Shown here one piece after another: positions 1 through 64,000 of a DNA stretch of 64,000 nucleotides; within the stretch, counting starts at the first letter, position 1, and each line of letters opens with the position of its first letter. The position numbers and the translations under genes are program-made. The notes beneath the pieces are model-generated. The model did not search any database and was not told the DNA's origin. It worked only from the letters and a program-made list of their open reading frames with translations. This DNA comes from an uncultured Gemmatimonadota bacterium. Its GTDB lineage: Bacteria; Gemmatimonadota; Gemmatimonadetes; Gemmatimonadales; Gemmatimonadaceae. The stretch covers positions 1-64,000 of the forward strand of contig CAIRYG010000007.1 of assembly GCA_903882745.1 (NCBI GenBank), written 5' to 3'.

Positions 1-1845
<1,845 letters not shown>

Positions 1846-1885
1846 GCCTGCGAGGGCGTTGACCAGATACCGGTCAGCGCCCGAC

Positions 1886-1930
1886 GGCGCCAACTCGTGG
1901 CGCCAACTCACGGCGCCAAGTCGCGGCGCC
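1886..1930. repeat. 13-base tandem repeat, about 3.5 copies
   Basis: The self-complementary hexamer GGCGCC recurs at 1886, 1899, 1912 and 1925, an exact 13-base period, with AACTCGT, AACTCAC and AAGTCGC between copies. It lies in the 224-base gap between guaB and the amino-acid permease. The spacing differs from a helical turn (10-11 bases). It could be a slippage product or a multi-site binding element; I know of no named element like it. Confidence 0.75.
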
Positions 1931-1934
1931 GTGC

Positions 1935-2012
1935 TTGACTCTGTCTGGACGGTTGGGCAAGTTTGCCCACTGCGACGTTCGGTAACTTTTCTCGCGCCGA
2001 ACGTCCGGACAG
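1935..2012 (+). promoter_or_regulatory. nested inverted repeats in the permease leader, with a -35-like box
   Basis: A TTGACT box (1935-1940) is followed by three pairings. The near-perfect inverted repeat TGGGCAA-GT-TTGCCCA covers 1954-1969. ACGTTCGG (1975-1982) pairs with CCGAACGT (1997-2004). CTGTCTGGACG (1941-1951) pairs with CGTCCGGACAG (2002-2012) if one G-U is allowed. The second and third pairings share 2002-2004, so they would compete. No clear -10 sits 17 bases from TTGACT and no U-tract follows any stem, so neither a plain promoter nor a terminator fits well. A dimeric repressor site or a structured 5' leader is possible; this is inference. Confidence 0.35.
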
Positions 2013-2069
2013 CGGTGTACTAGGTGCCATCGCGGTTTCCACCGAAGCACACTCCAAAGGGGGTTTTGC

Positions 2070-3545
2070 GTGGCAAGTCTTTTGACGCGTACGAAGTCGA
2101 TCGACCGTCTGATGGCCGATAGCGGGGCCAGCGGCGAGAGCGGCCTCAAGCGCACACTGGGTGCGTGGTCGCTCGTCGGCCTCGGCATTGGCGCCATCAT
2201 CGGCGCAGGTCTCTTCGTCCGTACCGCGGCGGCAATCGCCGAGCGTGCGGGTCCGTCGGTAACGCTGGCGTTTATCGTGGCCGGTATTGGCTGCGCCTTC
2301 GCCGGACTCTGCTACGCGGAGTTTGCCTCGATGATTCCGATCGCGGGCAGCGCCTATACCTATTCCTACACGACGATGGGCGAGCTGGTCGCCTGGATCA
2401 TCGGCTGGGACTTGGTGCTCGAGTACGCGGTTGGCGCCGCCACGGTGGCCATCGCGTGGAGCCAGTACCTCAACAACCTGCTGGGGATTCTCGGGGTCAG
2501 TCCGGTCCCCTACCAGTGGAGCCACTCGGCGTTCGAGGTCTCCGCGAGCGGTGTGCACGGCCTCATGAACCTCCCGGCGGTGTTCATCCTCGGCGTGCTC
2601 TCGTTGGTGCTCGTGCGCGGCACGCAGGAATCGGCGCTGCTCAACGGCATCATCGTCATCACCAAGGTCTGCATCGTGCTGATGGTGATCGCGATCGGCT
2701 GGGGCTTCATCGTCCCGGCGAACCACGTGCCCTACATCCCGGAGCCGAGCACCTTTACGACGGCGCAGGGTGTGACGCACGCGTACGGCGGCATCATGGG
2801 CGTGCTCGGCGCGGCCGGTGTGGTGTTCTTTGCCTACATCGGATTCGATGCAGTGTCGACGGCGGCGCAGGAAGCCAAGAACCCGTCGCGCGACATGCCA
2901 ATCGGTATTCTCGGATCGCTCGTCATCTGCACCATTCTCTACGTGCTCTTCGCCCATGTGCTCTCGGGCGTGGCCTCGGTGGAGTTCTTCCGCGGCGCGG
3001 GTGGTGAGGCCTCGGTGGCCAAGGCGATCGAGACCTACTTCATCGGCTACGGCTGGCTCGCCAAGTTCGTTACGGTCGCGATCCTCGCCGGATTCAGCTC
3101 GGTGATCCTCGTGATGCTTCTCGGCCAGTCGCGTGTGTTCTACTCGATGAGCCGCGACGGACTCGTGCCGAAGATCTTCTCCGACACGCACCCGAAGTAC
3201 CGCACCCCGTGGAAGTCGAACCTGCTGTTCTTCTGCTTCACCTCGCTGTTCGCCGGATTCCTCCCCGACAGCATCGTGGGCGAGATGACGTCGATCGGCA
3301 CGCTGTTTGCCTTTATTCTCGTGTGCATCGGCATCCTGATCCTGCGGTCGAAGCGCCCGGAACTCGAGCGTGCCTTCCGCGTGCCGGCGGTGAACATCGT
3401 CGCTCCGCTCGGTGTCATCACCTGCGGCGCCATGATCTACGGCCTCGGCTGGACGAACTGGGTCCGCCTCGCGGTGTGGCTCGCGATCGGCCTCGTGATC
3501 TATTTTGCCTACAGCCAGAAGCACAGCCTGCTGAACAAGGGCTGA
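2070..3545 (+). CDS. APC-superfamily amino-acid permease
   Basis: An inner-membrane amino-acid transporter, probably a cation-coupled importer of the YfnA/CAT type. The 491 residues give about 12 hydrophobic helices. TM1 carries the family motif GAIIGAGLFV (residues 41-50), followed by the conserved region around FAGLCYAEFASMIP and GSAYTYSYTTMGE. The later signature GFDAVSTAAQEAKNPSRDMP is typical of the cationic-amino-acid-transporter branch. The GTG start is set by a strong AAAGGGGG ribosome-binding site 8 bases upstream. Substrate cannot be read from sequence. It is followed by a strong terminator, so it appears to be a single-gene transcript with the structured leader described above. Confidence 0.92.
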   Translation: MASLLTRTKSIDRLMADSGASGESGLKRTLGAWSLVGLGIGAIIGAGLFVRTAAAIAERAGPSVTLAFIVAGIGCAFAGLCYAEFASMIPIAGSAYTYSYTTMGELVAWIIGWDLVLEYAVGAATVAIAWSQYLNNLLGILGVSPVPYQWSHSAFEVSASGVHGLMNLPAVFILGVLSLVLVRGTQESALLNGIIVITKVCIVLMVIAIGWGFIVPANHVPYIPEPSTFTTAQGVTHAYGGIMGVLGAAGVVFFAYIGFDAVSTAAQEAKNPSRDMPIGILGSLVICTILYVLFAHVLSGVASVEFFRGAGGEASVAKAIETYFIGYGWLAKFVTVAILAGFSSVILVMLLGQSRVFYSMSRDGLVPKIFSDTHPKYRTPWKSNLLFFCFTSLFAGFLPDSIVGEMTSIGTLFAFILVCIGILILRSKRPELERAFRVPAVNIVAPLGVITCGAMIYGLGWTNWVRLAVWLAIGLVIYFAYSQKHSLLNKG

Positions 3546-3568
3546 GATTAGAGGGATGCGTTAGATTT

Positions 3569-3606
3569 GAACGGCGCCCGGGTCTCCGGGCGCCGTTCTC
3601 TTTTTT
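3569..3606 (+). terminator. intrinsic terminator after the permease
   Basis: A perfect 13-base-pair GC-rich stem (3569-3581 with 3586-3598) with loop GTCT is followed by TCTTTTTT. This is the best intrinsic terminator in the window. It ends only 12 bases before the next gene's GTG. Confidence 0.93.
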
Positions 3607-3618
3607 CCGAGCCTTCGC

Positions 3619-4662
3619 GTGACACAGGACGCTATGCGCACCGACCCGATTGCTGTCCCCGAGCACCGCCGTACTGCCATCCTTGCGTTGATGGCGGCGT
3701 TGGGCGATGCCAAGCGGGTGGCGCTCAGCACGCACATGAACTCCGACGGCGACGGGTGTGGCTCCGAGGCCGCGCTGGCGCTGTTGCTCGCGCAGCGCGG
3801 CATCACCGCGCACATCGTGAATCCCACCCCATGGCCGGCCATGTACCACTGGCTCCTGACCGACGGGGTGAAGGATCGCACGCATGAGGGTGCCAAGGCG
3901 CTCAAGGGGATCGACCGGCTGATCGTGCTGGACATCAGTGATGTGAAACGCCTGGGCGTACTCACGGAAACCGTGCGTGCCCTCACCCCGGCACCGCTGA
4001 CGATCGACCACCACCTCCCCAGCGACGAGCCCCCCGGAACGGTCTTCGTGACCGATACCAAGGCGTGCGCGACCGGCGAGTTGATCTGGGACGTGGCCAG
4101 CGTGCTCGAGCTTGAGATCACACCGGAAATTGCGACCGCGCTGTACACCGCGCTGTTGACCGACACCGGGGGATTTCGCTTCTCCAACACGTCGCCGCGC
4201 TGCCTCGCGATTGCCTCGCGCCTCTTGGCCGCTGGGGTGAATCCGGAGGAGATGTACCGCCGGATTTACGCGTCCGTGCACAAGGGGCGGCTTGGACTGC
4301 TCCGCGACGCGCTCGGAACCCTAGGGACGGACGAAACGCTCGGCCTTGCGTGGGTCTCCGTGGCCGCGGGGGCGCTCGAGCAGTACAACGTCACGGGGGA
4401 AGATCTCGAGGGCATCGCCGAGTATCCGCGGTCCATCGTTGGGGTGCGCCTGGCGCTGCTCTTTCGCGACCTCGGACATGGCAAGGTGAAAATCTCTTTC
4501 CGGTCCGCTGGGAACGTGGATGCCAACGCCCTGGCAAAGCAGTTTGGGGGCGGTGGCCACGCCAAAGCCTCGGGGGCCCTGGTGGCGGGAACGTTGGCTG
4601 AGGTGCAGGCGCAGGTGATTGCGGCGGCAAAGGTGCACCTGACGGCTGCGGGCCCACGCTAG
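3619..4662 (+). CDS. nrnA: DHH/DHHA1 phosphoesterase, NrnA-like (oligoribonuclease / pAp phosphatase)
   Basis: Probably degrades short oligoribonucleotides or dinucleotides and removes the phosphate of pAp, in the cytosol. The DHH half shows HMNSDGDGCGSE (39-50), the aspartate segment LDISDVKRLG and the naming motif IDHH (129-132), all Mn2+ ligands. A TDTGGFRFSNT motif follows, and the DHHA1 domain ends with FGGGGHAKASG, His at about 314, which binds substrate. Length 347 fits NrnA (about 310-340). GTG 3619 lies right after the permease terminator; ATG 3634 is the alternative. mrp begins 9 bases downstream, so the two are probably co-transcribed. The exact substrate is not decided by sequence. 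Confidence 0.88.
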   Translation: MTQDAMRTDPIAVPEHRRTAILALMAALGDAKRVALSTHMNSDGDGCGSEAALALLLAQRGITAHIVNPTPWPAMYHWLLTDGVKDRTHEGAKALKGIDRLIVLDISDVKRLGVLTETVRALTPAPLTIDHHLPSDEPPGTVFVTDTKACATGELIWDVASVLELEITPEIATALYTALLTDTGGFRFSNTSPRCLAIASRLLAAGVNPEEMYRRIYASVHKGRLGLLRDALGTLGTDETLGLAWVSVAAGALEQYNVTGEDLEGIAEYPRSIVGVRLALLFRDLGHGKVKISFRSAGNVDANALAKQFGGGGHAKASGALVAGTLAEVQAQVIAAAKVHLTAAGPR

Positions 4663-4671
4663 ATTTAGGGT

Positions 4672-5799
4672 ATGACTGAGTCACTTCCCGCGCGTGTCGA
4701 AGCCGCGCTTGCTACCATCGTCAATTCCCGGACCGGCGCCGATCTCATGGCTGGCGGTCAGGTGCGCGACGTCGCCACGACCACCGACGGCAAAGTCCGC
4801 TTCACGCTGCTGCTCGCGGCCGTCGACGAAGCCACGCTCGCGCGCGCCGCGCGTCAGATTGTGGAGCACATCCCTGGCGTCACCGATGTGCGCGTCGACG
4901 TGAAGGATGCCACCGAGTTCGCTCAGCAGCGCGCCGCCTCCACGGCAGCCAACGCCGCCGCAGCCAACCCCGCTGCCGCTACGCCGAGCAAGGGGCGCGC
5001 GCTTCCGGTGATGGATGCCGCTCCGGCCCAGGCGCGCAGCAGCGTGCCCACCCCGGTGTCGTATCCCAACCTCGGCAAGATCATCGCCGTGTCGTCGGGC
5101 AAGGGCGGAGTCGGCAAGTCCACCGTCACAGTGAACCTCGCCTGCGCACTGGCGAAGATGGGTAAGAAGGTCGGCCTGATGGACGCCGACATTTACGGGC
5201 CGAACATTCCGCGCATGATGGGCGTCAACTCCGCCCCGCCGGTGGACGATGAAAAAATCATCCCGCTGGAAGCGCATGGCGTAAAGTTGATCTCGATTGG
5301 ATTCCTGATCGAGCGTGATCAGCCCGCCATCTGGCGCGGACCGATCGTCATGAAAATCATTACGCAGTTTCTGCGCGACGTCGCGTGGGGGAAGCTCGAC
5401 TATTTCCTCGTGGACATGCCCCCGGGCACCGGCGATGCGCAACTCTCGCTCGTGCAGGCCACGCAGGTCAGCGGCGCCGTGATTGTCACCACGCCACAGG
5501 AAGTGGCAGTCGGCGATGCGCTTCGCGGCGCCAAGATGTTTGAGCGGGTTGGCGTTCCGGTCATCGGGATCGTCGAGAACATGAGCTACTTCGAGAGCCC
5601 AGACACCGGCAAGCCGATCGCACTCTTCGGAACCGGTGGCGGAAGTCGCCTCGCCACCGAACTCGGCGTTCCGCTGCTGGGCGAGGTGCCGCTGTATCCG
5701 CCGGTTATGGAAGGCGGCGACGGCGGAAAGCCGATCGTGCTGGCCGATCCGAACTGCTCGGCCGCTCGCAAGCTGACCGCAATCGCCGAAAAGCTGTAA
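4672..5799 (+). CDS. mrp: Mrp/NBP35-family P-loop ATPase, iron-sulfur cluster carrier
   Basis: A scaffold or carrier that hands Fe-S clusters to apo-proteins using ATP. Residues 5-80 are a MIP18/DUF59-like domain, 88-130 an Ala/Pro-rich linker, and from 135 the deviant Walker A GKGGVGKST (143-151), with the Walker A' segment MDADIYGPNIPRMMG and switch region DMPPGTGDAQLSL. In many Mrp proteins the ENMSYF motif is followed by CPxC; here it reads ENMSYFESPDTGKP with no cysteine, so cluster binding by that pair cannot occur as in the Cys-containing branch. Cys-less versions are known in several phyla. It follows nrnA by 9 bases. Confidence 0.92.
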   Translation: MTESLPARVEAALATIVNSRTGADLMAGGQVRDVATTTDGKVRFTLLLAAVDEATLARAARQIVEHIPGVTDVRVDVKDATEFAQQRAASTAANAAAANPAAATPSKGRALPVMDAAPAQARSSVPTPVSYPNLGKIIAVSSGKGGVGKSTVTVNLACALAKMGKKVGLMDADIYGPNIPRMMGVNSAPPVDDEKIIPLEAHGVKLISIGFLIERDQPAIWRGPIVMKIITQFLRDVAWGKLDYFLVDMPPGTGDAQLSLVQATQVSGAVIVTTPQEVAVGDALRGAKMFERVGVPVIGIVENMSYFESPDTGKPIALFGTGGGSRLATELGVPLLGEVPLYPPVMEGGDGGKPIVLADPNCSAARKLTAIAEKL

Positions 5800-5899
5800 C
5801 CGGAAGTTTGTCCCCTTCGGGTGAAACCTTTCGGGCGGGAAATCCGTCATGGTGGGTGTCCGCCCCCGATTCGGGGCCCCTCTCTCCAACTCTTTCGAC

Positions 5900-7633
5900 A
5901 TGCACTCGCATATTCTCGGTCGTTCGGCGCGCCTTGTGCTCGCCTCGGTGCTTCTCCCCGCGGCGCTGCTCGCGCAGGCAAAGGAACTCCCGCTTAAGTA
6001 CGTCGGACCGGCGACCAAGCCAGAGATCTCCGCCGGCGATCTGATGACTCGCCTCTACAAGTTCGCCGACGACTCCATGATGGGGCGCCAGGTGGGCACC
6101 GAGTGGAACATCAAGGGCACGGCGTACATCGAGGCTGAAGTCCGCAAAATGGGACTCAAGCCCGCCGGCGACAACGGCACCTACTTTCAGAACCTGCCGC
6201 TCTATCTGCGCGCGCTCGACACGTCGTCGACGCTCGTCGTCGACGGCAAGACCTTCAAGGCCGGCACCGATTTTATGGCCGGCTCCGTTGGTCGCAAGGT
6301 CACGCAGTTCACCAACACCGCCGTCGTCTATGTCGGCATGCAGTTCGACACCGCCAATGTTCCCACCGTGGACATGGTGAAGGGAAAGGTCGTGATGTTG
6401 CGCGGCTTCCAGCCTGGGCCTGGCTTCAATCAGGCCGCGCTGATGGCCTCGCCTTCGTTCAAGGCCTGGCAGGCGGTGCTGCCGCAGGCTGCGGCAACTA
6501 TCACCATTGGCGCAGCGGCGATTCCGCCACAGACGGTCGCGGCCGCCCTCAATCCGACGCGCCCAAGTTTCCTTGGCGACGCCGAGGCCGCGGTGCGCAT
6601 TCAGCTCACGCAGAAAGTCGCCGAAGCCATTCTCGGCGGGCCGCTGGCCGACGCGAAGGTTGGCACGGTGGGCAAGCCCATCACCACCAACGTTCGGTTC
6701 ATCGACACCTTCAAGGAGCTCGGCCGTAACGTTGTGGCGATTCTTCCCGGCACCGATCCGAAGCTCAAGGGACAGTACGTTGCCGTCGGCGCGCACAACG
6801 ATCACGTGGGCTTTCGTGCGAGCCGCCCGGCGGATCACGACTCGGTAAAAGCCTTCATGCAGATCGTGCGCCCGCAGGGCGCCGACAACGCGCCGACTCC
6901 TGCGACCCCGGAGCAGACCGCGCAGGTTAAGGCGCTTACCGACAGCCTCCACAAGCTGCACGGCGGCGCGCGCGCTGACTCGATCTTCAACGGCGCCGAC
7001 GACGATGGCTCCGGCTCCGTTTCCGTGATGGAAATCGCCGAGGCCTTCGCCAAGACCGGCGTGAAGCCCAAGCGCTCGATCATTTTCGTCTGGCACGCCG
7101 GCGAGGAAGCCGGCCTGTGGGGGTCGCAGTACTTCACCGACAACCCGACCGTGCCGCGCGACTCGATCGTGGCGCAGCTCAACATGGACATGGTCGGCCG
7201 CGGTCGCGCGACCGACGCCACGGGTGAAGCCAAGGACGGCTCCCTCCTGCACGGCGGCCCGGGCTACCTGCAGCTCGTCGGCTCGCGTCGTCTCTCCACC
7301 GAACTCGGCGACCTGGTCGAAGCGGTGAACAAGGCCGAAAAGCTCAACTTCGTGTTCGACTACAACATCGACGCCGACGGCCACCCGCAGAACATTTATT
7401 GCCGCAGTGATCACTACGAGTATGCGCGGTACGGCATCCCGGTGGTGTTCATGACCACTGGTGGCCACGCCGATTACCACCAGGTCACCGACGAGCCGCA
7501 GTACATCGACTACGACCACATGGCCGACGTCAGCCGCCTGGTGATGGCGAGCGCCATGAAGATCGCGAACCTCGATCACCGCATCGTGGTCGACAAGCCG
7601 AAGCCGAACCCCAAGGGCGCCTGCGTGCAGTAG
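5900..7633 (+). CDS. secreted M28-family zinc aminopeptidase
   Basis: An exported dinuclear-zinc peptidase, probably cutting peptides from the N-terminus in the periplasm or outside. The start is placed at ATG 5900, giving MHSHILGRSARLVL plus a hydrophobic run ending at LLAQA, a good Sec signal; ATG 5849 would bury it. A PA-like inserted region (about 100-270) precedes the catalytic core: AHNDH (His299, Asp301), ADDDGSG (Asp367/368), GEEAGLWG (Glu402/403), LNMDMVGR and a C-terminal GGHADYH. These match the two zinc sites and the general base of M28. Another M28 gene lies at 15.4 kb and shares the same motif order and the MTRLYKFADDSMMGR-like start region, so they are paralogues. Confidence 0.92.
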   Translation: MHSHILGRSARLVLASVLLPAALLAQAKELPLKYVGPATKPEISAGDLMTRLYKFADDSMMGRQVGTEWNIKGTAYIEAEVRKMGLKPAGDNGTYFQNLPLYLRALDTSSTLVVDGKTFKAGTDFMAGSVGRKVTQFTNTAVVYVGMQFDTANVPTVDMVKGKVVMLRGFQPGPGFNQAALMASPSFKAWQAVLPQAAATITIGAAAIPPQTVAAALNPTRPSFLGDAEAAVRIQLTQKVAEAILGGPLADAKVGTVGKPITTNVRFIDTFKELGRNVVAILPGTDPKLKGQYVAVGAHNDHVGFRASRPADHDSVKAFMQIVRPQGADNAPTPATPEQTAQVKALTDSLHKLHGGARADSIFNGADDDGSGSVSVMEIAEAFAKTGVKPKRSIIFVWHAGEEAGLWGSQYFTDNPTVPRDSIVAQLNMDMVGRGRATDATGEAKDGSLLHGGPGYLQLVGSRRLSTELGDLVEAVNKAEKLNFVFDYNIDADGHPQNIYCRSDHYEYARYGIPVVFMTTGGHADYHQVTDEPQYIDYDHMADVSRLVMASAMKIANLDHRIVVDKPKPNPKGACVQ

Positions 7634-7664
7634 CAGCAGCACCTCGCAGTTCCTCGCAGCAATA

Positions 7665-7701
7665 GAAATCGCCCGCCGGACTGAGTCCGGCGGGCGATTT
7701 C
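7665..7701. terminator. bidirectional hairpin between convergent genes
   Basis: A perfect 16-base-pair stem (7665-7680 with 7686-7701) built on AAATCGCCCGCCGGA has a 5-base loop. It sits between the stops of the M28 gene and the convergent envelope-protein operon. T-runs are weak, but placement and stem strength support shared termination. Confidence 0.8.
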
Positions 7702-7729
7702 GCTGTCGTGCGCTCGGAGGAAAGCGCCG

Positions 7730-8575
7730 CTACTTGGTGTCGCGCGTGATGCTGACGTTGCCCATCGCGCCGTTGAGCCGGAGTCGGACTTTTCGCGGCG
7801 CAGCGTCGTAGTTCTCGGAATACCACTCGTTGCCGCGTTTGCGTAAGGCCGCCTTGTCGAAGTCCACCATAAAGGCATTCGACTCCACCCGGATGCCAAC
7901 GTCATTCGGGAGTCGCAGGTCGAGTGTGCCCATCGCGACGTTTGCGGTCATGTCGATGTCGCGCGTCCAGTTGCCCCCAAGGTCAATCTCCAGGGCCCCG
8001 ACACCCACATTCGCGACGATCCGCCCCGTGTTCGCGTTGCCTGCCTGCACCAGTTTGAGCGTGGCCGCACCGGCATCGATGGTTAAATCGTGCATGGGTT
8101 CGCGATTCGGCAGGTCCCAGCGCGCGGAGACATCGGCGGCACCGGCCTTGAGTCGGAGCCGAGAGAGCCGGAGTCCGCCGAGCTGTAAGTCTCCAGTGAC
8201 CGCGCCCAGTTCGAGCGAGAGATCGATCGGCGGCACCGTTGAGAGGTCGGCACGCATGGCGCTGCCCTCGGCATCGCGACGATTCCAAGAGCCTTTCACC
8301 CCTTTCACGCCGAGGTGCACCGCGTGGTGCGCGGCGTCCCAGTTGGCGAGCGGCTCCCCATGCTCGGCGTCGTACTTGAGCGACATACTGTACAGCGTGC
8401 GGCCGCCAGTGGCGGGGCGCAGCTCGAGCTTACCCGCCGCGTAGGTGATGCGGACGTCAACCGACGACGAGTCGCTGAGCTGACGAGAGGCGTCGAGCGT
8501 GCGCCAGTGTTGGGCAGAGAGCGGTGCCGCAAACGCGAGGCTCAGGGCGGTGAACCGAAGGGCACGAGGGATCAT
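7730..8575 (-). CDS. secreted LiaF/toast-rack-like protein
   Basis: A 281-residue exported protein at the distal end of a sigma factor operon. ATG 8575 gives MIPRALRFTALSLAFAAPLSAQ, a clear signal peptide, and creates an ATGA overlap with the upstream gene; the longer frame has an implausible Arg/His-rich leader. The rest is beta-rich, with repeating GALEIDLGGNWT, MGTLDLRLPNDVGIRVE and NGAMGNVSITR segments like the right-handed beta fold of DUF4097/DUF2154 (toast-rack) and LiaF C-terminal domains. Family members are often tied to cell-envelope stress. The call is from fold-like repeats rather than a catalytic motif, so the role is inferred from context. Confidence 0.72.
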   Translation of the reverse strand: MIPRALRFTALSLAFAAPLSAQHWRTLDASRQLSDSSSVDVRITYAAGKLELRPATGGRTLYSMSLKYDAEHGEPLANWDAAHHAVHLGVKGVKGSWNRRDAEGSAMRADLSTVPPIDLSLELGAVTGDLQLGGLRLSRLRLKAGAADVSARWDLPNREPMHDLTIDAGAATLKLVQAGNANTGRIVANVGVGALEIDLGGNWTRDIDMTANVAMGTLDLRLPNDVGIRVESNAFMVDFDKAALRKRGNEWYSENYDAAPRKVRLRLNGAMGNVSITRDTK

Positions 8576-9693
8576 CGCGGAGTTCCTCCGGTGGTATACG
8601 GCGCGGGCCGTCGCGCGGCAGCGACGCCTGCGACAGGAGTCGGTGTCGCCCAACCGGTGGTCGACGCGGTGTTCGGGTCTGCGCGTGTGGGGCGCTTCTT
8701 GCCGGCACGCGACATGAGCGCCGCGCCGAGCCCCGCGGTGCCAGCGACCCACGTGATAGCGAAGGCGAGGGTGCGCATGACGAGTGCACCCTTCGGGGAC
8801 CAGGCGAGCGCGCTGGCAACGAACCAGGGCGCGAGCAAGACGACGAGCCCAAGCAGCATGGACTGCAGGGCTTTCGCGCGGCGATCAATCTCGGCGCCGG
8901 TGCCCACGCCAACAAACGCTTGTCCCGTGAGTTGCGCCATCGCCAGGAACCCCAGTGTGACCAGCCCGGCGGCGGCGAGCACATACGCCACGATTGCGAA
9001 TGGAATCAGCAGGATCCCGAGTACGGTCAGGCACAGGGCCACGATCAGGAGAATCATCAGCGGCAGCAGTGCGAACTCCGCCGCGAGCCCAGCAAAGAAG
9101 GCGCGCCCGAATCCCCGTGTGATGGCATCACCCACCGCGTTGAGATTCGGTGATGCGAACACGAGGACGCCGATGCCGACGGCGAGCAGGACCACGAGCC
9201 ATCCAAATGCCAATGCCCCCTGGTGCAGCACGGCTGCGGCGCCGTCGAGAGTCTCCGGCACCCGCTCCAGCGGGCCGAAATCGCCGTCCAGCGCGCGCAT
9301 GTCGCCCTCGACGGCACCGCCCTCGAGGAGAACTTTTCCGCCGATCGCCCAGGCATTGCCGGTGATGCGACCTCCCTCGTGCACCACGATATTCCCGTGC
9401 CAGCTCGCGGCATCACCGTTTACGGTGCCGCGCACATGCAGCGTGCCGTTGGCGACCGCCACCGGCCCGGGCTCAGCGCCTGCGGCCACGGTGCGATCGC
9501 CAAAGGTGAACTGCTCCGCCGTGGGGAGGGTCTTGGTGTCGGCGTCGTGGCGCAGCGTCGCAAGGACAGCCGCGAGCTCGGCGCGCTGCGTGGTCTTTGC
9601 CGCCGTACTCTGTGCGGCGCCCCGGGAAGCGGAGACGATCAGCGCGAGCACCACGGAGGCACCACGCACGACGCGGAGAAGGGACGTGATCAT
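8572..9693 (-). CDS. membrane protein with bactofilin-like (polymer-forming) N-domain
   Basis: The start at ATG 9693 gives MITSLLRVVRGASVVLALIV, a signal sequence. Residues about 60-140 carry short Gly-rich beta repeats (VRGTVNGDAASWHGNIVVHE, GGRITGNAWAIGGKVLLEGG) as in polymer-forming, bactofilin-type domains. Four or five hydrophobic helices follow (LAFGWLVVLLAVGIGVLVF, LLPLMILLIVALCLTVLGIL and others), then a short Arg-rich tail. The start lies 4 bases after the anti-sigma stop and the stop overlaps the next start by 4 bases, so it is translationally coupled in the sigma factor operon. Probably an envelope protein under that sigma factor; the precise function is unknown. Confidence 0.7.
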   Translation of the reverse strand: MITSLLRVVRGASVVLALIVSASRGAAQSTAAKTTQRAELAAVLATLRHDADTKTLPTAEQFTFGDRTVAAGAEPGPVAVANGTLHVRGTVNGDAASWHGNIVVHEGGRITGNAWAIGGKVLLEGGAVEGDMRALDGDFGPLERVPETLDGAAAVLHQGALAFGWLVVLLAVGIGVLVFASPNLNAVGDAITRGFGRAFFAGLAAEFALLPLMILLIVALCLTVLGILLIPFAIVAYVLAAAGLVTLGFLAMAQLTGQAFVGVGTGAEIDRRAKALQSMLLGLVVLLAPWFVASALAWSPKGALVMRTLAFAITWVAGTAGLGAALMSRAGKKRPTRADPNTASTTGWATPTPVAGVAAARRPAPYTTGGTPR

Positions 9694-9697
9694 CGTA

Positions 9698-10288
9698 CTA
9701 CTCCCGCGCTCGGCGCGCCGACGTCGCGGCGGCCCGAAGGGAAACGTTCGCCAGGCCAACGGCGGTCAACACGAGCGCGCCGCCGAGTGCGACACGCGAC
9801 ACGGAGCCCGAGCGCAGTGCGTCGAGCGCCGGTTGACCAAAGGCATCGGTGATGACCGTGCCTGTGGCATCGAGCAGCACGCGGCGCGCGCGGCCGGCGG
9901 CGAGCCCCGCGGCGTAGAGTGCCATGTCAGGGCGCGTGAGCAGCCACACCACGCCTGCCGACAGTCCGATCGCCAGGAGCGAGCCGGAGGCGAACATCAC
10001 CGCACGCACGCGACGCGAGGCAGGGACCAGTCGGTGCGCCGTGTTCGTGAGGGCGACATGCCACGGCTCGACCACCTGCACCTGCGCCATCACCGACGCG
10101 GTGAAGCGCGGCGATGGTGCGAAGTGCTGGAGCTGTTCGATGGACTCGCAGACGAGGCGCGCGTCGGTCAGTTTCTGCGCGCAGTCGGGACAGGCCTCGA
10201 GGTGCGCCAGCAGCGGCGCGACGTCGACGCCCGACTCGCCGTCGAGCAGCTGATCGATTTCGTCTGGAAGCAAGTGGCGGTGTTGCAT
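9698..10288 (-). CDS. anti-sigma factor, zinc-binding (ZAS) type with a transmembrane segment
   Basis: Holds the neighbouring ECF sigma factor inactive at the membrane. The N-terminal 60 residues carry the ZAS zinc motif HLEACPDC (His-x3-Cys-x2-Cys) after an acidic DEIDQLLDGE helix. A hydrophobic segment (MFASGSLLAIGLSAGVVWLL) spans the membrane at about 103-122, and a second Ala/Val-rich one (ALGGALVLTAVGLANV) lies near the C-terminus. A perfect AGGAGG ribosome-binding site precedes ATG 10288. The gene lies 85 bases downstream of the sigma factor on the same strand, the normal pairing. Confidence 0.85.
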   Translation of the reverse strand: MQHRHLLPDEIDQLLDGESGVDVAPLLAHLEACPDCAQKLTDARLVCESIEQLQHFAPSPRFTASVMAQVQVVEPWHVALTNTAHRLVPASRRVRAVMFASGSLLAIGLSAGVVWLLTRPDMALYAAGLAAGRARRVLLDATGTVITDAFGQPALDALRSGSVSRVALGGALVLTAVGLANVSLRAAATSARRARE

Positions 10289-10373
10289 GATGACCTCCTG
10301 AAGTGCCGTACGAGTGGGCGTGGCGCCCAGTTTCAGTGTTGCTGCGACCCGTGTGTTTCGGTATGTGTTCGGG

Positions 10374-10976
10374 TTACTCGCGCAGGTGTTCCAGCGCCTC
10401 GCGCAGCTGGGAGCGGGCGCGGTGGATGTAGGTCTTGACCGTGCCCAGCGGGAGGTCGAGGGTGGCAGCGATTTCTTCGTAGGAGCGCCCCTCGACGTGC
10501 CGGAGCATGATGCAGGCGCGGTACTCGGGGCGGAGCGCGCCGATGGCCCGCTCGATGGCTGAGCCCAGCTCCTTGGCGGCCATCGCGTCGAGCGCGTTCT
10601 CGCCCCCTGCGTCGATGTCGAACGCGCTGGCCTCCGCTTCAGCTGCGGTGGCGGCGTGCGGGGAGCCGTCGATCGAGATGGTGTTGAGCTGCCGTCGCCG
10701 GAGGAAGTCGATGGCGATGTTGTTGGCGATTTTGAAGAGCCAGCTCGAGAATTTGAACTCGGGCCTATACTTGTCGATGTTGTTCAGGACCTTGATGAAG
10801 GCGTCCTGGGAGAGGTCTTCGGCGGTCGCGGTGTCGCGCACCATGCGGAAGATCAGCGTGAAGACCGGGCGCTCATACCGACGCACGAGCTCGCGAAAGG
10901 CGTCCTCGCGGCCCTGTTGGGCGAGCGTGACCACATCTGCGTCGGGGGCGTTGGTGAGGTCGAGAAATGCGGGCAT
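10374..10976 (-). CDS. ECF RNA polymerase sigma factor (RpoE-like)
   Basis: Directs RNA polymerase to a stress regulon. About 200 residues: region 2 shows DLSQDAFIKVLNNIDKYRP and FKFSSWLFKIANNIAIDFLR, and region 4 shows LRPEYRACIMLRHVEG, SYEEIAATLDLPLGTVKTYI and HRARSQLREAL. Only regions 2 and 4 are present, as in ECF sigmas. I use ATG 10976 because AGGGA lies 6 bases before it; ATG 11009 lacks a ribosome site and would leave 20 bases to the divergent ubiE start. It is the first gene of the operon containing the anti-sigma factor and two envelope proteins, and is likely autoregulated, though I cannot see a certain promoter. Confidence 0.9.
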   Translation of the reverse strand: MPAFLDLTNAPDADVVTLAQQGREDAFRELVRRYERPVFTLIFRMVRDTATAEDLSQDAFIKVLNNIDKYRPEFKFSSWLFKIANNIAIDFLRRRQLNTISIDGSPHAATAAEAEASAFDIDAGGENALDAMAAKELGSAIERAIGALRPEYRACIMLRHVEGRSYEEIAATLDLPLGTVKTYIHRARSQLREALEHLRE

Positions 10977-11029
10977 GCGCGTCCCTGTAACTTGCCCGAC
11001 CTCTCGCATCTGGGCAACTTTCAGGGCTC

Positions 11030-11791
11030 ATGACAGCCACTGAAATCGAGGCCTCCCGAGAAGCGCAGGAAGCGCGCGCCGCCGCTGCCGGAGCACCGGG
11101 CAAGCGCCAGTATGTGCAGCGCATCTTCTCGGAGATTGCGCCGCGCTACGACCTGCTCAACCGCCTGCTCTCGCTCGGGATCGACCGCCAATGGCGGAAG
11201 GTCGCCTTGCGCACCCTCAACTGGGAGCGCGTCAGCGACGGCACGTATCTCGATCTCTGCGCGGGAACGCTCGACGTCGGGACGGAGTTGAGTCGTCGTC
11301 CGGGATTCCGCGGACACATTGTCGGCGCGGACTTCGCCGAGCCGATGTTACGCGCGGGCAAGGGCAAGGCGAGTCCCGATGTGTTGGCGCCGGTGGTGGC
11401 CGATGCGTTGTCCCTTCCGCTCTCGAGCAACAGCTGCGCTGGGGCGATCGTTGCCTTCGGGATTCGCAATGTGGCGTCGCTCGATGCAGGGCTCGCAGAG
11501 GTGTACCGCGTGCTGAAGCCGGGCGCACGGTTTGTGATTCTGGAGTTTTCAACACCGCGTGCGCCGCTGGTGCGTGGTGCGTATCTGTTCTACTTCCATC
11601 GGGTGTTGCCGGTGATCGGCGGGCTGATCAGCGGGCACCGTACGGCATACAAATATCTGCCGGATTCGGTGGCGAACTTTCCTGAGACTGAAGAACTGGC
11701 GCGTCGCATGACCGCCGCGGGCTTCACGGCGGTCAGCTATACGCCGCAGACTTTTGGGATTGCCGCCATCCATCACGGCACGAAGGACTAA
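11030..11791 (+). CDS. ubiE: demethylmenaquinone / 2-polyprenyl-1,4-benzoquinol C-methyltransferase
   Basis: Adds the ring methyl group from S-adenosylmethionine in menaquinone (or ubiquinone) synthesis. The family signature YVQRIFSEIAPRYDLLNRLL opens the fold, followed by the SAM site YLDLCAGTLDVG and the second signature around FVILEFSTP. The C-terminal part (FYFHRVLPVIGG, YKYLPDSVANFPE) is also diagnostic. The length of 253 is normal. It heads a tightly packed run with ubiD, ubiA and ubiX, divergent from the sigma factor operon. Given the neighbours, the quinone is most likely menaquinone. Confidence 0.95.
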   Translation: MTATEIEASREAQEARAAAAGAPGKRQYVQRIFSEIAPRYDLLNRLLSLGIDRQWRKVALRTLNWERVSDGTYLDLCAGTLDVGTELSRRPGFRGHIVGADFAEPMLRAGKGKASPDVLAPVVADALSLPLSSNSCAGAIVAFGIRNVASLDAGLAEVYRVLKPGARFVILEFSTPRAPLVRGAYLFYFHRVLPVIGGLISGHRTAYKYLPDSVANFPETEELARRMTAAGFTAVSYTPQTFGIAAIHHGTKD

Positions 11792-11798
11792 GCACACC

Positions 11799-13280
11799 GT
11801 GTCTATCGATACCCTATCCGAATTTCTCGACGCGATCGACGCGATCGGTGAGTTGCGTCGCATCTCCGAGCCCGTGAAGGTCGAGCTGGAGATGTGCGAG
11901 ATTGTCGACCGCGTGAGCAAGCAGCCCGGGGGCGGCATGGCGCTGCTGTTCGAGAAGCCGGTGCTTGCCGACGGCACCATCTCGCAGTTCCCGGTCGCGA
12001 TCAACCTCTTCGGTTCCATGAACCGAATGGCGCTCTCGCTCGGTGTGAAGTCGCTCGACGAGCACGGGGACCGCATTACCAAGCTGATGGACCTCAAAGT
12101 GCCCGAGGGGCTGCTCGGCAAGCTCTCGTTGCTGCCACGCTTGCTCGAAGTGGCCAAGTTCCCGCCGCGCATGAAGAGCGGAACGCCGTCATGCCAGGAA
12201 ATTGTCTGGCGTGGCGATGACATCGATCTGCGAAAGATTCCGGTGCTCACCACCTGGCCCGATGACGGAGGTCCGTTCATCACGCTGCCCATGGTGATCA
12301 GCAAGGATCCCAAGCGCGGCATCCGGAACGTCGGCATGTACCGTGTGCAGGTGATGGGGAAGGACACCGTCGCGATGCACTGGCAGCGCCACAAGGTAGG
12401 CGCCGCTCACTGGCGCGAGATGGCCGAGAAGGGCGAGAAGATGCCGGTGTGTATCGGGATCGGTGGCGATCCAGCCTCGATGTACTCGGCGAGCGCGCCG
12501 CTGCCGCCGACCGTGGACGAGTTCATCTTCGCCGGGTTCCTGCGCAAGGCGCCGGTGCATCTCACCAAGGCGCTGACCTGTGATCTCGAAGTGCCGGCCG
12601 ACGCAGAGATTGTGCTCGAGGGCTATATCGATCCGGCGGAAGCGCTGGTGACGGAAGGCCCCTTTGGCGATCACACCGGCTACTACTCCGAGGCCGACCT
12701 GTATCCGCTAGTGCATATCACGGCGGTCACGATGCGGCGCAACGCGGTGTACGCGGCGACGATCGTTGGGCGTCCGCCGATGGAGGACTTCTATCTCGGT
12801 CACGCCACGGAGCGGATTTTCCTGCCGCTGCTCAAGCTGACGATCCCCGAAATCGTGGATTATCACATGCCCGCCGAGGGGGTGTTTCACAACCTCGTGT
12901 TCGTGAGCATCAAGAAGGAATATCCTGGGCATGCCCACAAGGTGATGAATGCCATGTGGGGGCAGGGGTTGATGTCGCTCGCGAAGGTGCTGGTGATTGT
13001 GGACTCGTGGGTGAATGTGCGGAATCCGCAGGAAGCGTGGTGGGTGGCGTTGAACAACATCGATCCCGAGCGGGATGTGCGCTTTACCATGGGCCCCGTG
13101 GATGTGCTCGATCACGCGAGTCGTGCGTTCACGTACGGGAGCAAGATGGGGCTCGACGCCACGAAGAAGTTCCCTGAGGAAGGGTTCACGCGAAACTGGC
13201 CGCAGGTGATTGAGATGGATGCCGCGACACGGGCCAAGGTTGACGCGATGTGGCCGACGCTTGGGCTCGACGCTCAGTGA
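11799..13280 (+). CDS. ubiD: UbiD-family prenyl-FMN-dependent decarboxylase
   Basis: Removes the ring carboxyl group during quinone synthesis, using prenylated FMN supplied by UbiX. The GTG start at 11799 sits 7 bases after the ubiE stop; the ATG at 11754 would overlap ubiE by 38 bases. At 493 residues it matches the family. Visible marks are the GGGMALLFEKP segment, TEGPFGDHTGYYSEADLYP with the conserved acidic residue, AATIVGRPPMEDFYLG, and LNNIDPERDVRFTMGPVDVL near the C-terminus. It is translationally coupled to ubiA through a 4-base overlap. Confidence 0.94.
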   Translation: MSIDTLSEFLDAIDAIGELRRISEPVKVELEMCEIVDRVSKQPGGGMALLFEKPVLADGTISQFPVAINLFGSMNRMALSLGVKSLDEHGDRITKLMDLKVPEGLLGKLSLLPRLLEVAKFPPRMKSGTPSCQEIVWRGDDIDLRKIPVLTTWPDDGGPFITLPMVISKDPKRGIRNVGMYRVQVMGKDTVAMHWQRHKVGAAHWREMAEKGEKMPVCIGIGGDPASMYSASAPLPPTVDEFIFAGFLRKAPVHLTKALTCDLEVPADAEIVLEGYIDPAEALVTEGPFGDHTGYYSEADLYPLVHITAVTMRRNAVYAATIVGRPPMEDFYLGHATERIFLPLLKLTIPEIVDYHMPAEGVFHNLVFVSIKKEYPGHAHKVMNAMWGQGLMSLAKVLVIVDSWVNVRNPQEAWWVALNNIDPERDVRFTMGPVDVLDHASRAFTYGSKMGLDATKKFPEEGFTRNWPQVIEMDAATRAKVDAMWPTLGLDAQ

Positions 13281-14203
13281 CGCAGACGGCGGGGCCGAGC
13301 GGGGCCGAGGTCGTGCGCGAAGGGCAAACCTTTGCCGGTGGGTCGCGGCTCGTGCGGTATGCGAACTTCGTGAAGCTGCCGCACACGGTGTTCGCACTGC
13401 CGTTCGCGCTCGTGGGTGTTACACTCGCAACGTATCACGCGCCGCTGACCTGGTCGGTGCTCGGGTGGGTGGTGCTCGCTTTTACCTCCGCACGGTTTGC
13501 CGCGATGGGGTTCAATCGCGTGACGGATCGGGTGTTTGACGCGGCGAATCCCCGCACGGCGATGCGCGAGATTCCCAGCGGCACGATGTCGGTCGGCGAA
13601 GCGTGGGGGTCGATTGTGGTTGCGCTGGTGGTGTTTGCCTATGCGTCGTACCGACTGAACCCGCTCTGCTTTGCGCTCTCGCCGGTGGCGGCGGCTTGGA
13701 TTTTCTTTTATTCGCTCTGCAAGCGCTTCACGCGCTGGTCGCATTTGGTGCTCGGGCTCGGCTTAGGCATTGCCCCCGTGGGTGGGTATTTGGCGGTCAC
13801 CGGCCAGTGGGCGGAGCCGTGGTGGATGCTCGTCGCGCTCGCCGTGGCGGTCATGACCTGGACCGGCGGATTCGACATTCTGTACGCGCTCCAGGATATC
13901 GAGTTTGATCGCGCCAATGGGTTGCACTCGGTCCCCGCCACGCTTGGCGCGCACCGAGCGTTACTCGTGGCGCGTGTGCTTCACGTGGGGACGGTGCTGC
14001 ATCTGGCGGCGGTGGGCTATGTGACCGGGGCCGGGGTGCTGTACGGCGTTGGTGTGGTAGTGGCCGCGGGGATGCTCGCGTTCGAGCATACGTTGCTGTC
14101 GGCGGAGGATGTGACGAAGGTCGACAAAGCCTTCTTTACGGTGAACATGGCGCTCTCGACCACATTTTTTGCCTTTGTCCTTGCGGAGCGGTTGACCCGA
14201 TGA
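13277..14203 (+). CDS. ubiA: UbiA-family aromatic prenyltransferase (UbiA/MqnP-like)
   Basis: An integral membrane enzyme that joins a polyprenyl chain to an aromatic acid. The two Asp-rich magnesium-diphosphate motifs are clear: NRVTDRVFDAANPRT and DILYALQDIEFDRANG. About eight to nine hydrophobic helices follow the opening YANFVKLPHTVFALPFALVG. The start is GTG 13277, overlapping the ubiD TGA in GTGA; ATG 13250 would overlap by 31 bases. The stop overlaps ubiX in ATGA. Together with UbiD and UbiX it may be the MqnP step of the futalosine menaquinone route; the sequence alone does not separate this from 4-hydroxybenzoate prenylation. Confidence 0.93.
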   Translation: MTQTAGPSGAEVVREGQTFAGGSRLVRYANFVKLPHTVFALPFALVGVTLATYHAPLTWSVLGWVVLAFTSARFAAMGFNRVTDRVFDAANPRTAMREIPSGTMSVGEAWGSIVVALVVFAYASYRLNPLCFALSPVAAAWIFFYSLCKRFTRWSHLVLGLGLGIAPVGGYLAVTGQWAEPWWMLVALAVAVMTWTGGFDILYALQDIEFDRANGLHSVPATLGAHRALLVARVLHVGTVLHLAAVGYVTGAGVLYGVGVVVAAGMLAFEHTLLSAEDVTKVDKAFFTVNMALSTTFFAFVLAERLTR

Positions 14204-14817
14204 GCCGCGCCTTGCCGATTGTGATGGCGCTGACTGGCGCGTCGGGCGCGCCGTACGGCATCCGGCTTCTGGAACAACTCGTGCTGGCCGAACGTCCGGT
14301 GCGGCTGATTGTGTCGTCGCACGGATTCCGGTTGCTCCGCACCGAGAGCGATGTGCAGGACGTCGCCGGCCTGCGTGCGCACATTGGCGAGACGGCGTTC
14401 GATCGCTATGTGACCGTGTACGACGACGCCGACCGTGGCGCTGCGCCTGCCTCGGGCAGCTCCAAGACGGCCGGGATGGTGATCTGCCCCTGCTCAATGG
14501 GGACACTCGCCTCAATCGCCGCGGGGACCTCGCGCTCGCTTGTGGAACGCGCGGCCGATGTGACGCTCAAGGAGCGCCGTCCGCTGATTCTGGTGCCGCG
14601 CGAGACGCCGCTCTCGGCGATCCATCTCGAGAACATGCTCCGCCTGACGCGCGCGGGCGCGGTGGTGATGCCGGCTGCGCCGGGGTTCTACAATCGCCCC
14701 ACGAGTATCGCCCAGTTGGTGGACTTTATGGTCGCCCGCGTGCTGGACCATCTGGATGTTCCGCAGACGCTCGCGCCCCGCTGGGGGGAGCCTACGGATG
14801 CTGATCGGGCTGATTAG
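14200..14817 (+). CDS. ubiX: flavin prenyltransferase
   Basis: Makes prenylated FMN, the cofactor of UbiD, from FMN and dimethylallyl phosphate. The 205-residue chain starts MSRALPIVMALTGASGAPYG, the FMN-binding segment, and contains VICPCSMGTLASIAAG and PLILVPRETPLSAIHLENML, both family hallmarks. It overlaps ubiA by 4 bases and the next gene by 20, so all four quinone genes form one coupled operon. Confidence 0.95.
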   Translation: MSRALPIVMALTGASGAPYGIRLLEQLVLAERPVRLIVSSHGFRLLRTESDVQDVAGLRAHIGETAFDRYVTVYDDADRGAAPASGSSKTAGMVICPCSMGTLASIAAGTSRSLVERAADVTLKERRPLILVPRETPLSAIHLENMLRLTRAGAVVMPAAPGFYNRPTSIAQLVDFMVARVLDHLDVPQTLAPRWGEPTDADRAD

Positions 14818-15265
14818 CGACACGCACGGCCTGCTCCGTCCGGCCGTCCACGAGGCGCTGGCCGGGGTGGAGCTCATTCTCCACGCGGGGGATGTCGGCG
14901 ATCAGGACATTTTGGACGAACTGGCGCTGATTGCGCCGGTGCACGCGGTCCTCGGGAACACCGATGACCCGTTCGGGCTGTACCTGCCGCGTGCCATTGA
15001 CCTCGTGCTAGGCGGCCTCACGGTTCACGTGAGCCACGGCCACGAACTCGGGCGCCCACAGCCTGAACGGGTCGCCGCGGCCTATGACGCCGACGTCTGT
15101 ATCTACGGGCACACCCATATCCAGAAAATTGAGCGGGTTGGCCACCAGCTGATCGTGAATCCGGGGGCCGCCGGGGCTCGTCGGTTCAACCTGATGCCCA
15201 GTGTGGCCCGGTTGACCATTCGGGACGGCCTCGCTGAGGCAATTTTGGTCGATTTGCCCGTCTGA
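14798..15265 (+). CDS. YfcE/MJ0936-type metallophosphoesterase
   Basis: A small (155-residue) two-metal phosphodiesterase of the calcineurin-like superfamily. Metal-ligand motifs appear in order: LISDTHG (residues 5-11), HAGDVGD, LGNTDDP, VSHGHELG and CIYGHTHIQK, ending with the LIVNPGAAGARRF segment typical of YfcE. ATG 14798 gives the standard family N-terminus MLIGLISDTHG; it lies inside the end of ubiX. The natural substrate is unknown. A short CCGAGG-GT-CCTCGG stem starts right after the stop but has no T-run. Confidence 0.9.
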   Translation: MLIGLISDTHGLLRPAVHEALAGVELILHAGDVGDQDILDELALIAPVHAVLGNTDDPFGLYLPRAIDLVLGGLTVHVSHGHELGRPQPERVAAAYDADVCIYGHTHIQKIERVGHQLIVNPGAAGARRFNLMPSVARLTIRDGLAEAILVDLPV

Positions 15266-15379
15266 CCGAGGGTCCTCGGCGTCATCAGTCCGGGGAGGGT
15301 GTGCGTTAGAGAGAGGTGCCGCATTGCCGGGTCGTCCACCGAGCGGCACATTTGAAGTCTCTATTCCCGCCCATTGGAG

Positions 15380-17251
15380 ATGCCCGTGCCCCGTTTGCTC
15401 CGTGTCCTCGCCCTGGCGAGCTGCGCCTGTTGCATTGCAGCCACCGTTGGCGCGCAGTCCAAGCCAGCCGTCACCTCCTGGCCTGCCAATGTGAAGCCGG
15501 TCTGGCCGGACGAAGGACCGTATAAGTGGGCGCCGCGGCCGACCACCAAAGAGATCACGGCGAATGATCTGCGCACCCGTCTCTATGGCATCGCCGACGA
15601 CTCCATGCTCGGGCGCCGCATTGGCGATCCGACCAACTACAAGACCACCGGCTACATCGCGAACGAGTTCAAGCGACTCGGGCTCAAGCCAGCCGGCGAC
15701 AATGGCACCTGGTTCCAGAATCTCGCCTACGGCCCGAGTGCGTTCGACGCGTCCAAGACCACGCTCGTTGCCGATGGTGCGGCGATGGCGCTGAAGACCG
15801 ATTTCATTCCGCTCGTGCCCAATGCGGCCACTGGCATTGGAAGCAAGGCTGAGCTGACGAATATTCCCGTGGTGTTTGCGGGGCGCTGGGGGGAGACCAC
15901 CGCGCTCGACGCGGCCGCATTCAAGGGGAAGATTGCCGTGTACCTGGGTGGCCCGGCAGCGGCGGCAGGTGGACGTGGCGGCGCGGCGACCGCGACGGTG
16001 CCCCGCTGCGACTCGGTGCCCAATCGCTTTGGTGCAGCGGCGGCCGTCATTGCTGACGCTGCGACCGCAGCCTCAGCTGCGGGCCGTGGTGGACGCGGCG
16101 GTGGCGCTGGTGCCACACGCGACGCGCGCGCGGTGACCGCGGGTGCAGTGGCCGTTCTGTATGTGAACCTCGACGGCATGACCCCGGCGGCAGTCGCTGC
16201 GGCGCTCGCGCCCCGTTCCGGAATGGAAGCGGCCCCGATTGCAGCTCCAGCGGCGGCGTCGATCTCGAATGCGGCGGCTACCAAGCTGTTCGGCAAGCCC
16301 GTTGATCAGCTGACCGTCGGTGCGACTGGTTCCGCGGTGTCGGCCAACTGGAACTACGCCTTCAAAATGTCTGACACCCCGGCGCGCAACGTGATTGCGG
16401 TGCTGCCGGGCTCAGATCCGACGCTCGCCGGCGAGTACGTCTTAGTTGGCGCGCACAACGATCACGTGGGCACGTTGGCTGCGTCGGTCGATCACGACTC
16501 GACCCGCGCGGTGAACTCGGTGACGCGTCGCCAGGGCTCAAACGACCCGTCCTGCCGCCCGACCCCCGACCAGCAGCATCAGATTGACTCGCTGATCGCG
16601 CGCGCCCGCAGCATCCGCCCGATTCGACGCGACTCCGTGATGAATGGCGCCGACGACGATGGCTCTGGCACGGTCGTCCTCCTCGAAATCGCGGAGAAGT
16701 TTGCATCGGAGAAGCCCAAGCGCTCGATCATCTTCATCTCGCATCAGGGCGAGGAATCGGGACTGCTGGGCTCCAAATGGTTTACCGATCACCCCACGTT
16801 GCCGCTCGACAAGATCGTCGCCGCTCACAACATGGACATGGTGGGGAAGGGACGCGTGGAGCAGGTGAAGTTCGGTGGGCCGACGTCGCTGCAGACGTTA
16901 GGGTCACGTCGCTTGTCGCGTGAGTTCGGCGACATTATCGATTCGGTGAATGCCGTGCGCAGCGAAACGATGGCGATTGATAAGACGTGGGAAGTGCCGT
17001 CGAATCCGATGAACCGGTTCTGCCGGAGCGATCAGGTGAACTACGTTCGCAAGGACATTCCGGTGACCTACTTCTCGCTGGGATATGCGCAGGATTATCA
17101 CATGGCCACGGACGAGCCGCAGTACATCGAGTACGAGCATGCGGCTCGTGTGGGGCGCTTCGTTCACGACGTCATGATGGCCGTCGCCATGCGCAAGGAC
17201 AAACCGGCGATCGCGGGCGCTGACCCGACCATGCCGAGCTGCAACCGCTGA
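15380..17251 (+). CDS. secreted M28-family zinc peptidase with Gly/Ala-rich insert
   Basis: Paralogue of the 5.9 kb peptidase. The core motifs are AHNDHVG, GADDDGSGTVVLLEIAEK, GEESGLLGSKWF, HNMDMVGKG and the final DYHMATDEPQYIEYEH region. ATG 15380 gives a signal peptide with LALASCACC then VGAQ; the sequence allows either signal peptidase I cleavage at VGA-Q or lipidation at LASC. TTG 15374 is also in frame, and GTG 15386 is better spaced from GGAG, so the start is open by a few codons. A low-complexity Ala/Gly/Arg-rich segment (about residues 193-250, with GGRGG and GRGGRGGG) interrupts the PA-like region and is absent from the paralogue. The next gene starts on its stop codon. Confidence 0.9.
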   Translation: MPVPRLLRVLALASCACCIAATVGAQSKPAVTSWPANVKPVWPDEGPYKWAPRPTTKEITANDLRTRLYGIADDSMLGRRIGDPTNYKTTGYIANEFKRLGLKPAGDNGTWFQNLAYGPSAFDASKTTLVADGAAMALKTDFIPLVPNAATGIGSKAELTNIPVVFAGRWGETTALDAAAFKGKIAVYLGGPAAAAGGRGGAATATVPRCDSVPNRFGAAAAVIADAATAASAAGRGGRGGGAGATRDARAVTAGAVAVLYVNLDGMTPAAVAAALAPRSGMEAAPIAAPAAASISNAAATKLFGKPVDQLTVGATGSAVSANWNYAFKMSDTPARNVIAVLPGSDPTLAGEYVLVGAHNDHVGTLAASVDHDSTRAVNSVTRRQGSNDPSCRPTPDQQHQIDSLIARARSIRPIRRDSVMNGADDDGSGTVVLLEIAEKFASEKPKRSIIFISHQGEESGLLGSKWFTDHPTLPLDKIVAAHNMDMVGKGRVEQVKFGGPTSLQTLGSRRLSREFGDIIDSVNAVRSETMAIDKTWEVPSNPMNRFCRSDQVNYVRKDIPVTYFSLGYAQDYHMATDEPQYIEYEHAARVGRFVHDVMMAVAMRKDKPAIAGADPTMPSCNR

Positions 17252-20200
17252 TGTTCCCCCTCTCTTATCCCGAGCCCATGTCCGAGATGTCACCTCGTTC
17301 CGTGTTCGTTCGCTCAACCCGTCGCGTCGTGTTGGCCACGGGCCTGATGGCCGTCGCCGCGGCCGCGATCGGTGCCCAGCAGTACACGACTGAAACACGA
17401 GACCCCAAGCAGAAGCAGGATGAGGGGTTCGCCAAGGACTACAAGGCGTGGCTCGCGAATCCGAAGCACGGGAGCCCGTTGGTGGATCACCTGCCGCTCG
17501 TGGCCGGGATCCCCACGCCCAAGGACATTATCGGCTACCATGCCGGTGCGCCCAAGAAGCTCACGTACTACGCCGACCAGCTGAAGTACTATCGCGCGCT
17601 CGCCAAGGCGACGCCGCGCGTGCGTGTCGAGACCATTGGCAAGTCCGATGAAGGACGTGAACTCGTGGTCGTGTGGGTGTCGAGCGACGCGAACATGAAG
17701 AACATCGCGCAGAATCGCGCGAACCTCGCCAAGATTGCGGATCCACGCGGCACAAGCGAGGACGCGATTCGCGAGCTGATCACCAAGACCAAGCCGCACT
17801 ACCATCTGATGGGCGGCTTGCACAGCGGTGAGACCGGCCCGTCGGAGATGCTGATGGAGCTCGTGTATCGCTTGGCGACCGAGACGTCGCCGATCATCAC
17901 GCAGATCCGCAACAACGTGTACGTGTCGGTCACCCCGGTCGCCGATGCCGACGGCCGCGACCGCAATGTGGACTGGTTTTATAAGGGGCTCGAGTTTGCC
18001 GCCGCGAATCCAACGCCGGCAGCAGCGCCTGGTGCTCCAGGTGCTCCAGGTGCGGCGGCTGCTCCGTTCGGCGGCGGTGGTGGCGGACGCGGCGGCGCTG
18101 GTGGCATTGGCGCCCTGCCGTACTGGGGGAAGTACGTGTACCACGACAACAATCGCGACATCAACGTCGACCTGATGCAGATGCGCGCGATCATCGACTG
18201 GTACTTCACGGCCCATCCGCCGATCATGCACGATCTGCATGAAGCGCAGTCGCTGCTCTACACCTACAGCGGTGGTCCGCCACAGAATCCGAATCTTGAT
18301 CCGATCCTGTTCGCCGAGCTTCCGTTCTTTGCGAACTATGAGCTTTCGCAGATGACGAAGTGGGGAATGCCGGGTGTCTACACGCACGCCTTCATGGACG
18401 GCTGGTCGCCGGGCTACCTCGGCTCCGTGGCGTACAACCACAACGGCTTGATGAAGATGTACGAGACGCAGTCCGGACGTGATGTCGAAGCGCCCGCTGC
18501 GGCGGCTGCGCCCGCTGCGCCGGCTGCGGCCGCTCCCGCCGTTGGTCCGACGGTCGCGAACGCTGCGGCAACGGCTCCTGTAGCCGTAGCAGCCCCAGGC
18601 GGTGGGCGTGGTGGTCGTGGCGGCGCTGGCGGTGGCGGTGGACGTGGTGGTGCTGCCGCCGCGGCGGCTCCCGTTGGCGCGACCGTCGCTGGTGCTCCGG
18701 CTCCGGCCCCTGGCGCTGGCTTCCCCGGTGGTGGTCGTGGCGGTGCCGCTGCGATTCCAACCGGTCGTGGTGGCGGGCAGGACCGCGAATGGTATCGCGG
18801 TATCCAGTTTACGCAGGAAGACATCAACACCTTCACCCGTCGCTCCAATACGAACTACATGGAGACGGGTGTGCTCTCCTCGCTGCAGCTCACCGCAATG
18901 TTCCCCGCGATGGTGCTCGAGAACTTCTACATTAAGACGCGCAACTCGATCGAAGAAGGAAAGAACAAGGCGCCGTACGGATTCGTGCTCCCCGTCCAGC
19001 GTGACATGACGAAGGTGGCCGAGTTCGTCAACATTTTGCGCATCCAGCGCATTGAAGTTGGGCAGGCCACATCTGCGTTCAAGATCGGCACCACGACCTA
19101 TCCGGCGGGCTCCTATGTGATCAAGCGCGACCAGCCCTACGGTCGCCTCGCCAAGAACTTGATTGAGAAGCAGAACTACCCCGATCAACGCCTCAATACG
19201 TACGACGACAGTGGTTGGTCGATGGGGATGGCCTTCAATATCGACTACGCGGAGATCGCCGATTCGGCGATTCTCAAAGTTGCGGTAACGGCCGTTGAGA
19301 AGGTGACCCTCGCGGGCAAGACCACCGGTGCTGGCACGGCGGGCATTGCGATCGCGCACTTGGGATCGAACAACATGATCTCGTTGCGCTACAAGCTGAA
19401 GAACGTGCCCATGCAGATCGCCGAGAAGTCGTTCAAGGTCGACAGCATGGAGTTCCCGGCCGGTTCGTTCATTGTCACCGACATGGCGCAGGCCGCTGCG
19501 GTGCGCGCTGCGGTGCAGGAGTTTGGTCTCACCGCCGCGAACCTCACCGCCAAGCCCACGGTGCCGACGCATGATGCCGATCTGCCGCGCATCGCGATTT
19601 TCTCCACCTGGGGAAACACGCAGAACCTCGGCTGGTATCGCCTGACCTTCGAGCAGTTTGGGATCCCGTACGACCTGATCTACAAGGAGCAGGTCAAGCA
19701 GGGGAACCTGCGCGCTAAGTACGAAGTGATTTTGATGGCCGAGCAGAACATGAGCAAGCAGACCGTGCTTGCTGCCCCGGCCGCCAAGCCACAGCCATAC
19801 AAAAAGAGCGAGAAGTATCAGTTCCTCGGCATGTACGGCGAGACTGATGACATGTCGGGTGGAATTGGGCAGGATGGTGTGGATGCGATCGGCGCGTTCC
19901 TCGACGCCGGTGGTACGCTGATTGCTGTCGGTGACGCCGCTCGTTTGCCGATTGACTTCGGTTGGGCGCGCAGTGTGGACAAGGCGCCGATTGCGGGGCT
20001 GACGTCGCAGCGTCCACTCGTGCAGGGCGAGATCGTGCGCCCAGAGCACCCGGTGTTCTACGGATACTCGAGCACCAAGATGCCGGTCAAGTATGTCGGT
20101 GGAAGCCCGCTGAAGGTTGGCGTGGCCGATGAAGGGAATGTGCTGGCGCGCTATGTGGGTGGTGACGGGGCTGTGCTCTCGGGGCTCATGACGGGCGCCG

Positions 20201-20388
20201 ATTCACTGCGTGGCAAGCCGTTCGCGGTGGATATCCCACAGGCCTACAAGGGCCACGGCCGCGTGGTGCTCTTCTCCAACAACCCGATCTATCGTTGGCA
20301 GAACCACGGCGAGTTCAACATGATCTTCAACTCGGTGCTCAACTGGAACGACGAGCCCAAGCCGGACGCGCCGAAAATCGTACCGTAA
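17251..20388 (+). CDS. very large secreted M14-family zinc carboxypeptidase-like protein
   Basis: A 1045-residue exported protein. A signal sequence around VVLATGLMAVAAAAIGAQQ is preceded by up to 27 residues; ATG 17251 overlaps the upstream stop as TGATG, while ATG 17278 or 17287 would give a more ordinary signal peptide. The M14 zinc motif is LHSGETGPSE (His191, Glu194), with a later HDLHEA likely giving the third ligand. Two low-complexity inserts of Ala, Gly, Pro and Arg-Gly repeats flank the catalytic domain (about 254-292 and 413-512). The C-terminal 450 residues look like a glutamine-amidotransferase-type or beta domain without a motif I can name. Probably acts on peptides outside the cytoplasm. 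It ends at a strong hairpin. Confidence 0.85.
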   Translation: MFPLSYPEPMSEMSPRSVFVRSTRRVVLATGLMAVAAAAIGAQQYTTETRDPKQKQDEGFAKDYKAWLANPKHGSPLVDHLPLVAGIPTPKDIIGYHAGAPKKLTYYADQLKYYRALAKATPRVRVETIGKSDEGRELVVVWVSSDANMKNIAQNRANLAKIADPRGTSEDAIRELITKTKPHYHLMGGLHSGETGPSEMLMELVYRLATETSPIITQIRNNVYVSVTPVADADGRDRNVDWFYKGLEFAAANPTPAAAPGAPGAPGAAAAPFGGGGGGRGGAGGIGALPYWGKYVYHDNNRDINVDLMQMRAIIDWYFTAHPPIMHDLHEAQSLLYTYSGGPPQNPNLDPILFAELPFFANYELSQMTKWGMPGVYTHAFMDGWSPGYLGSVAYNHNGLMKMYETQSGRDVEAPAAAAAPAAPAAAAPAVGPTVANAAATAPVAVAAPGGGRGGRGGAGGGGGRGGAAAAAAPVGATVAGAPAPAPGAGFPGGGRGGAAAIPTGRGGGQDREWYRGIQFTQEDINTFTRRSNTNYMETGVLSSLQLTAMFPAMVLENFYIKTRNSIEEGKNKAPYGFVLPVQRDMTKVAEFVNILRIQRIEVGQATSAFKIGTTTYPAGSYVIKRDQPYGRLAKNLIEKQNYPDQRLNTYDDSGWSMGMAFNIDYAEIADSAILKVAVTAVEKVTLAGKTTGAGTAGIAIAHLGSNNMISLRYKLKNVPMQIAEKSFKVDSMEFPAGSFIVTDMAQAAAVRAAVQEFGLTAANLTAKPTVPTHDADLPRIAIFSTWGNTQNLGWYRLTFEQFGIPYDLIYKEQVKQGNLRAKYEVILMAEQNMSKQTVLAAPAAKPQPYKKSEKYQFLGMYGETDDMSGGIGQDGVDAIGAFLDAGGTLIAVGDAARLPIDFGWARSVDKAPIAGLTSQRPLVQGEIVRPEHPVFYGYSSTKMPVKYVGGSPLKVGVADEGNVLARYVGGDGAVLSGLMTGADSLRGKPFAVDIPQAYKGHGRVVLFSNNPIYRWQNHGEFNMIFNSVLNWNDEPKPDAPKIVP

Positions 20389-20400
20389 GCGTCGTATAGC

Positions 20401-20447
20401 AAAGGCAGAGGGGCGGCGGCCATCGTGGTCGCCGCCCCTCTGCCTTT
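20401..20447. terminator. bidirectional terminator hairpin
   Basis: AAAGGCAGAGGGGCGGC (20401-20417) pairs perfectly with 20431-20447, and the stem can extend inward by G-C and G-U pairs. The A-run on one arm becomes a T-run on the other, so the structure can stop transcription from both convergent M14 genes. Confidence 0.88.
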
Positions 20448-20484
20448 CACTCGCAAACGCCGCTGGCGCGTCAGAAGTGCGCGG

Positions 20485-21939
20485 TCACTGACACTTCCCG
20501 AGATCCACCTTCGCCTTGGCACCGCGGGCCACGGTAACAGCTACTGAGATCGGCTTTCCCTTCAGCTTGCAGCTCACCGTCCACTGCTCGGCGATCAGTT
20601 CCTGGCCGTGCTGGCTCGGACGCGACGACGGATTCACGTGCCAGAGGAACGGGCCATTCCCCTTCGGCACGACGGTCGTCGAGGTGAGTTCCATCGGTTG
20701 CTTCACGATCGGGCCGCGCGTTGAGTCGCGATCGCTCAGGAGCACCGGCGCCGATTCGAGGACGATCTTCTTGCTCAAGGTCAGTGTCGCACCGGCCGGC
20801 GCCTTGATCTCAAGGACTGAGTGCAGGGCGGGATCGGCGGCGGCTTCGAGTAGGCGCATGTAGCCGGCGCGCGAACTTGAACCCGGATACGCGCCGGTGC
20901 CGAAGTACTGATCAACCACAAACGAGTAGGCTGGGTGGAAGCCGCGCTGTCCGGGTGTGTTCTCAAAGGTGAAGGCGAACGTACCGGCGGTGTAGTACGC
21001 TTGCTCCTCCATTGTCCCGCTGGCATTGTAGTACACCTTCGGCCACGGGCCGGCGTCCCACTTGAGATCCTTGCCGAGGAGCTGCGCCACGGAGTCGTAC
21101 TGCGCGACATCAAACGGCGTGGGCTCGTCGGTGGTGCTCGGCGCACGGAGCACTTTCGCGTCGGGCGTGTGATTGCTGAGCGCGACCACCACTTGATGCG
21201 AGGCAAAAAGATCTCGCATGTTCTGAATTTCAGGCTCAGAGAATGGAGCCGCGCCGCGATAGCTCTGCCCGTTCGGCGCGGCGTTGGCTCCGATGCCGCC
21301 CCAGAAGGCGCCGTAGTTTCGGTTGAGATCCACGCCGGCGCCGGCATTCAGCGGATTCGCGCATTCGGCGTAGGTCGGCTCTTTTCCGTCCTGTACGCGA
21401 CAGTTCTTGCGCTTTTGCTCGTTGATCAGCGTGCGCGAGAGGTCAAAGCCGTCGGGGTTCACGATCGGCACGGCGATGAAGCGCACTTTCTCAAGCGCCG
21501 CAGTGATCCGCGGATCGGTGCCATCGTTTTTGAGCAGATCGTGAATGAATTCCAACGGGAGTTCCACGGTCGGCCACTCACGCGAGTGGTGGAGTCCCGT
21601 CATCACGAAGACCGGCTTGCCCGACGGCGTTTTGACATCGTGCGTAATCTCGAGCGCCCAGACGGTGCTCCCGAGGCTGGTCTTGTGCGGGAGGGCAAAG
21701 CGCTTGACCTTGGTCGGGTACGCGGCCTCGATGCGCTCCATCTCGAGGTTGGCCTCGGTGAGCGTGCGATAGGTGACACGCCCCGTGGGGAGGGGCGACG
21801 AGGTCATCGCGGGCGTCGCGGGCTGCGCGCCCCCGCCACGTCCTCCGGTACCGCCGGCGGGTGGCGTCCCCTGGGCAACGAGGGCGGTGCTGAGCGTAGC
21901 GAGCAGGATCGTGGACCAGCGGGCGCGTGCGATGGTCAT
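20485..21939 (-). CDS. secreted M14-family zinc carboxypeptidase
   Basis: An exported metallocarboxypeptidase of 484 residues, convergent with the larger M14 gene. ATG 21939 gives MTIARARWSTILLATLSTALVAQ, a standard signal peptide, followed by a short Gly-rich linker. The complete carboxypeptidase-A-like site is present: HSRE (His118, Glu121), NPDG, DLNRNYG (Asn206/Arg207), SNHT (His257) and the general base in FAFTFENT (Glu326). A C-terminal beta-rich region of about 110 residues follows. Unlike the large paralogue it has all canonical residues, so activity is likely. Confidence 0.93.
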   Translation of the reverse strand: MTIARARWSTILLATLSTALVAQGTPPAGGTGGRGGGAQPATPAMTSSPLPTGRVTYRTLTEANLEMERIEAAYPTKVKRFALPHKTSLGSTVWALEITHDVKTPSGKPVFVMTGLHHSREWPTVELPLEFIHDLLKNDGTDPRITAALEKVRFIAVPIVNPDGFDLSRTLINEQKRKNCRVQDGKEPTYAECANPLNAGAGVDLNRNYGAFWGGIGANAAPNGQSYRGAAPFSEPEIQNMRDLFASHQVVVALSNHTPDAKVLRAPSTTDEPTPFDVAQYDSVAQLLGKDLKWDAGPWPKVYYNASGTMEEQAYYTAGTFAFTFENTPGQRGFHPAYSFVVDQYFGTGAYPGSSSRAGYMRLLEAAADPALHSVLEIKAPAGATLTLSKKIVLESAPVLLSDRDSTRGPIVKQPMELTSTTVVPKGNGPFLWHVNPSSRPSQHGQELIAEQWTVSCKLKGKPISVAVTVARGAKAKVDLGKCQ

Positions 21940-22028
21940 GGCAGTGACGTGAGGGCGTGGAAGGGGCATCCGTGAATCTTACGCGAGATGAGCGGCCGCC
22001 GCTGTGCGAGTGTGCGGCTGTGGCCCGC

Positions 22029-23159
22029 TCAGGCTGGCTGGGGCGCTAAAAAATGCGCCGCGGGGACCGTGCGTTCCAGCTCGGCGGGAAACTTCCGGAA
22101 CCAGCTCGAGAGGATCAGGAGCTCGTCCACTTCGTGCGCCGGGACTGTGGTGGCGTTCCGCTCCGTGGACCCGAACACCTGCACCGCGCGCGCTGTAAGC
22201 TCGGCGTGCTGATCGGTTGTCGATGGCGCGGGAAGCACGGCGCGCACCCGTCCGCGTCGCACCACATAGCTCCGGTTGTCGTCGCCCCTTCCGGGCACGG
22301 TGTACACAAACGACAGCGACTCCACGGCGAACCGAAGCCGCGCGAACTGGTCGCGGAGCCCTTCGAGCCGTTGCAGTTTGTCGCGGAGCTGCGCGGCGCG
22401 CTCGAACTCGAGTTGGTCACTCGAGGCCTCCATCGCCGCTCGTAGCGAGGCGAGCGGCGCTTCGTAGGTGCCCTCAAGAAATTTGCGCGCCAGCCCGAAG
22501 CGGTCTCGATACTCCGCAACGGTGGTCGCGGCGACGCACGGGCCGAGGCATTTTCCGATTTCAAATCGGATGCACCCTGGTGTGCGCGGCGGCACCTCAG
22601 GGAACTCGACCTGATCGCTGAAATGCATCGGCATGTCGTTGCGGCAGTCCCGTAGGCCCAGCACGTCGTTGAGTTCGCGCAGGGCATCCTCGAGCTGATG
22701 CGCGCCGTGGAATGGCCCGAAGTAGACACCGGTGTCATCGGTTCCTGCGCTGCGCGCGACGGCCAGTTTCGGCGCGCTCCCGCGCGACATCTTGATGAAC
22801 GCGTGGTGCCGTGCATCGCGCTTCATCATCACGTTGAACCGTGGACGCCAGCGCTTGATCAGCCGCAGTTCCTCGAGCAACGCTTCGAACTCACTCGGCA
22901 GATACTCCCACTTCACCTCTGCCGCCTCGCGCAGGATCCGTGCACCCTTCTCCGCCGGATACTCGGCGCGGAAGTAGCCCATGAGACGCGTGCGAAGCTT
23001 CTTGCTCTTCCCCACGTAGATGATTTCTCCCTCTGGGGAGATCATGTGGTAGACGCCCGGGCGTTCTTTGAGCTCCGCTTTCACCGTGGCGTGCATCGTG
23101 AGGACGCGCGCTTCGGATTCTGCGGAGGCTGCCTTTTTCTTGCGCCGCCGACCACTCAC
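22029..23159 (-). CDS. UvrC N-terminal-half protein (GIY-YIG nuclease, Cho-like)
   Basis: Resembles the N-terminal half of UvrC, which makes the 3' incision in nucleotide excision repair. It has the GIY-YIG nuclease core (GVYHM at 35-39, IIYVGKSKKLRTRL from 46), the Cys set GLRDC and PGCIRFEIGKCLGPC expected to hold a 4Fe-4S cluster, and a UVR helix pair (LEFERAAQLRDKLQRLEGL). At 376 residues it stops before the RNase H-like endonuclease and HhH domains of full UvrC (about 600). The GTG start overlaps the mutM stop as GTGA. Cho-type proteins have this organisation. The frame is intact, so it is not an obvious pseudogene. Confidence 0.85.
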   Translation of the reverse strand: MSGRRRKKKAASAESEARVLTMHATVKAELKERPGVYHMISPEGEIIYVGKSKKLRTRLMGYFRAEYPAEKGARILREAAEVKWEYLPSEFEALLEELRLIKRWRPRFNVMMKRDARHHAFIKMSRGSAPKLAVARSAGTDDTGVYFGPFHGAHQLEDALRELNDVLGLRDCRNDMPMHFSDQVEFPEVPPRTPGCIRFEIGKCLGPCVAATTVAEYRDRFGLARKFLEGTYEAPLASLRAAMEASSDQLEFERAAQLRDKLQRLEGLRDQFARLRFAVESLSFVYTVPGRGDDNRSYVVRRGRVRAVLPAPSTTDQHAELTARAVQVFGSTERNATTVPAHEVDELLILSSWFRKFPAELERTVPAAHFLAPQPA

Positions 23160-23995
23160 CGCTGACAGCCTCGGCACCACACGGTGGCGCGTCCTTCAAG
23201 CTTGTGGTGCCCCGACAACGGAACGCCACAACGAGGGCAGGGCTCCCCTTCGCGACCGTACACCTGTAGCTGCGCGGCGAACCCCCCGCGGTTGCCGAGT
23301 GGGTCGCGGTAGTCACGGAAGGTGGTCCCTCCGACCGCGATGGACGCCGCCAGGAGACGTTGCAGCTCCGCGAGCAGCGTCGCCGCCTCGGCGCGCGTCA
23401 CCCGTGCGGCCGCTCGCGTGGGCGCGATCCGCGCCGCCCACAGCGATTCGTTCGCGTAGATGTTACCCACTCCTGCCAGCCGTCGCTGATCCATCAGCAC
23501 CGTTTTGATAGCCCTCCGGGATACCCGAATGAAACCCGAAAACAGGGGTGCTGTCAAATCGGGGTCGAGGGGTTCCGGGCCAATGCCGGCGGTCCAGGCC
23601 GCAAAGCGTGCAGGGTCCATCAGGGCAACGGTCCCGAGGCGACGGACATCGCGGTAGCGCAGGGTGCGGCCGTCGCTCAGGGTGAGGGCGAGGCAGGTGT
23701 AGTCCGGGTTCGATGGCGGCGGTTCAGGGGCCGCGTCACGCCGCGCGACGAACAGTCCGCCGGTGAAACGGGGTGTCACCACCAAACGGTCGCCGGTCGA
23801 GAGGTCCAGCACGATGCACTTGGCGCGGCGCCAGCAACGCGTGATCGCCACCTCTCGGAGGCGGCGACCGAACTCGTCTGCCGAGTGCTCCCGCAGGACA
23901 TTGGGTCGCGGGATTGCGACCGCCGTGATTACCGAATCGCGAACGAGCTCATCGAGCGCGCGCGCGATGGTCTCGGTTTCAGGGAGCTCCGGCAC
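23156..23995 (-). CDS. mutM: formamidopyrimidine-DNA glycosylase
   Basis: Excises 8-oxoguanine and related lesions and nicks the abasic site. GTG 23995 gives the obligatory N-terminus MPELPETETIAR, in which Pro2 becomes the Schiff-base nucleophile and Glu3 is catalytic; any earlier start would destroy the active site. The conserved lysine segment WRRAKCIVLDL, the helix-two-turn-helix GVGNIYANESLW and the C-terminal zinc finger (CPRC then CRGC) are all present. It overlaps purD by 17 bases upstream and the UvrC-like gene by 4 downstream. Confidence 0.95.
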   Translation of the reverse strand: MPELPETETIARALDELVRDSVITAVAIPRPNVLREHSADEFGRRLREVAITRCWRRAKCIVLDLSTGDRLVVTPRFTGGLFVARRDAAPEPPPSNPDYTCLALTLSDGRTLRYRDVRRLGTVALMDPARFAAWTAGIGPEPLDPDLTAPLFSGFIRVSRRAIKTVLMDQRRLAGVGNIYANESLWAARIAPTRAAARVTRAEAATLLAELQRLLAASIAVGGTTFRDYRDPLGNRGGFAAQLQVYGREGEPCPRCGVPLSGHHKLEGRATVWCRGCQR

Positions 23996-25265
23996 GCCGC
24001 GCGACCTCGCGCCATCCGATGTCGCGCCGGAGCTGGGCGCCGTCGAAACGGATGCGTTGCGCGTGCTGCACACTACGCTGCTGAGCATCCGCAACGGTGT
24101 CGCCCAACGCCGTCACCGTAAGCACGCGACCACCGGAGGTGCGCAGGACGCCATCGGCGTCGCGCACCGTGCCGGCGTGAAAGACGATCACCTCCTTTTC
24201 TGGCGCCGGCAGAGCAATCGCGTCGCCACTCTGGACCTTTCCAGGGTATCCGCCAGCGGCGACCACCGTAGTGACCGCTGCGCGAGACGAGAACTGCAGC
24301 GGTGCAGACCCCGCGAGCGAGTCGCCGCGCGCGATCGCGCGCATGGGCTCGAGTAGGCTTGACTGCATCAGCGGCAGCACAACTTCCGTTTCCGGATCAC
24401 CGAACCGACAGTTGAACTCCACAACCTTTGGGCCGTCGGGGGTCAGCATCAGCCCGGCGTAGAGCAGTCCCGTGAAGGGGCAGCCAGCGTCGCGCATCGC
24501 GCGAAGTGTCGGCTGAAACACACGGTCGAGCGTGACATCTGCGATGGCGGCCGTTGCGATCGCGACCGGCGCGTACGCTCCCATCCCGCCGGTGTTGGGG
24601 CCAGTATCGCCCTCGCCGATCCGCTTGTGGTCCTGCGCGGCGACCATCGGGAGCACATGCGTGCCGTCGGTCAGTGCGAAGACGGAGATCTCCTCGCCCG
24701 TCATGAACTCTTCAACCAGCACTTCGTGGCCAGCATCGCCGAATGCGTTCCCCTCGAGCATCATCGCGATGGCGTCGTCCGCCTCGGCGATGCTCATAGC
24801 GACCACCACTCCCTTACCAGCGGCCAGCCCAGAGGCTTTCACGACAACCGGTGCTCCGAGTCGACGCACCTCGGCGCGAGCATCATCAGCCCGCGTGAAG
24901 GTGCGAGCGCTTGCGGTCGGCACTCCGGCGGCGAGCATCAGTTCCTTGGCGAAGCGCTTGGAGGTCTCGATGCGCGCGGCGTCCTTGGTCGGGCCGAACA
25001 CCGCAAAGTCCATCGAGCGGAAATGGTCGACGATCCCCAGGTCGAGCGGCGCCTCCGGCCCAACAATCGTCAGGTCTATCCGCTCGCGTCGCGCGAGCGC
25101 CGTGAGTCCTTCGATATCGGTCGCAGCGACTTTGGCGTTTCGGCCGAGCAGCGCAATGCCAGGGTTCCCCGGCGCTGCAATAATCTCGAGCTGAGCATCT
25201 TCAGCGGCGAGTTTCCACGCGATCGCGTGCTCCCGACCACCGCCGCCGACAATCAGAACCTTCAC
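23979..25265 (-). CDS. purD: phosphoribosylamine-glycine ligase
   Basis: Second step of de novo purine synthesis: joins glycine to phosphoribosylamine with ATP. An ATP-grasp enzyme of 428 residues with the N-terminal MKVLIVGGGGREHAIAWKL, the nucleotide segment VVVKASGLAAGKGVVVA, EEFMTGEEISVFALTDG and the family signature FNCRFGDPETEVVLPLM. The start overlaps the M48 gene's stop by 4 bases. No other pur gene is nearby; guaB at the left end is the only other purine gene in the window. Confidence 0.96.
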   Translation of the reverse strand: MKVLIVGGGGREHAIAWKLAAEDAQLEIIAAPGNPGIALLGRNAKVAATDIEGLTALARRERIDLTIVGPEAPLDLGIVDHFRSMDFAVFGPTKDAARIETSKRFAKELMLAAGVPTASARTFTRADDARAEVRRLGAPVVVKASGLAAGKGVVVAMSIAEADDAIAMMLEGNAFGDAGHEVLVEEFMTGEEISVFALTDGTHVLPMVAAQDHKRIGEGDTGPNTGGMGAYAPVAIATAAIADVTLDRVFQPTLRAMRDAGCPFTGLLYAGLMLTPDGPKVVEFNCRFGDPETEVVLPLMQSSLLEPMRAIARGDSLAGSAPLQFSSRAAVTTVVAAGGYPGKVQSGDAIALPAPEKEVIVFHAGTVRDADGVLRTSGGRVLTVTALGDTVADAQQRSVQHAQRIRFDGAQLRRDIGWREVARRAGAP

Positions 25266-26242
25266 CGACGGCCACCCTTGAAGGCGTAGTCAAAGGCGGT
25301 GCGTGCGCGGCCGAGGACGTCACCGAACTTGTCGGCCGCGGCCATGGCTTGGTCGCTGTAGTAGGCGGCGGCGTCTTTGATGTCGCGTCCGAGATCGGGC
25401 TGCGTCGGAGCATCGGCACGCCGGAGATACTCGCCGCCGAGGATTCGGTCGTAGGCGCCGCCGTCGATCCAGCGTTGCAGTTCGCCAGCACGCACCGTGG
25501 CAAAGGGATGTTTACGGCTCATGGTGTTGATCACCTTCCACGCGCGATCAACAACGTCGCCTTCGGTCTCGTATTCCGCGGCTTGCGCCATGAAGGCGTC
25601 GAGATCGATGGCGTCGCCGTGGTCGTGCCCGCCGGCGAGCGTCATGAAGGTGTGCATCACAGCTGTGCGGTCTTGCACGGCGAGCAGTGCTCCACGGTCG
25701 CTCGAGAGTTCGCTCTTGCGGTACCACTCCATGAGCGCCACGTGCACGGGAAAGAGTGCGGCAGCGGCTACGAAGGGGAGGGCGGTGAAGCCCACGAGCA
25801 TGATGATCTCGGCGAGCGTGCGATACACCACATGCCCGCTCATGATGTGCGCCACTTCGTGCGCGAGCACAGCGCGGACGCCGTCGTGGTTGAGCTGTGC
25901 GAGCGCCCCAGACGTAATCACGATGAACGGCTTTTCAAAGCCGATCGCCATGGCGTTCACGTCGGGCGACTGCGCGACGTACAGCTGCGGACGCTCGGTC
26001 CAATCGTACGCGGCGAGCACTTCGGTGAGCAGCGCGTCGAGCTGTGGGCGCTGTGTTGGCCCCACGCGCACGGCGTTTGCGAGGAATAGCTGCCGCACTC
26101 CCTTCTCGCCAAAGTATGCGAAGGTCTTCTTGACGACGTCGTCAAAGAAGGGAATTGAGCGCAGGGCGTTGAGCGCGGCGCGGTCGGCGGGATGTTCCCA
26201 CGAGGGCGACGCGATATCGGTCAGGACAATGCGGTCAGTCAC
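25262..26242 (-). CDS. M48-family (HtpX-like) zinc metallopeptidase
   Basis: A membrane-associated protease with the zinc motif HEVAH (His128, Glu129, His132) preceded by NHDGVRAVLA and followed by a hydrophobic double segment (IIMLVGFTALPFVAAAALF). The third ligand lies in the SSDRGALLA stretch, in the position of the conserved ExxxxD region. It has 326 residues without a signal peptide. HtpX-type enzymes remove damaged membrane proteins; the cellular target here is unknown. It is coupled to purD by an ATGA overlap and follows the trans-sulfuration gene by 12 bases. Confidence 0.87.
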   Translation of the reverse strand: MTDRIVLTDIASPSWEHPADRAALNALRSIPFFDDVVKKTFAYFGEKGVRQLFLANAVRVGPTQRPQLDALLTEVLAAYDWTERPQLYVAQSPDVNAMAIGFEKPFIVITSGALAQLNHDGVRAVLAHEVAHIMSGHVVYRTLAEIIMLVGFTALPFVAAAALFPVHVALMEWYRKSELSSDRGALLAVQDRTAVMHTFMTLAGGHDHGDAIDLDAFMAQAAEYETEGDVVDRAWKVINTMSRKHPFATVRAGELQRWIDGGAYDRILGGEYLRRADAPTQPDLGRDIKDAAAYYSDQAMAAADKFGDVLGRARTAFDYAFKGGRR

Positions 26243-26254
26243 GAGATACTCCTA

Positions 26255-27424
26255 CTAGATGGCAGAGAAGGCGTGTTCGAGATCGGCCAACAGATCTTCG
26301 ACATCTTCCACGCCACAGGAGAGGCGAATAAGCCCTTCCGTCACACCAAGGCGCTGACGCCGCTCGAGCTCCACCGACGCATGCGTCATCGATGCGGGGT
26401 GAGAGATCAGCGACTCGACGCCGCCGAGTGATTCTGCGAGTGAGAACACTTTGACGCCGCGCAGGACTTTGTCCGCGTTGGCCAAGGAGCCCGTCTCAAC
26501 GGAGATCATGCCGCCGAACCCCGACATCTGCTTGCGGGCGAGCTCGTGCTGCGGGTGCGAGGGCAGGCCAGGGTAGAAGACGCGCTCCGCCCCCATGCGC
26601 TGCGCGAGCCAGCCGGCAATCTGACGGCCGTTGGCGTCGTGCTGCCGCATGCGGAGGGCGAGCGTCTTGGTGCCGCGCAGCGCGAGCCAGGAGTCCATGG
26701 GGCCAGGGTTTGCGCCACCGGCGTTGAGAATGAACTGCAGGCGTACGGCGAGCGATTCGTCATTGAGCAGCACGATGCCGCCGATCATGTCGCTGTGGCC
26801 GTTCAGGTACTTGGTCGTCGAGTGAAACACGATGTCGGCACCGAACTCCAGCGGGCGCTGGAAGTACGGCGAGGCAAAGGTGTTGTCGACAATCAGGAGG
26901 ACACTGCGGCGCTTGGCGATCTCGCCGGCAGCGGCGAGGTCGGTGAGGCGCATCAGCGGATTGGTCGGAGTCTCCAGGAAGAGCGCCTTGGTGTTCGGCT
27001 GAATGGCGTCTTCGATCTGCTGCGGATCGCGTGTGTCGACAAAGCTGAACGTGAGGCCAAAGCGGGTGAGGATCTTGTCCATCAGGCGGTAGGTACCGCC
27101 GTACACATTCTCCCCCACCACGAGGTGATCGCCCGCGTTGAACAGGCGGAGGATCCCATCTGTTGCGCCAACGCCGCTCGAGAAGGCAAAGCCATGCTTG
27201 GCCCCTTCGAGAGCGGCGACGTTCCGCTCAAGCGCTTCGCGCGTCGGGTTCTTGCCTCGCGCGTACTCGTAGCCTTTGTTCTGGCCGATGCCGTCCTGGA
27301 CGTACGTGGACGTCTGCACAATCGCGGGCATGATTGCCCCCGTCGTCGGATCCGGGCGCTGTCCCGCATGAATCGTGCGGGTGGCGAACCGGTAGGCAAA
27401 ATCCTCGTCAAATGCTCGGGTCAT
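26255..27424 (-). CDS. trans-sulfuration PLP enzyme (cystathionine gamma-synthase / beta- or gamma-lyase / O-acetylhomoserine sulfhydrylase family)
   Basis: Cys/Met-metabolism PLP enzyme of 389 residues. Visible marks: YEYARGKNPTREALERNVA (cofactor phosphate contact), FSSGVGATDG, GENVYGGTYRLMDKI, LFLETPTNPLM, VDNTFASP, the PLP lysine in STTKYLNGH (Lys205), and LRGTKTLALRMRQH. The family members differ in substrate at only a few positions, so I do not assign metB, metC, mgl or metZ. It sits between an acyl-CoA ligase-like gene and the M48 peptidase. Confidence 0.9.
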   Translation of the reverse strand: MTRAFDEDFAYRFATRTIHAGQRPDPTTGAIMPAIVQTSTYVQDGIGQNKGYEYARGKNPTREALERNVAALEGAKHGFAFSSGVGATDGILRLFNAGDHLVVGENVYGGTYRLMDKILTRFGLTFSFVDTRDPQQIEDAIQPNTKALFLETPTNPLMRLTDLAAAGEIAKRRSVLLIVDNTFASPYFQRPLEFGADIVFHSTTKYLNGHSDMIGGIVLLNDESLAVRLQFILNAGGANPGPMDSWLALRGTKTLALRMRQHDANGRQIAGWLAQRMGAERVFYPGLPSHPQHELARKQMSGFGGMISVETGSLANADKVLRGVKVFSLAESLGGVESLISHPASMTHASVELERRQRLGVTEGLIRLSCGVEDVEDLLADLEHAFSAI

Positions 27425-27459
27425 TGCTTGTATGCCGTGCGGAAAGGGGATGCCGAAAT

Positions 27460-28926
27460 CTAACGGTGGATGCGGATTACGGTCGGTTGTTTGTAGGCGG
27501 AAAGTCGCGCTTCACACCAGCTCTTGACCTCAGCTTCGGTGACCGTGCCCGTGATGTCGACCGCGACATCGTTCTCGCGCGACGGTTCCGGCACCGCGGA
27601 GGCATGCACCGAGGTGACGCTCGGCATCGCCCCAACCACCCGCTCCACTTCCCGCGGATACACGTTAAACCCGCTCCGGGTGAACATGTGCTTGATGAGC
27701 CCAAGGAATCGGACGGTCCCGTCGGCGTTGAGCACCCCACGGTCCCCGGTGTGGAGCCAGCCGTCGCGCACCTGCAGCCCAGCGCGACTGTCGTTCAGAT
27801 AGCCACTGAAGACGCTCACCCCACGGACGCAGATTTCCCCGGTGTCTCCCAGCGGGAGCTCGGCGCTGGTCACGGTATCGCGGATGGTGACCTCGCAATC
27901 CGGCATCGCAACGCCCAGCGTGCCTCGGCGATTGGGGAGTCCCACGCGGTTGAAGAGCGCCACCGGAGCGCACTCGGTGAGTCCGTAGCCTTGGCGCAGC
28001 TCCTGGCCGGTCGCGGCGAACCATCGATCCTGCAGTTCCTCGGCGAGCGGCGCGCCTCCGCAGATACAGAGTAGCGAGTCTGGGAGGGGCAGCGTTCCCC
28101 CGCGACGATCAATCACGCTCAAGAGCCCCGCGAAAATCGCCGGGACGCCACTCACGAAGGTGATGTCCCCCGCCGCCAGCCGTTCGGCAGCGACAATCGG
28201 GTTGAAACGCGCCACAGTGCTCACCGCTCCGCCGGCCATGAGCGGGCCCGTGAGAGTTCCCGTGAGGCCGAACAGGTGCGAGAACGGGAGCAGCGCCAAG
28301 ACGTGCGTCTGGCGGGAAAATGCCGCGGCCTCAATGGTTTGGCGGGCATTCGCCATCAACGAGCGGTGCGAGAGGCGCGCACCGAGGGCGCGTCCTTCCA
28401 TCCCCGAGGTGAAGACCACCGCGCATTCCTCGTCGCGCCCTCCCGCGTCGCTCTCTACCTCGACGGTGAGGCCAACATGCGAGCCAAGGTCGATCGTGCG
28501 CGGCGTGCCGTCGATGACCAGGTCGGCGGTTCGCGGCGCATCGTCAAGAATCACGTGCGTGAGGCCAGGCGGGAGCCGTCCGGCCAGTGCCCGCACCGTG
28601 AACACCGCGCCGACGCCGGCGTCGGCAATTTGTTCGGCAATCTCGGTCGGGGCAGCCAATGGGTTAATCAGCACGGCGCCGCGACCGTCGCTGGCGGCCA
28701 GCGCCGTGACGAAGGCGGGGCACGAGGGCATCAGCAGGGCCGAGCGCTTGCCTCCGAGGGCTCGTACGAGCGCCGCGCTGCGCTGGAGGAGGGTGAATCC
28801 GGCAGCGACGAGGGCTTGGGCCGGAATTCCATCGACCGAGCCGCCGCCGGCGGCCATCGCGAGGGGGAGCAGCGTTTCAGAGTCTTTCACCGGTGGAAAG
28901 GTATCCATTGGGAGCCGCTTCGCCAT
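27460..28926 (-). CDS. AMP-forming acyl-CoA synthetase-like (ANL) protein with divergent P-loop
   Basis: Probably activates a carboxylic acid as its adenylate, and perhaps its CoA thioester. The C-terminal half is textbook: YGLTECAPVALFN, GEICVRGVSVFSGYL, GWLHTGDRGV, RFLGLIKHMFTRSGFNVYPR and a terminal lysine in SAYKQPTVIRI. The nucleotide P-loop, usually TSGTTGxPKG, instead reads TSGMEGRALGARLSH (about 173-187), losing the Thr-Gly and the Lys. ATG 28926 is taken as start (GTG 28932 is the alternative), 36 bases from divergent glmM. It is shorter (488) than most long-chain ligases. Substrate unknown. Confidence 0.82.
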   Translation of the reverse strand: MAKRLPMDTFPPVKDSETLLPLAMAAGGGSVDGIPAQALVAAGFTLLQRSAALVRALGGKRSALLMPSCPAFVTALAASDGRGAVLINPLAAPTEIAEQIADAGVGAVFTVRALAGRLPPGLTHVILDDAPRTADLVIDGTPRTIDLGSHVGLTVEVESDAGGRDEECAVVFTSGMEGRALGARLSHRSLMANARQTIEAAAFSRQTHVLALLPFSHLFGLTGTLTGPLMAGGAVSTVARFNPIVAAERLAAGDITFVSGVPAIFAGLLSVIDRRGGTLPLPDSLLCICGGAPLAEELQDRWFAATGQELRQGYGLTECAPVALFNRVGLPNRRGTLGVAMPDCEVTIRDTVTSAELPLGDTGEICVRGVSVFSGYLNDSRAGLQVRDGWLHTGDRGVLNADGTVRFLGLIKHMFTRSGFNVYPREVERVVGAMPSVTSVHASAVPEPSRENDVAVDITGTVTEAEVKSWCEARLSAYKQPTVIRIHR

Positions 28927-28962
28927 CTGCACAAGGGGAATCGCAGGGGATAGCTTTATAGG

Positions 28963-30339
28963 ATGAGCAACTCCACAGATTCTGGACTAATGATCAGCGT
29001 CTCCGGCATTCGGGGTCGCGTGGGATACGGACTCTCCCCCGAGGTCGTGGCGCGGTATGCCTCGGCCTTTGGCGCGTGGGCGCTCTCCCAAGGGAAATCG
29101 AAGGCCGTGGTCCTCGGGCGCGACAGCCGCGTCTCTGGCCCGCTGTTCCATCAGATCGCGCGGGCATCACTCGAGGCGGCTGGCGCCGATGTGATCGACC
29201 TCGGCATGACCACCACCCCGACGCTCCAACTCGCGGTCGAGCATCATCACGCCGCGGGTGGGCTCTGCATCACGGCGAGCCATAATCCCATCGAGTGGAA
29301 TGCCCTCAAGTTTATTGGCTCGGCTGGGCTCTTTTTGAGTGCTGATGAAGGACGCGAGATGCGCGCCCTCGTGGAGAGCGGTATTCCCTACGCCACCTGG
29401 GACACGCTCGGCAAGACGCACTTTGATGGCGACGCGATTACGCGGCACATTCAGCAGGTGCTCGCACTGCCGTTCATCAACGTCGAGGCGATTCGCGCCC
29501 GCGGGTTCCGCGTGGCATACGACGCCTGCAACGGAGCCGGTGGCGCCGTTATTCCGCACCTGCTCGAGCTGCTCGGCTGCGAAGTCCACGCAATCAACCT
29601 CACGGCCGATGGGCGGTTCCCGCGTCCGCCGGAGCCGATCGCCGAGAACCTGAAGGATCTCGAAAAGCTCGTCAAGGACACCGGCGCGCAGGTGGGGTTC
29701 GCCACCGATCCTGATGTCGACCGTTTGGCACTTGTGTCTGACACGGGCGAAGCGATCGGCGAGGACTACACACTTGCCCTCGCGTGTCGTGTCGTTTTGC
29801 GACATCGGAAAGGACACGTTGTCACGAATCTGTCGACGAGCCGAGTGGTGGACGACGCCGCCGGCGAGTTCGGTCAGAAGGTGATTCGCGCGCCAGTTGG
29901 CGAGGTTAACGTCGCGTTGCGCATGAAGAAAGAGCACGCGGTGATTGGCGGCGAGGGCAACGGTGGGGTGATTCTCCCCGAGTTGCACTTGGGGCGTGAT
30001 GCGCCACTTGGCGTAGCACTCGTTTTGCAGCTCATGCTCGAGGATCCGCGTTCGATTTCGCAGATGGTGGCGGCTTCACCTCGGTACGCCATTTTGAAAG
30101 ACAAGCTCGACCTGCCCAAAGCGCCACTCGACGCCGTGTACGCCGCCCTTCGTGAGGCATTCCCTGAAGCCGAGGCCGACACGCAGGACGGTCTTCGTCT
30201 CGGATGGCCCGATCGGTGGGTGCATGTGCGTCCGTCTGGTACCGAGCCCATCGTACGTGTGATTGCGGAAGCGCCCACACGCGATGAAGCAGTGCAGCTC
30301 GTCCAGCGCGGTCGTCAGTTGCTCGCGCAGCTCGCCTGA
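28963..30339 (+). CDS. glmM: phosphoglucosamine mutase (phosphohexomutase family)
   Basis: Interconverts glucosamine-6- and glucosamine-1-phosphate on the way to UDP-GlcNAc. The 458-residue chain has the phosphoserine loop TASHNP (Ser106), the magnesium loop DPDVDRLA, the sugar loop GEGNGG and the phosphate-binding RPSGTEPIVR. The family also includes phosphomannomutase, and the sequence does not exclude it, but glmS starts 27 bases downstream, which favours the amino-sugar role. Confidence 0.88.
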   Translation: MSNSTDSGLMISVSGIRGRVGYGLSPEVVARYASAFGAWALSQGKSKAVVLGRDSRVSGPLFHQIARASLEAAGADVIDLGMTTTPTLQLAVEHHHAAGGLCITASHNPIEWNALKFIGSAGLFLSADEGREMRALVESGIPYATWDTLGKTHFDGDAITRHIQQVLALPFINVEAIRARGFRVAYDACNGAGGAVIPHLLELLGCEVHAINLTADGRFPRPPEPIAENLKDLEKLVKDTGAQVGFATDPDVDRLALVSDTGEAIGEDYTLALACRVVLRHRKGHVVTNLSTSRVVDDAAGEFGQKVIRAPVGEVNVALRMKKEHAVIGGEGNGGVILPELHLGRDAPLGVALVLQLMLEDPRSISQMVAASPRYAILKDKLDLPKAPLDAVYAALREAFPEAEADTQDGLRLGWPDRWVHVRPSGTEPIVRVIAEAPTRDEAVQLVQRGRQLLAQLA

Positions 30340-30366
30340 TTATTCCCTCGAGAGACTAGCCAACGT

Positions 30367-32193
30367 ATGTGCGGTATTATCGGTTACATCGGACCTAACG
30401 ACGCGACCCCATATCTCCTTGAGGGGCTTCGCCGCATGGAGTACCGCGGCTACGACTCGGCCGGCGTTGCGCTGTATAACGGCACCGGACTTGAGATTCG
30501 CCGGGCCGCCGGAAAGATCGCGAAACTTGATGCCGTCTTGACCGCGGAGCCGATTACGGGATCGCCGGGAATCGGCCATACCCGTTGGGCAACCCACGGT
30601 CCGCCGGTCGAACGGAATGCGCATCCGCACATGTCTGGGGATGGCACGGTGGCTGTCGTGCACAACGGGATTATTGAGAACTCCACCGTGCTGCGCGCCG
30701 CACTCGAAGGGCTCGGTTACGTCTTCAAGTCGGACACCGACACCGAAGTGCTGGCGCATTTGATTGAGGAGTTGTTCGAAGGACGTCTTGAGGATGCCGT
30801 GGTCGACGCCCTGCGTCGCGTCGAAGGCACCTACGGCATCGCGGTCATTTCGAGCAAGGATCCAGGGAAGATTGTTGCGGCGCGTAAGGGAAGCCCACTC
30901 CTGATCGGGATTGGCGAAGGCGCCAACTTCCTCGCCAGCGACGCCTCGGCGATTCTCACGCACACGCGTCAGGTGGTGTATCTCAACGACGGCGACGTCG
31001 CCGTGATCGAAAAGGATCGCTATCGCGTGATCGACATTGACGCGCAGCCACAGCGTCGGTCGGTGTCGCGTATTGAATGGGACCTCTCCGAGATTGAGCG
31101 TGGTGGCTATGACCACTTTATGCTCAAGGAAATCTTCGAGCAGCCGCGCAGCATCGAGAACACGATGCGTGGCCGTCTGATTCTTGAAGACGGAACGGCG
31201 AAGCTCGGCGGCATCAACTTGTCGCATGAGCAGTTGATGAAGATCGACAACATTGTGATCACTGCCTGCGGTACGAGCTGGCACTCGGCGTTGATCGGCG
31301 AGCTCTTTCTCGAGGAGCTCGCGCGCATTCCTACGGAAGTCGAGTACGCCTCAGAGTTCCGCTATCGCAATCCAATTGTGAACGAGCGCACTCTGTGCAT
31401 TGTGATTTCGCAGTCTGGTGAGACCGCGGATACACTCGCGGCCATGCGCGAGGCCAAGCGTCGCGGCGCTCGTACGCTCGGCCTGGTGAACGTGGTCGGG
31501 TCAACCATCGCGCGTGAGGATGATGGCGGTGTGTACTTGCACGCCGGGCCGGAAATCGGCGTGGCGAGCACCAAGGCGTTTACGAGTCAGGTAATTGCGC
31601 TGGCGCTCTTTACGCTAAAGCTCGCGCGCAAGCGTGATCTCTCGGTAGTGCGTGGTCGCGAGATTGCGCAGGCACTCGATGCGCTGCCGGCCCTGATCGA
31701 GGCCGCGTTGAAGGGCGCGCCGGAAGTGGAGCGCATTGCCGAAGAGTTCAAGGACGCTACGAACTTCCTCTATCTCGGTCGTGGCTACAACTTCCCGGCC
31801 GCGCTCGAAGGCGCGCTCAAGCTCAAGGAAATCTCGTACATCCACGCCGAGGGATATCCCGCGGCCGAGATGAAGCACGGGCCGATTGCGCTGATCGATG
31901 AACAGATGCCTGTCGTGTTCGTTGCGCCCCATGACAGCGTGTTCGACAAGATTGTGTCGAACATCCAGGAAGTGAAAGCGCGCGGTGGCAAGACGATCGT
32001 CATCACGAGCCGCGACGAGCCGTCGCTGGCCGGCTTGATGGATCACGAAATTCGGATCCCCGAGACGCTCGACATGCTGATGCCGATCGTGGCGTCGGTG
32101 CCGTTGCAGTTGCTCGCGTACTACATCGCGGTGAAGCGTGGTGCGAACGTCGACCAGCCGCGCAACTTGGCCAAGAGCGTTACGGTCGAGTAG
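30367..32193 (+). CDS. glmS: glutamine-fructose-6-phosphate aminotransferase (isomerizing)
   Basis: Makes glucosamine-6-phosphate from fructose-6-phosphate and glutamine, feeding GlmM. The 608-residue chain starts MCGIIGYIG, so Cys2 is exposed as the glutaminase nucleophile, with RMEYRGYDSAGVA and GHTRWATHG in the same domain. Two SIS domains follow (ACGTSWHS and ISQSGETADTLAA), and the C-terminus is the usual NLAKSVTVE. No glmS-ribozyme-like sequence fits in the 27-base gap upstream. It ends just before a strong hairpin. Confidence 0.97.
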   Translation: MCGIIGYIGPNDATPYLLEGLRRMEYRGYDSAGVALYNGTGLEIRRAAGKIAKLDAVLTAEPITGSPGIGHTRWATHGPPVERNAHPHMSGDGTVAVVHNGIIENSTVLRAALEGLGYVFKSDTDTEVLAHLIEELFEGRLEDAVVDALRRVEGTYGIAVISSKDPGKIVAARKGSPLLIGIGEGANFLASDASAILTHTRQVVYLNDGDVAVIEKDRYRVIDIDAQPQRRSVSRIEWDLSEIERGGYDHFMLKEIFEQPRSIENTMRGRLILEDGTAKLGGINLSHEQLMKIDNIVITACGTSWHSALIGELFLEELARIPTEVEYASEFRYRNPIVNERTLCIVISQSGETADTLAAMREAKRRGARTLGLVNVVGSTIAREDDGGVYLHAGPEIGVASTKAFTSQVIALALFTLKLARKRDLSVVRGREIAQALDALPALIEAALKGAPEVERIAEEFKDATNFLYLGRGYNFPAALEGALKLKEISYIHAEGYPAAEMKHGPIALIDEQMPVVFVAPHDSVFDKIVSNIQEVKARGGKTIVITSRDEPSLAGLMDHEIRIPETLDMLMPIVASVPLQLLAYYIAVKRGANVDQPRNLAKSVTVE

Positions 32194-32213
32194 TTCGAGA
32201 TGGGTCAGTAATA

Positions 32214-32243
32214 CGAAGGCCTCCGCGCACGCGGAGGCCTTCG
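32214..32243. terminator. bidirectional terminator between glmS and a convergent gene
   Basis: CGAAGGCCTCCGC (32214-32226) pairs perfectly with 32231-32243 around a 4-base loop, placed directly after glmS and directly after the stop of the opposing gene. The flanking T-runs are short. Confidence 0.85.
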
Positions 32244-32244
32244 G

Positions 32245-32898
32245 TTATTCCCCAGGTGCGGTGTCGTTGCCGGCCTGTGTGGATCGACCAGCCTTGATCG
32301 ACGCGATCGCGCGGCGCGCCGCATCGCCGTCCTGCGTTCCGGGATATTCCTCAACCAACCGCCGCAGTTCCACGAGTGCGCGCCCTTCGTCGTGCAGTGG
32401 ACCGAGATACAAGTCGATGAGTTTCTGCATCGCGTACAGGCGTAGCTCGCCTCCGATGTTCGGTAAGTCGCGCGCTCGCAAGAACCGGTCGCGCGCACGC
32501 TCAGGCTCGCCGAGTCGCTGACGGTACAGGTCGCCCGCGCGGATCAGGGGCCATGGATTTGCGGGCTGCGCGAGGGCGATCGACTCCCATGCGGCAACCG
32601 CGTCGGCAAATCGCTCCTGAACCTCCAGCGCCTCGATTGCGGAGTGTCCTTGTGCGTAGGTGCCTGCGGCGGAGGGAAGCAATGTTTCGCGCGCGACGAA
32701 CCCCGAGGCCCGTACCACGAACCCGCCGATCGCCGAGCCGGCGGCAAATCCGATCAGCGCCAATACGGGGAGCAGGAACACGCTCCCGCGTGACATCCCG
32801 AGGCCGACGATCCCCCAGATGACCATCACCGCCGCACAAATCACCCCCGCGATGCCGCCATCGTGGGCCCACCGCAGATAGCGCTCGCTCGAGGACAT
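32245..32898 (-). CDS. small membrane protein with TPR-like C-terminal region
   Basis: Two hydrophobic segments near the N-terminus ([20 protein letters not shown] and [20 protein letters not shown]) are followed by about 130 residues of alpha-helical repeats ([50 protein letters not shown]) spaced like tetratricopeptide motifs. No enzyme motif. Possibly a membrane-anchored scaffold. It diverges from dtd, leaving 17 bases between the starts. Confidence 0.65.
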
Positions 32899-32915
32899 GG
32901 TGTATCCTACGTCCT

Positions 32916-33353
32916 ATGCGCGTATTGCTCCAGCGGGTATCGCGGGCCGAGGTCCGCGTAGGTGATCGAGTCACCGGTCGAATCGGCGTCGGCTATTTGC
33001 TCCTCGTGGGTTTTTCCACGACCGACGTGGCCGAGTCCGGTGTCTGGATGGCCGACAAGATTGCCGGGCTTCGTCTCTTTTCTGACGCGGAGGGAAAGAT
33101 GAACCTCGGCTTAGACGAGGTCGGCGGTGCCGTGCTCGTCGTGTCGCAGTTCACGCTGTATGGAGACGCAAACAAAGGGCGCCGGCCGAGTTTTATCGAA
33201 GCCGCCCGCCCCGAGTTGGCTGTTCCGCTGTACGAGGGGTTCCTGCGCCTGCTGCGCGAGCGGGGCCTTACCGTGGAGACTGGGGAGTTTGGTGCGATGA
33301 TGGATGTGGAGTTGGTCAACGATGGGCCGGTTACGCTCTGGCTCGAACGCTGA
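32916..33353 (+). CDS. dtd: D-aminoacyl-tRNA deacylase
   Basis: Hydrolyses D-amino acids (and glycine) mischarged onto tRNA. The 145-residue chain starts [15 protein letters not shown], has the catalytic SQFTLYGD segment and the cross-subunit Gly-Pro motif in [11 protein letters not shown] at the C-terminus. Length and ends match the family exactly. maf follows after 16 bases. Confidence 0.96.
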
Positions 33354-33369
33354 GGTATCGTTCTCCCCT

Positions 33370-33963
33370 ATGCATATCCCTGTGATTCTTGCCTCGGCGT
33401 CACCGCGACGCCGTGAGCTGCTCGCGTTGGTCGGTATTGTGCATGAGGTGCGCCCGGCCGATATCGATGAATCGCTCTGGCCAGGGGAGACCCCAGTCGG
33501 GCATTCCGAGCGGCTCGCCCGCGGCAAGGCACACGCGATCGCGGCTGCCGCCGGCGATGCGGTGGTGATTGCCGCCGACACGATTGTCGTGGTGGATGGA
33601 GACATCCTCGGGAAACCGAAGGACGTCGCCCATGCGACCGAGATGCTCCGACGGCTCAGTGGCCGCCAGCACACCGTCTACACGGCGATTGCGGTGGCGC
33701 GTGGGGAACGCACCGAGTCGGCGGTAGAAGCGGTGGAGGTGGTGTTCCGGGCCCTGAGCGATAGCGAGATCGCGGAGTACATCGCGACCGGCGAACCGAT
33801 GGATAAGGCTGGAGCCTACGGAATCCAGGGATTCGGCGCGACGATCGTGGAGCGCGTGGACGGCGATTACTTCAGTGTGATGGGGCTGGGCATGCGCCGA
33901 CTCGTGGCGTTACTCGAGCGTGTGGGCGTGACGTACCGCTTTGGGGCGCCGCTCGAGGGGTAG
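33370..33963 (+). CDS. maf: Maf-family nucleoside triphosphate pyrophosphatase
   Basis: Hydrolyses non-canonical or modified NTPs (dTTP/UTP-type) to the monophosphate. ATG 33370 starts MHIPVILASASPRRRELL, the defining N-terminus; ATG 33304 would overlap dtd. The AADTIVVVDGDILGKPKD segment and the KAGAYGIQGFGA motif complete the site. The 197 residues are normal. It is read with dtd, a sensible pairing of quality-control enzymes, and is convergent with the Rrf2 regulator. Confidence 0.94.
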   Translation: MHIPVILASASPRRRELLALVGIVHEVRPADIDESLWPGETPVGHSERLARGKAHAIAAAAGDAVVIAADTIVVVDGDILGKPKDVAHATEMLRRLSGRQHTVYTAIAVARGERTESAVEAVEVVFRALSDSEIAEYIATGEPMDKAGAYGIQGFGATIVERVDGDYFSVMGLGMRRLVALLERVGVTYRFGAPLEG

Positions 33964-33971
33964 GGCGCCCC

Positions 33972-34406
33972 TTAGTCGGGGACAAGCTCCTGGAGCGCCA
34001 AGCGCTTCGCGACCAAGTCGGCCAGTGTGACCCCGTCGAGCACCGCGAGAAACGCGGCGAGCGCGCGGTCGAGCGTGCCGGCAAGCATGCACTTGGGCGC
34101 GATCGGGCAGGATACCTCGCCATGTAGCTCGAAGCACTCGACGAGTGCCATGCTCTCTTCGGTGGCCCTCACGACATCGCCAACGATGATGGCCTCCGGT
34201 GGCTTGGCGAGTTTAACGCCGCCAGATCGACCGCGAGAGGTCTCCACATAACCGAGATGCGAGAGACGTCCGACCACCTTGAACAGGTGGTCTTCGGACA
34301 TGCCCATCCGTCGGGCGATGTCAGAAACGCGGAGCAATTCGTCGTCGCTGATCGCGAGTAAAGTCAAGCAGCGTAATGCGTTATCGGTGTATCGCGTGAG
34401 GCGCAT
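33972..34406 (-). CDS. nsrR: Rrf2-family regulator, NsrR-like (nitric-oxide-sensing Fe-S repressor)
   Basis: A 144-residue winged-helix repressor that would lose DNA binding when its cluster meets nitric oxide. The N-terminus MRLTRYTDNALRCL carries Asp8, which completes the cluster in some NsrR proteins. The recognition helix region is SDIARRMGMSEDHLFKVV. Three cysteines stand at 91, 100 and 106 (ECF, then SCPIAPKC). The E. coli NsrR spacing is 91/96/102, so the loop here is longer, as in some other Rrf2 clades. Position decides the call: it is divergent from nosZ, with a NsrR-type site between them. IscR or RirA remain possible by sequence. Confidence 0.82.
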   Translation of the reverse strand: MRLTRYTDNALRCLTLLAISDDELLRVSDIARRMGMSEDHLFKVVGRLSHLGYVETSRGRSGGVKLAKPPEAIIVGDVVRATEESMALVECFELHGEVSCPIAPKCMLAGTLDRALAAFLAVLDGVTLADLVAKRLALQELVPD

Positions 34407-34467
34407 GGTGCCCTCCGGTGATCAACGTAAGGGAAAGACGGACGGAAGTTCGGGGTCTCTCGGACAT

Positions 34468-34496
34468 TTGAAGTTGCAAATAAGATGCAGTTTAAA
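34468..34496 (+). promoter_or_regulatory. candidate nosZ promoter
   Basis: TTGAAG (34468-34473) and TTTAAA (34491-34496) are separated by exactly 17 bases and lie about 80 bases before the nosZ ATG. This is among the few AT-rich stretches in a GC-rich window. The -10 is a 4/6 match, so confidence is moderate. Confidence 0.5.
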
Positions 34497-34504
34497 TGCG
34501 TTCC
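34482..34504. promoter_or_regulatory. candidate NsrR operator overlapping the nosZ promoter
   Basis: Left half AAGATGCAGTT (34482-34492) matches the 11-base NsrR half-site consensus AANATGCATTT at all but one position. After a one-base spacer, AAATGCGTTCC (34494-34504) matches the inverted half at most positions. A third, weaker copy, AAGTTGCAAAT (34471-34481), abuts the left half as a direct repeat. The site covers the -10 box, the expected place for a repressor. Confidence 0.6.
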
Positions 34505-34576
34505 CGTCAGTCGGGAGATGACCTGACACGGAGCAGGGGTTCCACGAAGCACAATCCCCACGCATGAGGTACGACC

Positions 34577-36595
34577 ATGGCAGTAACGCAGAAGTCCCGC
34601 TGGATCACCGGCGGCGCGCTGATCGCGGCAACGTTGGTTGCAGCGTACGCCTGCGCTCCGCGCAGTGGCAGTGGTGGTGGTTCGCTTGCGGTTGCGAGCG
34701 ATGCAGCCCAACGGACATACGTGGCACCGGGCAGTTACGATGAATTCTATGCGTTTCTCTCCGGCGGATTCAACGGCCAAATTGGAGTGTACGGACTTCC
34801 CTCCGGGCGCCGGCTCAAAACGATTCCGGTCTTTTCGCAGTATCCGGAGAACGGATACGGATATAACGAAGAAACCAAACCGATGTTGAACACCTCCTAC
34901 GGCTTTGTGCCGTGGGATGACACGCATCACCCCGCACTCTCGCAGACCAACGGGGAGGATGACGGTCGCTGGCTCTTCATCAACGCCAACAACACGCCGC
35001 GCATCGCGCGTATCGACCTCTCCCGCATGGAGACGGACGAAATCATTGAAATTCCGAACGCGGCCGGCAATCACGGCTCCCCCTTTGTGACCGCCAACAG
35101 CGAATACGTCATTAGCTCGACGCGATTCTCTGTGCCGGTGCCTAACACCGACGTGCCCATCAGCGACTTCAAGAAGCGCTTCAAGGGGCAGATCGCCTTC
35201 ATCAAGGCGAACGAGCCGGGGAAAATGGAGATTGCCTTCCAGATGATCCTCCCAGGCTTCGACTACGACTTGGCGCGCGCCGGAAAGGGGCCGAGCCATG
35301 GGTGGATGTTCCTCACCACGTACAACACGGAGCAGGCCAACTCGCTGCTCGAGGTCAATGCCTCACAAAACGACAAAGATTTCGTCGCCGCCATCAACTG
35401 GAAGGCGATTGAAGCCTGCGTGAAGGCGGGCAAGGCAAAGCCGACCCCCGCCGAGTATCTGCATAACACAATTGACCCGTTCACGCGCACAGCCAAGACG
35501 GAAAAGGTCACGAGTGTGAATCAACTGGTGGCCAAGGACTGCCCAGGCTCGATCTATCTGCTCCCGACCCCAAAGTCGCCGCATGGCGCCGACGTGGACC
35601 CGACGGGCGAGTACATCGTGGCCGGCGGCAAGCTCGCGACGGTCATTCCGGTGCATTCGTTCAGCAAGATGATCAAAGCCATCGCCGCCAAGGAGTTCGA
35701 AGGGGAGATCGAAGGAATCCCGGTGCTCAAGTATGCGTCCACTCTTGCCGGCGAAGTGAAAAATCCAGGCCTCGGGCCGCTTCACACCGAATTCGACGGG
35801 AAGGGCTACGCCTACACCTCCTTCTTCATCTCCTCTGAAGTGGTGAAGTGGAAGCTCGGCACTTGGGAAGTCGTGGATCGCGTTCCGACGTACTACTCGA
35901 TCGGGCATCTCATGATTCCGGGCGGCGGCACCATGAAGCCGAAGCCGAAGTACCTGCTCGCGCTCAACAAGATCACCAAGGATCGGTATCTCCCGACTGG
36001 TCCGGAGCTCGCGCAGAGCGCCCAGCTCTACGACATCTCTGGCGCAAAAATGAAGCTGCTGCTCGACTTCCCAACGGAAGGCGAACCGCACTATGCACAG
36101 GCCATTGAAGCGTCAAAGATTCGCGAACAGCAGGTGAAGTTCTACAAGCTCGCCGAGAACAAGCATCCGCAGGTGGCACGTGCCGAAAAGGAGACCGGCG
36201 TCAGTCGCGACGGGAAGAAAGTGCACGTCCGAATGACGGCGATCCGCTCGCACTTCGCCCCAGATAACATCGAAGGGGTGCAGGTCGGTGACACCGTGCT
36301 CTTCCACATCACGAACCTTGAGCAGGACTGGGACGTGCCGCACGGCTTCGCCATCATGGGCAACCAGAACGGCGAGCTGCTGATTATGCCCGGCGAAACA
36401 CGCACGCTGAAGTGGGTGCCTGGCAAGCCGGGCGTGTACCCGATGTACTGCACGGACTTCTGTTCGGCGCTGCATCAGGAGATGCAGGGGTACGTCCGTG
36501 TGTCACCGCTCGGCAGCTCAGTACCGCTCAGTGGTACGCTGTCAAAGGGGCCGGGTGCCCCAGTTGCCGCCAAGGCCGACGAGAAAAAAAAGTAA
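34577..36595 (+). CDS. nosZ: nitrous oxide reductase, clade II (Sec-type)
   Basis: Reduces N2O to N2 in the periplasm. At 672 residues it carries an ordinary hydrophobic signal (WITGGALIAATLVAAYAC) without a twin-arginine motif, possibly lipidated at Cys26; this marks the Sec-type clade II. The beta-propeller shows CuZ histidine segments (DDTHH, PHGAD, GPLHTEFDG, EPHYAQ), and the cupredoxin domain has the CuA set YCTDFCSALHQEM (Cys625, Cys629, His633, Met636). A GAGG site lies 7 bases before ATG. The stop overlaps the next gene as TAATG. The Lys-rich tail ends KADEKKK. Confidence 0.97.
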   Translation: MAVTQKSRWITGGALIAATLVAAYACAPRSGSGGGSLAVASDAAQRTYVAPGSYDEFYAFLSGGFNGQIGVYGLPSGRRLKTIPVFSQYPENGYGYNEETKPMLNTSYGFVPWDDTHHPALSQTNGEDDGRWLFINANNTPRIARIDLSRMETDEIIEIPNAAGNHGSPFVTANSEYVISSTRFSVPVPNTDVPISDFKKRFKGQIAFIKANEPGKMEIAFQMILPGFDYDLARAGKGPSHGWMFLTTYNTEQANSLLEVNASQNDKDFVAAINWKAIEACVKAGKAKPTPAEYLHNTIDPFTRTAKTEKVTSVNQLVAKDCPGSIYLLPTPKSPHGADVDPTGEYIVAGGKLATVIPVHSFSKMIKAIAAKEFEGEIEGIPVLKYASTLAGEVKNPGLGPLHTEFDGKGYAYTSFFISSEVVKWKLGTWEVVDRVPTYYSIGHLMIPGGGTMKPKPKYLLALNKITKDRYLPTGPELAQSAQLYDISGAKMKLLLDFPTEGEPHYAQAIEASKIREQQVKFYKLAENKHPQVARAEKETGVSRDGKKVHVRMTAIRSHFAPDNIEGVQVGDTVLFHITNLEQDWDVPHGFAIMGNQNGELLIMPGETRTLKWVPGKPGVYPMYCTDFCSALHQEMQGYVRVSPLGSSVPLSGTLSKGPGAPVAAKADEKKK

Positions 36596-37710
36596 TGGCG
36601 TCGATGGTGGGCGGGGCCATTCGGTCCCGTCCCACCCTCGAGCCCACCGGAGATTCGATCGTGTCGCGCACCGCTCGCTGGCTCATCGTCTTCGCCTCGC
36701 TCCTGCTGGCGACGGGATTCGTCCTCCCACTCTGGCATGTGGGGCTGATTGCACCGCAGTATCCCGAAGGACTCGGGATGCTGATTCGCGTGAACACGGT
36801 GGTGGGCGTCAAGGAACAAGATCTGAACAGCATCAACGGTTTGAATCACTACATCGGAATGAAAAAGATTGAACCCGATACGATCCCAGAGCTCAAGCTC
36901 ATGCCGATTATCCTTGGCGTGCTTGTGATGACGGGCCTCGGTGTGGCCGCACTCGGGAATCGCTGGGTTTTGGTGGGTTGGGCGACAGCGCTTGGTGGTC
37001 TGCAGCTCGCCGGGCTCGTCGACTTCTGGAAATGGGAGTACGACTACGGTCACGATCTCGACATGGTGCATGCCATCATCAAGATCCCCGGCATGACCTA
37101 TCAGCCGCCGGTGCTCGGATCTCGCCAGCTGTTGAACTTCACGGCAACCTCGTGGCCCGCATCTGGCGGATGGCTGTGGGTGCTTGCGGCGGTCTCGGCG
37201 GCTGGGGCCCTCTATCTCACCTTCCGCGGTCGCGCCGCGCGCACGAGGTCCATGGCCCCGCATCCATTGGCTACGGCCGCACTGTTCGCGATGCTCGCAC
37301 TCTCGGCCTGCGCCCCCGTGGGTCCTGCGCCTATCGCCCTCGGCACAGATGCCTGCGACCAATGCCGGATGACCATCTCGGATGCTCGCTTCGGCGGTGA
37401 AGCCATCACCGCCAAAGGGCGCATCCTACGCTTTGACTCGGTGGAGTGCCTCGCGGCCTGGGCCGCCACAGGTGAGCAGGGAAAATCCGCGCACCTCTAC
37501 GTCATCGACTTACAGCACCCCGGACGCTTCGTTCGCGCCGACTCCGCTGGCTTTCTACGCGGCGCGATGCTGGGAAGTCCAATGGGTGGTGCCGTGCTCG
37601 GGTTCATCTCACTCGCCAAGGCAGAGGAACAGCGTACCATGCTCGGCGGGTCCGTGGTGGGATGGGCGGCGCTGGTGGACGCCAAACGAATCGCGCGTGG
37701 ACCCGGGTGA
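36595..37710 (+). CDS. nosL: NosB-like membrane protein fused in frame to NosL copper chaperone
   Basis: One open frame of 371 residues combines two proteins that are usually separate. Residues 1-215 have four hydrophobic segments (about 29-50, 102-120, 124-143, 192-210) and resemble NosB of clade II nos clusters. Residues 220-371 are NosL: MAPHPLATAALFAMLALSAC, whose LSAC lipobox ends at Cys239, then the copper motif DACDQCRM (Cys254, Cys257) and FDSVECLAAW. There is no stop between them. ATG 37252 preceded by GAGG could start NosL separately as a 152-residue lipoprotein. Charge pattern (RGRAARTRS before the last helix) puts the NosL part in the periplasm either way. Confidence 0.8.
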   Translation: MASMVGGAIRSRPTLEPTGDSIVSRTARWLIVFASLLLATGFVLPLWHVGLIAPQYPEGLGMLIRVNTVVGVKEQDLNSINGLNHYIGMKKIEPDTIPELKLMPIILGVLVMTGLGVAALGNRWVLVGWATALGGLQLAGLVDFWKWEYDYGHDLDMVHAIIKIPGMTYQPPVLGSRQLLNFTATSWPASGGWLWVLAAVSAAGALYLTFRGRAARTRSMAPHPLATAALFAMLALSACAPVGPAPIALGTDACDQCRMTISDARFGGEAITAKGRILRFDSVECLAAWAATGEQGKSAHLYVIDLQHPGRFVRADSAGFLRGAMLGSPMGGAVLGFISLAKAEEQRTMLGGSVVGWAALVDAKRIARGPG

Positions 37711-38963
37711 TGGTGTCGACTCGGCAGGTGGGGATCGTTGGGCTGCTCGGCATCAGTGTCGTGCTGTGTGTGCGCGTAGCGGCGGCGCAAATCGTCGTCG
37801 ATCCGCGCGGACCAGTGCGGAGCATTACCCAAGCGCTCGAGATGGTAAAGGCAGGAGGGCGGATTACCGTGCGCGCGGGCACCTATCGCGAGCCGACGCT
37901 CATAGTGCGGACCGCCGGTGTCACCCTGGAAGGGGAGGGCTGGCCCGTGCTCGACGGGGAAAGCCAGCGGGCAGTGTTGATTGTGACCGCGGATGACGTG
38001 ACGATTCGCGGACTCGAGGTGGCGCGCACCGGGGTCTCCAATATCGAGGACCGCGCGGGCATTCGTGTGCGCGATGCCGCACACTGCCGCATCGAGCACA
38101 ACCGACTCCGCGACAATCTCTTTGGGATCTATCTACAGCGCGCGCTCGGCTGTGTGATTGCGGATAACGACGTCACAGCGCACGGCGACGGGCAGTCAAC
38201 AAGCGGCAACGGTATCCATCTGTGGTACTCGCCCCAGACGACGGTCGAGCGCAATCACATTGCCGGCCAACGAGACGGTATCTATTTCGAGTTCTCCGCG
38301 GGCGGTATCACGCGACACAATACGAGCGAACGCAATCAGCGGTACGGCCTACACTTCATGTTCTCCGACTCGTGCCGCTACGAGTTCAATACGTTTCGCG
38401 CGAACAATTCCGGCGTCGCCGTGATGTACAGCCGCGGGATTACCATCCACCACAATCGATTTGAACAATCCCTCGGCGGCGCGGCCTACGGGTTGCTCCT
38501 GAAGGAAATCCTCGGCGGTGAAATCTCGGAGAACGCATTCTCCGAGAACTCGACCGGGATGTATCTCGAAGGCTCGTCGCATTTAGCGGTGCGGGACAAC
38601 GACTTCGTCTCGAACGGATGGGCGGCGAAAGTGCTCGCGAGTGCCGTTGATAATACGTTCACCGGTAATCGCTTCGAGGGCAATGCGTTCGACGTGTCGA
38701 CGAACTCACGGTCGTCGAACTCTACCTTCGATCGCAACTGGTGGGATGCGTACAAAGGCTACGATCTCGATCGTGACGGCGTCGGTGATACGCCATTTTA
38801 TCCGGTCCGCCTGTTTGCCCTCATCGTGGAGCAGCATCAACCCACGCTCGTGCTTCTGCGCAGCCCCATGGTGGCCGTCCTCGACGCGGCAGAGCGCGTG
38901 TTTCCCGTGCTGACGCCAGAAGCGCTCGTCGACAAACACCCGCTCATGAGGTCACCTCGATGA
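37710..38963 (+). CDS. nosD: NosD, periplasmic copper-site maturation protein
   Basis: Works with the NosFY ABC transporter in assembling the CuZ site of NosZ. ATG 37710 overlaps the NosL stop (TGATG) and gives the signal peptide MVSTRQVGIVGLLGISVVLC ending at AAAQ. The rest is a right-handed parallel beta-helix of pectate-lyase/CASH repeats: GIYLQRALGCVIADND, GIHLWYSPQTTVERNH, GIYFEFSAGGITRHNT, GLHFMFSDSCRYEFNTF, GVAVMYSRGITIHHNRF. 417 residues, normal for NosD. The stop overlaps nosF by 4 bases. Confidence 0.95.
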   Translation: MVSTRQVGIVGLLGISVVLCVRVAAAQIVVDPRGPVRSITQALEMVKAGGRITVRAGTYREPTLIVRTAGVTLEGEGWPVLDGESQRAVLIVTADDVTIRGLEVARTGVSNIEDRAGIRVRDAAHCRIEHNRLRDNLFGIYLQRALGCVIADNDVTAHGDGQSTSGNGIHLWYSPQTTVERNHIAGQRDGIYFEFSAGGITRHNTSERNQRYGLHFMFSDSCRYEFNTFRANNSGVAVMYSRGITIHHNRFEQSLGGAAYGLLLKEILGGEISENAFSENSTGMYLEGSSHLAVRDNDFVSNGWAAKVLASAVDNTFTGNRFEGNAFDVSTNSRSSNSTFDRNWWDAYKGYDLDRDGVGDTPFYPVRLFALIVEQHQPTLVLLRSPMVAVLDAAERVFPVLTPEALVDKHPLMRSPR

Positions 38964-39727
38964 TTGCGCTCCGCGGCATCGATAAGCGGTACGGGACGCA
39001 AATTGCACTCCATGATGTCTCACTCGAGGTGCGCCCTGGAGCCGTAACAGCGCTCGTGGGCCCAAATGGATCGGGAAAGACCACTCTCATCAAGACTATC
39101 CTCGGGCTGACCCGACCCGACGCTGGGACGGTAGCCCTCGCCGGTGTGCCGATCGACCGCGAGGGCGAATATCGTCGGCACCTCGGCTACATGCCACAAG
39201 CGGGCCATTTCCCTGAGCATCTCGCTGTTGGGGAGGTCATCCAGTTGGTGGATGCCCTGCGCCGCGGGATTGCGGTAGACGACGATCTGCTGCACGCCTA
39301 TGACCTCGGGGCAATCTGGGAGAAAAAGGTCAGCGCCCTCTCTGGTGGGACACGCCAAAAACTCAGTGCCGCGATCGCTTTTCGCTATGCGCCGCAGGTG
39401 TTGATTCTTGACGAGCCGACCGCTGGACTCGATCCGCTCGCGTGCGGAATCCTCAAAGACAAAATTCGGCGCGTTCGTCAGGCCGGCTGCACGGTCGTCA
39501 TCACGTCACACATTATGTCGGAGCTCGAAGAGCTTGCCGATGACATCGCCTTTCTGTGCGATGCACAACTCCAGTTTTCCGGCCCGGTGGTCGCCCTGTT
39601 GGAGCGAACCAAGCAACCGCGGCTCGAAGGGGCCGTGGCGGCGCTCCTGCGCGCGCGCAGCGGCTCGCGCCCCGATGCGCCGCCGCGCTACGACGTAGAA
39701 AACATTCCGACGCTGGAGCGCCCGTGA
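38960..39727 (+). CDS. nosF: NosF, ABC transporter ATP-binding subunit
   Basis: Energises the NosDFY complex. Walker A is GPNGSGKTT (34-42), the signature LSGGTRQKLS (127-136), Walker B VLILDEPTAGLDP (147-159) and the switch histidine ITSHIMSELEEL. 255 residues, starting MIALRGIDKRYG. It overlaps nosD and nosY by four bases each. Confidence 0.95.
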   Translation: MIALRGIDKRYGTQIALHDVSLEVRPGAVTALVGPNGSGKTTLIKTILGLTRPDAGTVALAGVPIDREGEYRRHLGYMPQAGHFPEHLAVGEVIQLVDALRRGIAVDDDLLHAYDLGAIWEKKVSALSGGTRQKLSAAIAFRYAPQVLILDEPTAGLDPLACGILKDKIRRVRQAGCTVVITSHIMSELEELADDIAFLCDAQLQFSGPVVALLERTKQPRLEGAVAALLRARSGSRPDAPPRYDVENIPTLERP

Positions 39728-40512
39728 CCACGACACGTCTTGTGGTCGTTGCCGGCATCCGGGACATGGCCGGCAATCGGTGGCTCGCCGCATACTTTGC
39801 CGCGTTCGTCGTGGTTGCCCAGAGCCTCTTCTGGTTCGGGGGAACGGGGCCGCAGGTTGTCCTCAGTCTGCTCAACGTCGTGTTGATGGTTGTTCCGCTC
39901 GTCTCGCTCGTGTTCGGAGCCATGCACGTCTACGCATCGCGCGAGTTCGTGGAGCTGCTGCTGGCACAGCCCGTCCGTCGGCGCGATCTCTTCACGGGAC
40001 TATACCTTGGGCTCGCGCTCCCGCTGACGGCCGCTTTTGTGCTTGGTGCTGGGATCCCCGTCCTCATGAACCGTGGATTCGGTGCAAACGGGATCGCGGT
40101 GCTCGCGTTACTCGTTGCGGGCGCGGGACTGACCTTCTCCTGCGTGGCGATTGCCACTTGGATTGCCCTCCGTACCGATGATCGCCTCAAGGGAATCGGG
40201 ATGGCACTCGCTGCCTGGTTGGCCACCAGCTTGTTGTACGATGGTGCCGTGCTCGCCTTTGCCTCGGCCTTTGGTGATTGGCCGATCGAGAAGCCAATGC
40301 TGGCCATGATGGTCACCAATCCGGTCGACCTCGCGCGCGTGCTCGTGCTCGCGCAGGTCGACGCATCAGCGCTGATGGGCTACACCGGGGCGCTGTTCGA
40401 GCGGACCTTCGGTTCGGCGCTCGGCAGTCTGGTCGCGCTCGGCGCGCTTGCCCTCTGGTGCGTGGGGCCGTGGTTCTTGGCCGCCCGTCGGTTTGATGCC
40501 CGCGATTTCTGA
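39724..40512 (+). CDS. nosY: NosY, ABC transporter membrane subunit
   Basis: Six-helix permease partner of NosF. GTG 39724 overlaps the nosF TGA as GTGA and gives a 262-residue protein beginning with MTTTRLVVVAGIRDMAGNRW. Hydrophobic segments include LAAYFAAFVVVAQSLFWFGG, VLLVAGAGLTFSC-like and LGSLVALGALALWCVGPWFL, and the elbow AREFVELLLAQPVRR matches the NosY/ABC-2 fold. The longer frame back to 39556 lies inside nosF and is rejected. Confidence 0.92.
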   Translation: MTTTRLVVVAGIRDMAGNRWLAAYFAAFVVVAQSLFWFGGTGPQVVLSLLNVVLMVVPLVSLVFGAMHVYASREFVELLLAQPVRRRDLFTGLYLGLALPLTAAFVLGAGIPVLMNRGFGANGIAVLALLVAGAGLTFSCVAIATWIALRTDDRLKGIGMALAAWLATSLLYDGAVLAFASAFGDWPIEKPMLAMMVTNPVDLARVLVLAQVDASALMGYTGALFERTFGSALGSLVALGALALWCVGPWFLAARRFDARDF

Positions 40513-40548
40513 TCCGTCCGTGCTTACCACCCTATCCCGATAGCTCTC

Positions 40549-40977
40549 ATGTCGATGACCCTGAAACTCTCGTTGCTCACGCTGACCGTTGTTGCCGTAA
40601 CTGCCTGCGGCGGTGATCAATCCGCGGGAGGAGCGGGCGCGACGAGTGCTCCCCCCGCGTCTGCGGTTGCTGCCACTGGGGTCGTGCACGAAATCATCAT
40701 GACGACGGACGACAAGGGGAGTTCATTCACCCCGAGCACAATCACGGCAAAGCCTGGTGATATGCTGCGCTTCAAGCTGGCGGTCGGCGTCCACAACGTG
40801 GACTTTCTCGCTGATTCAAATCCGGGAAAGAAAGGGCTCCCCGCAGTGAGCACGTTCCTTCAGTTACCAGGACAGACGTATGAGGTACCGCTGAACTTTG
40901 GGGAAGGAAACTTCTACTTTCAGTGTGATCCCCACGCAGCGCTCGGCATGCGTGGGCACGTCACCGTGGCGAAGTAG
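40549..40977 (+). CDS. type-1 copper lipoprotein (plastocyanin/azurin-like cupredoxin)
   Basis: A 142-residue exported blue-copper protein. The signal ends in the lipobox VTAC (Cys20), followed by an Ala/Gly/Ser linker of 25 residues. The cupredoxin domain has a complete type-1 copper ligand set: His82 (VHNV), Cys126 (FQCDPH), His129 and Met134 (GMRGH). It is 36 bases downstream of nosY, so it is probably part of the nos operon. A membrane-anchored blue-copper protein here is a good candidate electron donor to NosZ; copper delivery is the alternative. Its 3' end overlaps the convergent glycosyltransferase by 17 bases. Confidence 0.85.
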   Translation: MSMTLKLSLLTLTVVAVTACGGDQSAGGAGATSAPPASAVAATGVVHEIIMTTDDKGSSFTPSTITAKPGDMLRFKLAVGVHNVDFLADSNPGKKGLPAVSTFLQLPGQTYEVPLNFGEGNFYFQCDPHAALGMRGHVTVAK

Positions 40978-42007
40978 GCGCGGTGGCGTAGTGGGTGCGC
41001 CAGTGCTCGACTTTGTCGAGCACCTGTTGCACGGTGATCCGAGGGAGCCGCCCGGTCCGATTCTCCATGGAGATCGGGTAGTCCTCTCCGGGATCGCCGT
41101 AGGCATCAATCATCAAGTCGCGGAACTTCCCGTACGGGCCCACGCGCTTGGGATTTGAATATCCAATGAGCGATACAACCGGCCGGTTGAGTGCCACGCT
41201 GATGTGCAGCGGCCCAGTATCCGGCGAGAGTACCAGTGCCGCACCGTCGAAAATTGATACCAGCTTGCGGAGGCCACTCCCTAACGCCGAGATCGGCTTG
41301 TGCGTGGCCCGAGCTCTAATAACGCGCTCCGCCGTCTCCTCGCGCGGGGAGCGTCCGCCCACCAAAACGGGCTGGAGGCCAAAATCCGCGTAGAGCACAT
41401 CGCACACCTGCGCCCAGCGTTCGGGGAGCCAGTCCTTCTCCGCCTTGCTGGTCGCCACAACAATCGGCACCACCGGACGCTCGATTGGCGCGTAGAACTC
41501 TTGCTGCCACGCGCGCTCACTCTCCCACGGGCCGAGCCCCCACTCCACGGGTTCCTTGGGGACGCCGAGCCAGTCGGTGAACTCAAAGTACTGGTCCTGC
41601 ACGTGCTGCATGTCGTGCGGAGGAATCCGATGCGTGGTGAAGAGCCAGTTGAAGTCACGCGCGCGGGCGCGGTCAAAGCCAAGCTTGACCGGCGCGTTGA
41701 CGAAACTCGTGATGATTCCGGCTTTGAAGTACACCTGGAGGTTGATCACCAAGTCGAATCGGCGCGTGGAGAGCTCGCGTCGGATATCGAGGAATCCTTT
41801 GACGCCGGCACTCCGGTCAAAGAGGATGATGTCATCTACGAGCGGGTGACCACGCACCAACGTTGCCGGCCCGGGCTGCAAGACCCACGTGACGTGCATC
41901 GCCGGATGGTGACGCTTGAGCGCGGTCAGCACGGGGAGCACATGCACCGCGTCGCCAACCGCGCTCATCATCACAATACAGACGCGATCCATCTGCACAG
42001 GCGTCAT
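40961..42007 (-). CDS. GT9-family glycosyltransferase (heptosyltransferase-like)
   Basis: Resembles WaaC/WaaF ADP-heptose:LPS heptosyltransferases in the cell envelope. The N-terminus RVCIVMMSAVGDAVHVLPVL matches the GT9 glycine-rich opening with its conserved GD, and the C-terminal half has LGSGLRKLVSIFDGAALVLS followed by PDTGPLHISVALNRPVVSLI, the donor-binding segment. 348 residues. The start overlaps the KDO-kinase-like gene's stop by 4 bases. The sugar donor is not determined by sequence. Confidence 0.87.
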   Translation of the reverse strand: MTPVQMDRVCIVMMSAVGDAVHVLPVLTALKRHHPAMHVTWVLQPGPATLVRGHPLVDDIILFDRSAGVKGFLDIRRELSTRRFDLVINLQVYFKAGIITSFVNAPVKLGFDRARARDFNWLFTTHRIPPHDMQHVQDQYFEFTDWLGVPKEPVEWGLGPWESERAWQQEFYAPIERPVVPIVVATSKAEKDWLPERWAQVCDVLYADFGLQPVLVGGRSPREETAERVIRARATHKPISALGSGLRKLVSIFDGAALVLSPDTGPLHISVALNRPVVSLIGYSNPKRVGPYGKFRDLMIDAYGDPGEDYPISMENRTGRLPRITVQQVLDKVEHWRTHYATAPTSPR

Positions 42008-42759
42008 GCCGCGAGGTCTCCTGTCGCTTCGATCGCGCGAATCTGCGCCGCGCTGAGCGTGCGCTGGAGTCCGAGTCGCTCGCCCGTGAGCGATCGAATC
42101 AACCGAAGGGCATTGTACTCCGCGATCACACCGGCACTCATTGACGGAAACTCGACGCGGTCCACATCGAGGACGGCCGCGGCCGTTGGCTGCTGGTCCA
42201 AGATGAAGATGTTGCGGGCATTCAAGTCTGCGTGCAGCGCTTTCGCCGCGCGCAGGGAATGCAAAAGCTCGACGACCGCCGCAATAATCGTACGCTGCGC
42301 GTCCTCGGATTCGGCGCGCGCCCAGGCCTCGGGAAAGGCTGACCCGTACAGGCGCTGTGTGGCGACGTCCGCACGTGCGAACGGTGCCACTGCCGGATAC
42401 ACGGCGTACGCCACGACCCGCGGCGTCCGCACGCCGGCGCTCGTCAGACGCACGGAAATGTCGAGTTCACGCGGTGCGCGCGTTGGCCGCACAAAAAGGT
42501 CGCGTGTGAGTGGGGCAAAGAGCCCCCCGTGCTGCGAGTGCCGCACGACAACCGCCGTGCGGTCGGCCAGGGTTGTGCCATAGGCAATCGCTCGGCCGCG
42601 CATAGGCTGCGCGCCGGGTTGCCGGCTTGCCCACTCGTGCAGCGTGAGTGCGTCCATCGCCGAGCGAATCGCGGCCGCATGATCACGGTGCGCCACGACC
42701 TCGGCACCGCGGATCTCGAACCTCTGGTATCCGGTCGGAATCGCGGGTGCCGCACTCAC
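42004..42759 (-). CDS. 3-deoxy-D-manno-octulosonic acid (KDO) kinase-like protein
   Basis: Eukaryotic-like kinase fold of the InaA/KdkA lipopolysaccharide-kinase family. The catalytic loop ALHADLNARNIFI and the metal motif VLDVDRVEF are intact. GTG 42759 overlaps the cyclase stop (GTGA) and gives 251 residues; the longer frame is an Arg/His-rich shadow of the cyclase. Position beside a GT9 gene supports phosphorylation of lipopolysaccharide inner core. kdkA is the closest named gene, but related kinases act on other envelope sugars. Confidence 0.8.
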   Translation of the reverse strand: MSAAPAIPTGYQRFEIRGAEVVAHRDHAAAIRSAMDALTLHEWASRQPGAQPMRGRAIAYGTTLADRTAVVVRHSQHGGLFAPLTRDLFVRPTRAPRELDISVRLTSAGVRTPRVVAYAVYPAVAPFARADVATQRLYGSAFPEAWARAESEDAQRTIIAAVVELLHSLRAAKALHADLNARNIFILDQQPTAAAVLDVDRVEFPSMSAGVIAEYNALRLIRSLTGERLGLQRTLSAAQIRAIEATGDLAA

Positions 42760-44357
42760 CGCTTGACGAGGAAAATCGGAACTGGCTGTGTCTTCCCCTT
42801 GAGCGGCACTGGCTCCAGCGGCTGGAGGGCGGGCGGATTCTTCAGCGTGCGTCGGAAGTCTTCGCTGATGATAATCTCGCCCTTCTTCGCCACCGAGCAG
42901 AGCCGGCTTGCCGTGTTCACGGTGTCGCCGATCACGGTGTACTCGAGTCGACGCTCGCTGCCGATGTTTCCAGCGAACGCTTCGCCAAAGTTCAGGCCAA
43001 TCCCAATCTGCACCGTGGGGCGACCCGCCGCCGTCCAGCGCAGGTTCAGGGCGTCGAGCGCGGTCATCATATCCATCGCCGCCGCCATCGCGCGATCGGT
43101 GTCGTCGGGCTCGCCGATCGGTGCGCCCCACTGGGCCATCACCGCATCGCCGATGAACTTGTCGAGCGTGCCGCCGTGATGGAACACGCAGTCCACCATT
43201 TCGGTGAAGTACTCGGTGAGCAGCTTCGCCATGGCATCCGGATTCATCGTCTCGGAAAGCGCGGTGAAGCCGCGGATGTCGCTGAACAACACCGCCACCG
43301 GGCGCTTCTCACCGCCGAGCTTAATGGCGTCGGCAGAATTCGCGATCCGCGCTGCGAGCTGCGGCGTGAAGAACCGCTCAAAGTTTCCGCGCACCTGTGC
43401 CTGCTGCCGAATCTTGTCGGAGAACTGTCCGTTTTCGGTGGCAGCCGACGCAATGCTCGCGAAGGCGATCAAGAAGTCGAGGTCATCTTCGGTGAAGCGA
43501 TGCGTGCTAATGAAGTTGTCGACGTACAGCACGCCAAGCACCTTTTCCTCAGACCCCACGAGCGGCACACACATGGCGCCCCGCACTTTCTGCATCAGGA
43601 TCGAGGCGCCACCCTTGAAGCGGTCGTCCGCGCCGGCATCGTCCGACAGCACCGCGGATTTCTCCTCGGTGCAGAGCCGAGCGATCGACATCGGCACAAC
43701 AGCCGGCGCATCTTCGCCGCGCTTGTCGCGCGAGATCTTCGGCTGGAGCTGGCCATTGTCATCGATCAGGAGAATAGCGCAGCGGTCCGCCTCGAAAATC
43801 TCGAAGGCGTAGTTCGCCACTTTCCCGAGGAGCGTGTCGACGTCAGCTGCACTCGTGAGACCCTTGGCAATCTCGAGAAGAATCTGGAGTTTCTTTTGGT
43901 CTTTGTCGGCGCCGGTGCTCGCGGCCTTGATCGCAGCCTTGATGTCGCCGCTCGGGCCAGCCTGGCCGCTCGCGCGATACAGTGCAATGCTGCCCGAGTT
44001 GACGGGCCGCACCACGGTCGCGCCCGACGGCGCGCTTGGGTCTGGGGCGGGTTTTGGCGCCGCGACCACATCAGCCGCGAACTCAACGCGAAACGCGACC
44101 TTTCCAAAGGTCAGCGTGTCGCCATGCTTCACGACCGCTGTTTCGAACTGCGTGCCGTTGAGGTGCGATCCGTTGCTGGACTGGAAGTCCGTGACGTGGA
44201 TCTGGTCTGCCGTGACGACCATTTCCGCATGGCGTCGTGACACCGTAGCGTCAACGACAGGACAATCCGAGTTGACCGCGCGTCCCACGACCATCGTGGT
44301 GCCGGTGCGCAACTCGAACCGATACTCGTTGTCGATCCCCGCCAGCAAGAAACTCAT
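42756..44357 (-). CDS. FHA-GAF-class III adenylate/guanylate cyclase
   Basis: A 533-residue soluble signalling protein with three parts. Residues 1-95 are an FHA domain (VVGRAVNSDCPVVDATVSRR and DFQSSNGSHLNG), expected to bind phosphothreonine. About 150-320 is a GAF domain. About 345-533 is a cyclase homology domain: VAVLFSDIRGFTALSE (metal Asp), LDKFIGDAVMAQWG (Lys and Asp) and LEYTVIGDTVNTASRL. These catalytic features suggest activity, probably making cAMP. No separate kinase or phosphodiesterase lies nearby. The stop overlaps the KDO-kinase-like gene by 4 bases, and trpE ends 4 bases upstream. Confidence 0.9.
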   Translation of the reverse strand: MSFLLAGIDNEYRFELRTGTTMVVGRAVNSDCPVVDATVSRRHAEMVVTADQIHVTDFQSSNGSHLNGTQFETAVVKHGDTLTFGKVAFRVEFAADVVAAPKPAPDPSAPSGATVVRPVNSGSIALYRASGQAGPSGDIKAAIKAASTGADKDQKKLQILLEIAKGLTSAADVDTLLGKVANYAFEIFEADRCAILLIDDNGQLQPKISRDKRGEDAPAVVPMSIARLCTEEKSAVLSDDAGADDRFKGGASILMQKVRGAMCVPLVGSEEKVLGVLYVDNFISTHRFTEDDLDFLIAFASIASAATENGQFSDKIRQQAQVRGNFERFFTPQLAARIANSADAIKLGGEKRPVAVLFSDIRGFTALSETMNPDAMAKLLTEYFTEMVDCVFHHGGTLDKFIGDAVMAQWGAPIGEPDDTDRAMAAAMDMMTALDALNLRWTAAGRPTVQIGIGLNFGEAFAGNIGSERRLEYTVIGDTVNTASRLCSVAKKGEIIISEDFRRTLKNPPALQPLEPVPLKGKTQPVPIFLVKR

Positions 44358-44361
44358 AGTC

Positions 44362-45870
44362 CTAAATATGGCGTACGCGGCCGATTGCGGTTAGCATCGC
44401 CCGAGCCTTGTTCTCCGTCTCCTCCCACTCCATCTCCGGGATACTATCCGCCACGATCCCAGCCCCGCACTGCACGTTGGCCTCTCCCCCAGCAATCACG
44501 CAAGTGCGGATGGTGATGGCTAGGTCCATTCGGCGGTCCCCATAGGCCACATACCCCACGGCGCCAGCATAGGGGCCCCGGCGCTCAGGCTCCAGTTCGT
44601 CAATAATCTGCATGGCCCGCACCTTTGGGGCCCCGGTCATTGTCCCGGCCGGAAAAGTGGCCCGGAATACGTCCAGCGTCGAGCGCCCGGGGGCCAGCTG
44701 CCCCTCGACCTGGCTCACCAGGTGCAGCACATGCGAGTATCGCTCGACTTTCATGAGGTCGGTGACCTCGACCGTACCATATTCGGCCACCCGTCCCACG
44801 TCATTCCGCCCTAAATCCACAAGCATGAGGTGCTCGGCGCGCTCCTTCTCGTCCGCGGCCAGCTCGTCCGCGGCCAGCTGGTCCTGCACGGCGTCGCGCC
44901 CGCGTGGACGGGTCCCCGCGATCGGCCGCACAATGATCCGGTCGTCCGCCACCCGGACGTGCAGCTCCGGTGAGCTCCCCACCAGTTCCACGCCGTCCAG
45001 GATGAGGTGGTACATGTACGGCGATGGGTTCAGTGCCCGGATGGCCCGGTACAGGGTGCCACCGTCGAAATCGTGGGGTACCGCAATCCGCCGCGCAAGG
45101 AGCGCCTGGAAGCAGTCGCCGGCGACGATGTACTCCTTGATCGTCTGGACATCGGCGATGAACTCCTCGCGGGAGTAGTTCGAGACCCCGGTCGCAGGGG
45201 TCGCGAGGGGGTTCAGGTCGAGCGGCGCGAGACTCGGTCCCGTCCGCAACGCACGAATTGTCGCATCGATGTCGGCGTGGGCGCGTGCATAGGCCGCCTC
45301 GACCCCCGCGTCGTCGGTTCCATGGGGCACCGGAATCGCACAGACGAGCCGAGCCTGCGAGCGCAGGTTGTCGATGATGACCATCGTCCCGGTAAAGACG
45401 AACAGGGCATCAGGCGCCTTCACGCCCCGCGGCGGGGCATTCGGCAGCCGCTCGATATGCCGGACCATGTCATATGAGAAATAGCCCACGGCGCCGCCCC
45501 AGAAGGCGCCCAGCTCGGGCGCGTCGACCGGCTCGTACTCGCACAGCTTTCGTTGGAAGTCCGCGAAGGGGTCCTCAGGGCGCCGCGCCGCATGCCACCC
45601 CAGCTCAGGAGACCAATCCTCGACCGTGCCGTCCTGCAGGCGCCAGGCGCCGCGTGGCGAGGCGCCCAAATACGTGTAGCGCGCCCAGGTCTCGCTCCCC
45701 GCCGGCGCGGACTCCAGCAGGAAGGCGAACGGCCCGCTCCGGAGTCGCGCAAAGGCCCCCACGGGGGTGTCGGCGTCGAGCAGGATATCGCGCCACACCG
45801 GGATCAGTACCCCGGCGGTCGCCGTACTCCCGGTTGCTCCTGCCGTCGTCTCGGTTGATCTTCCCTGCAT
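44362..45870 (-). CDS. trpE: anthranilate synthase component I
   Basis: Makes anthranilate from chorismate for tryptophan, with ammonia from a separate TrpG. The 502 residues include the allosteric motif LLES (about 51-54), the sign of tryptophan feedback control that favours TrpE over PabB, and the catalytic stretches PIAGTRPRG, EKERAEHLMLVDLGRNDVGR, FPAGTMTGAPKVRAM and CGAGIVADSIPEMEWEET. The ATG at 45870 overlaps the divergent start at 45869; the first 20 Thr/Gly/Ala-rich residues are not conserved, so the true start may be a few codons later. No trpG or other trp gene is in the window. Confidence 0.93.
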   Translation of the reverse strand: MQGRSTETTAGATGSTATAGVLIPVWRDILLDADTPVGAFARLRSGPFAFLLESAPAGSETWARYTYLGASPRGAWRLQDGTVEDWSPELGWHAARRPEDPFADFQRKLCEYEPVDAPELGAFWGGAVGYFSYDMVRHIERLPNAPPRGVKAPDALFVFTGTMVIIDNLRSQARLVCAIPVPHGTDDAGVEAAYARAHADIDATIRALRTGPSLAPLDLNPLATPATGVSNYSREEFIADVQTIKEYIVAGDCFQALLARRIAVPHDFDGGTLYRAIRALNPSPYMYHLILDGVELVGSSPELHVRVADDRIIVRPIAGTRPRGRDAVQDQLAADELAADEKERAEHLMLVDLGRNDVGRVAEYGTVEVTDLMKVERYSHVLHLVSQVEGQLAPGRSTLDVFRATFPAGTMTGAPKVRAMQIIDELEPERRGPYAGAVGYVAYGDRRMDLAITIRTCVIAGGEANVQCGAGIVADSIPEMEWEETENKARAMLTAIGRVRHI

Positions 45871-47947
45871 GCGTCCTCGGATGGCGGTGTGTGCCGCCGC
45901 AGTCGTGTTAGCCGTATGCGGTCTTGCCGCTCCGGCACGTGCTCAGCAATGGAACGATCCCCGAGCCATGGCGCTGGTGGACGCCGCCATTGCTCGGCGC
46001 GCCGCGCAGTTAGCCGATACGGGGCTGGCCGGCTACAAGGCTAACGCCCACGGCTTCCTGACGTTCCTCGCGCAGATGGGCGACCAGCTCGACGAACCGC
46101 CCAAAGTCGTTCGCACCGACGAACTCGCTGTGGAAGTCTATTGGCGCGCGCCGAACCTGAGCAAGCAGCGGATCGTCGGTCGTCGTGACACGTTGCTCCT
46201 CCCGACGGATATCGAGTACCACCAGGACCACCTCGCCATCGTCCAGAATAACTTTCCGAGCATCATTCGGCTCGGCAACGGCGACGAAGTCCAGGATGTC
46301 CCGCACCCGCTCTCGGCGGCTGGCCGTGCCGCGTACGACTTTGCGGCCACCGACTCCTTTACCATGCGGACGATCGACCGCACCTTCGAGGTGATTGAGG
46401 TCAAGGTCCGCCCGAAAGATGACCGAAAGCCTCGCGCGGTGGGGGCCGTGTACCTCGACAAGTCCAATGGCGTGGTCGTGCGCATGGCCTTCAGCTTTAC
46501 CCGCGCCGCCCTCAAGGACGACCAGCTCGAAGATGTCTCGGTCATCCTCGAGAACGGCCTAGTCGCAGGCCGCTTCTGGCTTCCCCGACGCCAAGAGATC
46601 GAGATCCGCCGTACAGGCTCGTGGATGGATTTCCCCGTGCGCGGGATTATCCGCGGCCGATGGGAAGTGACCGACGCCGAAGTCCTCGAGCCGCAGCCCG
46701 CGCTTTTCTACGCAGGGCCAGAAGTCGTCTCCCTTCCCGAGCCGCAACTCAAAAACTTCAAGTTTTCAGGTGATATCCTCGCGAGCCTCCCTGGGGACGT
46801 TACCCTGAGCGCCGACGACGACGTCCGTCGCGTGCAGGAGGAAGCGCGAGCCCTTGTGCGCGCCGAGGCACTCGCGCGTACGCAACGTACGGTGCCGAGT
46901 GCGCGAGGGATTAGCGACATCCTACGCGTGAATCGCGTCGAGGGGATCGCACTCGGCGGTGGTATCGCCCGCGCGTTCGGCGGAGGATTCGTGGCCGCCG
47001 CCGGTGGACGCTACGGCGTTTCGGATCACGCCATCAAGCAGCAATGGTCGGTCGGCTGGCAGCGGGCCGACGGCTCAGGCGTCAGCCTAGCCGGCTACAA
47101 CGACTTCCGCGAAGCCGGCGACGAGGCGGAAGTGTCCCGCATTCGGAATTCGATCGCCGCGCAAGAGTTTGGCACAGACCTCACCGATCCGTTTGCCGTG
47201 CGCGGCGTGGCACTCACCTGGGATGCTGGGGTCCAGTGGGGAAATCGGTGGAAGCTCACCGCGGCGCGCGAACACGAGTCGCCCCTCGGTGTGCACGCGC
47301 AACCTGCCTCCGGCCGGTATGCGCCAACGCTGAATGTCACGAATCTCGACGTCAGCAGAGTGTCCCTCGACGTGACGCGCACCAGCGCCTCGCCAATCCT
47401 CGGCTTCAGTGTCCGGTACGCCGCGAACGTGACGTACCGGCGCATACAGGAGCCGCGCTCCCTCGGCAACGTGGAGCTGGGACGTGTCAGTCTCAGCGCG
47501 CACGCCGAACGGTCGTTTGGCACGGATCGCCTGGTCTTACACACGACCGCGGCGGCGCTGAGTGGTGTCCGCATCGATGCGGCCTTTCCGCAGTATGACG
47601 TGGCCTTCGGTGGCCCCGTGACCGCTCCCGGCTACGATTTTCATTCGCTGCGCGGCCGGGCAGGGATCAGTCAGCACCTCGAATGGCAAACGACGGTGGC
47701 GCAGATTCCTGTCGCGCTTGGTCGGTTCGGGCGAAGCTCGGTGCGCCTTGCGCTCGCGCCGTGGGTCCAGCTCACGGCGGTCGATGGTCGTCCTGCCGAT
47801 TCGCAGTCGCGGGGATTCTTTCCCTCGGTGGGAATCGGCGCGATCTCGCTGTTCGACGTGTTGCGCGTCGACATTGGTCGCGGCCTCAACAATGGCCGCT
47901 GGACCTTTGCGTTCGACGTGACGCGCGATCTTTGGCCTATCCTCTGA
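45869..47947 (+). CDS. predicted outer-membrane beta-barrel protein, unknown function
   Basis: About 692 residues with a signal peptide (MRPRMAVCAAAVVLAVCG to PARAQ). The first 300 residues look like a soluble periplasmic domain with segments such as GYKANAHGFLTFLAQMGDQ, VVGRRDTLLLPTDIEYHQD and GAVYLDKSNGVVVRMAF. From about 370 there are alternating short amphipathic strands and Gly turns, ending with NNGRWTFAFDVTRDLWPIL, an aromatic-rich C-terminal strand as in outer-membrane barrels. No catalytic motif. ATG 45869 is used; ATG 45881 is the alternative. It shares its start region with trpE on the other strand. Confidence 0.7.
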   Translation: MRPRMAVCAAAVVLAVCGLAAPARAQQWNDPRAMALVDAAIARRAAQLADTGLAGYKANAHGFLTFLAQMGDQLDEPPKVVRTDELAVEVYWRAPNLSKQRIVGRRDTLLLPTDIEYHQDHLAIVQNNFPSIIRLGNGDEVQDVPHPLSAAGRAAYDFAATDSFTMRTIDRTFEVIEVKVRPKDDRKPRAVGAVYLDKSNGVVVRMAFSFTRAALKDDQLEDVSVILENGLVAGRFWLPRRQEIEIRRTGSWMDFPVRGIIRGRWEVTDAEVLEPQPALFYAGPEVVSLPEPQLKNFKFSGDILASLPGDVTLSADDDVRRVQEEARALVRAEALARTQRTVPSARGISDILRVNRVEGIALGGGIARAFGGGFVAAAGGRYGVSDHAIKQQWSVGWQRADGSGVSLAGYNDFREAGDEAEVSRIRNSIAAQEFGTDLTDPFAVRGVALTWDAGVQWGNRWKLTAAREHESPLGVHAQPASGRYAPTLNVTNLDVSRVSLDVTRTSASPILGFSVRYAANVTYRRIQEPRSLGNVELGRVSLSAHAERSFGTDRLVLHTTAAALSGVRIDAAFPQYDVAFGGPVTAPGYDFHSLRGRAGISQHLEWQTTVAQIPVALGRFGRSSVRLALAPWVQLTAVDGRPADSQSRGFFPSVGIGAISLFDVLRVDIGRGLNNGRWTFAFDVTRDLWPIL

Positions 47948-48030
47948 ATATTTTGGTACGGCGTTTCGACGGACGCGCATTACTATAGGCCGTCCGCGGC
48001 GATTCCCGTTCGCGGTGACTCGGTGCCCGC

Positions 48031-49896
48031 GTGCCTCCTCGCTCCTCTCGAATCGTTCCGCACGACGCATGGCTCCTCTCGATGCTCGCGGAGGTGCTCA
48101 CCCCGGATCAGTGCGCGCAGTTGCGGGCCTCCCCAGGGACGAGTGTCTGGACGACCGCGGTCCGTCGCGGATTCGTGAGCGATGCGCAGATTCTCGCGTT
48201 GCTCGCGGCGCGATTCAATCTCCATCTCGCCGACATTGACCGTGCGACGCCAGCTGCCTGCGCCGAGGTGCCCGAAGCGCTCGCGCGTCGCTATGGCGTG
48301 TTGCCGCTCGCGTGCTCGGCGCAGACCCTCGACGTCGCAAGCGCAGATCCTCGTGACCTCGACGCCGAACGGGCGCTCTCCTTCGCGTTAGGCCGGCCGG
48401 TGCGAGTCGCTCTCGCCGCGCCGTCACGCATCCGCGAACGACTCGACGCGTTCTATCGCCCAGCGGATGTGATTGAGACGTTACTGGCAAAGGTCACCGG
48501 AAGCGACGCGGTCCAACGGGCCGCACACACCGCGGTTGTCGATTCGCCCGCCGACGGCGACCTGTATCGGGTGATCGAACAGCCCGTAGTGCAGCTGGTG
48601 AACCGCATCGTTGCCGAGGCGATTCAGTCACGCGCGTCCGACGTTCACTTGGAACCCGAGGAATCGAACATCGCCGTACGCCTCCGGATCGACGGCGTGC
48701 TGCGGAGTAGCATGCTCCTGCCGCGGAGTGCAGGGCTCCCCCTGGTGTCTCGCGTCAAAATTATGGCGCAGATGGACATCGCAGACCGACTGCGCCCACA
48801 GGATGGGCGCGCCCGTGTGTCCGTCAACGGACACAGTGTTGACCTGCGCATCTCCACCTTGCCGAGCGCGGGTGGGGAGAAGGTGGTCATTCGCATATTA
48901 GATCAGCAGTCCACCGCACTGTCGATAGACGCCTTAGGCTTTGCGCCAAGCGAGCAGGAGCGTGTGCAGCGACTGCTGGACGCACGAGAAGGACTCCTGC
49001 TTGTGACGGGCCCCACTGGGTCGGGAAAGACCACCACGCTCTATGCCATGCTCACGCAACTGCAGCAGCGTGGGCTCAACATCGTCTCTGTGGAAGATCC
49101 CGTTGAGTACCGCGTGGCTGGGATTGTGCAGGTGCAGGTCAACGAGAAAGCGGGGCTCACCTTTCCGGCGGCCCTACGGTCAATCTTGCGGCAAGATCCG
49201 GATGTCGTACTCGTTGGCGAGATCCGCGACCGCGAGACAGCCGCTATCGCGCTCCAAGCGGCGCTCACGGGACACCTCGTGCTCTCCACCTTGCACACCA
49301 ACGACGCCATCAGCGCCGTCCCGCGGTTGCTCGACCTCGGCGTGGAACGGTTCAAGCTCGCCGGTGCGTTGCGCGGCATTGTGGCGCAGCGCCTGCTGCG
49401 TCGGCTCTGTGTCCGCTGTGCCGTGAGCGCGGTCTCCCAAGTGCCGGTGCTCGCCGCGCGTTGGTTTCCCGCAAGCGCTGCCCGCGCCGCCGCGGTCGGG
49501 TGCCCCGCCTGTGGGCAGACAGGCTACCGTGGTCGCCTCTGTGCCTCTGAAGTCGTGACGAATAGCCCCGAGCTCGCCCGACGCATCAGCGAGGGCGCGC
49601 CCATCGACGCGCTGACAGCCGCTGCGGCCGCCGATGGCTTGCGCGCACTCTGGTTCGCCGGCGTTCACCACGCCGCGCAGGGCCACACATCGATCGAAGA
49701 GCTGGTGCGCGTCCTCACGCCCCCTGCCGTCCCGCCTGTGCGCTACCAGACGAAGCCGAGCACCGCGCAGCCGTCGCTCGTGTTGGCGAGCCCAGCCCCC
49801 ATTCACGCCGAAGTCCGCGCCGTACTGGAGCGCTTTGGCTACAGTTGGCGTGCGGAGCCCCCTACCATCCCCGTGCGGCGTGCGCCAGACTCCTGA
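48031..49896 (+). CDS. PilB/GspE-family secretion or pilus assembly ATPase
   Basis: Hexameric motor for type IV pilus or type II secretion. It has an N-terminal MshEN-like pair (about 20-160), then ASDVHLEPEE, IDGVLRSSM and the motor: Walker A GPTGSGKTTTLY (from about 327), Asp box EDPVEYRVAGIVQVQVN, Walker B DPDVVLVGEIRD and His box GHLVLSTLHTNDA. Cysteine pairs LCVRC (about 462) and GCPAC (about 492) give the usual zinc motif. The 621 residues include a Pro-rich C-terminal extension (about 565-621) not typical of the family. GTG 48031 is used; ATG 48082 is possible. No pilus or secretion genes are adjacent, so its system cannot be named. Confidence 0.88.
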   Translation: MPPRSSRIVPHDAWLLSMLAEVLTPDQCAQLRASPGTSVWTTAVRRGFVSDAQILALLAARFNLHLADIDRATPAACAEVPEALARRYGVLPLACSAQTLDVASADPRDLDAERALSFALGRPVRVALAAPSRIRERLDAFYRPADVIETLLAKVTGSDAVQRAAHTAVVDSPADGDLYRVIEQPVVQLVNRIVAEAIQSRASDVHLEPEESNIAVRLRIDGVLRSSMLLPRSAGLPLVSRVKIMAQMDIADRLRPQDGRARVSVNGHSVDLRISTLPSAGGEKVVIRILDQQSTALSIDALGFAPSEQERVQRLLDAREGLLLVTGPTGSGKTTTLYAMLTQLQQRGLNIVSVEDPVEYRVAGIVQVQVNEKAGLTFPAALRSILRQDPDVVLVGEIRDRETAAIALQAALTGHLVLSTLHTNDAISAVPRLLDLGVERFKLAGALRGIVAQRLLRRLCVRCAVSAVSQVPVLAARWFPASAARAAAVGCPACGQTGYRGRLCASEVVTNSPELARRISEGAPIDALTAAAAADGLRALWFAGVHHAAQGHTSIEELVRVLTPPAVPPVRYQTKPSTAQPSLVLASPAPIHAEVRAVLERFGYSWRAEPPTIPVRRAPDS

Positions 49897-49947
49897 GCAC
49901 AGGTGGCCCGTGTCCGTCACGGCGCCGCCGTGCCCCTCGGAGAGTGT

Positions 49948-50406
49948 ATGACGCAGATCGCAGTCGGTGTTGTCGATGTGTTTGTCATTCGGATCGTGCG
50001 CGGCCGCTGGCGCGTGCTCGTGCTGCGGCGGTCGTCGGGGCGTAGCCCCGGATCCTGGGAGACGGTCCACGGCAAGATCGAACCGGGCGAGCGTCCGCCA
50101 GACGCCGCGCGCCGCGAACTGCGTGAGGAAACGGGGCTGACCGATGCGCGCCTCTACAGCATCACCGTGAACCCGTTCTACATTCACGCGACCGGCGCCG
50201 TCCAGCTCGCGGTGGTCTTCGCGGTGTTCGTCGATACCGACGCGGTCACGCTTGGCGTCGAGCACGACACCTACGAATGGCTCTCACCCACCGCCGCGCA
50301 CAGGCGCTTCACCTGGCCGCGGGAAAGCGAAGCACTGCGCCATATCCAACACCTGCTGAAGGGAGGAAACGCCGGCCTGGTCGAGGATGTGTTGCGTATC
50401 CGATAG
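49948..50406 (+). CDS. Nudix hydrolase
   Basis: Hydrolyses a nucleoside diphosphate linked to another group. ATG 49948 follows a GGAGAG site; ATG-like starts further upstream overlap the ATPase gene tail. The Nudix box GKIEPGERPPDAARREL continues with REETGL, a perfect match to Gx5Ex7REUxEExGU. The fold surrounds it with VLVLRRSSGRSPGSWETVHG and YEWLSP. Substrate cannot be read; HGKIEPGE suggests a family close to MutT or dATP pyrophosphohydrolases. It is convergent with prfC. Confidence 0.9.
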   Translation: MTQIAVGVVDVFVIRIVRGRWRVLVLRRSSGRSPGSWETVHGKIEPGERPPDAARRELREETGLTDARLYSITVNPFYIHATGAVQLAVVFAVFVDTDAVTLGVEHDTYEWLSPTAAHRRFTWPRESEALRHIQHLLKGGNAGLVEDVLRIR

Positions 50407-50423
50407 CCGGTGTGGCGCCAGTC

Positions 50424-52019
50424 CTACGGCGATACCTCGTGGAACGCCACCCCAGGCTCGTGGTCCAGGGCCCAGCGCATGCGCCACTCGTTTTCGAACA
50501 GCAGCAACGGCTGGCCCTTCGAGTCATACAAGAGCGTCCGGGCAGGGTCGCGCGTGGCGCGTGCGAGGTCTGACTCCGACCCCGTGATCCACCGCGGATA
50601 GCGCGAGTTGATCTTCTCCAATCGCGCGGTGACACCGTACTCGTGGGCCAAGCGGTGCATCATCACATCGAACTGTAGTTGCCCCACCGCACCCACAATC
50701 GGCGTCGGACTCGTGACATCGGTGCCCGACGTGAAGAACACTTGCGCCGCCCCCTCTTCGGTGAGCTGACGCAGCCCCGCGTCCAACTGCTTGCGCTTCA
50801 TTGGGTCGGACAAGATCACCCGCGCAAAATGCTCGGGCGCAAAACGCGGGATGTTCGCAAACACCACCCCGGGCTCCGTCGCGAGCGAGTCCCCAATACG
50901 CAGCTCGCGGCGATCCATCACCCCCACCACGTCGCCCGGCCACGCAGACTCAACCGCCGTGCGCTCACGCGCCATAAAGGTCTGTGGCGCGTTCAGGCGA
51001 ACCATCTTGCCCGTACGGCCATGCAGGACCTGCATCCCGGCGTCAAAGCGCCCCGAGACGATCCGCACAAACGCCACGCGATCGCGGTGCTTGGGATCCA
51101 TGTTCGCCTGAATCTTGAACACGAACCCGGAGAACGCCTCCTGCGCCGGCTCAATCACTCCGGTCGTCGTCTCGCGCGGGCTCGGGGCAGGGGCCAGTTC
51201 CAAAAACTCCCGAAGGAACGGCTCCACGCCAAAGTTGTTCAGCGCGCTCCCAAAGAACACCGGCGACAGCTCTCCCGACAGCACTTCTGCCGCATCAAAC
51301 GGATGTCCGGCCTCGTCGAGCAACGCAATGTCGTGCACGAGCCGCTCGTGGGTTTCCGCGCCAAGGAGGTCGCGCAGCTTCGGATCGGTCAGGCTGCCGA
51401 CTTCCACCATCGGCACCTTCGATCCGTGCGACTCATCGCGCTCGAACAGATGAATCTGCCCCATCCGCCGATCGTACACCCCCACGAATCCCGCCGATCC
51501 CCCTTCGGAATGAAAAATCGGCCAGGTCACGGGATGACACTTGATCCCCAGGTCCGCCTCAACATCGCTGATGAGCGTGAGCGGGTCAGCCCCCGACCGA
51601 TCACACTTGTTCACGAAGGTGAAAATCGGGGTCCGCCGACGCTTACACACCGCAAAGAGCTGCCGCGTGCGCTCTTCGACTCCCTTGCGGTTGTCGAGCA
51701 GCATCACCGCACTGTCCGCGGCCACCAGCGTGCGGTACGTGTCCTCGGAAAAGTCTTCGTGACCCGGTGTGTCCAACAGGTTGATCACATACCCGTCGTA
51801 CTCGAACTGCATCACGCTGGAGGTCACGGAGATACCGCGCTCCTGCTCCATCGCCATCCAATCCGATGTCGCATGCCGATCCGCTCGGCGCGCCTTCACC
51901 GATCCGGCAAGATGGATGGCTCCGCCGTACAGCAACAGCTTCTCCGTCAGCGTCGTCTTGCCCGCGTCCGGATGGCTAATAATCGCAAAGGTCCGACGCT
52001 GGCCGATCGCGGCCAGCAA
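50424..52019 (-). CDS. prfC: peptide chain release factor 3
   Basis: GTPase that removes RF1/RF2 from the ribosome after termination. The 531-residue protein starts MLAAIGQRRTFAIISHPDAG, with G1 SHPDAGKTTLT, G2 EQERGISVTSSV, G3 DTPGHEDFS and G4 NKCD. The C-terminal FMARERTAVESAWPGDVVG and LQFDVMMHRLAHEYGV are RF3-specific and separate it from EF-G. It starts 14 bases after engB, so the two are probably co-transcribed. Confidence 0.95.
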   Translation of the reverse strand: MLAAIGQRRTFAIISHPDAGKTTLTEKLLLYGGAIHLAGSVKARRADRHATSDWMAMEQERGISVTSSVMQFEYDGYVINLLDTPGHEDFSEDTYRTLVAADSAVMLLDNRKGVEERTRQLFAVCKRRRTPIFTFVNKCDRSGADPLTLISDVEADLGIKCHPVTWPIFHSEGGSAGFVGVYDRRMGQIHLFERDESHGSKVPMVEVGSLTDPKLRDLLGAETHERLVHDIALLDEAGHPFDAAEVLSGELSPVFFGSALNNFGVEPFLREFLELAPAPSPRETTTGVIEPAQEAFSGFVFKIQANMDPKHRDRVAFVRIVSGRFDAGMQVLHGRTGKMVRLNAPQTFMARERTAVESAWPGDVVGVMDRRELRIGDSLATEPGVVFANIPRFAPEHFARVILSDPMKRKQLDAGLRQLTEEGAAQVFFTSGTDVTSPTPIVGAVGQLQFDVMMHRLAHEYGVTARLEKINSRYPRWITGSESDLARATRDPARTLLYDSKGQPLLLFENEWRMRWALDHEPGVAFHEVSP

Positions 52020-52033
52020 CTGTTCATGCGCGC

Positions 52034-52762
52034 TCAGAGGACGTCGCGCTCCCCACGCTCCAAGGGCGGCTTGGCATCGTCCGGCACCGCGGGTTCGTCG
52101 AGCGGCGATGCTTCGTCCGGCTCCTGTTCCGCCGTCTGCGCGAGCAACTCCACCAGCGCCTCGGCGAGTTCATCGCGCCCTTCGCCGGTCGTCGCGCTGA
52201 ACCCAATCATCTGCTCTTCATCGAGCTGCAGCGCGATCGCAAGGGCGCGCATCCGCTCCTTCACCTTGCTCGCGCCCAGCTTGTCGATCTTGGTCGCGAC
52301 CACAATCGTGGGCGTGCCGGTGTCGGCCAGCAACTCAAACATCGCGTGATCTTCAGGGGTCGGATCGTGGCGCACATCCAGCAACTGCACAATGCCCCTA
52401 AGCGTCGGGCTCCGCCGCAAAAAGTTGCTAATCAGTGGCCGCCACTCCGCGCGCCGTTCCTTGGAAATCTTCGCGTAGCCGTACCCGGGAAGATCGACCA
52501 AGACAAACTGGTTGTTCACCCGAAAAAAATTCAGCTCGCGCGTGCGCCCCGGCGTGTTGGACACGCGGGCAAACGCTTTGCGGCGCACCAGGCGATTGAG
52601 CAGCGACGACTTCCCAACGTTCGAACGCCCGGCAAACGCGATCTCGGGGAGCTCGTGTTGCGGACGCCAACCGTCCACGGTTGCCATGCCCCCGATAAAC
52701 TCGAGGTCACGGATCACCAATGGATCGGGATGGGGGCGGTTGGGCGGAGTCTGGTCGGTCAT
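52034..52762 (-). CDS. engB: ribosome-assembly/division GTPase EngB (YihA/YsxC)
   Basis: Small essential GTPase for 50S maturation. ATG 52762 gives MTDQTPPNRPHPDPLVIRDL; the longer frame would cross the terminator. G1 FAGRSNVGKSSLLNRLV, G2 SNTPGRTRELNFF, G3 DLPGYGYAK and G4 ATKIDK are all canonical. A 40-residue acidic tail after about 205 (rich in Glu, Asp, Pro) is longer than in E. coli. The start is only 12 bases from the clpX terminator, leaving no room for a promoter between. Confidence 0.93.
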   Translation of the reverse strand: MTDQTPPNRPHPDPLVIRDLEFIGGMATVDGWRPQHELPEIAFAGRSNVGKSSLLNRLVRRKAFARVSNTPGRTRELNFFRVNNQFVLVDLPGYGYAKISKERRAEWRPLISNFLRRSPTLRGIVQLLDVRHDPTPEDHAMFELLADTGTPTIVVATKIDKLGASKVKERMRALAIALQLDEEQMIGFSATTGEGRDELAEALVELLAQTAEQEPDEASPLDEPAVPDDAKPPLERGERDVL

Positions 52763-52774
52763 TGTATAAAAGAT

Positions 52775-52801
52775 AACGGCGGGGGAGCCTCCCCCGCCGT
52801 T
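52775..52801 (-). terminator. terminator after clpX
   Basis: AACGGCGGGGG (52775-52785) pairs with 52791-52801; on the minus strand the stem is followed by ATCTTTTATA, a usable T-run. It stands 32 bases after the clpX stop and 12 bases before the engB start. Confidence 0.8.
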
Positions 52802-52832
52802 CTTGTGGCTTTTTCCCTCGCCGGAGGTCTGC

Positions 52833-54092
52833 TCAGGCTTCCTTTTTCCGGCGCTTGGTGCTGATCTCCAGCAGGGGCGGCGCCCCATTCAACACGCAGG
52901 CCTCGGTCACCTTGACCCCGGTCACGTCGTCGCGCCCCGGGAGGTCGAACATCGTCTCGAGGAGGATCTCCTCAAGAATCGCACGGAGGCCGCGGGCGCC
53001 CGTGCCACGCTCGATGGCTTTCCGCGCAATCGCCTTCAGCGCCGATTCCTCGAACGAGATGTTGACATCCTCGAGCTCGAACAGCTTCGCGTACTGCTTG
53101 GTCAGCGCGTTCTTGGGCTCCTTGAGAATCTGCACCAAGGCGTCCTCGTCGAGCGCCTGAAGCGGCACCGTCACGGGGAGACGGCCCACGAGCTCAGGAA
53201 TGATGCCGAAGCGCAGCAAATCGTTGGGTTCGACATCGTCAAAGATGTTCACGCCCACCGCTTCATTCGCGGTCGCATCGGTCGTCTTGCCGAAGCCAAT
53301 CTGACGGCGTCCCTTGCGTGCCTCAATAATCTTCTCGAGGCCGTCAAAGGCACCACCGCAGATAAACAGGATGTCCTTCGTGTTGATCTGGATGTATTCC
53401 TGCTGCGGATGCTTGCGCCCGCCCTGCGGCGGCACGCTCGCCACGGTCCCCTCGAGGATCTTCAGGAGCGCCTGCTGCACCCCCTCGCCGCTGACGTCGC
53501 GGGTGATGCTCGGGTTCTCGCTCTTGCGGGCAATCTTGTCGATCTCGTCGATATACACGATGCCGCGCTCGCACTCGGCCACATTGAAATCGCCGGCTTG
53601 GAGCAAACGCACCAAGATGTTCTCGACATCCTCGCCGACATACCCCGCTTCGGTCAGCGTGGTGGCGTCGGCGATCGTGAACGGCACATCCAAAATGCGC
53701 GCGAGCGTCTGGGCCAACAGCGTCTTGCCGACGCCCGTCGGTCCAAGCAACAGGATGTTCGACTTGTCGAGCTCCACGTCGTTCTCACGGCGCGCGGCTG
53801 ACGAGTTGATGCGCTTGTAGTGGTTATACACGGCCACGGCGAGCGCCTTCTTGGCGCCGTCCTGACCAATCACATACTGATCGAGGACGTCCTTGATCTC
53901 CTGCGGCGCCGGCACCGACGTGACAGCCTCCGCAACCTCGCGGTCCTCATCCTCGGCGAGGATCTCATTGCACAACGCGATGCACTCATTGCAGATGTAG
54001 ACCGAGGGCCCGGAGATGAACTTCCTCACAGTATCCTTGGACTTTCCGCAGAACGAGCACCGGAGGTGCCGATCGTGGGACATCGTCGTCAT
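52833..54092 (-). CDS. clpX: ATP-dependent Clp protease ATP-binding subunit ClpX
   Basis: AAA+ unfoldase that feeds ClpP. The N-terminal C4 zinc domain is [13 protein letters not shown] and [14 protein letters not shown]. The ATPase shows Walker [16 protein letters not shown], Walker [11 protein letters not shown], pore loop GYVGED and the ClpP-binding IGF-type loop IGFGKTTD. At 419 residues it is normal. ATG 54083 ([12 protein letters not shown]) is an alternative start three codons later. It lies 166 bases after clpP on the same strand. Confidence 0.97.
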
Positions 54093-54258
54093 GAGTCGCG
54101 GTCGAGCCTCGGCGAGCGGTGAACCTTCGAAACGGGGGTCTCTGGACAGACCGTAACTAGAGACTCCCCCAGGTCAGACAGGTAACATTGCCCCGGCACG
54201 GGGCCCATCCCGCCGCCGAGTTTCGTGAAGAATCTCACAAAACTGTTAGGCGGGGTGG

Positions 54259-54885
54259 TTACTTGGTGGCCGTCAGCGTTGCGGCTGCAGCCACTTCTTC
54301 CTTCTTCGTGATCACGTGGTCGATGATGCCATACGTCTTGGCTTCCTCGGCCGACATAAAGAAATCACGCTCCATGTCATGCTCGATCTGCGTAATCGGA
54401 CGTCCGGTGTGCTTGGCGTACAGCCCGTTCATCGTGGCGCGGAGATACAGAATCTCCTTTGCCTGAATCTCGATGTCCGCCGCCGTGCCCTGCGCGCCGC
54501 CCGACGGCTGGTGGATCATGATCCGCGAGTGCGGGAGCGCCGACCGCTTGCCGGTCGAGCCCGCGCTGAGCAGGAACGACCCCATCGAGGCCGCCATACC
54601 CATGCAAATCGTGTTCACCGGCGACTTCAGGAACTGCATCGTGTCGTAGATCGCCATGCCAGCCGATACCACGCCACCCGGCGAGTTGATGTAGAGATGA
54701 ATGTCCTTACCAGGATTATCGGCTTCCAGGAACAAAAGTTGCGCGATGATCATGTTGGCCACGTCATCATTGATGGACGTGCCCAAGAAAATGATGCGGT
54801 CCATGAGCAGACGCGAGTACACATCGTAGCTGCGCTCGCCGCGGCTGGAGCGCTCAATCACGTACGGATTCGGAATGATCGGCAT
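54259..54885 (-). CDS. clpP: ATP-dependent Clp protease proteolytic subunit
   Basis: Serine protease tetradecamer. Catalytic residues by family pattern: Ser100 in GMAASMGS, His125 in MIHQPSGG and Asp174 in ERDFFMS. The 208 residues start [20 protein letters not shown], with a short or absent propeptide. A hairpin-prone region (a GGGGG/TCTCT stem with a bulge, and GCCCC-GGCAC-GGGGC) fills the gap to clpX and may separate or attenuate the two genes. Confidence 0.97.
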
Positions 54886-54960
54886 ATCGTCGTCGTCTCT
54901 TGAAGTCGGTGACTTGATCCCGGAACGCCCCCGCGGAGCGCGCCGTCCATGAAATGCTGC

Positions 54961-54990
54961 TACGGCTGCCTACGGCGGCCTACGGCCGAA
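54961..54990. repeat. 10-base tandem repeat between clpP and tig
   Basis: TACGGCTGCC, TACGGCGGCC and TACGGCCGAA follow one another with a 10-base period, ending four bases before the tig stop codon. A period close to the helical turn would present the repeats on one face of the DNA. No function is known to me. Confidence 0.6.
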
Positions 54991-54994
54991 GTGC

Positions 54995-56239
54995 TTACGC
55001 CTGCTCGACCGTGTTTCTGGACAAGAGCCAGCCGAACACCCGGTCTTCCGTAGTCCCACGCTCGATCTCGCGGAGACGCCCCGCCTTCTGCAGCGCGGCG
55101 TACACCTGGCCCACATCCGCGCCACGCGCGGTCGCCATCTCCGCGACCTTCTCGTCCACGTCGGACTCAGTCGCGGTCAAATTTTCCTTGGTCGCAATCG
55201 TTTCGATCACGAGATCGCGACGCACCTGGCGCTCGGCCATCGTGCGGAACTCCGCGCCAAACTTCTCTGCTTCCGACGCCGGAATCTGATAGGCCTCAGC
55301 ATAGGCACCCATCAACTGACGAACCCAGCTCGGCGGCACGTCAAAGGGATTCGCTTCAATCACCTTTTCCACCAGCGATGTCCGCACAGCAGCGTCGGAC
55401 TCGCGCGTGGCGTTCGACGAGATGTCCTCGCGCACGGCCGCCAAGAGCGCATCCACGGAATCGAAATCGCCAAGCTCGCGCGCGAGCGCGTCATCAAGGG
55501 CGGGCATCGACTTGCGCTTCACGTCCTTGAGCTCCACGCGCACCGTCTTGGTCTTGCCACGCTGTGCCTCGTCGGGGAAGTCGTCCGGCCACTTCACCGC
55601 ACGCTCCACCGTCGTGCCCTGCGTCAGCTCCATGATGACTTCTTCGATCGCCGGAATGGCCTGGCCGGAGCCGAGCACAATCCGGTATTCCTTGCCTTCG
55701 GGAATCGTGCCGCTGTCGTCGGCAACAGCGAGCATGACGGACGTCATATCGCCTTCCTTGGCCTTGTCCTCAACAGGCGACCAGGCCGCGCGCTGATCCC
55801 GCAGGTGCTCGATCTGCTCGTTCACCATTTCGTCAGTGACGGCCGGATTCGTGCGGGTCACGGTGAATCCCTCCACCACGGCCAGATTAATCTCGGGCTT
55901 CACTTCGCAGTGCAGCTCAAATGTCAGATCTTCGCCCTCTGCAAACTTCACGTCGTGCGCATGCGGCTGCGTGATCGGCTCAAGCTTCTCGGTCTCGATC
56001 ACGAGCGCGTACGCCTCGCGCATCAGGCCGTCGAGCGCTTCTTGCTCGATCTCGTTGTTGAACCGCTTCTTGACCACAGCGACGGGGGCCTTCCCCGGGC
56101 GGAAGCCAGCGATGCGCACCTGCTTGGCAACGCGCTTGACGGCCTTTTCCTTCTCCGCTGCAACGCGAGTGGCCGAAACCGAGATGCCGAGGCGCCGCTC
56201 GGCGCCTTCAGACTTCCGGGAAGTGACTTGGATATCCAT
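54995..56239 (-). CDS. tig: trigger factor
   Basis: Ribosome-bound chaperone with peptidyl-prolyl isomerase activity. MDIQVTSRKSEGAERRLG begins the ribosome-binding domain with RIAGFRPGKAPVAVVKKRF (the signature GFRxGKxP). The PPIase-like middle and a helical C-terminal domain follow. The PPIase region lacks an easily recognised FKBP signature, seen in some shorter trigger factors. 414 residues. Together with clpP and clpX it forms the usual tig-clpP-clpX order. Confidence 0.95.
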   Translation of the reverse strand: MDIQVTSRKSEGAERRLGISVSATRVAAEKEKAVKRVAKQVRIAGFRPGKAPVAVVKKRFNNEIEQEALDGLMREAYALVIETEKLEPITQPHAHDVKFAEGEDLTFELHCEVKPEINLAVVEGFTVTRTNPAVTDEMVNEQIEHLRDQRAAWSPVEDKAKEGDMTSVMLAVADDSGTIPEGKEYRIVLGSGQAIPAIEEVIMELTQGTTVERAVKWPDDFPDEAQRGKTKTVRVELKDVKRKSMPALDDALARELGDFDSVDALLAAVREDISSNATRESDAAVRTSLVEKVIEANPFDVPPSWVRQLMGAYAEAYQIPASEAEKFGAEFRTMAERQVRRDLVIETIATKENLTATESDVDEKVAEMATARGADVGQVYAALQKAGRLREIERGTTEDRVFGWLLSRNTVEQA

Positions 56240-56344
56240 GACGTCTAAATGGGTAAGAACCCCGTCGCTGGGAGTCCCGCGGCGGGGTCGTTGATCCGTA
56301 CATCTATAACGGTAAATCTAACCCGGGGACGGCTCCGGTAGGGG

Positions 56345-57238
56345 CTATCCGGCAAAAGCTGCGGCGCCGGCGCCAGTGCCCGCATTCTTGGCCCGAATTC
56401 GAGCTGCCGCCCGCAGCGAAAGCACCAACGGGATCCCCATGGCAACAATCCCACCCGCCCAAGCCCATGTGAATCCATGGGTTACACAGATGGTCGTGGC
56501 CATAATCCCATTCACGCCGTAGAGCACCAACGGGAAGGCGCTCCCCGACAGCCGGCTCGCGATTTCAGACGGGGCCACGTACTGCAGCATCACCCGCGCG
56601 ACCACCGCCCCGGTGCCAATCCAGCCGAGCCAGTTGGTCAGGGGCATGCCGTAGAAAAATCCAGGCTCGTGCCAATACCAATGCGTCGTCACGACCATCG
56701 CCGGATCCATCGCGACATCCCACGCCGACAGCACAATCCCAGCATAGAGCGCCCAACGCCAACGGCCGCCATTGGAGTCGTCCGCCTTCGCCAGAAGCCC
56801 AACCATCGCCAAGCTGCAGTACAGCATGAACGTCCACGAAATCGGAATCGGGAAGGGCACAAGTTCCGCAATCCGGTAGCCGAGCAGATTCGTGTACGAG
56901 TAGCCGCCAAAGGGGTAGCCGGTGCTCGTGCCGAGGAGCTCCGCCGAGAGCGAGACGATCGACGCATACGCAAACATCTTGAGCGCGCGCGTTTTTCCAA
57001 ACCGGCCAATCGCGTGCAACAAAGCAGCCAAGAAGCCAAGGCATACGACCGACGGGCCACTCACCTTCCAGCCGATTTCGTAGATGGTCTTGTTTGGCTC
57101 CTGTTGCATCCAGGCCGGTGGCGGGCCCGACAGGATTGTCGCAAACGCCATCGACGCAAAGACGGTGGCCATGACGTGAACCAGCATCAGTATCCAGGCG
57201 GTGCGGTCCAGCTTTGAAAGCGATGCCAGTCGGTTCAC
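56345..57238 (-). CDS. cruF: carotenoid 1,2-hydratase-like protein (CruF family)
   Basis: Integral membrane enzyme expected to hydrate the psi end group of lycopene-type carotenoids. GTG 57238 overlaps the crtB stop as GTGA and removes an implausible leader. The 297 residues give about seven hydrophobic segments and carry the family marks ELLGTSTGYPFGGYSYTN and AWDVAMDPAMVVTTHWYWHE, with FFYGMPLTNWLGWIGTG. CruF proteins are known in carotenoid clusters of this phylum. The symbol is by resemblance. Confidence 0.82.
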   Translation of the reverse strand: MNRLASLSKLDRTAWILMLVHVMATVFASMAFATILSGPPPAWMQQEPNKTIYEIGWKVSGPSVVCLGFLAALLHAIGRFGKTRALKMFAYASIVSLSAELLGTSTGYPFGGYSYTNLLGYRIAELVPFPIPISWTFMLYCSLAMVGLLAKADDSNGGRWRWALYAGIVLSAWDVAMDPAMVVTTHWYWHEPGFFYGMPLTNWLGWIGTGAVVARVMLQYVAPSEIASRLSGSAFPLVLYGVNGIMATTICVTHGFTWAWAGGIVAMGIPLVLSLRAAARIRAKNAGTGAGAAAFAG

Positions 57239-58200
57239 GATGCCATTTCCTCGGGTCGCGAGATCGTTTTGCCTTGCCATTGAATCACGGGCTCTGTCGG
57301 TAGCACGTTGCTCGGCAGTGCGGTCCCATTGCGCCAAATGCTCCACATCAGGCGCCCGCGCGCCCACGTTCCCACGCGGGCACGTGTGGTGAACGAGTCG
57401 TAGTCGATCGACTCGATGGCACTCAAAATTTCGGCGTAGCCATCAGCGCAGGCGCGCGCGCACCGCTGCGCATCAGGCTCGAGCAGGGAGAGGCCCGGTG
57501 CCGCGGCATCGTACAGCGCACGGGCACGGGCAATCTCGTGCTTCATAAAGGCCTTCCATCGATCCTGCTGGCCGAGTGCCCGGTTGTGCAGCACCTCTTG
57601 GGTGCTGATGCCGAACGCGGCGAGTGATGCCGCAGGCAAATAGCATCGCCCACGCATCGCATCCTCGCCAACGTCGCGCAGAATGTTGGTGTGCTGCAGG
57701 GCAACACCGAGCGTGCGCGCAAACCGGAGCGCCCGCTGGCGGGCGTCTTCGTTGCCGCTCACTCCAAACACGTAGGTGCACATCTCACCAACGGAGCTCG
57801 CCACGCCTTCGCAGTATGCCGTCAGCTCCGCCCAGGTGGCGTAGTGGGCCGGCGCGAGATCCACAGCCACGCCCCCCATCAGCTCCAGCAAGGCAGAGGC
57901 TGGAACGCCAAACTCCTTGATAGTCCACGAGAGCTCGCGGTACACCGGTCCCTCAGGGCGTCCCTCAATCGCTTCGTGCAACCCCGACATGTACCCCGCG
58001 AGCTCGCGCCGCAGCGTTTCGCGGTCACCGGTGGCACCACGGTCTACAATGTCGTCCGCAATGCGGCAAAATGCGTACACCGCAAAGGCCCCTCGACGCT
58101 TCCTCGCCGGCAGGAACCGACTCGCCACGGCAAACGTCCGCGCGTGAAGCCGGGTAATGGCCTCACAGTGGCGGGCATCATTCATGGCGGGGTAGATCAC
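57235..58200 (-). CDS. crtB: phytoene synthase
   Basis: Condenses two geranylgeranyl diphosphates to phytoene. The Asp-rich motifs are AFCRIADDIVDRG and the later GVALQHTNILRDVGEDAMRG, with YCEGVASSVGEMCTYVFG between them. 321 residues. GTG 58200 overlaps the crtI stop as GTGA; ATG 58185 is a possible later start. It is the second gene of the crtI-crtB-cruF operon. Confidence 0.94.
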   Translation of the reverse strand: MIYPAMNDARHCEAITRLHARTFAVASRFLPARKRRGAFAVYAFCRIADDIVDRGATGDRETLRRELAGYMSGLHEAIEGRPEGPVYRELSWTIKEFGVPASALLELMGGVAVDLAPAHYATWAELTAYCEGVASSVGEMCTYVFGVSGNEDARQRALRFARTLGVALQHTNILRDVGEDAMRGRCYLPAASLAAFGISTQEVLHNRALGQQDRWKAFMKHEIARARALYDAAAPGLSLLEPDAQRCARACADGYAEILSAIESIDYDSFTTRARVGTWARGRLMWSIWRNGTALPSNVLPTEPVIQWQGKTISRPEEMAS

Positions 58201-59669
58201 GTAGCGCCTCCAATCAGGTCCGCGACGATTTTACCTGAACTGATCACGCCCGGCAAGCCTGCACCGGGGTGCGTGCCCGCGCCGGCGAAATACAGGTTCG
58301 GGATGTCTTCGCTCACGTTGTGCGGACGCATCCACGCGGACTGCATGAGCGTGGGCTCCACCGAGAACGCGCTGCCGAGATGGCTCGACATCACATCGCG
58401 GAAATACCGCGGGTCCACGCGCCGCTCGGTCACGATGTGCTTGGAGAGGTCGGGCATGTACCGCTCCTCGAGATACGCCACAATCCGATCCCGATACTCC
58501 TGCGCCTTCGCTTCCCAGTCCACATCGCCCGCGAGGTTCGGAACAGGCGAGAGCACGTACCACGAATCGCAGCCCTCGGGCGCAAGGCTCGGATCGGTGG
58601 CCGTGGGGCGGTGCAGATAGAGCGAGAAATCGTCCGAGAGCGTCTTTTTGGTGAAGATGTCCTCGAGCAGTCCCCGATACCGGGGGCCCATGATAATCTC
58701 GTGATGCGCGATGTCGTCGTACTTCTTGTCCGTGCCGAAATAGATCACGAATAGCGACATCGAATACGCCATCCCCTTCATCTTCCGGTCGGTGTTCTTC
58801 TTCCGATGGCGCGAGGGAATCAGCTTCATGTAGGTGTTCGCAACGTCACCATTGCTCACCACCGCGTCGGCGTGCATCACCGTGCCGTCGGCGAGTCGCA
58901 CACCGGTGGCCTTGCCGGAGCGGTCATCCACGAGGATTTCTTCCACCGTGGTGTTCAGTAGCAAGCGTCCGCCCAGATCCTCGAAGAAGCGCACAAAGGC
59001 GCGCACGAGTGCGCCGGTGCCACCCATCGCAAACCACACCCCCCACTTCTGCTCGAGGTGGTGGATCAGCGCGTAAATCGATGTGGTCTGGAACGGGTTT
59101 CCGCCCACGAGCAGCGGATGGAACGAAAAGACCTGGCGCAGGCGGTCATCTTTTACGTGCTCAAATGCGAACTTCGCGACAGACTTGTCCGAGCGCAGGC
59201 GAATCAAGTCGGGGAGCACACGGAACATCGACCGCAGTGTGCTGAACGGCTTGTCGATCAGGCCGAACCCGGTCTTAAAGATGTCCTCGGTTTTCGCCAA
59301 GAACTTCTGGTACCCCGCGACATCGTCGGGGTTGAACTTGCGCACCTGCGCCAGCACATCGGCGCGAGTGCCGTTGTAATGAAACACCGACCCGTCTTCA
59401 AAGCGCACGTTGTAAAACGGATCAATCGGAATCAGCTGCACGTAATCGGCGGTCTTCTTCCCGCCGAGGGCAAAGAGATCGTCGATCAGCCACGGGGCCG
59501 TGATGATGGTCGGCCCGGCATCAAACGTGAAGCCGTCCTGTTGCCACACGTACGCGCGGCCGCCCGGCTTGTCGCGCTGCTCGAGCACGGTGACCTCGTG
59601 CCCCTGCGCGCGCAACCGGATGGCCGCCGCAAGTCCGCCAAACCCACTTCCGATAACAAGAATGCGCAT
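58197..59669 (-). CDS. crtI: phytoene desaturase (CrtI-type)
   Basis: FAD-dependent desaturase that turns phytoene into coloured carotenoid. The dinucleotide motif VIGSGFGGLAAAIRLRAQG opens the protein, followed by LEQRDKPGGRAYVWQQDGF, TFDAGPTIITAP and the C-terminal LYFAGAGTHPGAGLPGVISS, all family hallmarks. The 490 residues are normal. The number of double bonds made is not readable. It starts 37 bases after the tRNA-Leu gene. Confidence 0.95.
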   Translation of the reverse strand: MRILVIGSGFGGLAAAIRLRAQGHEVTVLEQRDKPGGRAYVWQQDGFTFDAGPTIITAPWLIDDLFALGGKKTADYVQLIPIDPFYNVRFEDGSVFHYNGTRADVLAQVRKFNPDDVAGYQKFLAKTEDIFKTGFGLIDKPFSTLRSMFRVLPDLIRLRSDKSVAKFAFEHVKDDRLRQVFSFHPLLVGGNPFQTTSIYALIHHLEQKWGVWFAMGGTGALVRAFVRFFEDLGGRLLLNTTVEEILVDDRSGKATGVRLADGTVMHADAVVSNGDVANTYMKLIPSRHRKKNTDRKMKGMAYSMSLFVIYFGTDKKYDDIAHHEIIMGPRYRGLLEDIFTKKTLSDDFSLYLHRPTATDPSLAPEGCDSWYVLSPVPNLAGDVDWEAKAQEYRDRIVAYLEERYMPDLSKHIVTERRVDPRYFRDVMSSHLGSAFSVEPTLMQSAWMRPHNVSEDIPNLYFAGAGTHPGAGLPGVISSGKIVADLIGGAT

Positions 59670-59706
59670 GTCGCTAGAACGTGTGCTGGACGGAAAAAGT
59701 TCTCAA

Positions 59707-59791
59707 TGCGAAAGGTGGGACTTGAACCCACACGCCGTATTAGGGCACAGGATCCTAAGTCCTGCGCGTCTGCCAGTTTCGCCACTCTCGC
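59707..59791 (-). tRNA. tRNA-Leu (anticodon UAG)
   Basis: An 85-base class II tRNA. The acceptor pairs GCGAGAG with CTTTCGC, the discriminator is A, and no CCA is encoded. The anticodon stem CAGGA/TCCTG frames the loop CTTAGGA, so the anticodon is UAG, reading CUA and related leucine codons. The long variable arm (around TGCCCTAATACGGCG) and the T-arm GTGGGTTCAAGTCCCAC confirm leucine class II. Confidence 0.95.
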
Positions 59792-59855
59792 ATTACAAGC
59801 TCAAAGCTACATCAGACAAACCGATTCTGGCTGGTTACCGGAGTCCAGTTTTTGT

Positions 59856-61418
59856 TCAGTTTCCACCGAGCCGGACGTTCACAATCCCCGTCTGCCCCAC
59901 CGTCCCATCCGTGTTGTAGCGCGCAATCTTCACGCCGATATAATCCCCTTCCTTTAGCCCGCTGATCACCTTCTGCAGGTCAGCGGCCGTCTTAATCACC
60001 GTCTTCTGCGGGAACACGACCTCGGTGATCACGTCGCCCACGCCGATCGCGCGCGTTGCTGCCGCCGTGCCGCCACGCTCGACTTCCTTCACAAAGGCGC
60101 CAAACACTTCGGACTTCGCGGCCTTGAGCAACTCGGCGGGTGGTGCCGTCACCGTGATCCCAAGCTTCTTCACCACGATTGTCGTCGCCGAACCGGCACT
60201 CGGCGCCTCCTTCTCCTTCGCTGCCGACGCCACCGCGGCCTTCTCGCCCTCCGCTTCCATCAGCTTGATCTTGAAGCTCTGCTTCTTTCCGTAGCGCACC
60301 CCTTCGAGCTCAACCGTCTCGCCCGGCTGATGCGTGCGCACAATCCGCTGCAACGTGCTGACGCGGTCTACGGGCTTGCCGTCGGCTTTGATAATCACGT
60401 CGCCAGGCTGCAGCCCCGCCTTCTCGGCCGGACTATTCTCCACCCCCTGAAAGTCGCCGATCTTCACACCGGCAATCTCCTTCAGGCCGTTCACCTGCGC
60501 GTCTTCTGCGGTGATCTCCTGAATGCGAACACCCATGATGGCGCGACGCACACGGCCGTGCGCGATGATGTCGTCCATCACCGTCTTCGCGAGGTTGATC
60601 GGAATCGCGAAGCCGTAGCCCGAGTAGGTGCCAGTCTGGCTGGCAATGGCGCTGTTAATGCCGACCACCTCACCGCGGAGATTCACCAGCGGTCCACCCG
60701 AGTTGCCCGGGTTGATCGCGGCGTCGGTCTGCAGGAAGTCCTGAATGGCGTACACGTTGTTGTTCAGCCCGCGGAGCTCGTTGGAACGCCCCTTCGCGCT
60801 AATGATGCCCGCCGTCACCGTGAAGTCGAGGCCGAGCGGGTTACCGATGGCAACCGCCCACTCACCTACGCGCACTTTGGAATCGTCGCCGAGTGCAATC
60901 GTGGGAAGGTCCTTGCCTTCGATCTTGAGCACGGCGACGTCCGTCTGCGGATCGGTGCCGATGACCTTGGCCTTGAAGCTGCGGCGGTCCGAGAGGCCGA
61001 CGGTCACGCGGTCTGCGCCTTCGACGACGTGGTTATTGGTGAGCACATAGCCGTCGCTCGAGACGATAAAGCCCGTCCCGGTGGCTTCCGATCCACGATC
61101 CTGCTGACGCGGGTCGTCAAAGAACTGCTCGAAGCCCGGCGGAAGGTTCCGCATCTGCGGCGACCGGGTCGCTTTGCGCGCGTCGGTCTGCGCATCAATC
61201 GAGACCACGGCTGGCGTGACATGTTCGGCGATGGCCACGAAGGAGTTCTGCTGATCCATCAGCGAACTCGACACGTTGGAGAGCGGCTTGCCCGAGGTTC
61301 CGCGAATCTGGGCGCCGACGATTTTCGTCCAGTCCATGGACGAGGCGAACATGACGCCGCCCACGAAGGCGGCGCTGGCAATGATAGCAATCTTGGGCTT
61401 GGAAAGGTTGAGGCTCAT
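59856..61418 (-). CDS. periplasmic serine protease of the DegP/HtrA (Do) family
   Basis: Membrane-anchored or secreted protease-chaperone for misfolded envelope proteins. Residues 9-26 form a single hydrophobic signal or anchor. The trypsin-like triad is His130 (LTNNHVVEG), Asp160 (QTDVAVLKI) and Ser240 (NPGNSGGPL). Two PDZ domains follow (about 275-365, containing AEKAGLQPGDVIIKADGKPV, and the Ala/Glu-linked C-terminal one ending in VRLGGN). The second PDZ is diverged. 520 residues. It lies 62 bases downstream of the tRNA and next to dnaK. Confidence 0.92.
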   Translation of the reverse strand: MSLNLSKPKIAIIASAAFVGGVMFASSMDWTKIVGAQIRGTSGKPLSNVSSSLMDQQNSFVAIAEHVTPAVVSIDAQTDARKATRSPQMRNLPPGFEQFFDDPRQQDRGSEATGTGFIVSSDGYVLTNNHVVEGADRVTVGLSDRRSFKAKVIGTDPQTDVAVLKIEGKDLPTIALGDDSKVRVGEWAVAIGNPLGLDFTVTAGIISAKGRSNELRGLNNNVYAIQDFLQTDAAINPGNSGGPLVNLRGEVVGINSAIASQTGTYSGYGFAIPINLAKTVMDDIIAHGRVRRAIMGVRIQEITAEDAQVNGLKEIAGVKIGDFQGVENSPAEKAGLQPGDVIIKADGKPVDRVSTLQRIVRTHQPGETVELEGVRYGKKQSFKIKLMEAEGEKAAVASAAKEKEAPSAGSATTIVVKKLGITVTAPPAELLKAAKSEVFGAFVKEVERGGTAAATRAIGVGDVITEVVFPQKTVIKTAADLQKVISGLKEGDYIGVKIARYNTDGTVGQTGIVNVRLGGN

Positions 61419-61465
61419 GGCGTGTTGTCCTGTGTGCGAGAATGCGGCTCTCGTTTAGACCCGGA

Positions 61466-61492
61466 GGCGACGCGGAAAGTTTCCGCGTCGCC
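61466..61492. terminator. hairpin between dnaK and the DegP-like gene
   Basis: GGCGACGCGGAA (61466-61477) pairs perfectly with 61481-61492 around a 3-base loop. It lies between the dnaK stop and the next start on the minus strand. No T-run follows in the direction of transcription, so termination strength is uncertain. Confidence 0.65.
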
Positions 61493-61516
61493 CCCGCCTA
61501 CCTAAATCAACAGTAG

Positions 61517-63454
61517 CTACTTCTTGTGCTTGTCGTGGTCCACGATCTCGTAATCGGCTTCGGCGACCTCTTCCTTCTTCTCGCCAGCCGGGGCACCCTC
61601 GCCCGCGGCGGCACTATCCGCGGGTGCCTCGGCAGCCTGCGCGGCGTAGACCGCCGTGCCAGCTGCCTGGAAGGCTGCGTTCAGCTCTTCCAGAGCCCCC
61701 GTGATCTCGTTCATGTCGTCTCCCTTGTGTGCCGAACGGGCACGGGCGACGGCTGCGTCGAGGCGCGTCTTGAGCTCGGCCGGCACCTTGTCGGCCCAGT
61801 CCTTCGACTCCTTTTCTACCTGATACGCCAAGGTGTCGAGACGGTTCCGCGTGTCGATTTCCTCGCGCTTCTTCTTGTCATCGGCGGCGTTGAGCTCGGC
61901 GTCCTTCACCATCTTGTCGATCTCGGCGCTGCTCAAGCCGCTGGAGGCTTCGACGCGAATCTTCTGTTCCTTGCCCGAGGCCTTGTCCTTGGCGGCGACA
62001 TGCAGGATGCCGTTGGCGTCGATGTCGAAGGTCACCTCGACCTGCGGCATGCCGCGCGGAGCGGGTGGGATCCCCGTCAGCTGGAACTTGCCGATGGTCT
62101 TGTTGTACACGGCCAGCTCGCGCTCGCCCTGCAGCACGTGGATCTCGACCGTGGTCTGGTTGTCGTCGGCGGTGCTGAACACCTCCGACTTCTTGGTCGG
62201 GATGGTCGTGTTGCGCGGGATCAGCACCGTGGTCACGCCGCCCAGCGTCTCGATCCCGAGGGAGAGCGGGGTGACGTCGAGCAGGAGCACATCCTTCTGC
62301 TCGCCGGTGAGCACGGCGCCCTGAATGGCGGCGCCAACGGCGACCACTTCATCGGGGTTCACGCCCTTGTTCGGCTCCTTGCCGAAGAACGCCTTGACCA
62401 CTTCCTGCACCTTCGGAATGCGCGTCGAGCCGCCAACGAGCAGAATCTCGTCGACTTCCGACGGCTGCATCTTGGCGTCGGCGAGCGCCTTCTTCATGGG
62501 CTCGAGCGTGCGCTGCACGAGGTCGTCCACGAGCTGCTCGAACTTGGCGCGCGTGAGCTGGTAGTTGAGATGCTTGGGGCCCGAGGCGTCGGCGGTGATG
62601 AACGGAAGGTTGATATCCGTGCTCATGGTGCCGGACAGCTCGATCTTGGCCTTCTCCGCGGCTTCCTTCAGGCGCTGAAGCGCCATCGGGTCCTTGGAGA
62701 GGTCGATCGTCTGATCTTTCTTGAACTCGGACACGAGCCAGTCGATGACCTTCTGGTCGAAGTCGTCGCCGCCGAGGTGGGTGTCACCGTTGGTGGACTT
62801 CACTTCGAACTGCTTGGTGCCGTCGACTTCGTAGAGCTCGAGGACCGAGATGTCGTACGTGCCGCCGCCCAAATCGAACACGGCGACCTTTTCGTCCTTC
62901 TTCCCCTTTTTGTCGAGGCCGTAGGCGAGCGCGGCGGCCGTGGGCTCGTTGACGATACGGAGCACGTCGAGACCCGCGATCTTGCCGGCGTCCTTGGTGG
63001 CCTGACGCTGCGAGTCGTTGAAGTACGCCGGCACGGTGACCACAGCCTTGGTCACCGGGTGACCCAGGTAGTCCTCAGCGGTCTGCTTCATCTTCTGGAG
63101 GATCATCGCCGAGACCTCGGGGGGCGTGTAGCGCTTGCCCTGGACTTCAACCGAGGCGAGGTCGTTGGTGCCGCTCTTGACCGCGTAGGGGACGCGGGCA
63201 ATCTCGCTCGAGACTTCAGGCATCTTGCGGCCCATGAAGCGCTTGATCGAGAAGACCGTGTTCTGCGGGTTTGTGACTGCTTGGCGCTTGGCGATTTGTC
63301 CGACCAAGCGTTCGCCGTCCTTGCTGAATCCAACGACGGACGGGGTGGTGCGACCGCCCTCGGCGTTGGGGATGACCACCGGGTCGCCACCTTCCATCAC
63401 AGCCACGACGGAGTTGGTGGTGCCGAGGTCGATGCCAATGACTTTGTCAGCCAT
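61517..63454 (-). CDS. dnaK: molecular chaperone DnaK (Hsp70)
   Basis: ATP-driven folding chaperone. ATG 63454 gives [20 protein letters not shown], the universal N-terminus. Later motifs are [31 protein letters not shown] and the substrate-binding domain after [18 protein letters not shown]. The chain ends [18 protein letters not shown], with the conserved EADYE-type tail altered by His and Lys. 645 residues, normal. No grpE or dnaJ is adjacent in the window. Upstream lies a TATATA box (63566-63571). Confidence 0.98.
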
Positions 63455-63611
63455 GTTCTTTCGGTCCTTAGGAAAAGATTGGGTGGTGATTGTGGTGATG
63501 CTACTGCCAGTGGGTGGAGCAAGGATGAGACCAGAAAAACGGGCCAAATTGACGCTCGACGCCTTTATATAGGGCAGGGATGGCGCCAAAATGGCACGCC
63601 GGAGGTAGCGC

Positions 63612-63693
63612 GGGTGGACGGGGCAGGTGGGAGGGGCAGGTGGTGGGCGGGTGGTGGGCTGGTGGTGGCAGGTCGGGGGCAGGCGGGGGGCGG
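63612..63693 (+). repeat. G-rich degenerate repeat with G-quadruplex potential
   Basis: Over 80 bases the plus strand is almost free of A and C runs and carries many G3-G6 runs separated by 1-7 bases. The unit GGGGCAGGTGG occurs twice (63620 and 63634), with variants such as GGGCGGGTGGTGGG and GGGGGCAGGCGG. It lies between two divergent promoters, so G4 formation could influence both. Confidence 0.7.
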
Positions 63694-63739
63694 CCCCGTA
63701 ACAATCGCGCCACAAGGGATAACGAGAGTGTGCCCAGTG

Positions 63740-63771
63740 TTTGCTGGCGTTCGCGCGGCTGTCTAGATTTG
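63740..63771 (+). promoter_or_regulatory. candidate TTTG-N20-TAnnTTTG promoter
   Basis: TTTG (63740-63743) and TAGATTTG (63764-63771) are separated by 20 bases, matching the Bacteroidetes sigma-factor pattern. It lies 54 bases before the GTG start of the right-edge gene. Confidence 0.45.
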
Positions 63772-63825
63772 AGGCATACTCTGAGTACTTCTCCCTCTGT
63801 CAGTTCTGCCCCGGAGCTCTCCCCC

Positions 63826-64000
63826 GTGCGGCTTATTCCGAAAGACGAAGGATTTTTCGAACTGTTTGACGGCCTCGCGGTTCTCATGACGCGTTCGGCT
63901 ACCCTCCTGAATCAACTCTTCACGGATCCGGGGCAGCTCGATCGATACGTGGTGCAGATCAAAGAAATCGAGCACCAGGCCGACGACATCACGCACGAAA
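63826..64000 (+). CDS. DUF47/PhoU-like phosphate transport regulator (3' partial)
   Basis: The N-terminal 58 residues read MRLIPKDEGFFELFDGLAVL, then TRSATLLNQLF and QIKEIEHQADDITHE, the usual opening of DUF47 (YkaA-type) proteins, which have a PhoU-like helical fold and usually sit before a PiT-type phosphate transporter. GTG 63826 has a GGAG site 10 bases upstream. The frame runs off the right edge. The transporter gene would be expected just beyond. Confidence 0.8.
   Translation, partial: MRLIPKDEGFFELFDGLAVLMTRSATLLNQLFTDPGQLDRYVVQIKEIEHQADDITHE

Follow-up and report, generated by a model that had tools for sequence, protein, structure and literature searches.

The best-characterized relatives of the regulator described here are NsrR proteins, in which an iron-sulfur cluster is held by three cysteines and Asp8 of the partner subunit, and Arg12 links the cluster to the DNA-reading helix (PMC5411485). 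A structure of NsrR from Streptomyces coelicolor bound to the 23-bp hmpA1 operator is available (7b0c), and the classical targets of NsrR include ytfE and hmp (PMC1274295). In the related RirA, position 8 is occupied by Asn, and introduction of Asp8 abolishes iron sensing (PMC10510648). NsrR of Magnetospirillum gryphiswaldense binds the nosZ promoter and acts as a repressor, and NO weakens the binding (PMC11014258). Rrf2 genes were found to adjoin clade II nosZ in metagenome scaffolds (PMC6264515). With these two sources, the view of an earlier note that NsrR control of nosZ is only sparsely described appears fair, and the literature searched yielded nothing on the operator, on a circuit in Gemmatimonadota or on an NsrR dedicated to nosZ. 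How clade II N2O reductases are switched on is poorly known, and their carriers include non-denitrifying N2O sinks.

The window, a stretch of 64,000 nucleotides from a 3.06-Mb Gemmatimonadaceae genome (G000, contig C7) with relatives among named records that belong to the Gemmatimonadota and mostly to the Gemmatimonadaceae, contains a divergent Rrf2 gene and nosZ separated by a 170-bp spacer, with a NosB/NosL-like frame, nosD, genes for an ABC ATPase and a permease, and that for a plastocyanin-like protein following 3' of nosZ (Table 1). NO-relieved repression of nosZ by an NsrR-type protein acting through a predicted operator in this spacer is, judged from the comparisons given below, quite probably the best explanation of the arrangement. 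The operator reads AAGTTGCAAAT-A-AGATGCAGTTT (as one string AAGTTGCAAATAAGATGCAGTTT), with the left half at 34471-34481, the centre at 34482, and the right half at 34483-34493. In the downstream cluster, the NosB-like and NosL-like segments share one uninterrupted frame, which suggests a NosB-NosL fusion as known from some flavobacteria (PMC9697520); both names derive from reading of the sequence and from that paper, with no profile behind them.

Table 1. Features of the nosZ locus (window positions; strand. for the operator).
Feature	Position	Strand	Basis
NsrR-like Rrf2-family regulator, 144 aa, divergent from nosZ	33972..34406	-	PF02082, S. coelicolor NsrR (ScNsrR) match, tree, structural model
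CGGACA, candidate -35-like element	34461..34466	+	kept as YNGAC[AT]; function inferred
TTGAAG-N17-TTTAAA, promoter named in the earlier note	34468..34496	+	letters present, conservation absent
Predicted NsrR-type operator, 11-1-11 inverted repeat	34471..34493	.	matrix, pattern, orthologous position
nosZ, Sec-dependent clade II nitrous-oxide reductase, presumed target	34577..36595	+	TIGR04246, 942 bits (cut-off 625)
NosB-like membrane protein and NosL-like lipoprotein, presumed same transcript	36661..37710	+	open frame 36412-37710
nosD	37710..38963	+	TIGR04247, 419.7 bits
nosF-like ABC ATPase	38960..39727	+	ABC ATPase profiles, cluster position
nosY-like permease	39721..40512	+	cluster position, hydrophobic ORF
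Plastocyanin-like copper lipoprotein (final cluster gene)	40549..40977	+	TIGR02656, 51 bits (below cut-off)

The letters of the spacer are unremarkable by themselves. Ten half-site matches with ≤2 mismatches to the enterobacterial consensus were counted in the window versus 18.2 expected, so a half-site alone carries little weight; the full enterobacterial 23-mer consensus gave zero matches with ≤3 mismatches in the window, and the best dyad of the spacer (7/11) was equalled by 67% of shuffles (P = 0.67). The evidence therefore had to come from comparison across genomes. nosZ was detected in 132 of 395 genomes of the phylum, and at 36 of the 110 loci with upstream DNA it was adjoined by a divergent Rrf2 relative with >50% identity. 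The 11-1-11 inverted repeat recurred in these Rrf2-nosZ spacers at comparable positions upstream of nosZ; examples are AAGATGCAAGTAATATGCATCTT and AAGGTGCAAGTAAAATGCACCTT in genus g2, AAGTGGCATCTAACATACCACTT in g10, ATCTGGTATGTGAAATCCGAGAT in g4 and ATCCTCTACTAAGAATAGAGGAT in g12. The window's own site and its orthologs, such as AAGATGCAAGTAATATGCATCTT of the sister genus, share the 23-bp 11-1-11 architecture with AAGATGCA-type half-sites by which NsrR operators are recognized. Because the sequence of the operator diverges from genus to genus, the sites in g4 and g12 are supported by dyad and position only. At register 34471-34493, the orthologous sites showed a mean symmetry of 7.1 matches out of 11 (31 loci), compared with 1.8-3.5 at all other shifts within 15 bases; since these 31 operators had been picked by eye at that very register, which biases the test, weight was placed on three unbiased tests instead.

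A matrix built from g2 sites only ranked 34471 first among 63,978 window positions with 23.7 bits (next independent position, 1.6), and a g10-only matrix likewise put it first. When one genus at a time was left out, the expected site was the best within 400 bp upstream of nosZ at 20 of 20 loci (7.7-29.1 bits; g1, g2, g10, and g16). At the 74 nosZ loci that lack a neighbouring type-A Rrf2 gene, the median was -8.5 bits, and the single one exceeding 6 (10.9 bits) was that of genome G217, whose Rrf2 gene lies 2 kb away; the presence of the site depends on the regulator gene. At five loci added later from named records, the best dyad (9/11) stood at the predicted place. The pattern AAGNTGCANNTNANNTGCANNTT, which was partly shaped on the window's own site, had a single full match in the 3.06-Mb genome, the nosZ site, and in seven g2 genomes every exact operator match stood at nosZ. 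The earlier note had made its proposal of an NsrR-type operator on the nosZ promoter dependent on conservation of the motif before orthologous nosZ genes; this conservation was found, and the orthologous promoters support the proposal. The pairing of predicted operator and regulator is conserved across the Gemmatimonadaceae, a family of soil and water bacteria.

Several deviating loci were observed. Two genomes of the window's own genus (L018 in G235, L019 in G317) carry nosZ but neither the operator nor a neighbouring Rrf2 gene; close relatives have thus either lost this control or never acquired it. Conversely, a nosZ-type regulator is kept with no nosZ nearby at L129-L132 (G039, G073, G184, and G202), and the phylum-wide genome search gave no nosZ match in G039 and G073. 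At g10 loci L007-L012, L015, and L164, a second, weaker operator copy follows, its centre approximately 28 bp from that of the first (AAGCAGTATACAAGATACCACAT at L164, for instance), and a conserved GAAGGATACCGGA is found near the rrf2 start. In other families of the phylum (L069, L071, L074, L075, L078, L088, L107, and similar loci), a different Rrf2 protein, closer to the IscR side (approximately 30% identity, Glu at the place of Asp8), is encoded divergently from a cytochrome c gene located upstream of nosZ, and an A+T-rich palindrome of the form CATGATAATA...TATTATCATG separates the two genes; this arrangement has the appearance of a second, unrelated-looking nosZ switch.

The regulator belongs to the Rrf2 superfamily (PF02082, 120.4 bits, cut-off 30, residues 3-133). 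Its best sequence match in the PDB was S. coelicolor NsrR over the full length (5n07, 5e-21), and an AlphaFold model obtained from the ortholog alignment (pLDDT 89) gave 7b0c as best fold match. Three cysteines and Asp8 had already been pointed out in the earlier note and were confirmed as Asp8, Cys91, Cys100, and Cys106; together with Arg12 they were invariant across 29 aligned orthologs, the C-X8-C spacing of the window's protein being one residue longer than in most of them. These are the residues expected of an NsrR, and the Asn8 of RirA was found in none of the aligned orthologs. Phylogenetic analysis placed the nosZ-linked regulators in one clade (support 97/93), nested in a group with NsrR from E. 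coli and S. coelicolor and with hmpA-linked proteins, and a 99/96 split separated this NsrR group from IscR and the second nosZ-linked type of Rrf2; few of the branchings within the NsrR/RirA group have support, and the tree is compatible with RirA as well as with NsrR. The NCBIfam NsrR model (PRK11014) gave 110.6 bits, below its cut-off of 182, and the hmpA-linked relatives (125-142 bits) fell below it as well, indicating a narrow model; for the missed cut-off, the assignment was lowered to NsrR-like. The highest NCBIfam score was obtained with the RirA model (141.8 bits, also below cut-off), whereas the IscR model gave 52 bits (cut-off 207) for a protein that lies outside the IscR clade. As arbiter between RirA and NsrR, these scores were uninformative, as hmpA-linked relatives score both ways. 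From these comparisons, the small gene beside nosZ most likely encodes an iron-sulfur repressor of the NO-sensing NsrR kind, and this divergently encoded Rrf2 protein in all likelihood binds the operator on the nosZ promoter.

The gene neighbourhoods of related regulators and operators bear on the signal. Relatives with 45-54% identity encoded on plasmids adjoin hmpA or globin genes in Roseomonas, Croceicoccus, Azospirillum, Lysinibacillus, and Paracoccus, and the Roseomonas hmpA spacer contains AAGGTGCAAGTCGTTTACACCTT, which equals the g2 half-site. Two relatives from alphaproteobacteria are encoded divergently from genes for nirK-like multicopper oxidases, and the sites there come near the canonical NsrR motif; a more distant Gemmatimonad relative adjoins genes for NnrS and a NirK-like protein. 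In g10, the nosZ-type operator also precedes the gene of a 65-aa ScdA_N protein (57.8 bits), which is followed by those of two membrane proteins; the operator was present in eight of eight g10 genomes with that gene, and three of these sites had escaped the pattern search and were found by the matrix alone. ScdA_N is the N-terminal domain of Ric/YtfE. The two membrane proteins of this operon (L191-L195, L199-L205, and L207; approximately 150 aa each) match different parts of COX1, one of them also weakly NnrS, and the operon is possibly an NO-handling unit under a nosZ-type operator. As to a regulon of NO-related genes, the ScdA_N operon was observed in g10, but the pattern search in the window's own genome gave nosZ only. 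In G217, the stretch that separates rrf2 from nosZ holds an ORF with an ScdA_N-like CCGG motif and, next to it, a gene for a 448-aa protein with multiple membrane spans and no Pfam match (L135, 1210-2553, minus strand). With hmpA, globin, nirK, NnrS, and ScdA_N as neighbours, NO is the likeliest signal of the nosZ regulator.

A cluster that senses iron, O2 or redox in the manner of RirA or IscR, on the same operator and with the same regulator, is an unlikely alternative for which several observations speak nevertheless. The RirA profile gave the top score, a RirA-like Sinorhizobium meliloti protein falls into the same broad clade, nosZ transcription in Gemmatimonas aurantiaca reportedly requires earlier exposure to O2 (as cited by PMC6264515), and the window's genome lacks known NO enzymes: NirK, NirS, and NorB were not found in it, nor were globin and ScdA_N, and of its matches to the COX1 family, one was strong and oxidase-like, one was a fusion resembling cbb3 CcoNO, and one was a weak fragment. 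A search for NnrS gave no match in this genome, but none in the controls either. Any NO would consequently come from outside or from minor chemistry. However, the RirA model also outscored the NsrR model for an hmpA-linked relative, RirA has Asn8 and loses iron sensing with Asp8 (PMC10510648), and all nosZ-linked regulators aligned carry Asp8 and Arg12, whereas the RirA-like control L190 carries Asn8. The neighbours listed above point to NO.

That the Rrf2 protein controls its own gene only, with nosZ driven otherwise and the shared spacer incidental, would fit the use of one 170-bp spacer by both divergent genes and the four genomes in which the regulator has no nosZ nearby. We consider this very improbable, because the G217 operator stands directly before nosZ although the regulator gene is 2 kb away, the g10 operator also precedes an unlinked operon, and the operator position is fairly constant relative to nosZ, whereas its distance to rrf2 varies from 55 to 187. 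Hardly tenable is an operator at 34482-34504 to which AAGTTGCAAAT would add a further half-site: AAGATGCAGTT at 34482-34492 does have a single mismatch to AANATGCATTT (the 10/11 half named in the earlier note), is the top half-site by the enterobacterial consensus, and places this overlapping register second with the g2 matrix (8.9 bits), but its right half, AAATGCGTTCC, is unconserved, its ortholog symmetry (3.35/11 at a shift of +11, 31 loci) is inside the noise range, and the g10 matrix gives it -9.1 bits. The earlier note, which had proposed this register, took the true left half of the operator, AAGTTGCAAAT, for a third tandem half-site and paired the region of the right half with the unconserved downstream stretch, so its register was shifted by 11 bases. 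In g10, a sister genus, the second copies indicate that such operators can stand in tandem.

The promoter overlapped by the operator was modelled in two ways. TTGAAG at 34468 and TTTAAA at 34491, 17 bases apart, are present as the earlier note had quoted them; the specific -10 and promoter call made from them were not conserved in orthologs. In 26 of 31 orthologous loci, a motif YNGAC[AT] recurred at a distance of 7-10 bases upstream of the operator, and it forms the first element of an alternative model, CGGACA-N17-GATGCA. Neither TTGAAG/TTTAAA nor YNGAC[AT]-N16-18 gave a convincing -10 in all loci. The operator overlaps either model, and both fit repression by occlusion.

According to the preferred reading, the NO-relieved repression of nosZ, the divergently encoded Rrf2 protein would be an NsrR-type [4Fe-4S] homodimer that, without NO, would sit on the 23-bp dyad over the nosZ core promoter and block transcription of the nos cluster, whose genes are presumably cotranscribed. 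The bound dimer would probably also repress its own gene, 64 bp off on the other side. NO would attack the cluster, which the three cysteines and the partner subunit's Asp8 would hold; the dimer would then come off the DNA, and N2O reductase would be made. We suggest, tentatively, that this is an NO-relieved repressor dedicated to a clade II N2O reductase in bacteria that themselves have neither a nitrite reductase nor an NO reductase: NO leaked by neighbours might cue a non-denitrifier to coming N2O, with repressor and operator having co-diverged genus by genus across the Gemmatimonadaceae. Such a conserved switch, made up of one gene next to its presumed target and with its ligand predicted and a site of 23 bp, lends itself to direct tests, and the operator provides a sequence rule by which the same control of nosZ can be spotted in genomes and metagenomes.

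Compared with the known systems, the regulator resembles S. coelicolor NsrR (5n07, 7b0c) in sequence, fold, Asp8, Arg12, the three cysteines, the 23-bp operator, and a tiny regulon. The S. coelicolor regulon consists of hmpA1, hmpA2, and nsrR, whereas the predicted target here is nosZ and no hmp or other globin gene was found in the window's genome; the cysteine spacing is X8-X5 here and X5-X5 in the S. coelicolor protein. RirA gives the closest NCBIfam score and falls into the same broad clade, but it has Asn8 in place of Asp8 and controls iron uptake genes. With the metagenome scaffolds, the locus shares the adjacency of Rrf2 and clade II nosZ; the accessible parts of that report (PMC6264515) do not work out operator, subfamily or signal, and its scaffolds include other groups, possibly with other Rrf2 subfamilies. 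With NsrR of M. gryphiswaldense, the regulator would share binding to the nosZ promoter, repression of nosZ, and weakening of the binding by NO. Whereas that protein is a global regulator of many genes (PMC11014258), the one described here is encoded next to nosZ, has a single pattern-matching site in its genome, and is associated with a clade II nosZ in another phylum.
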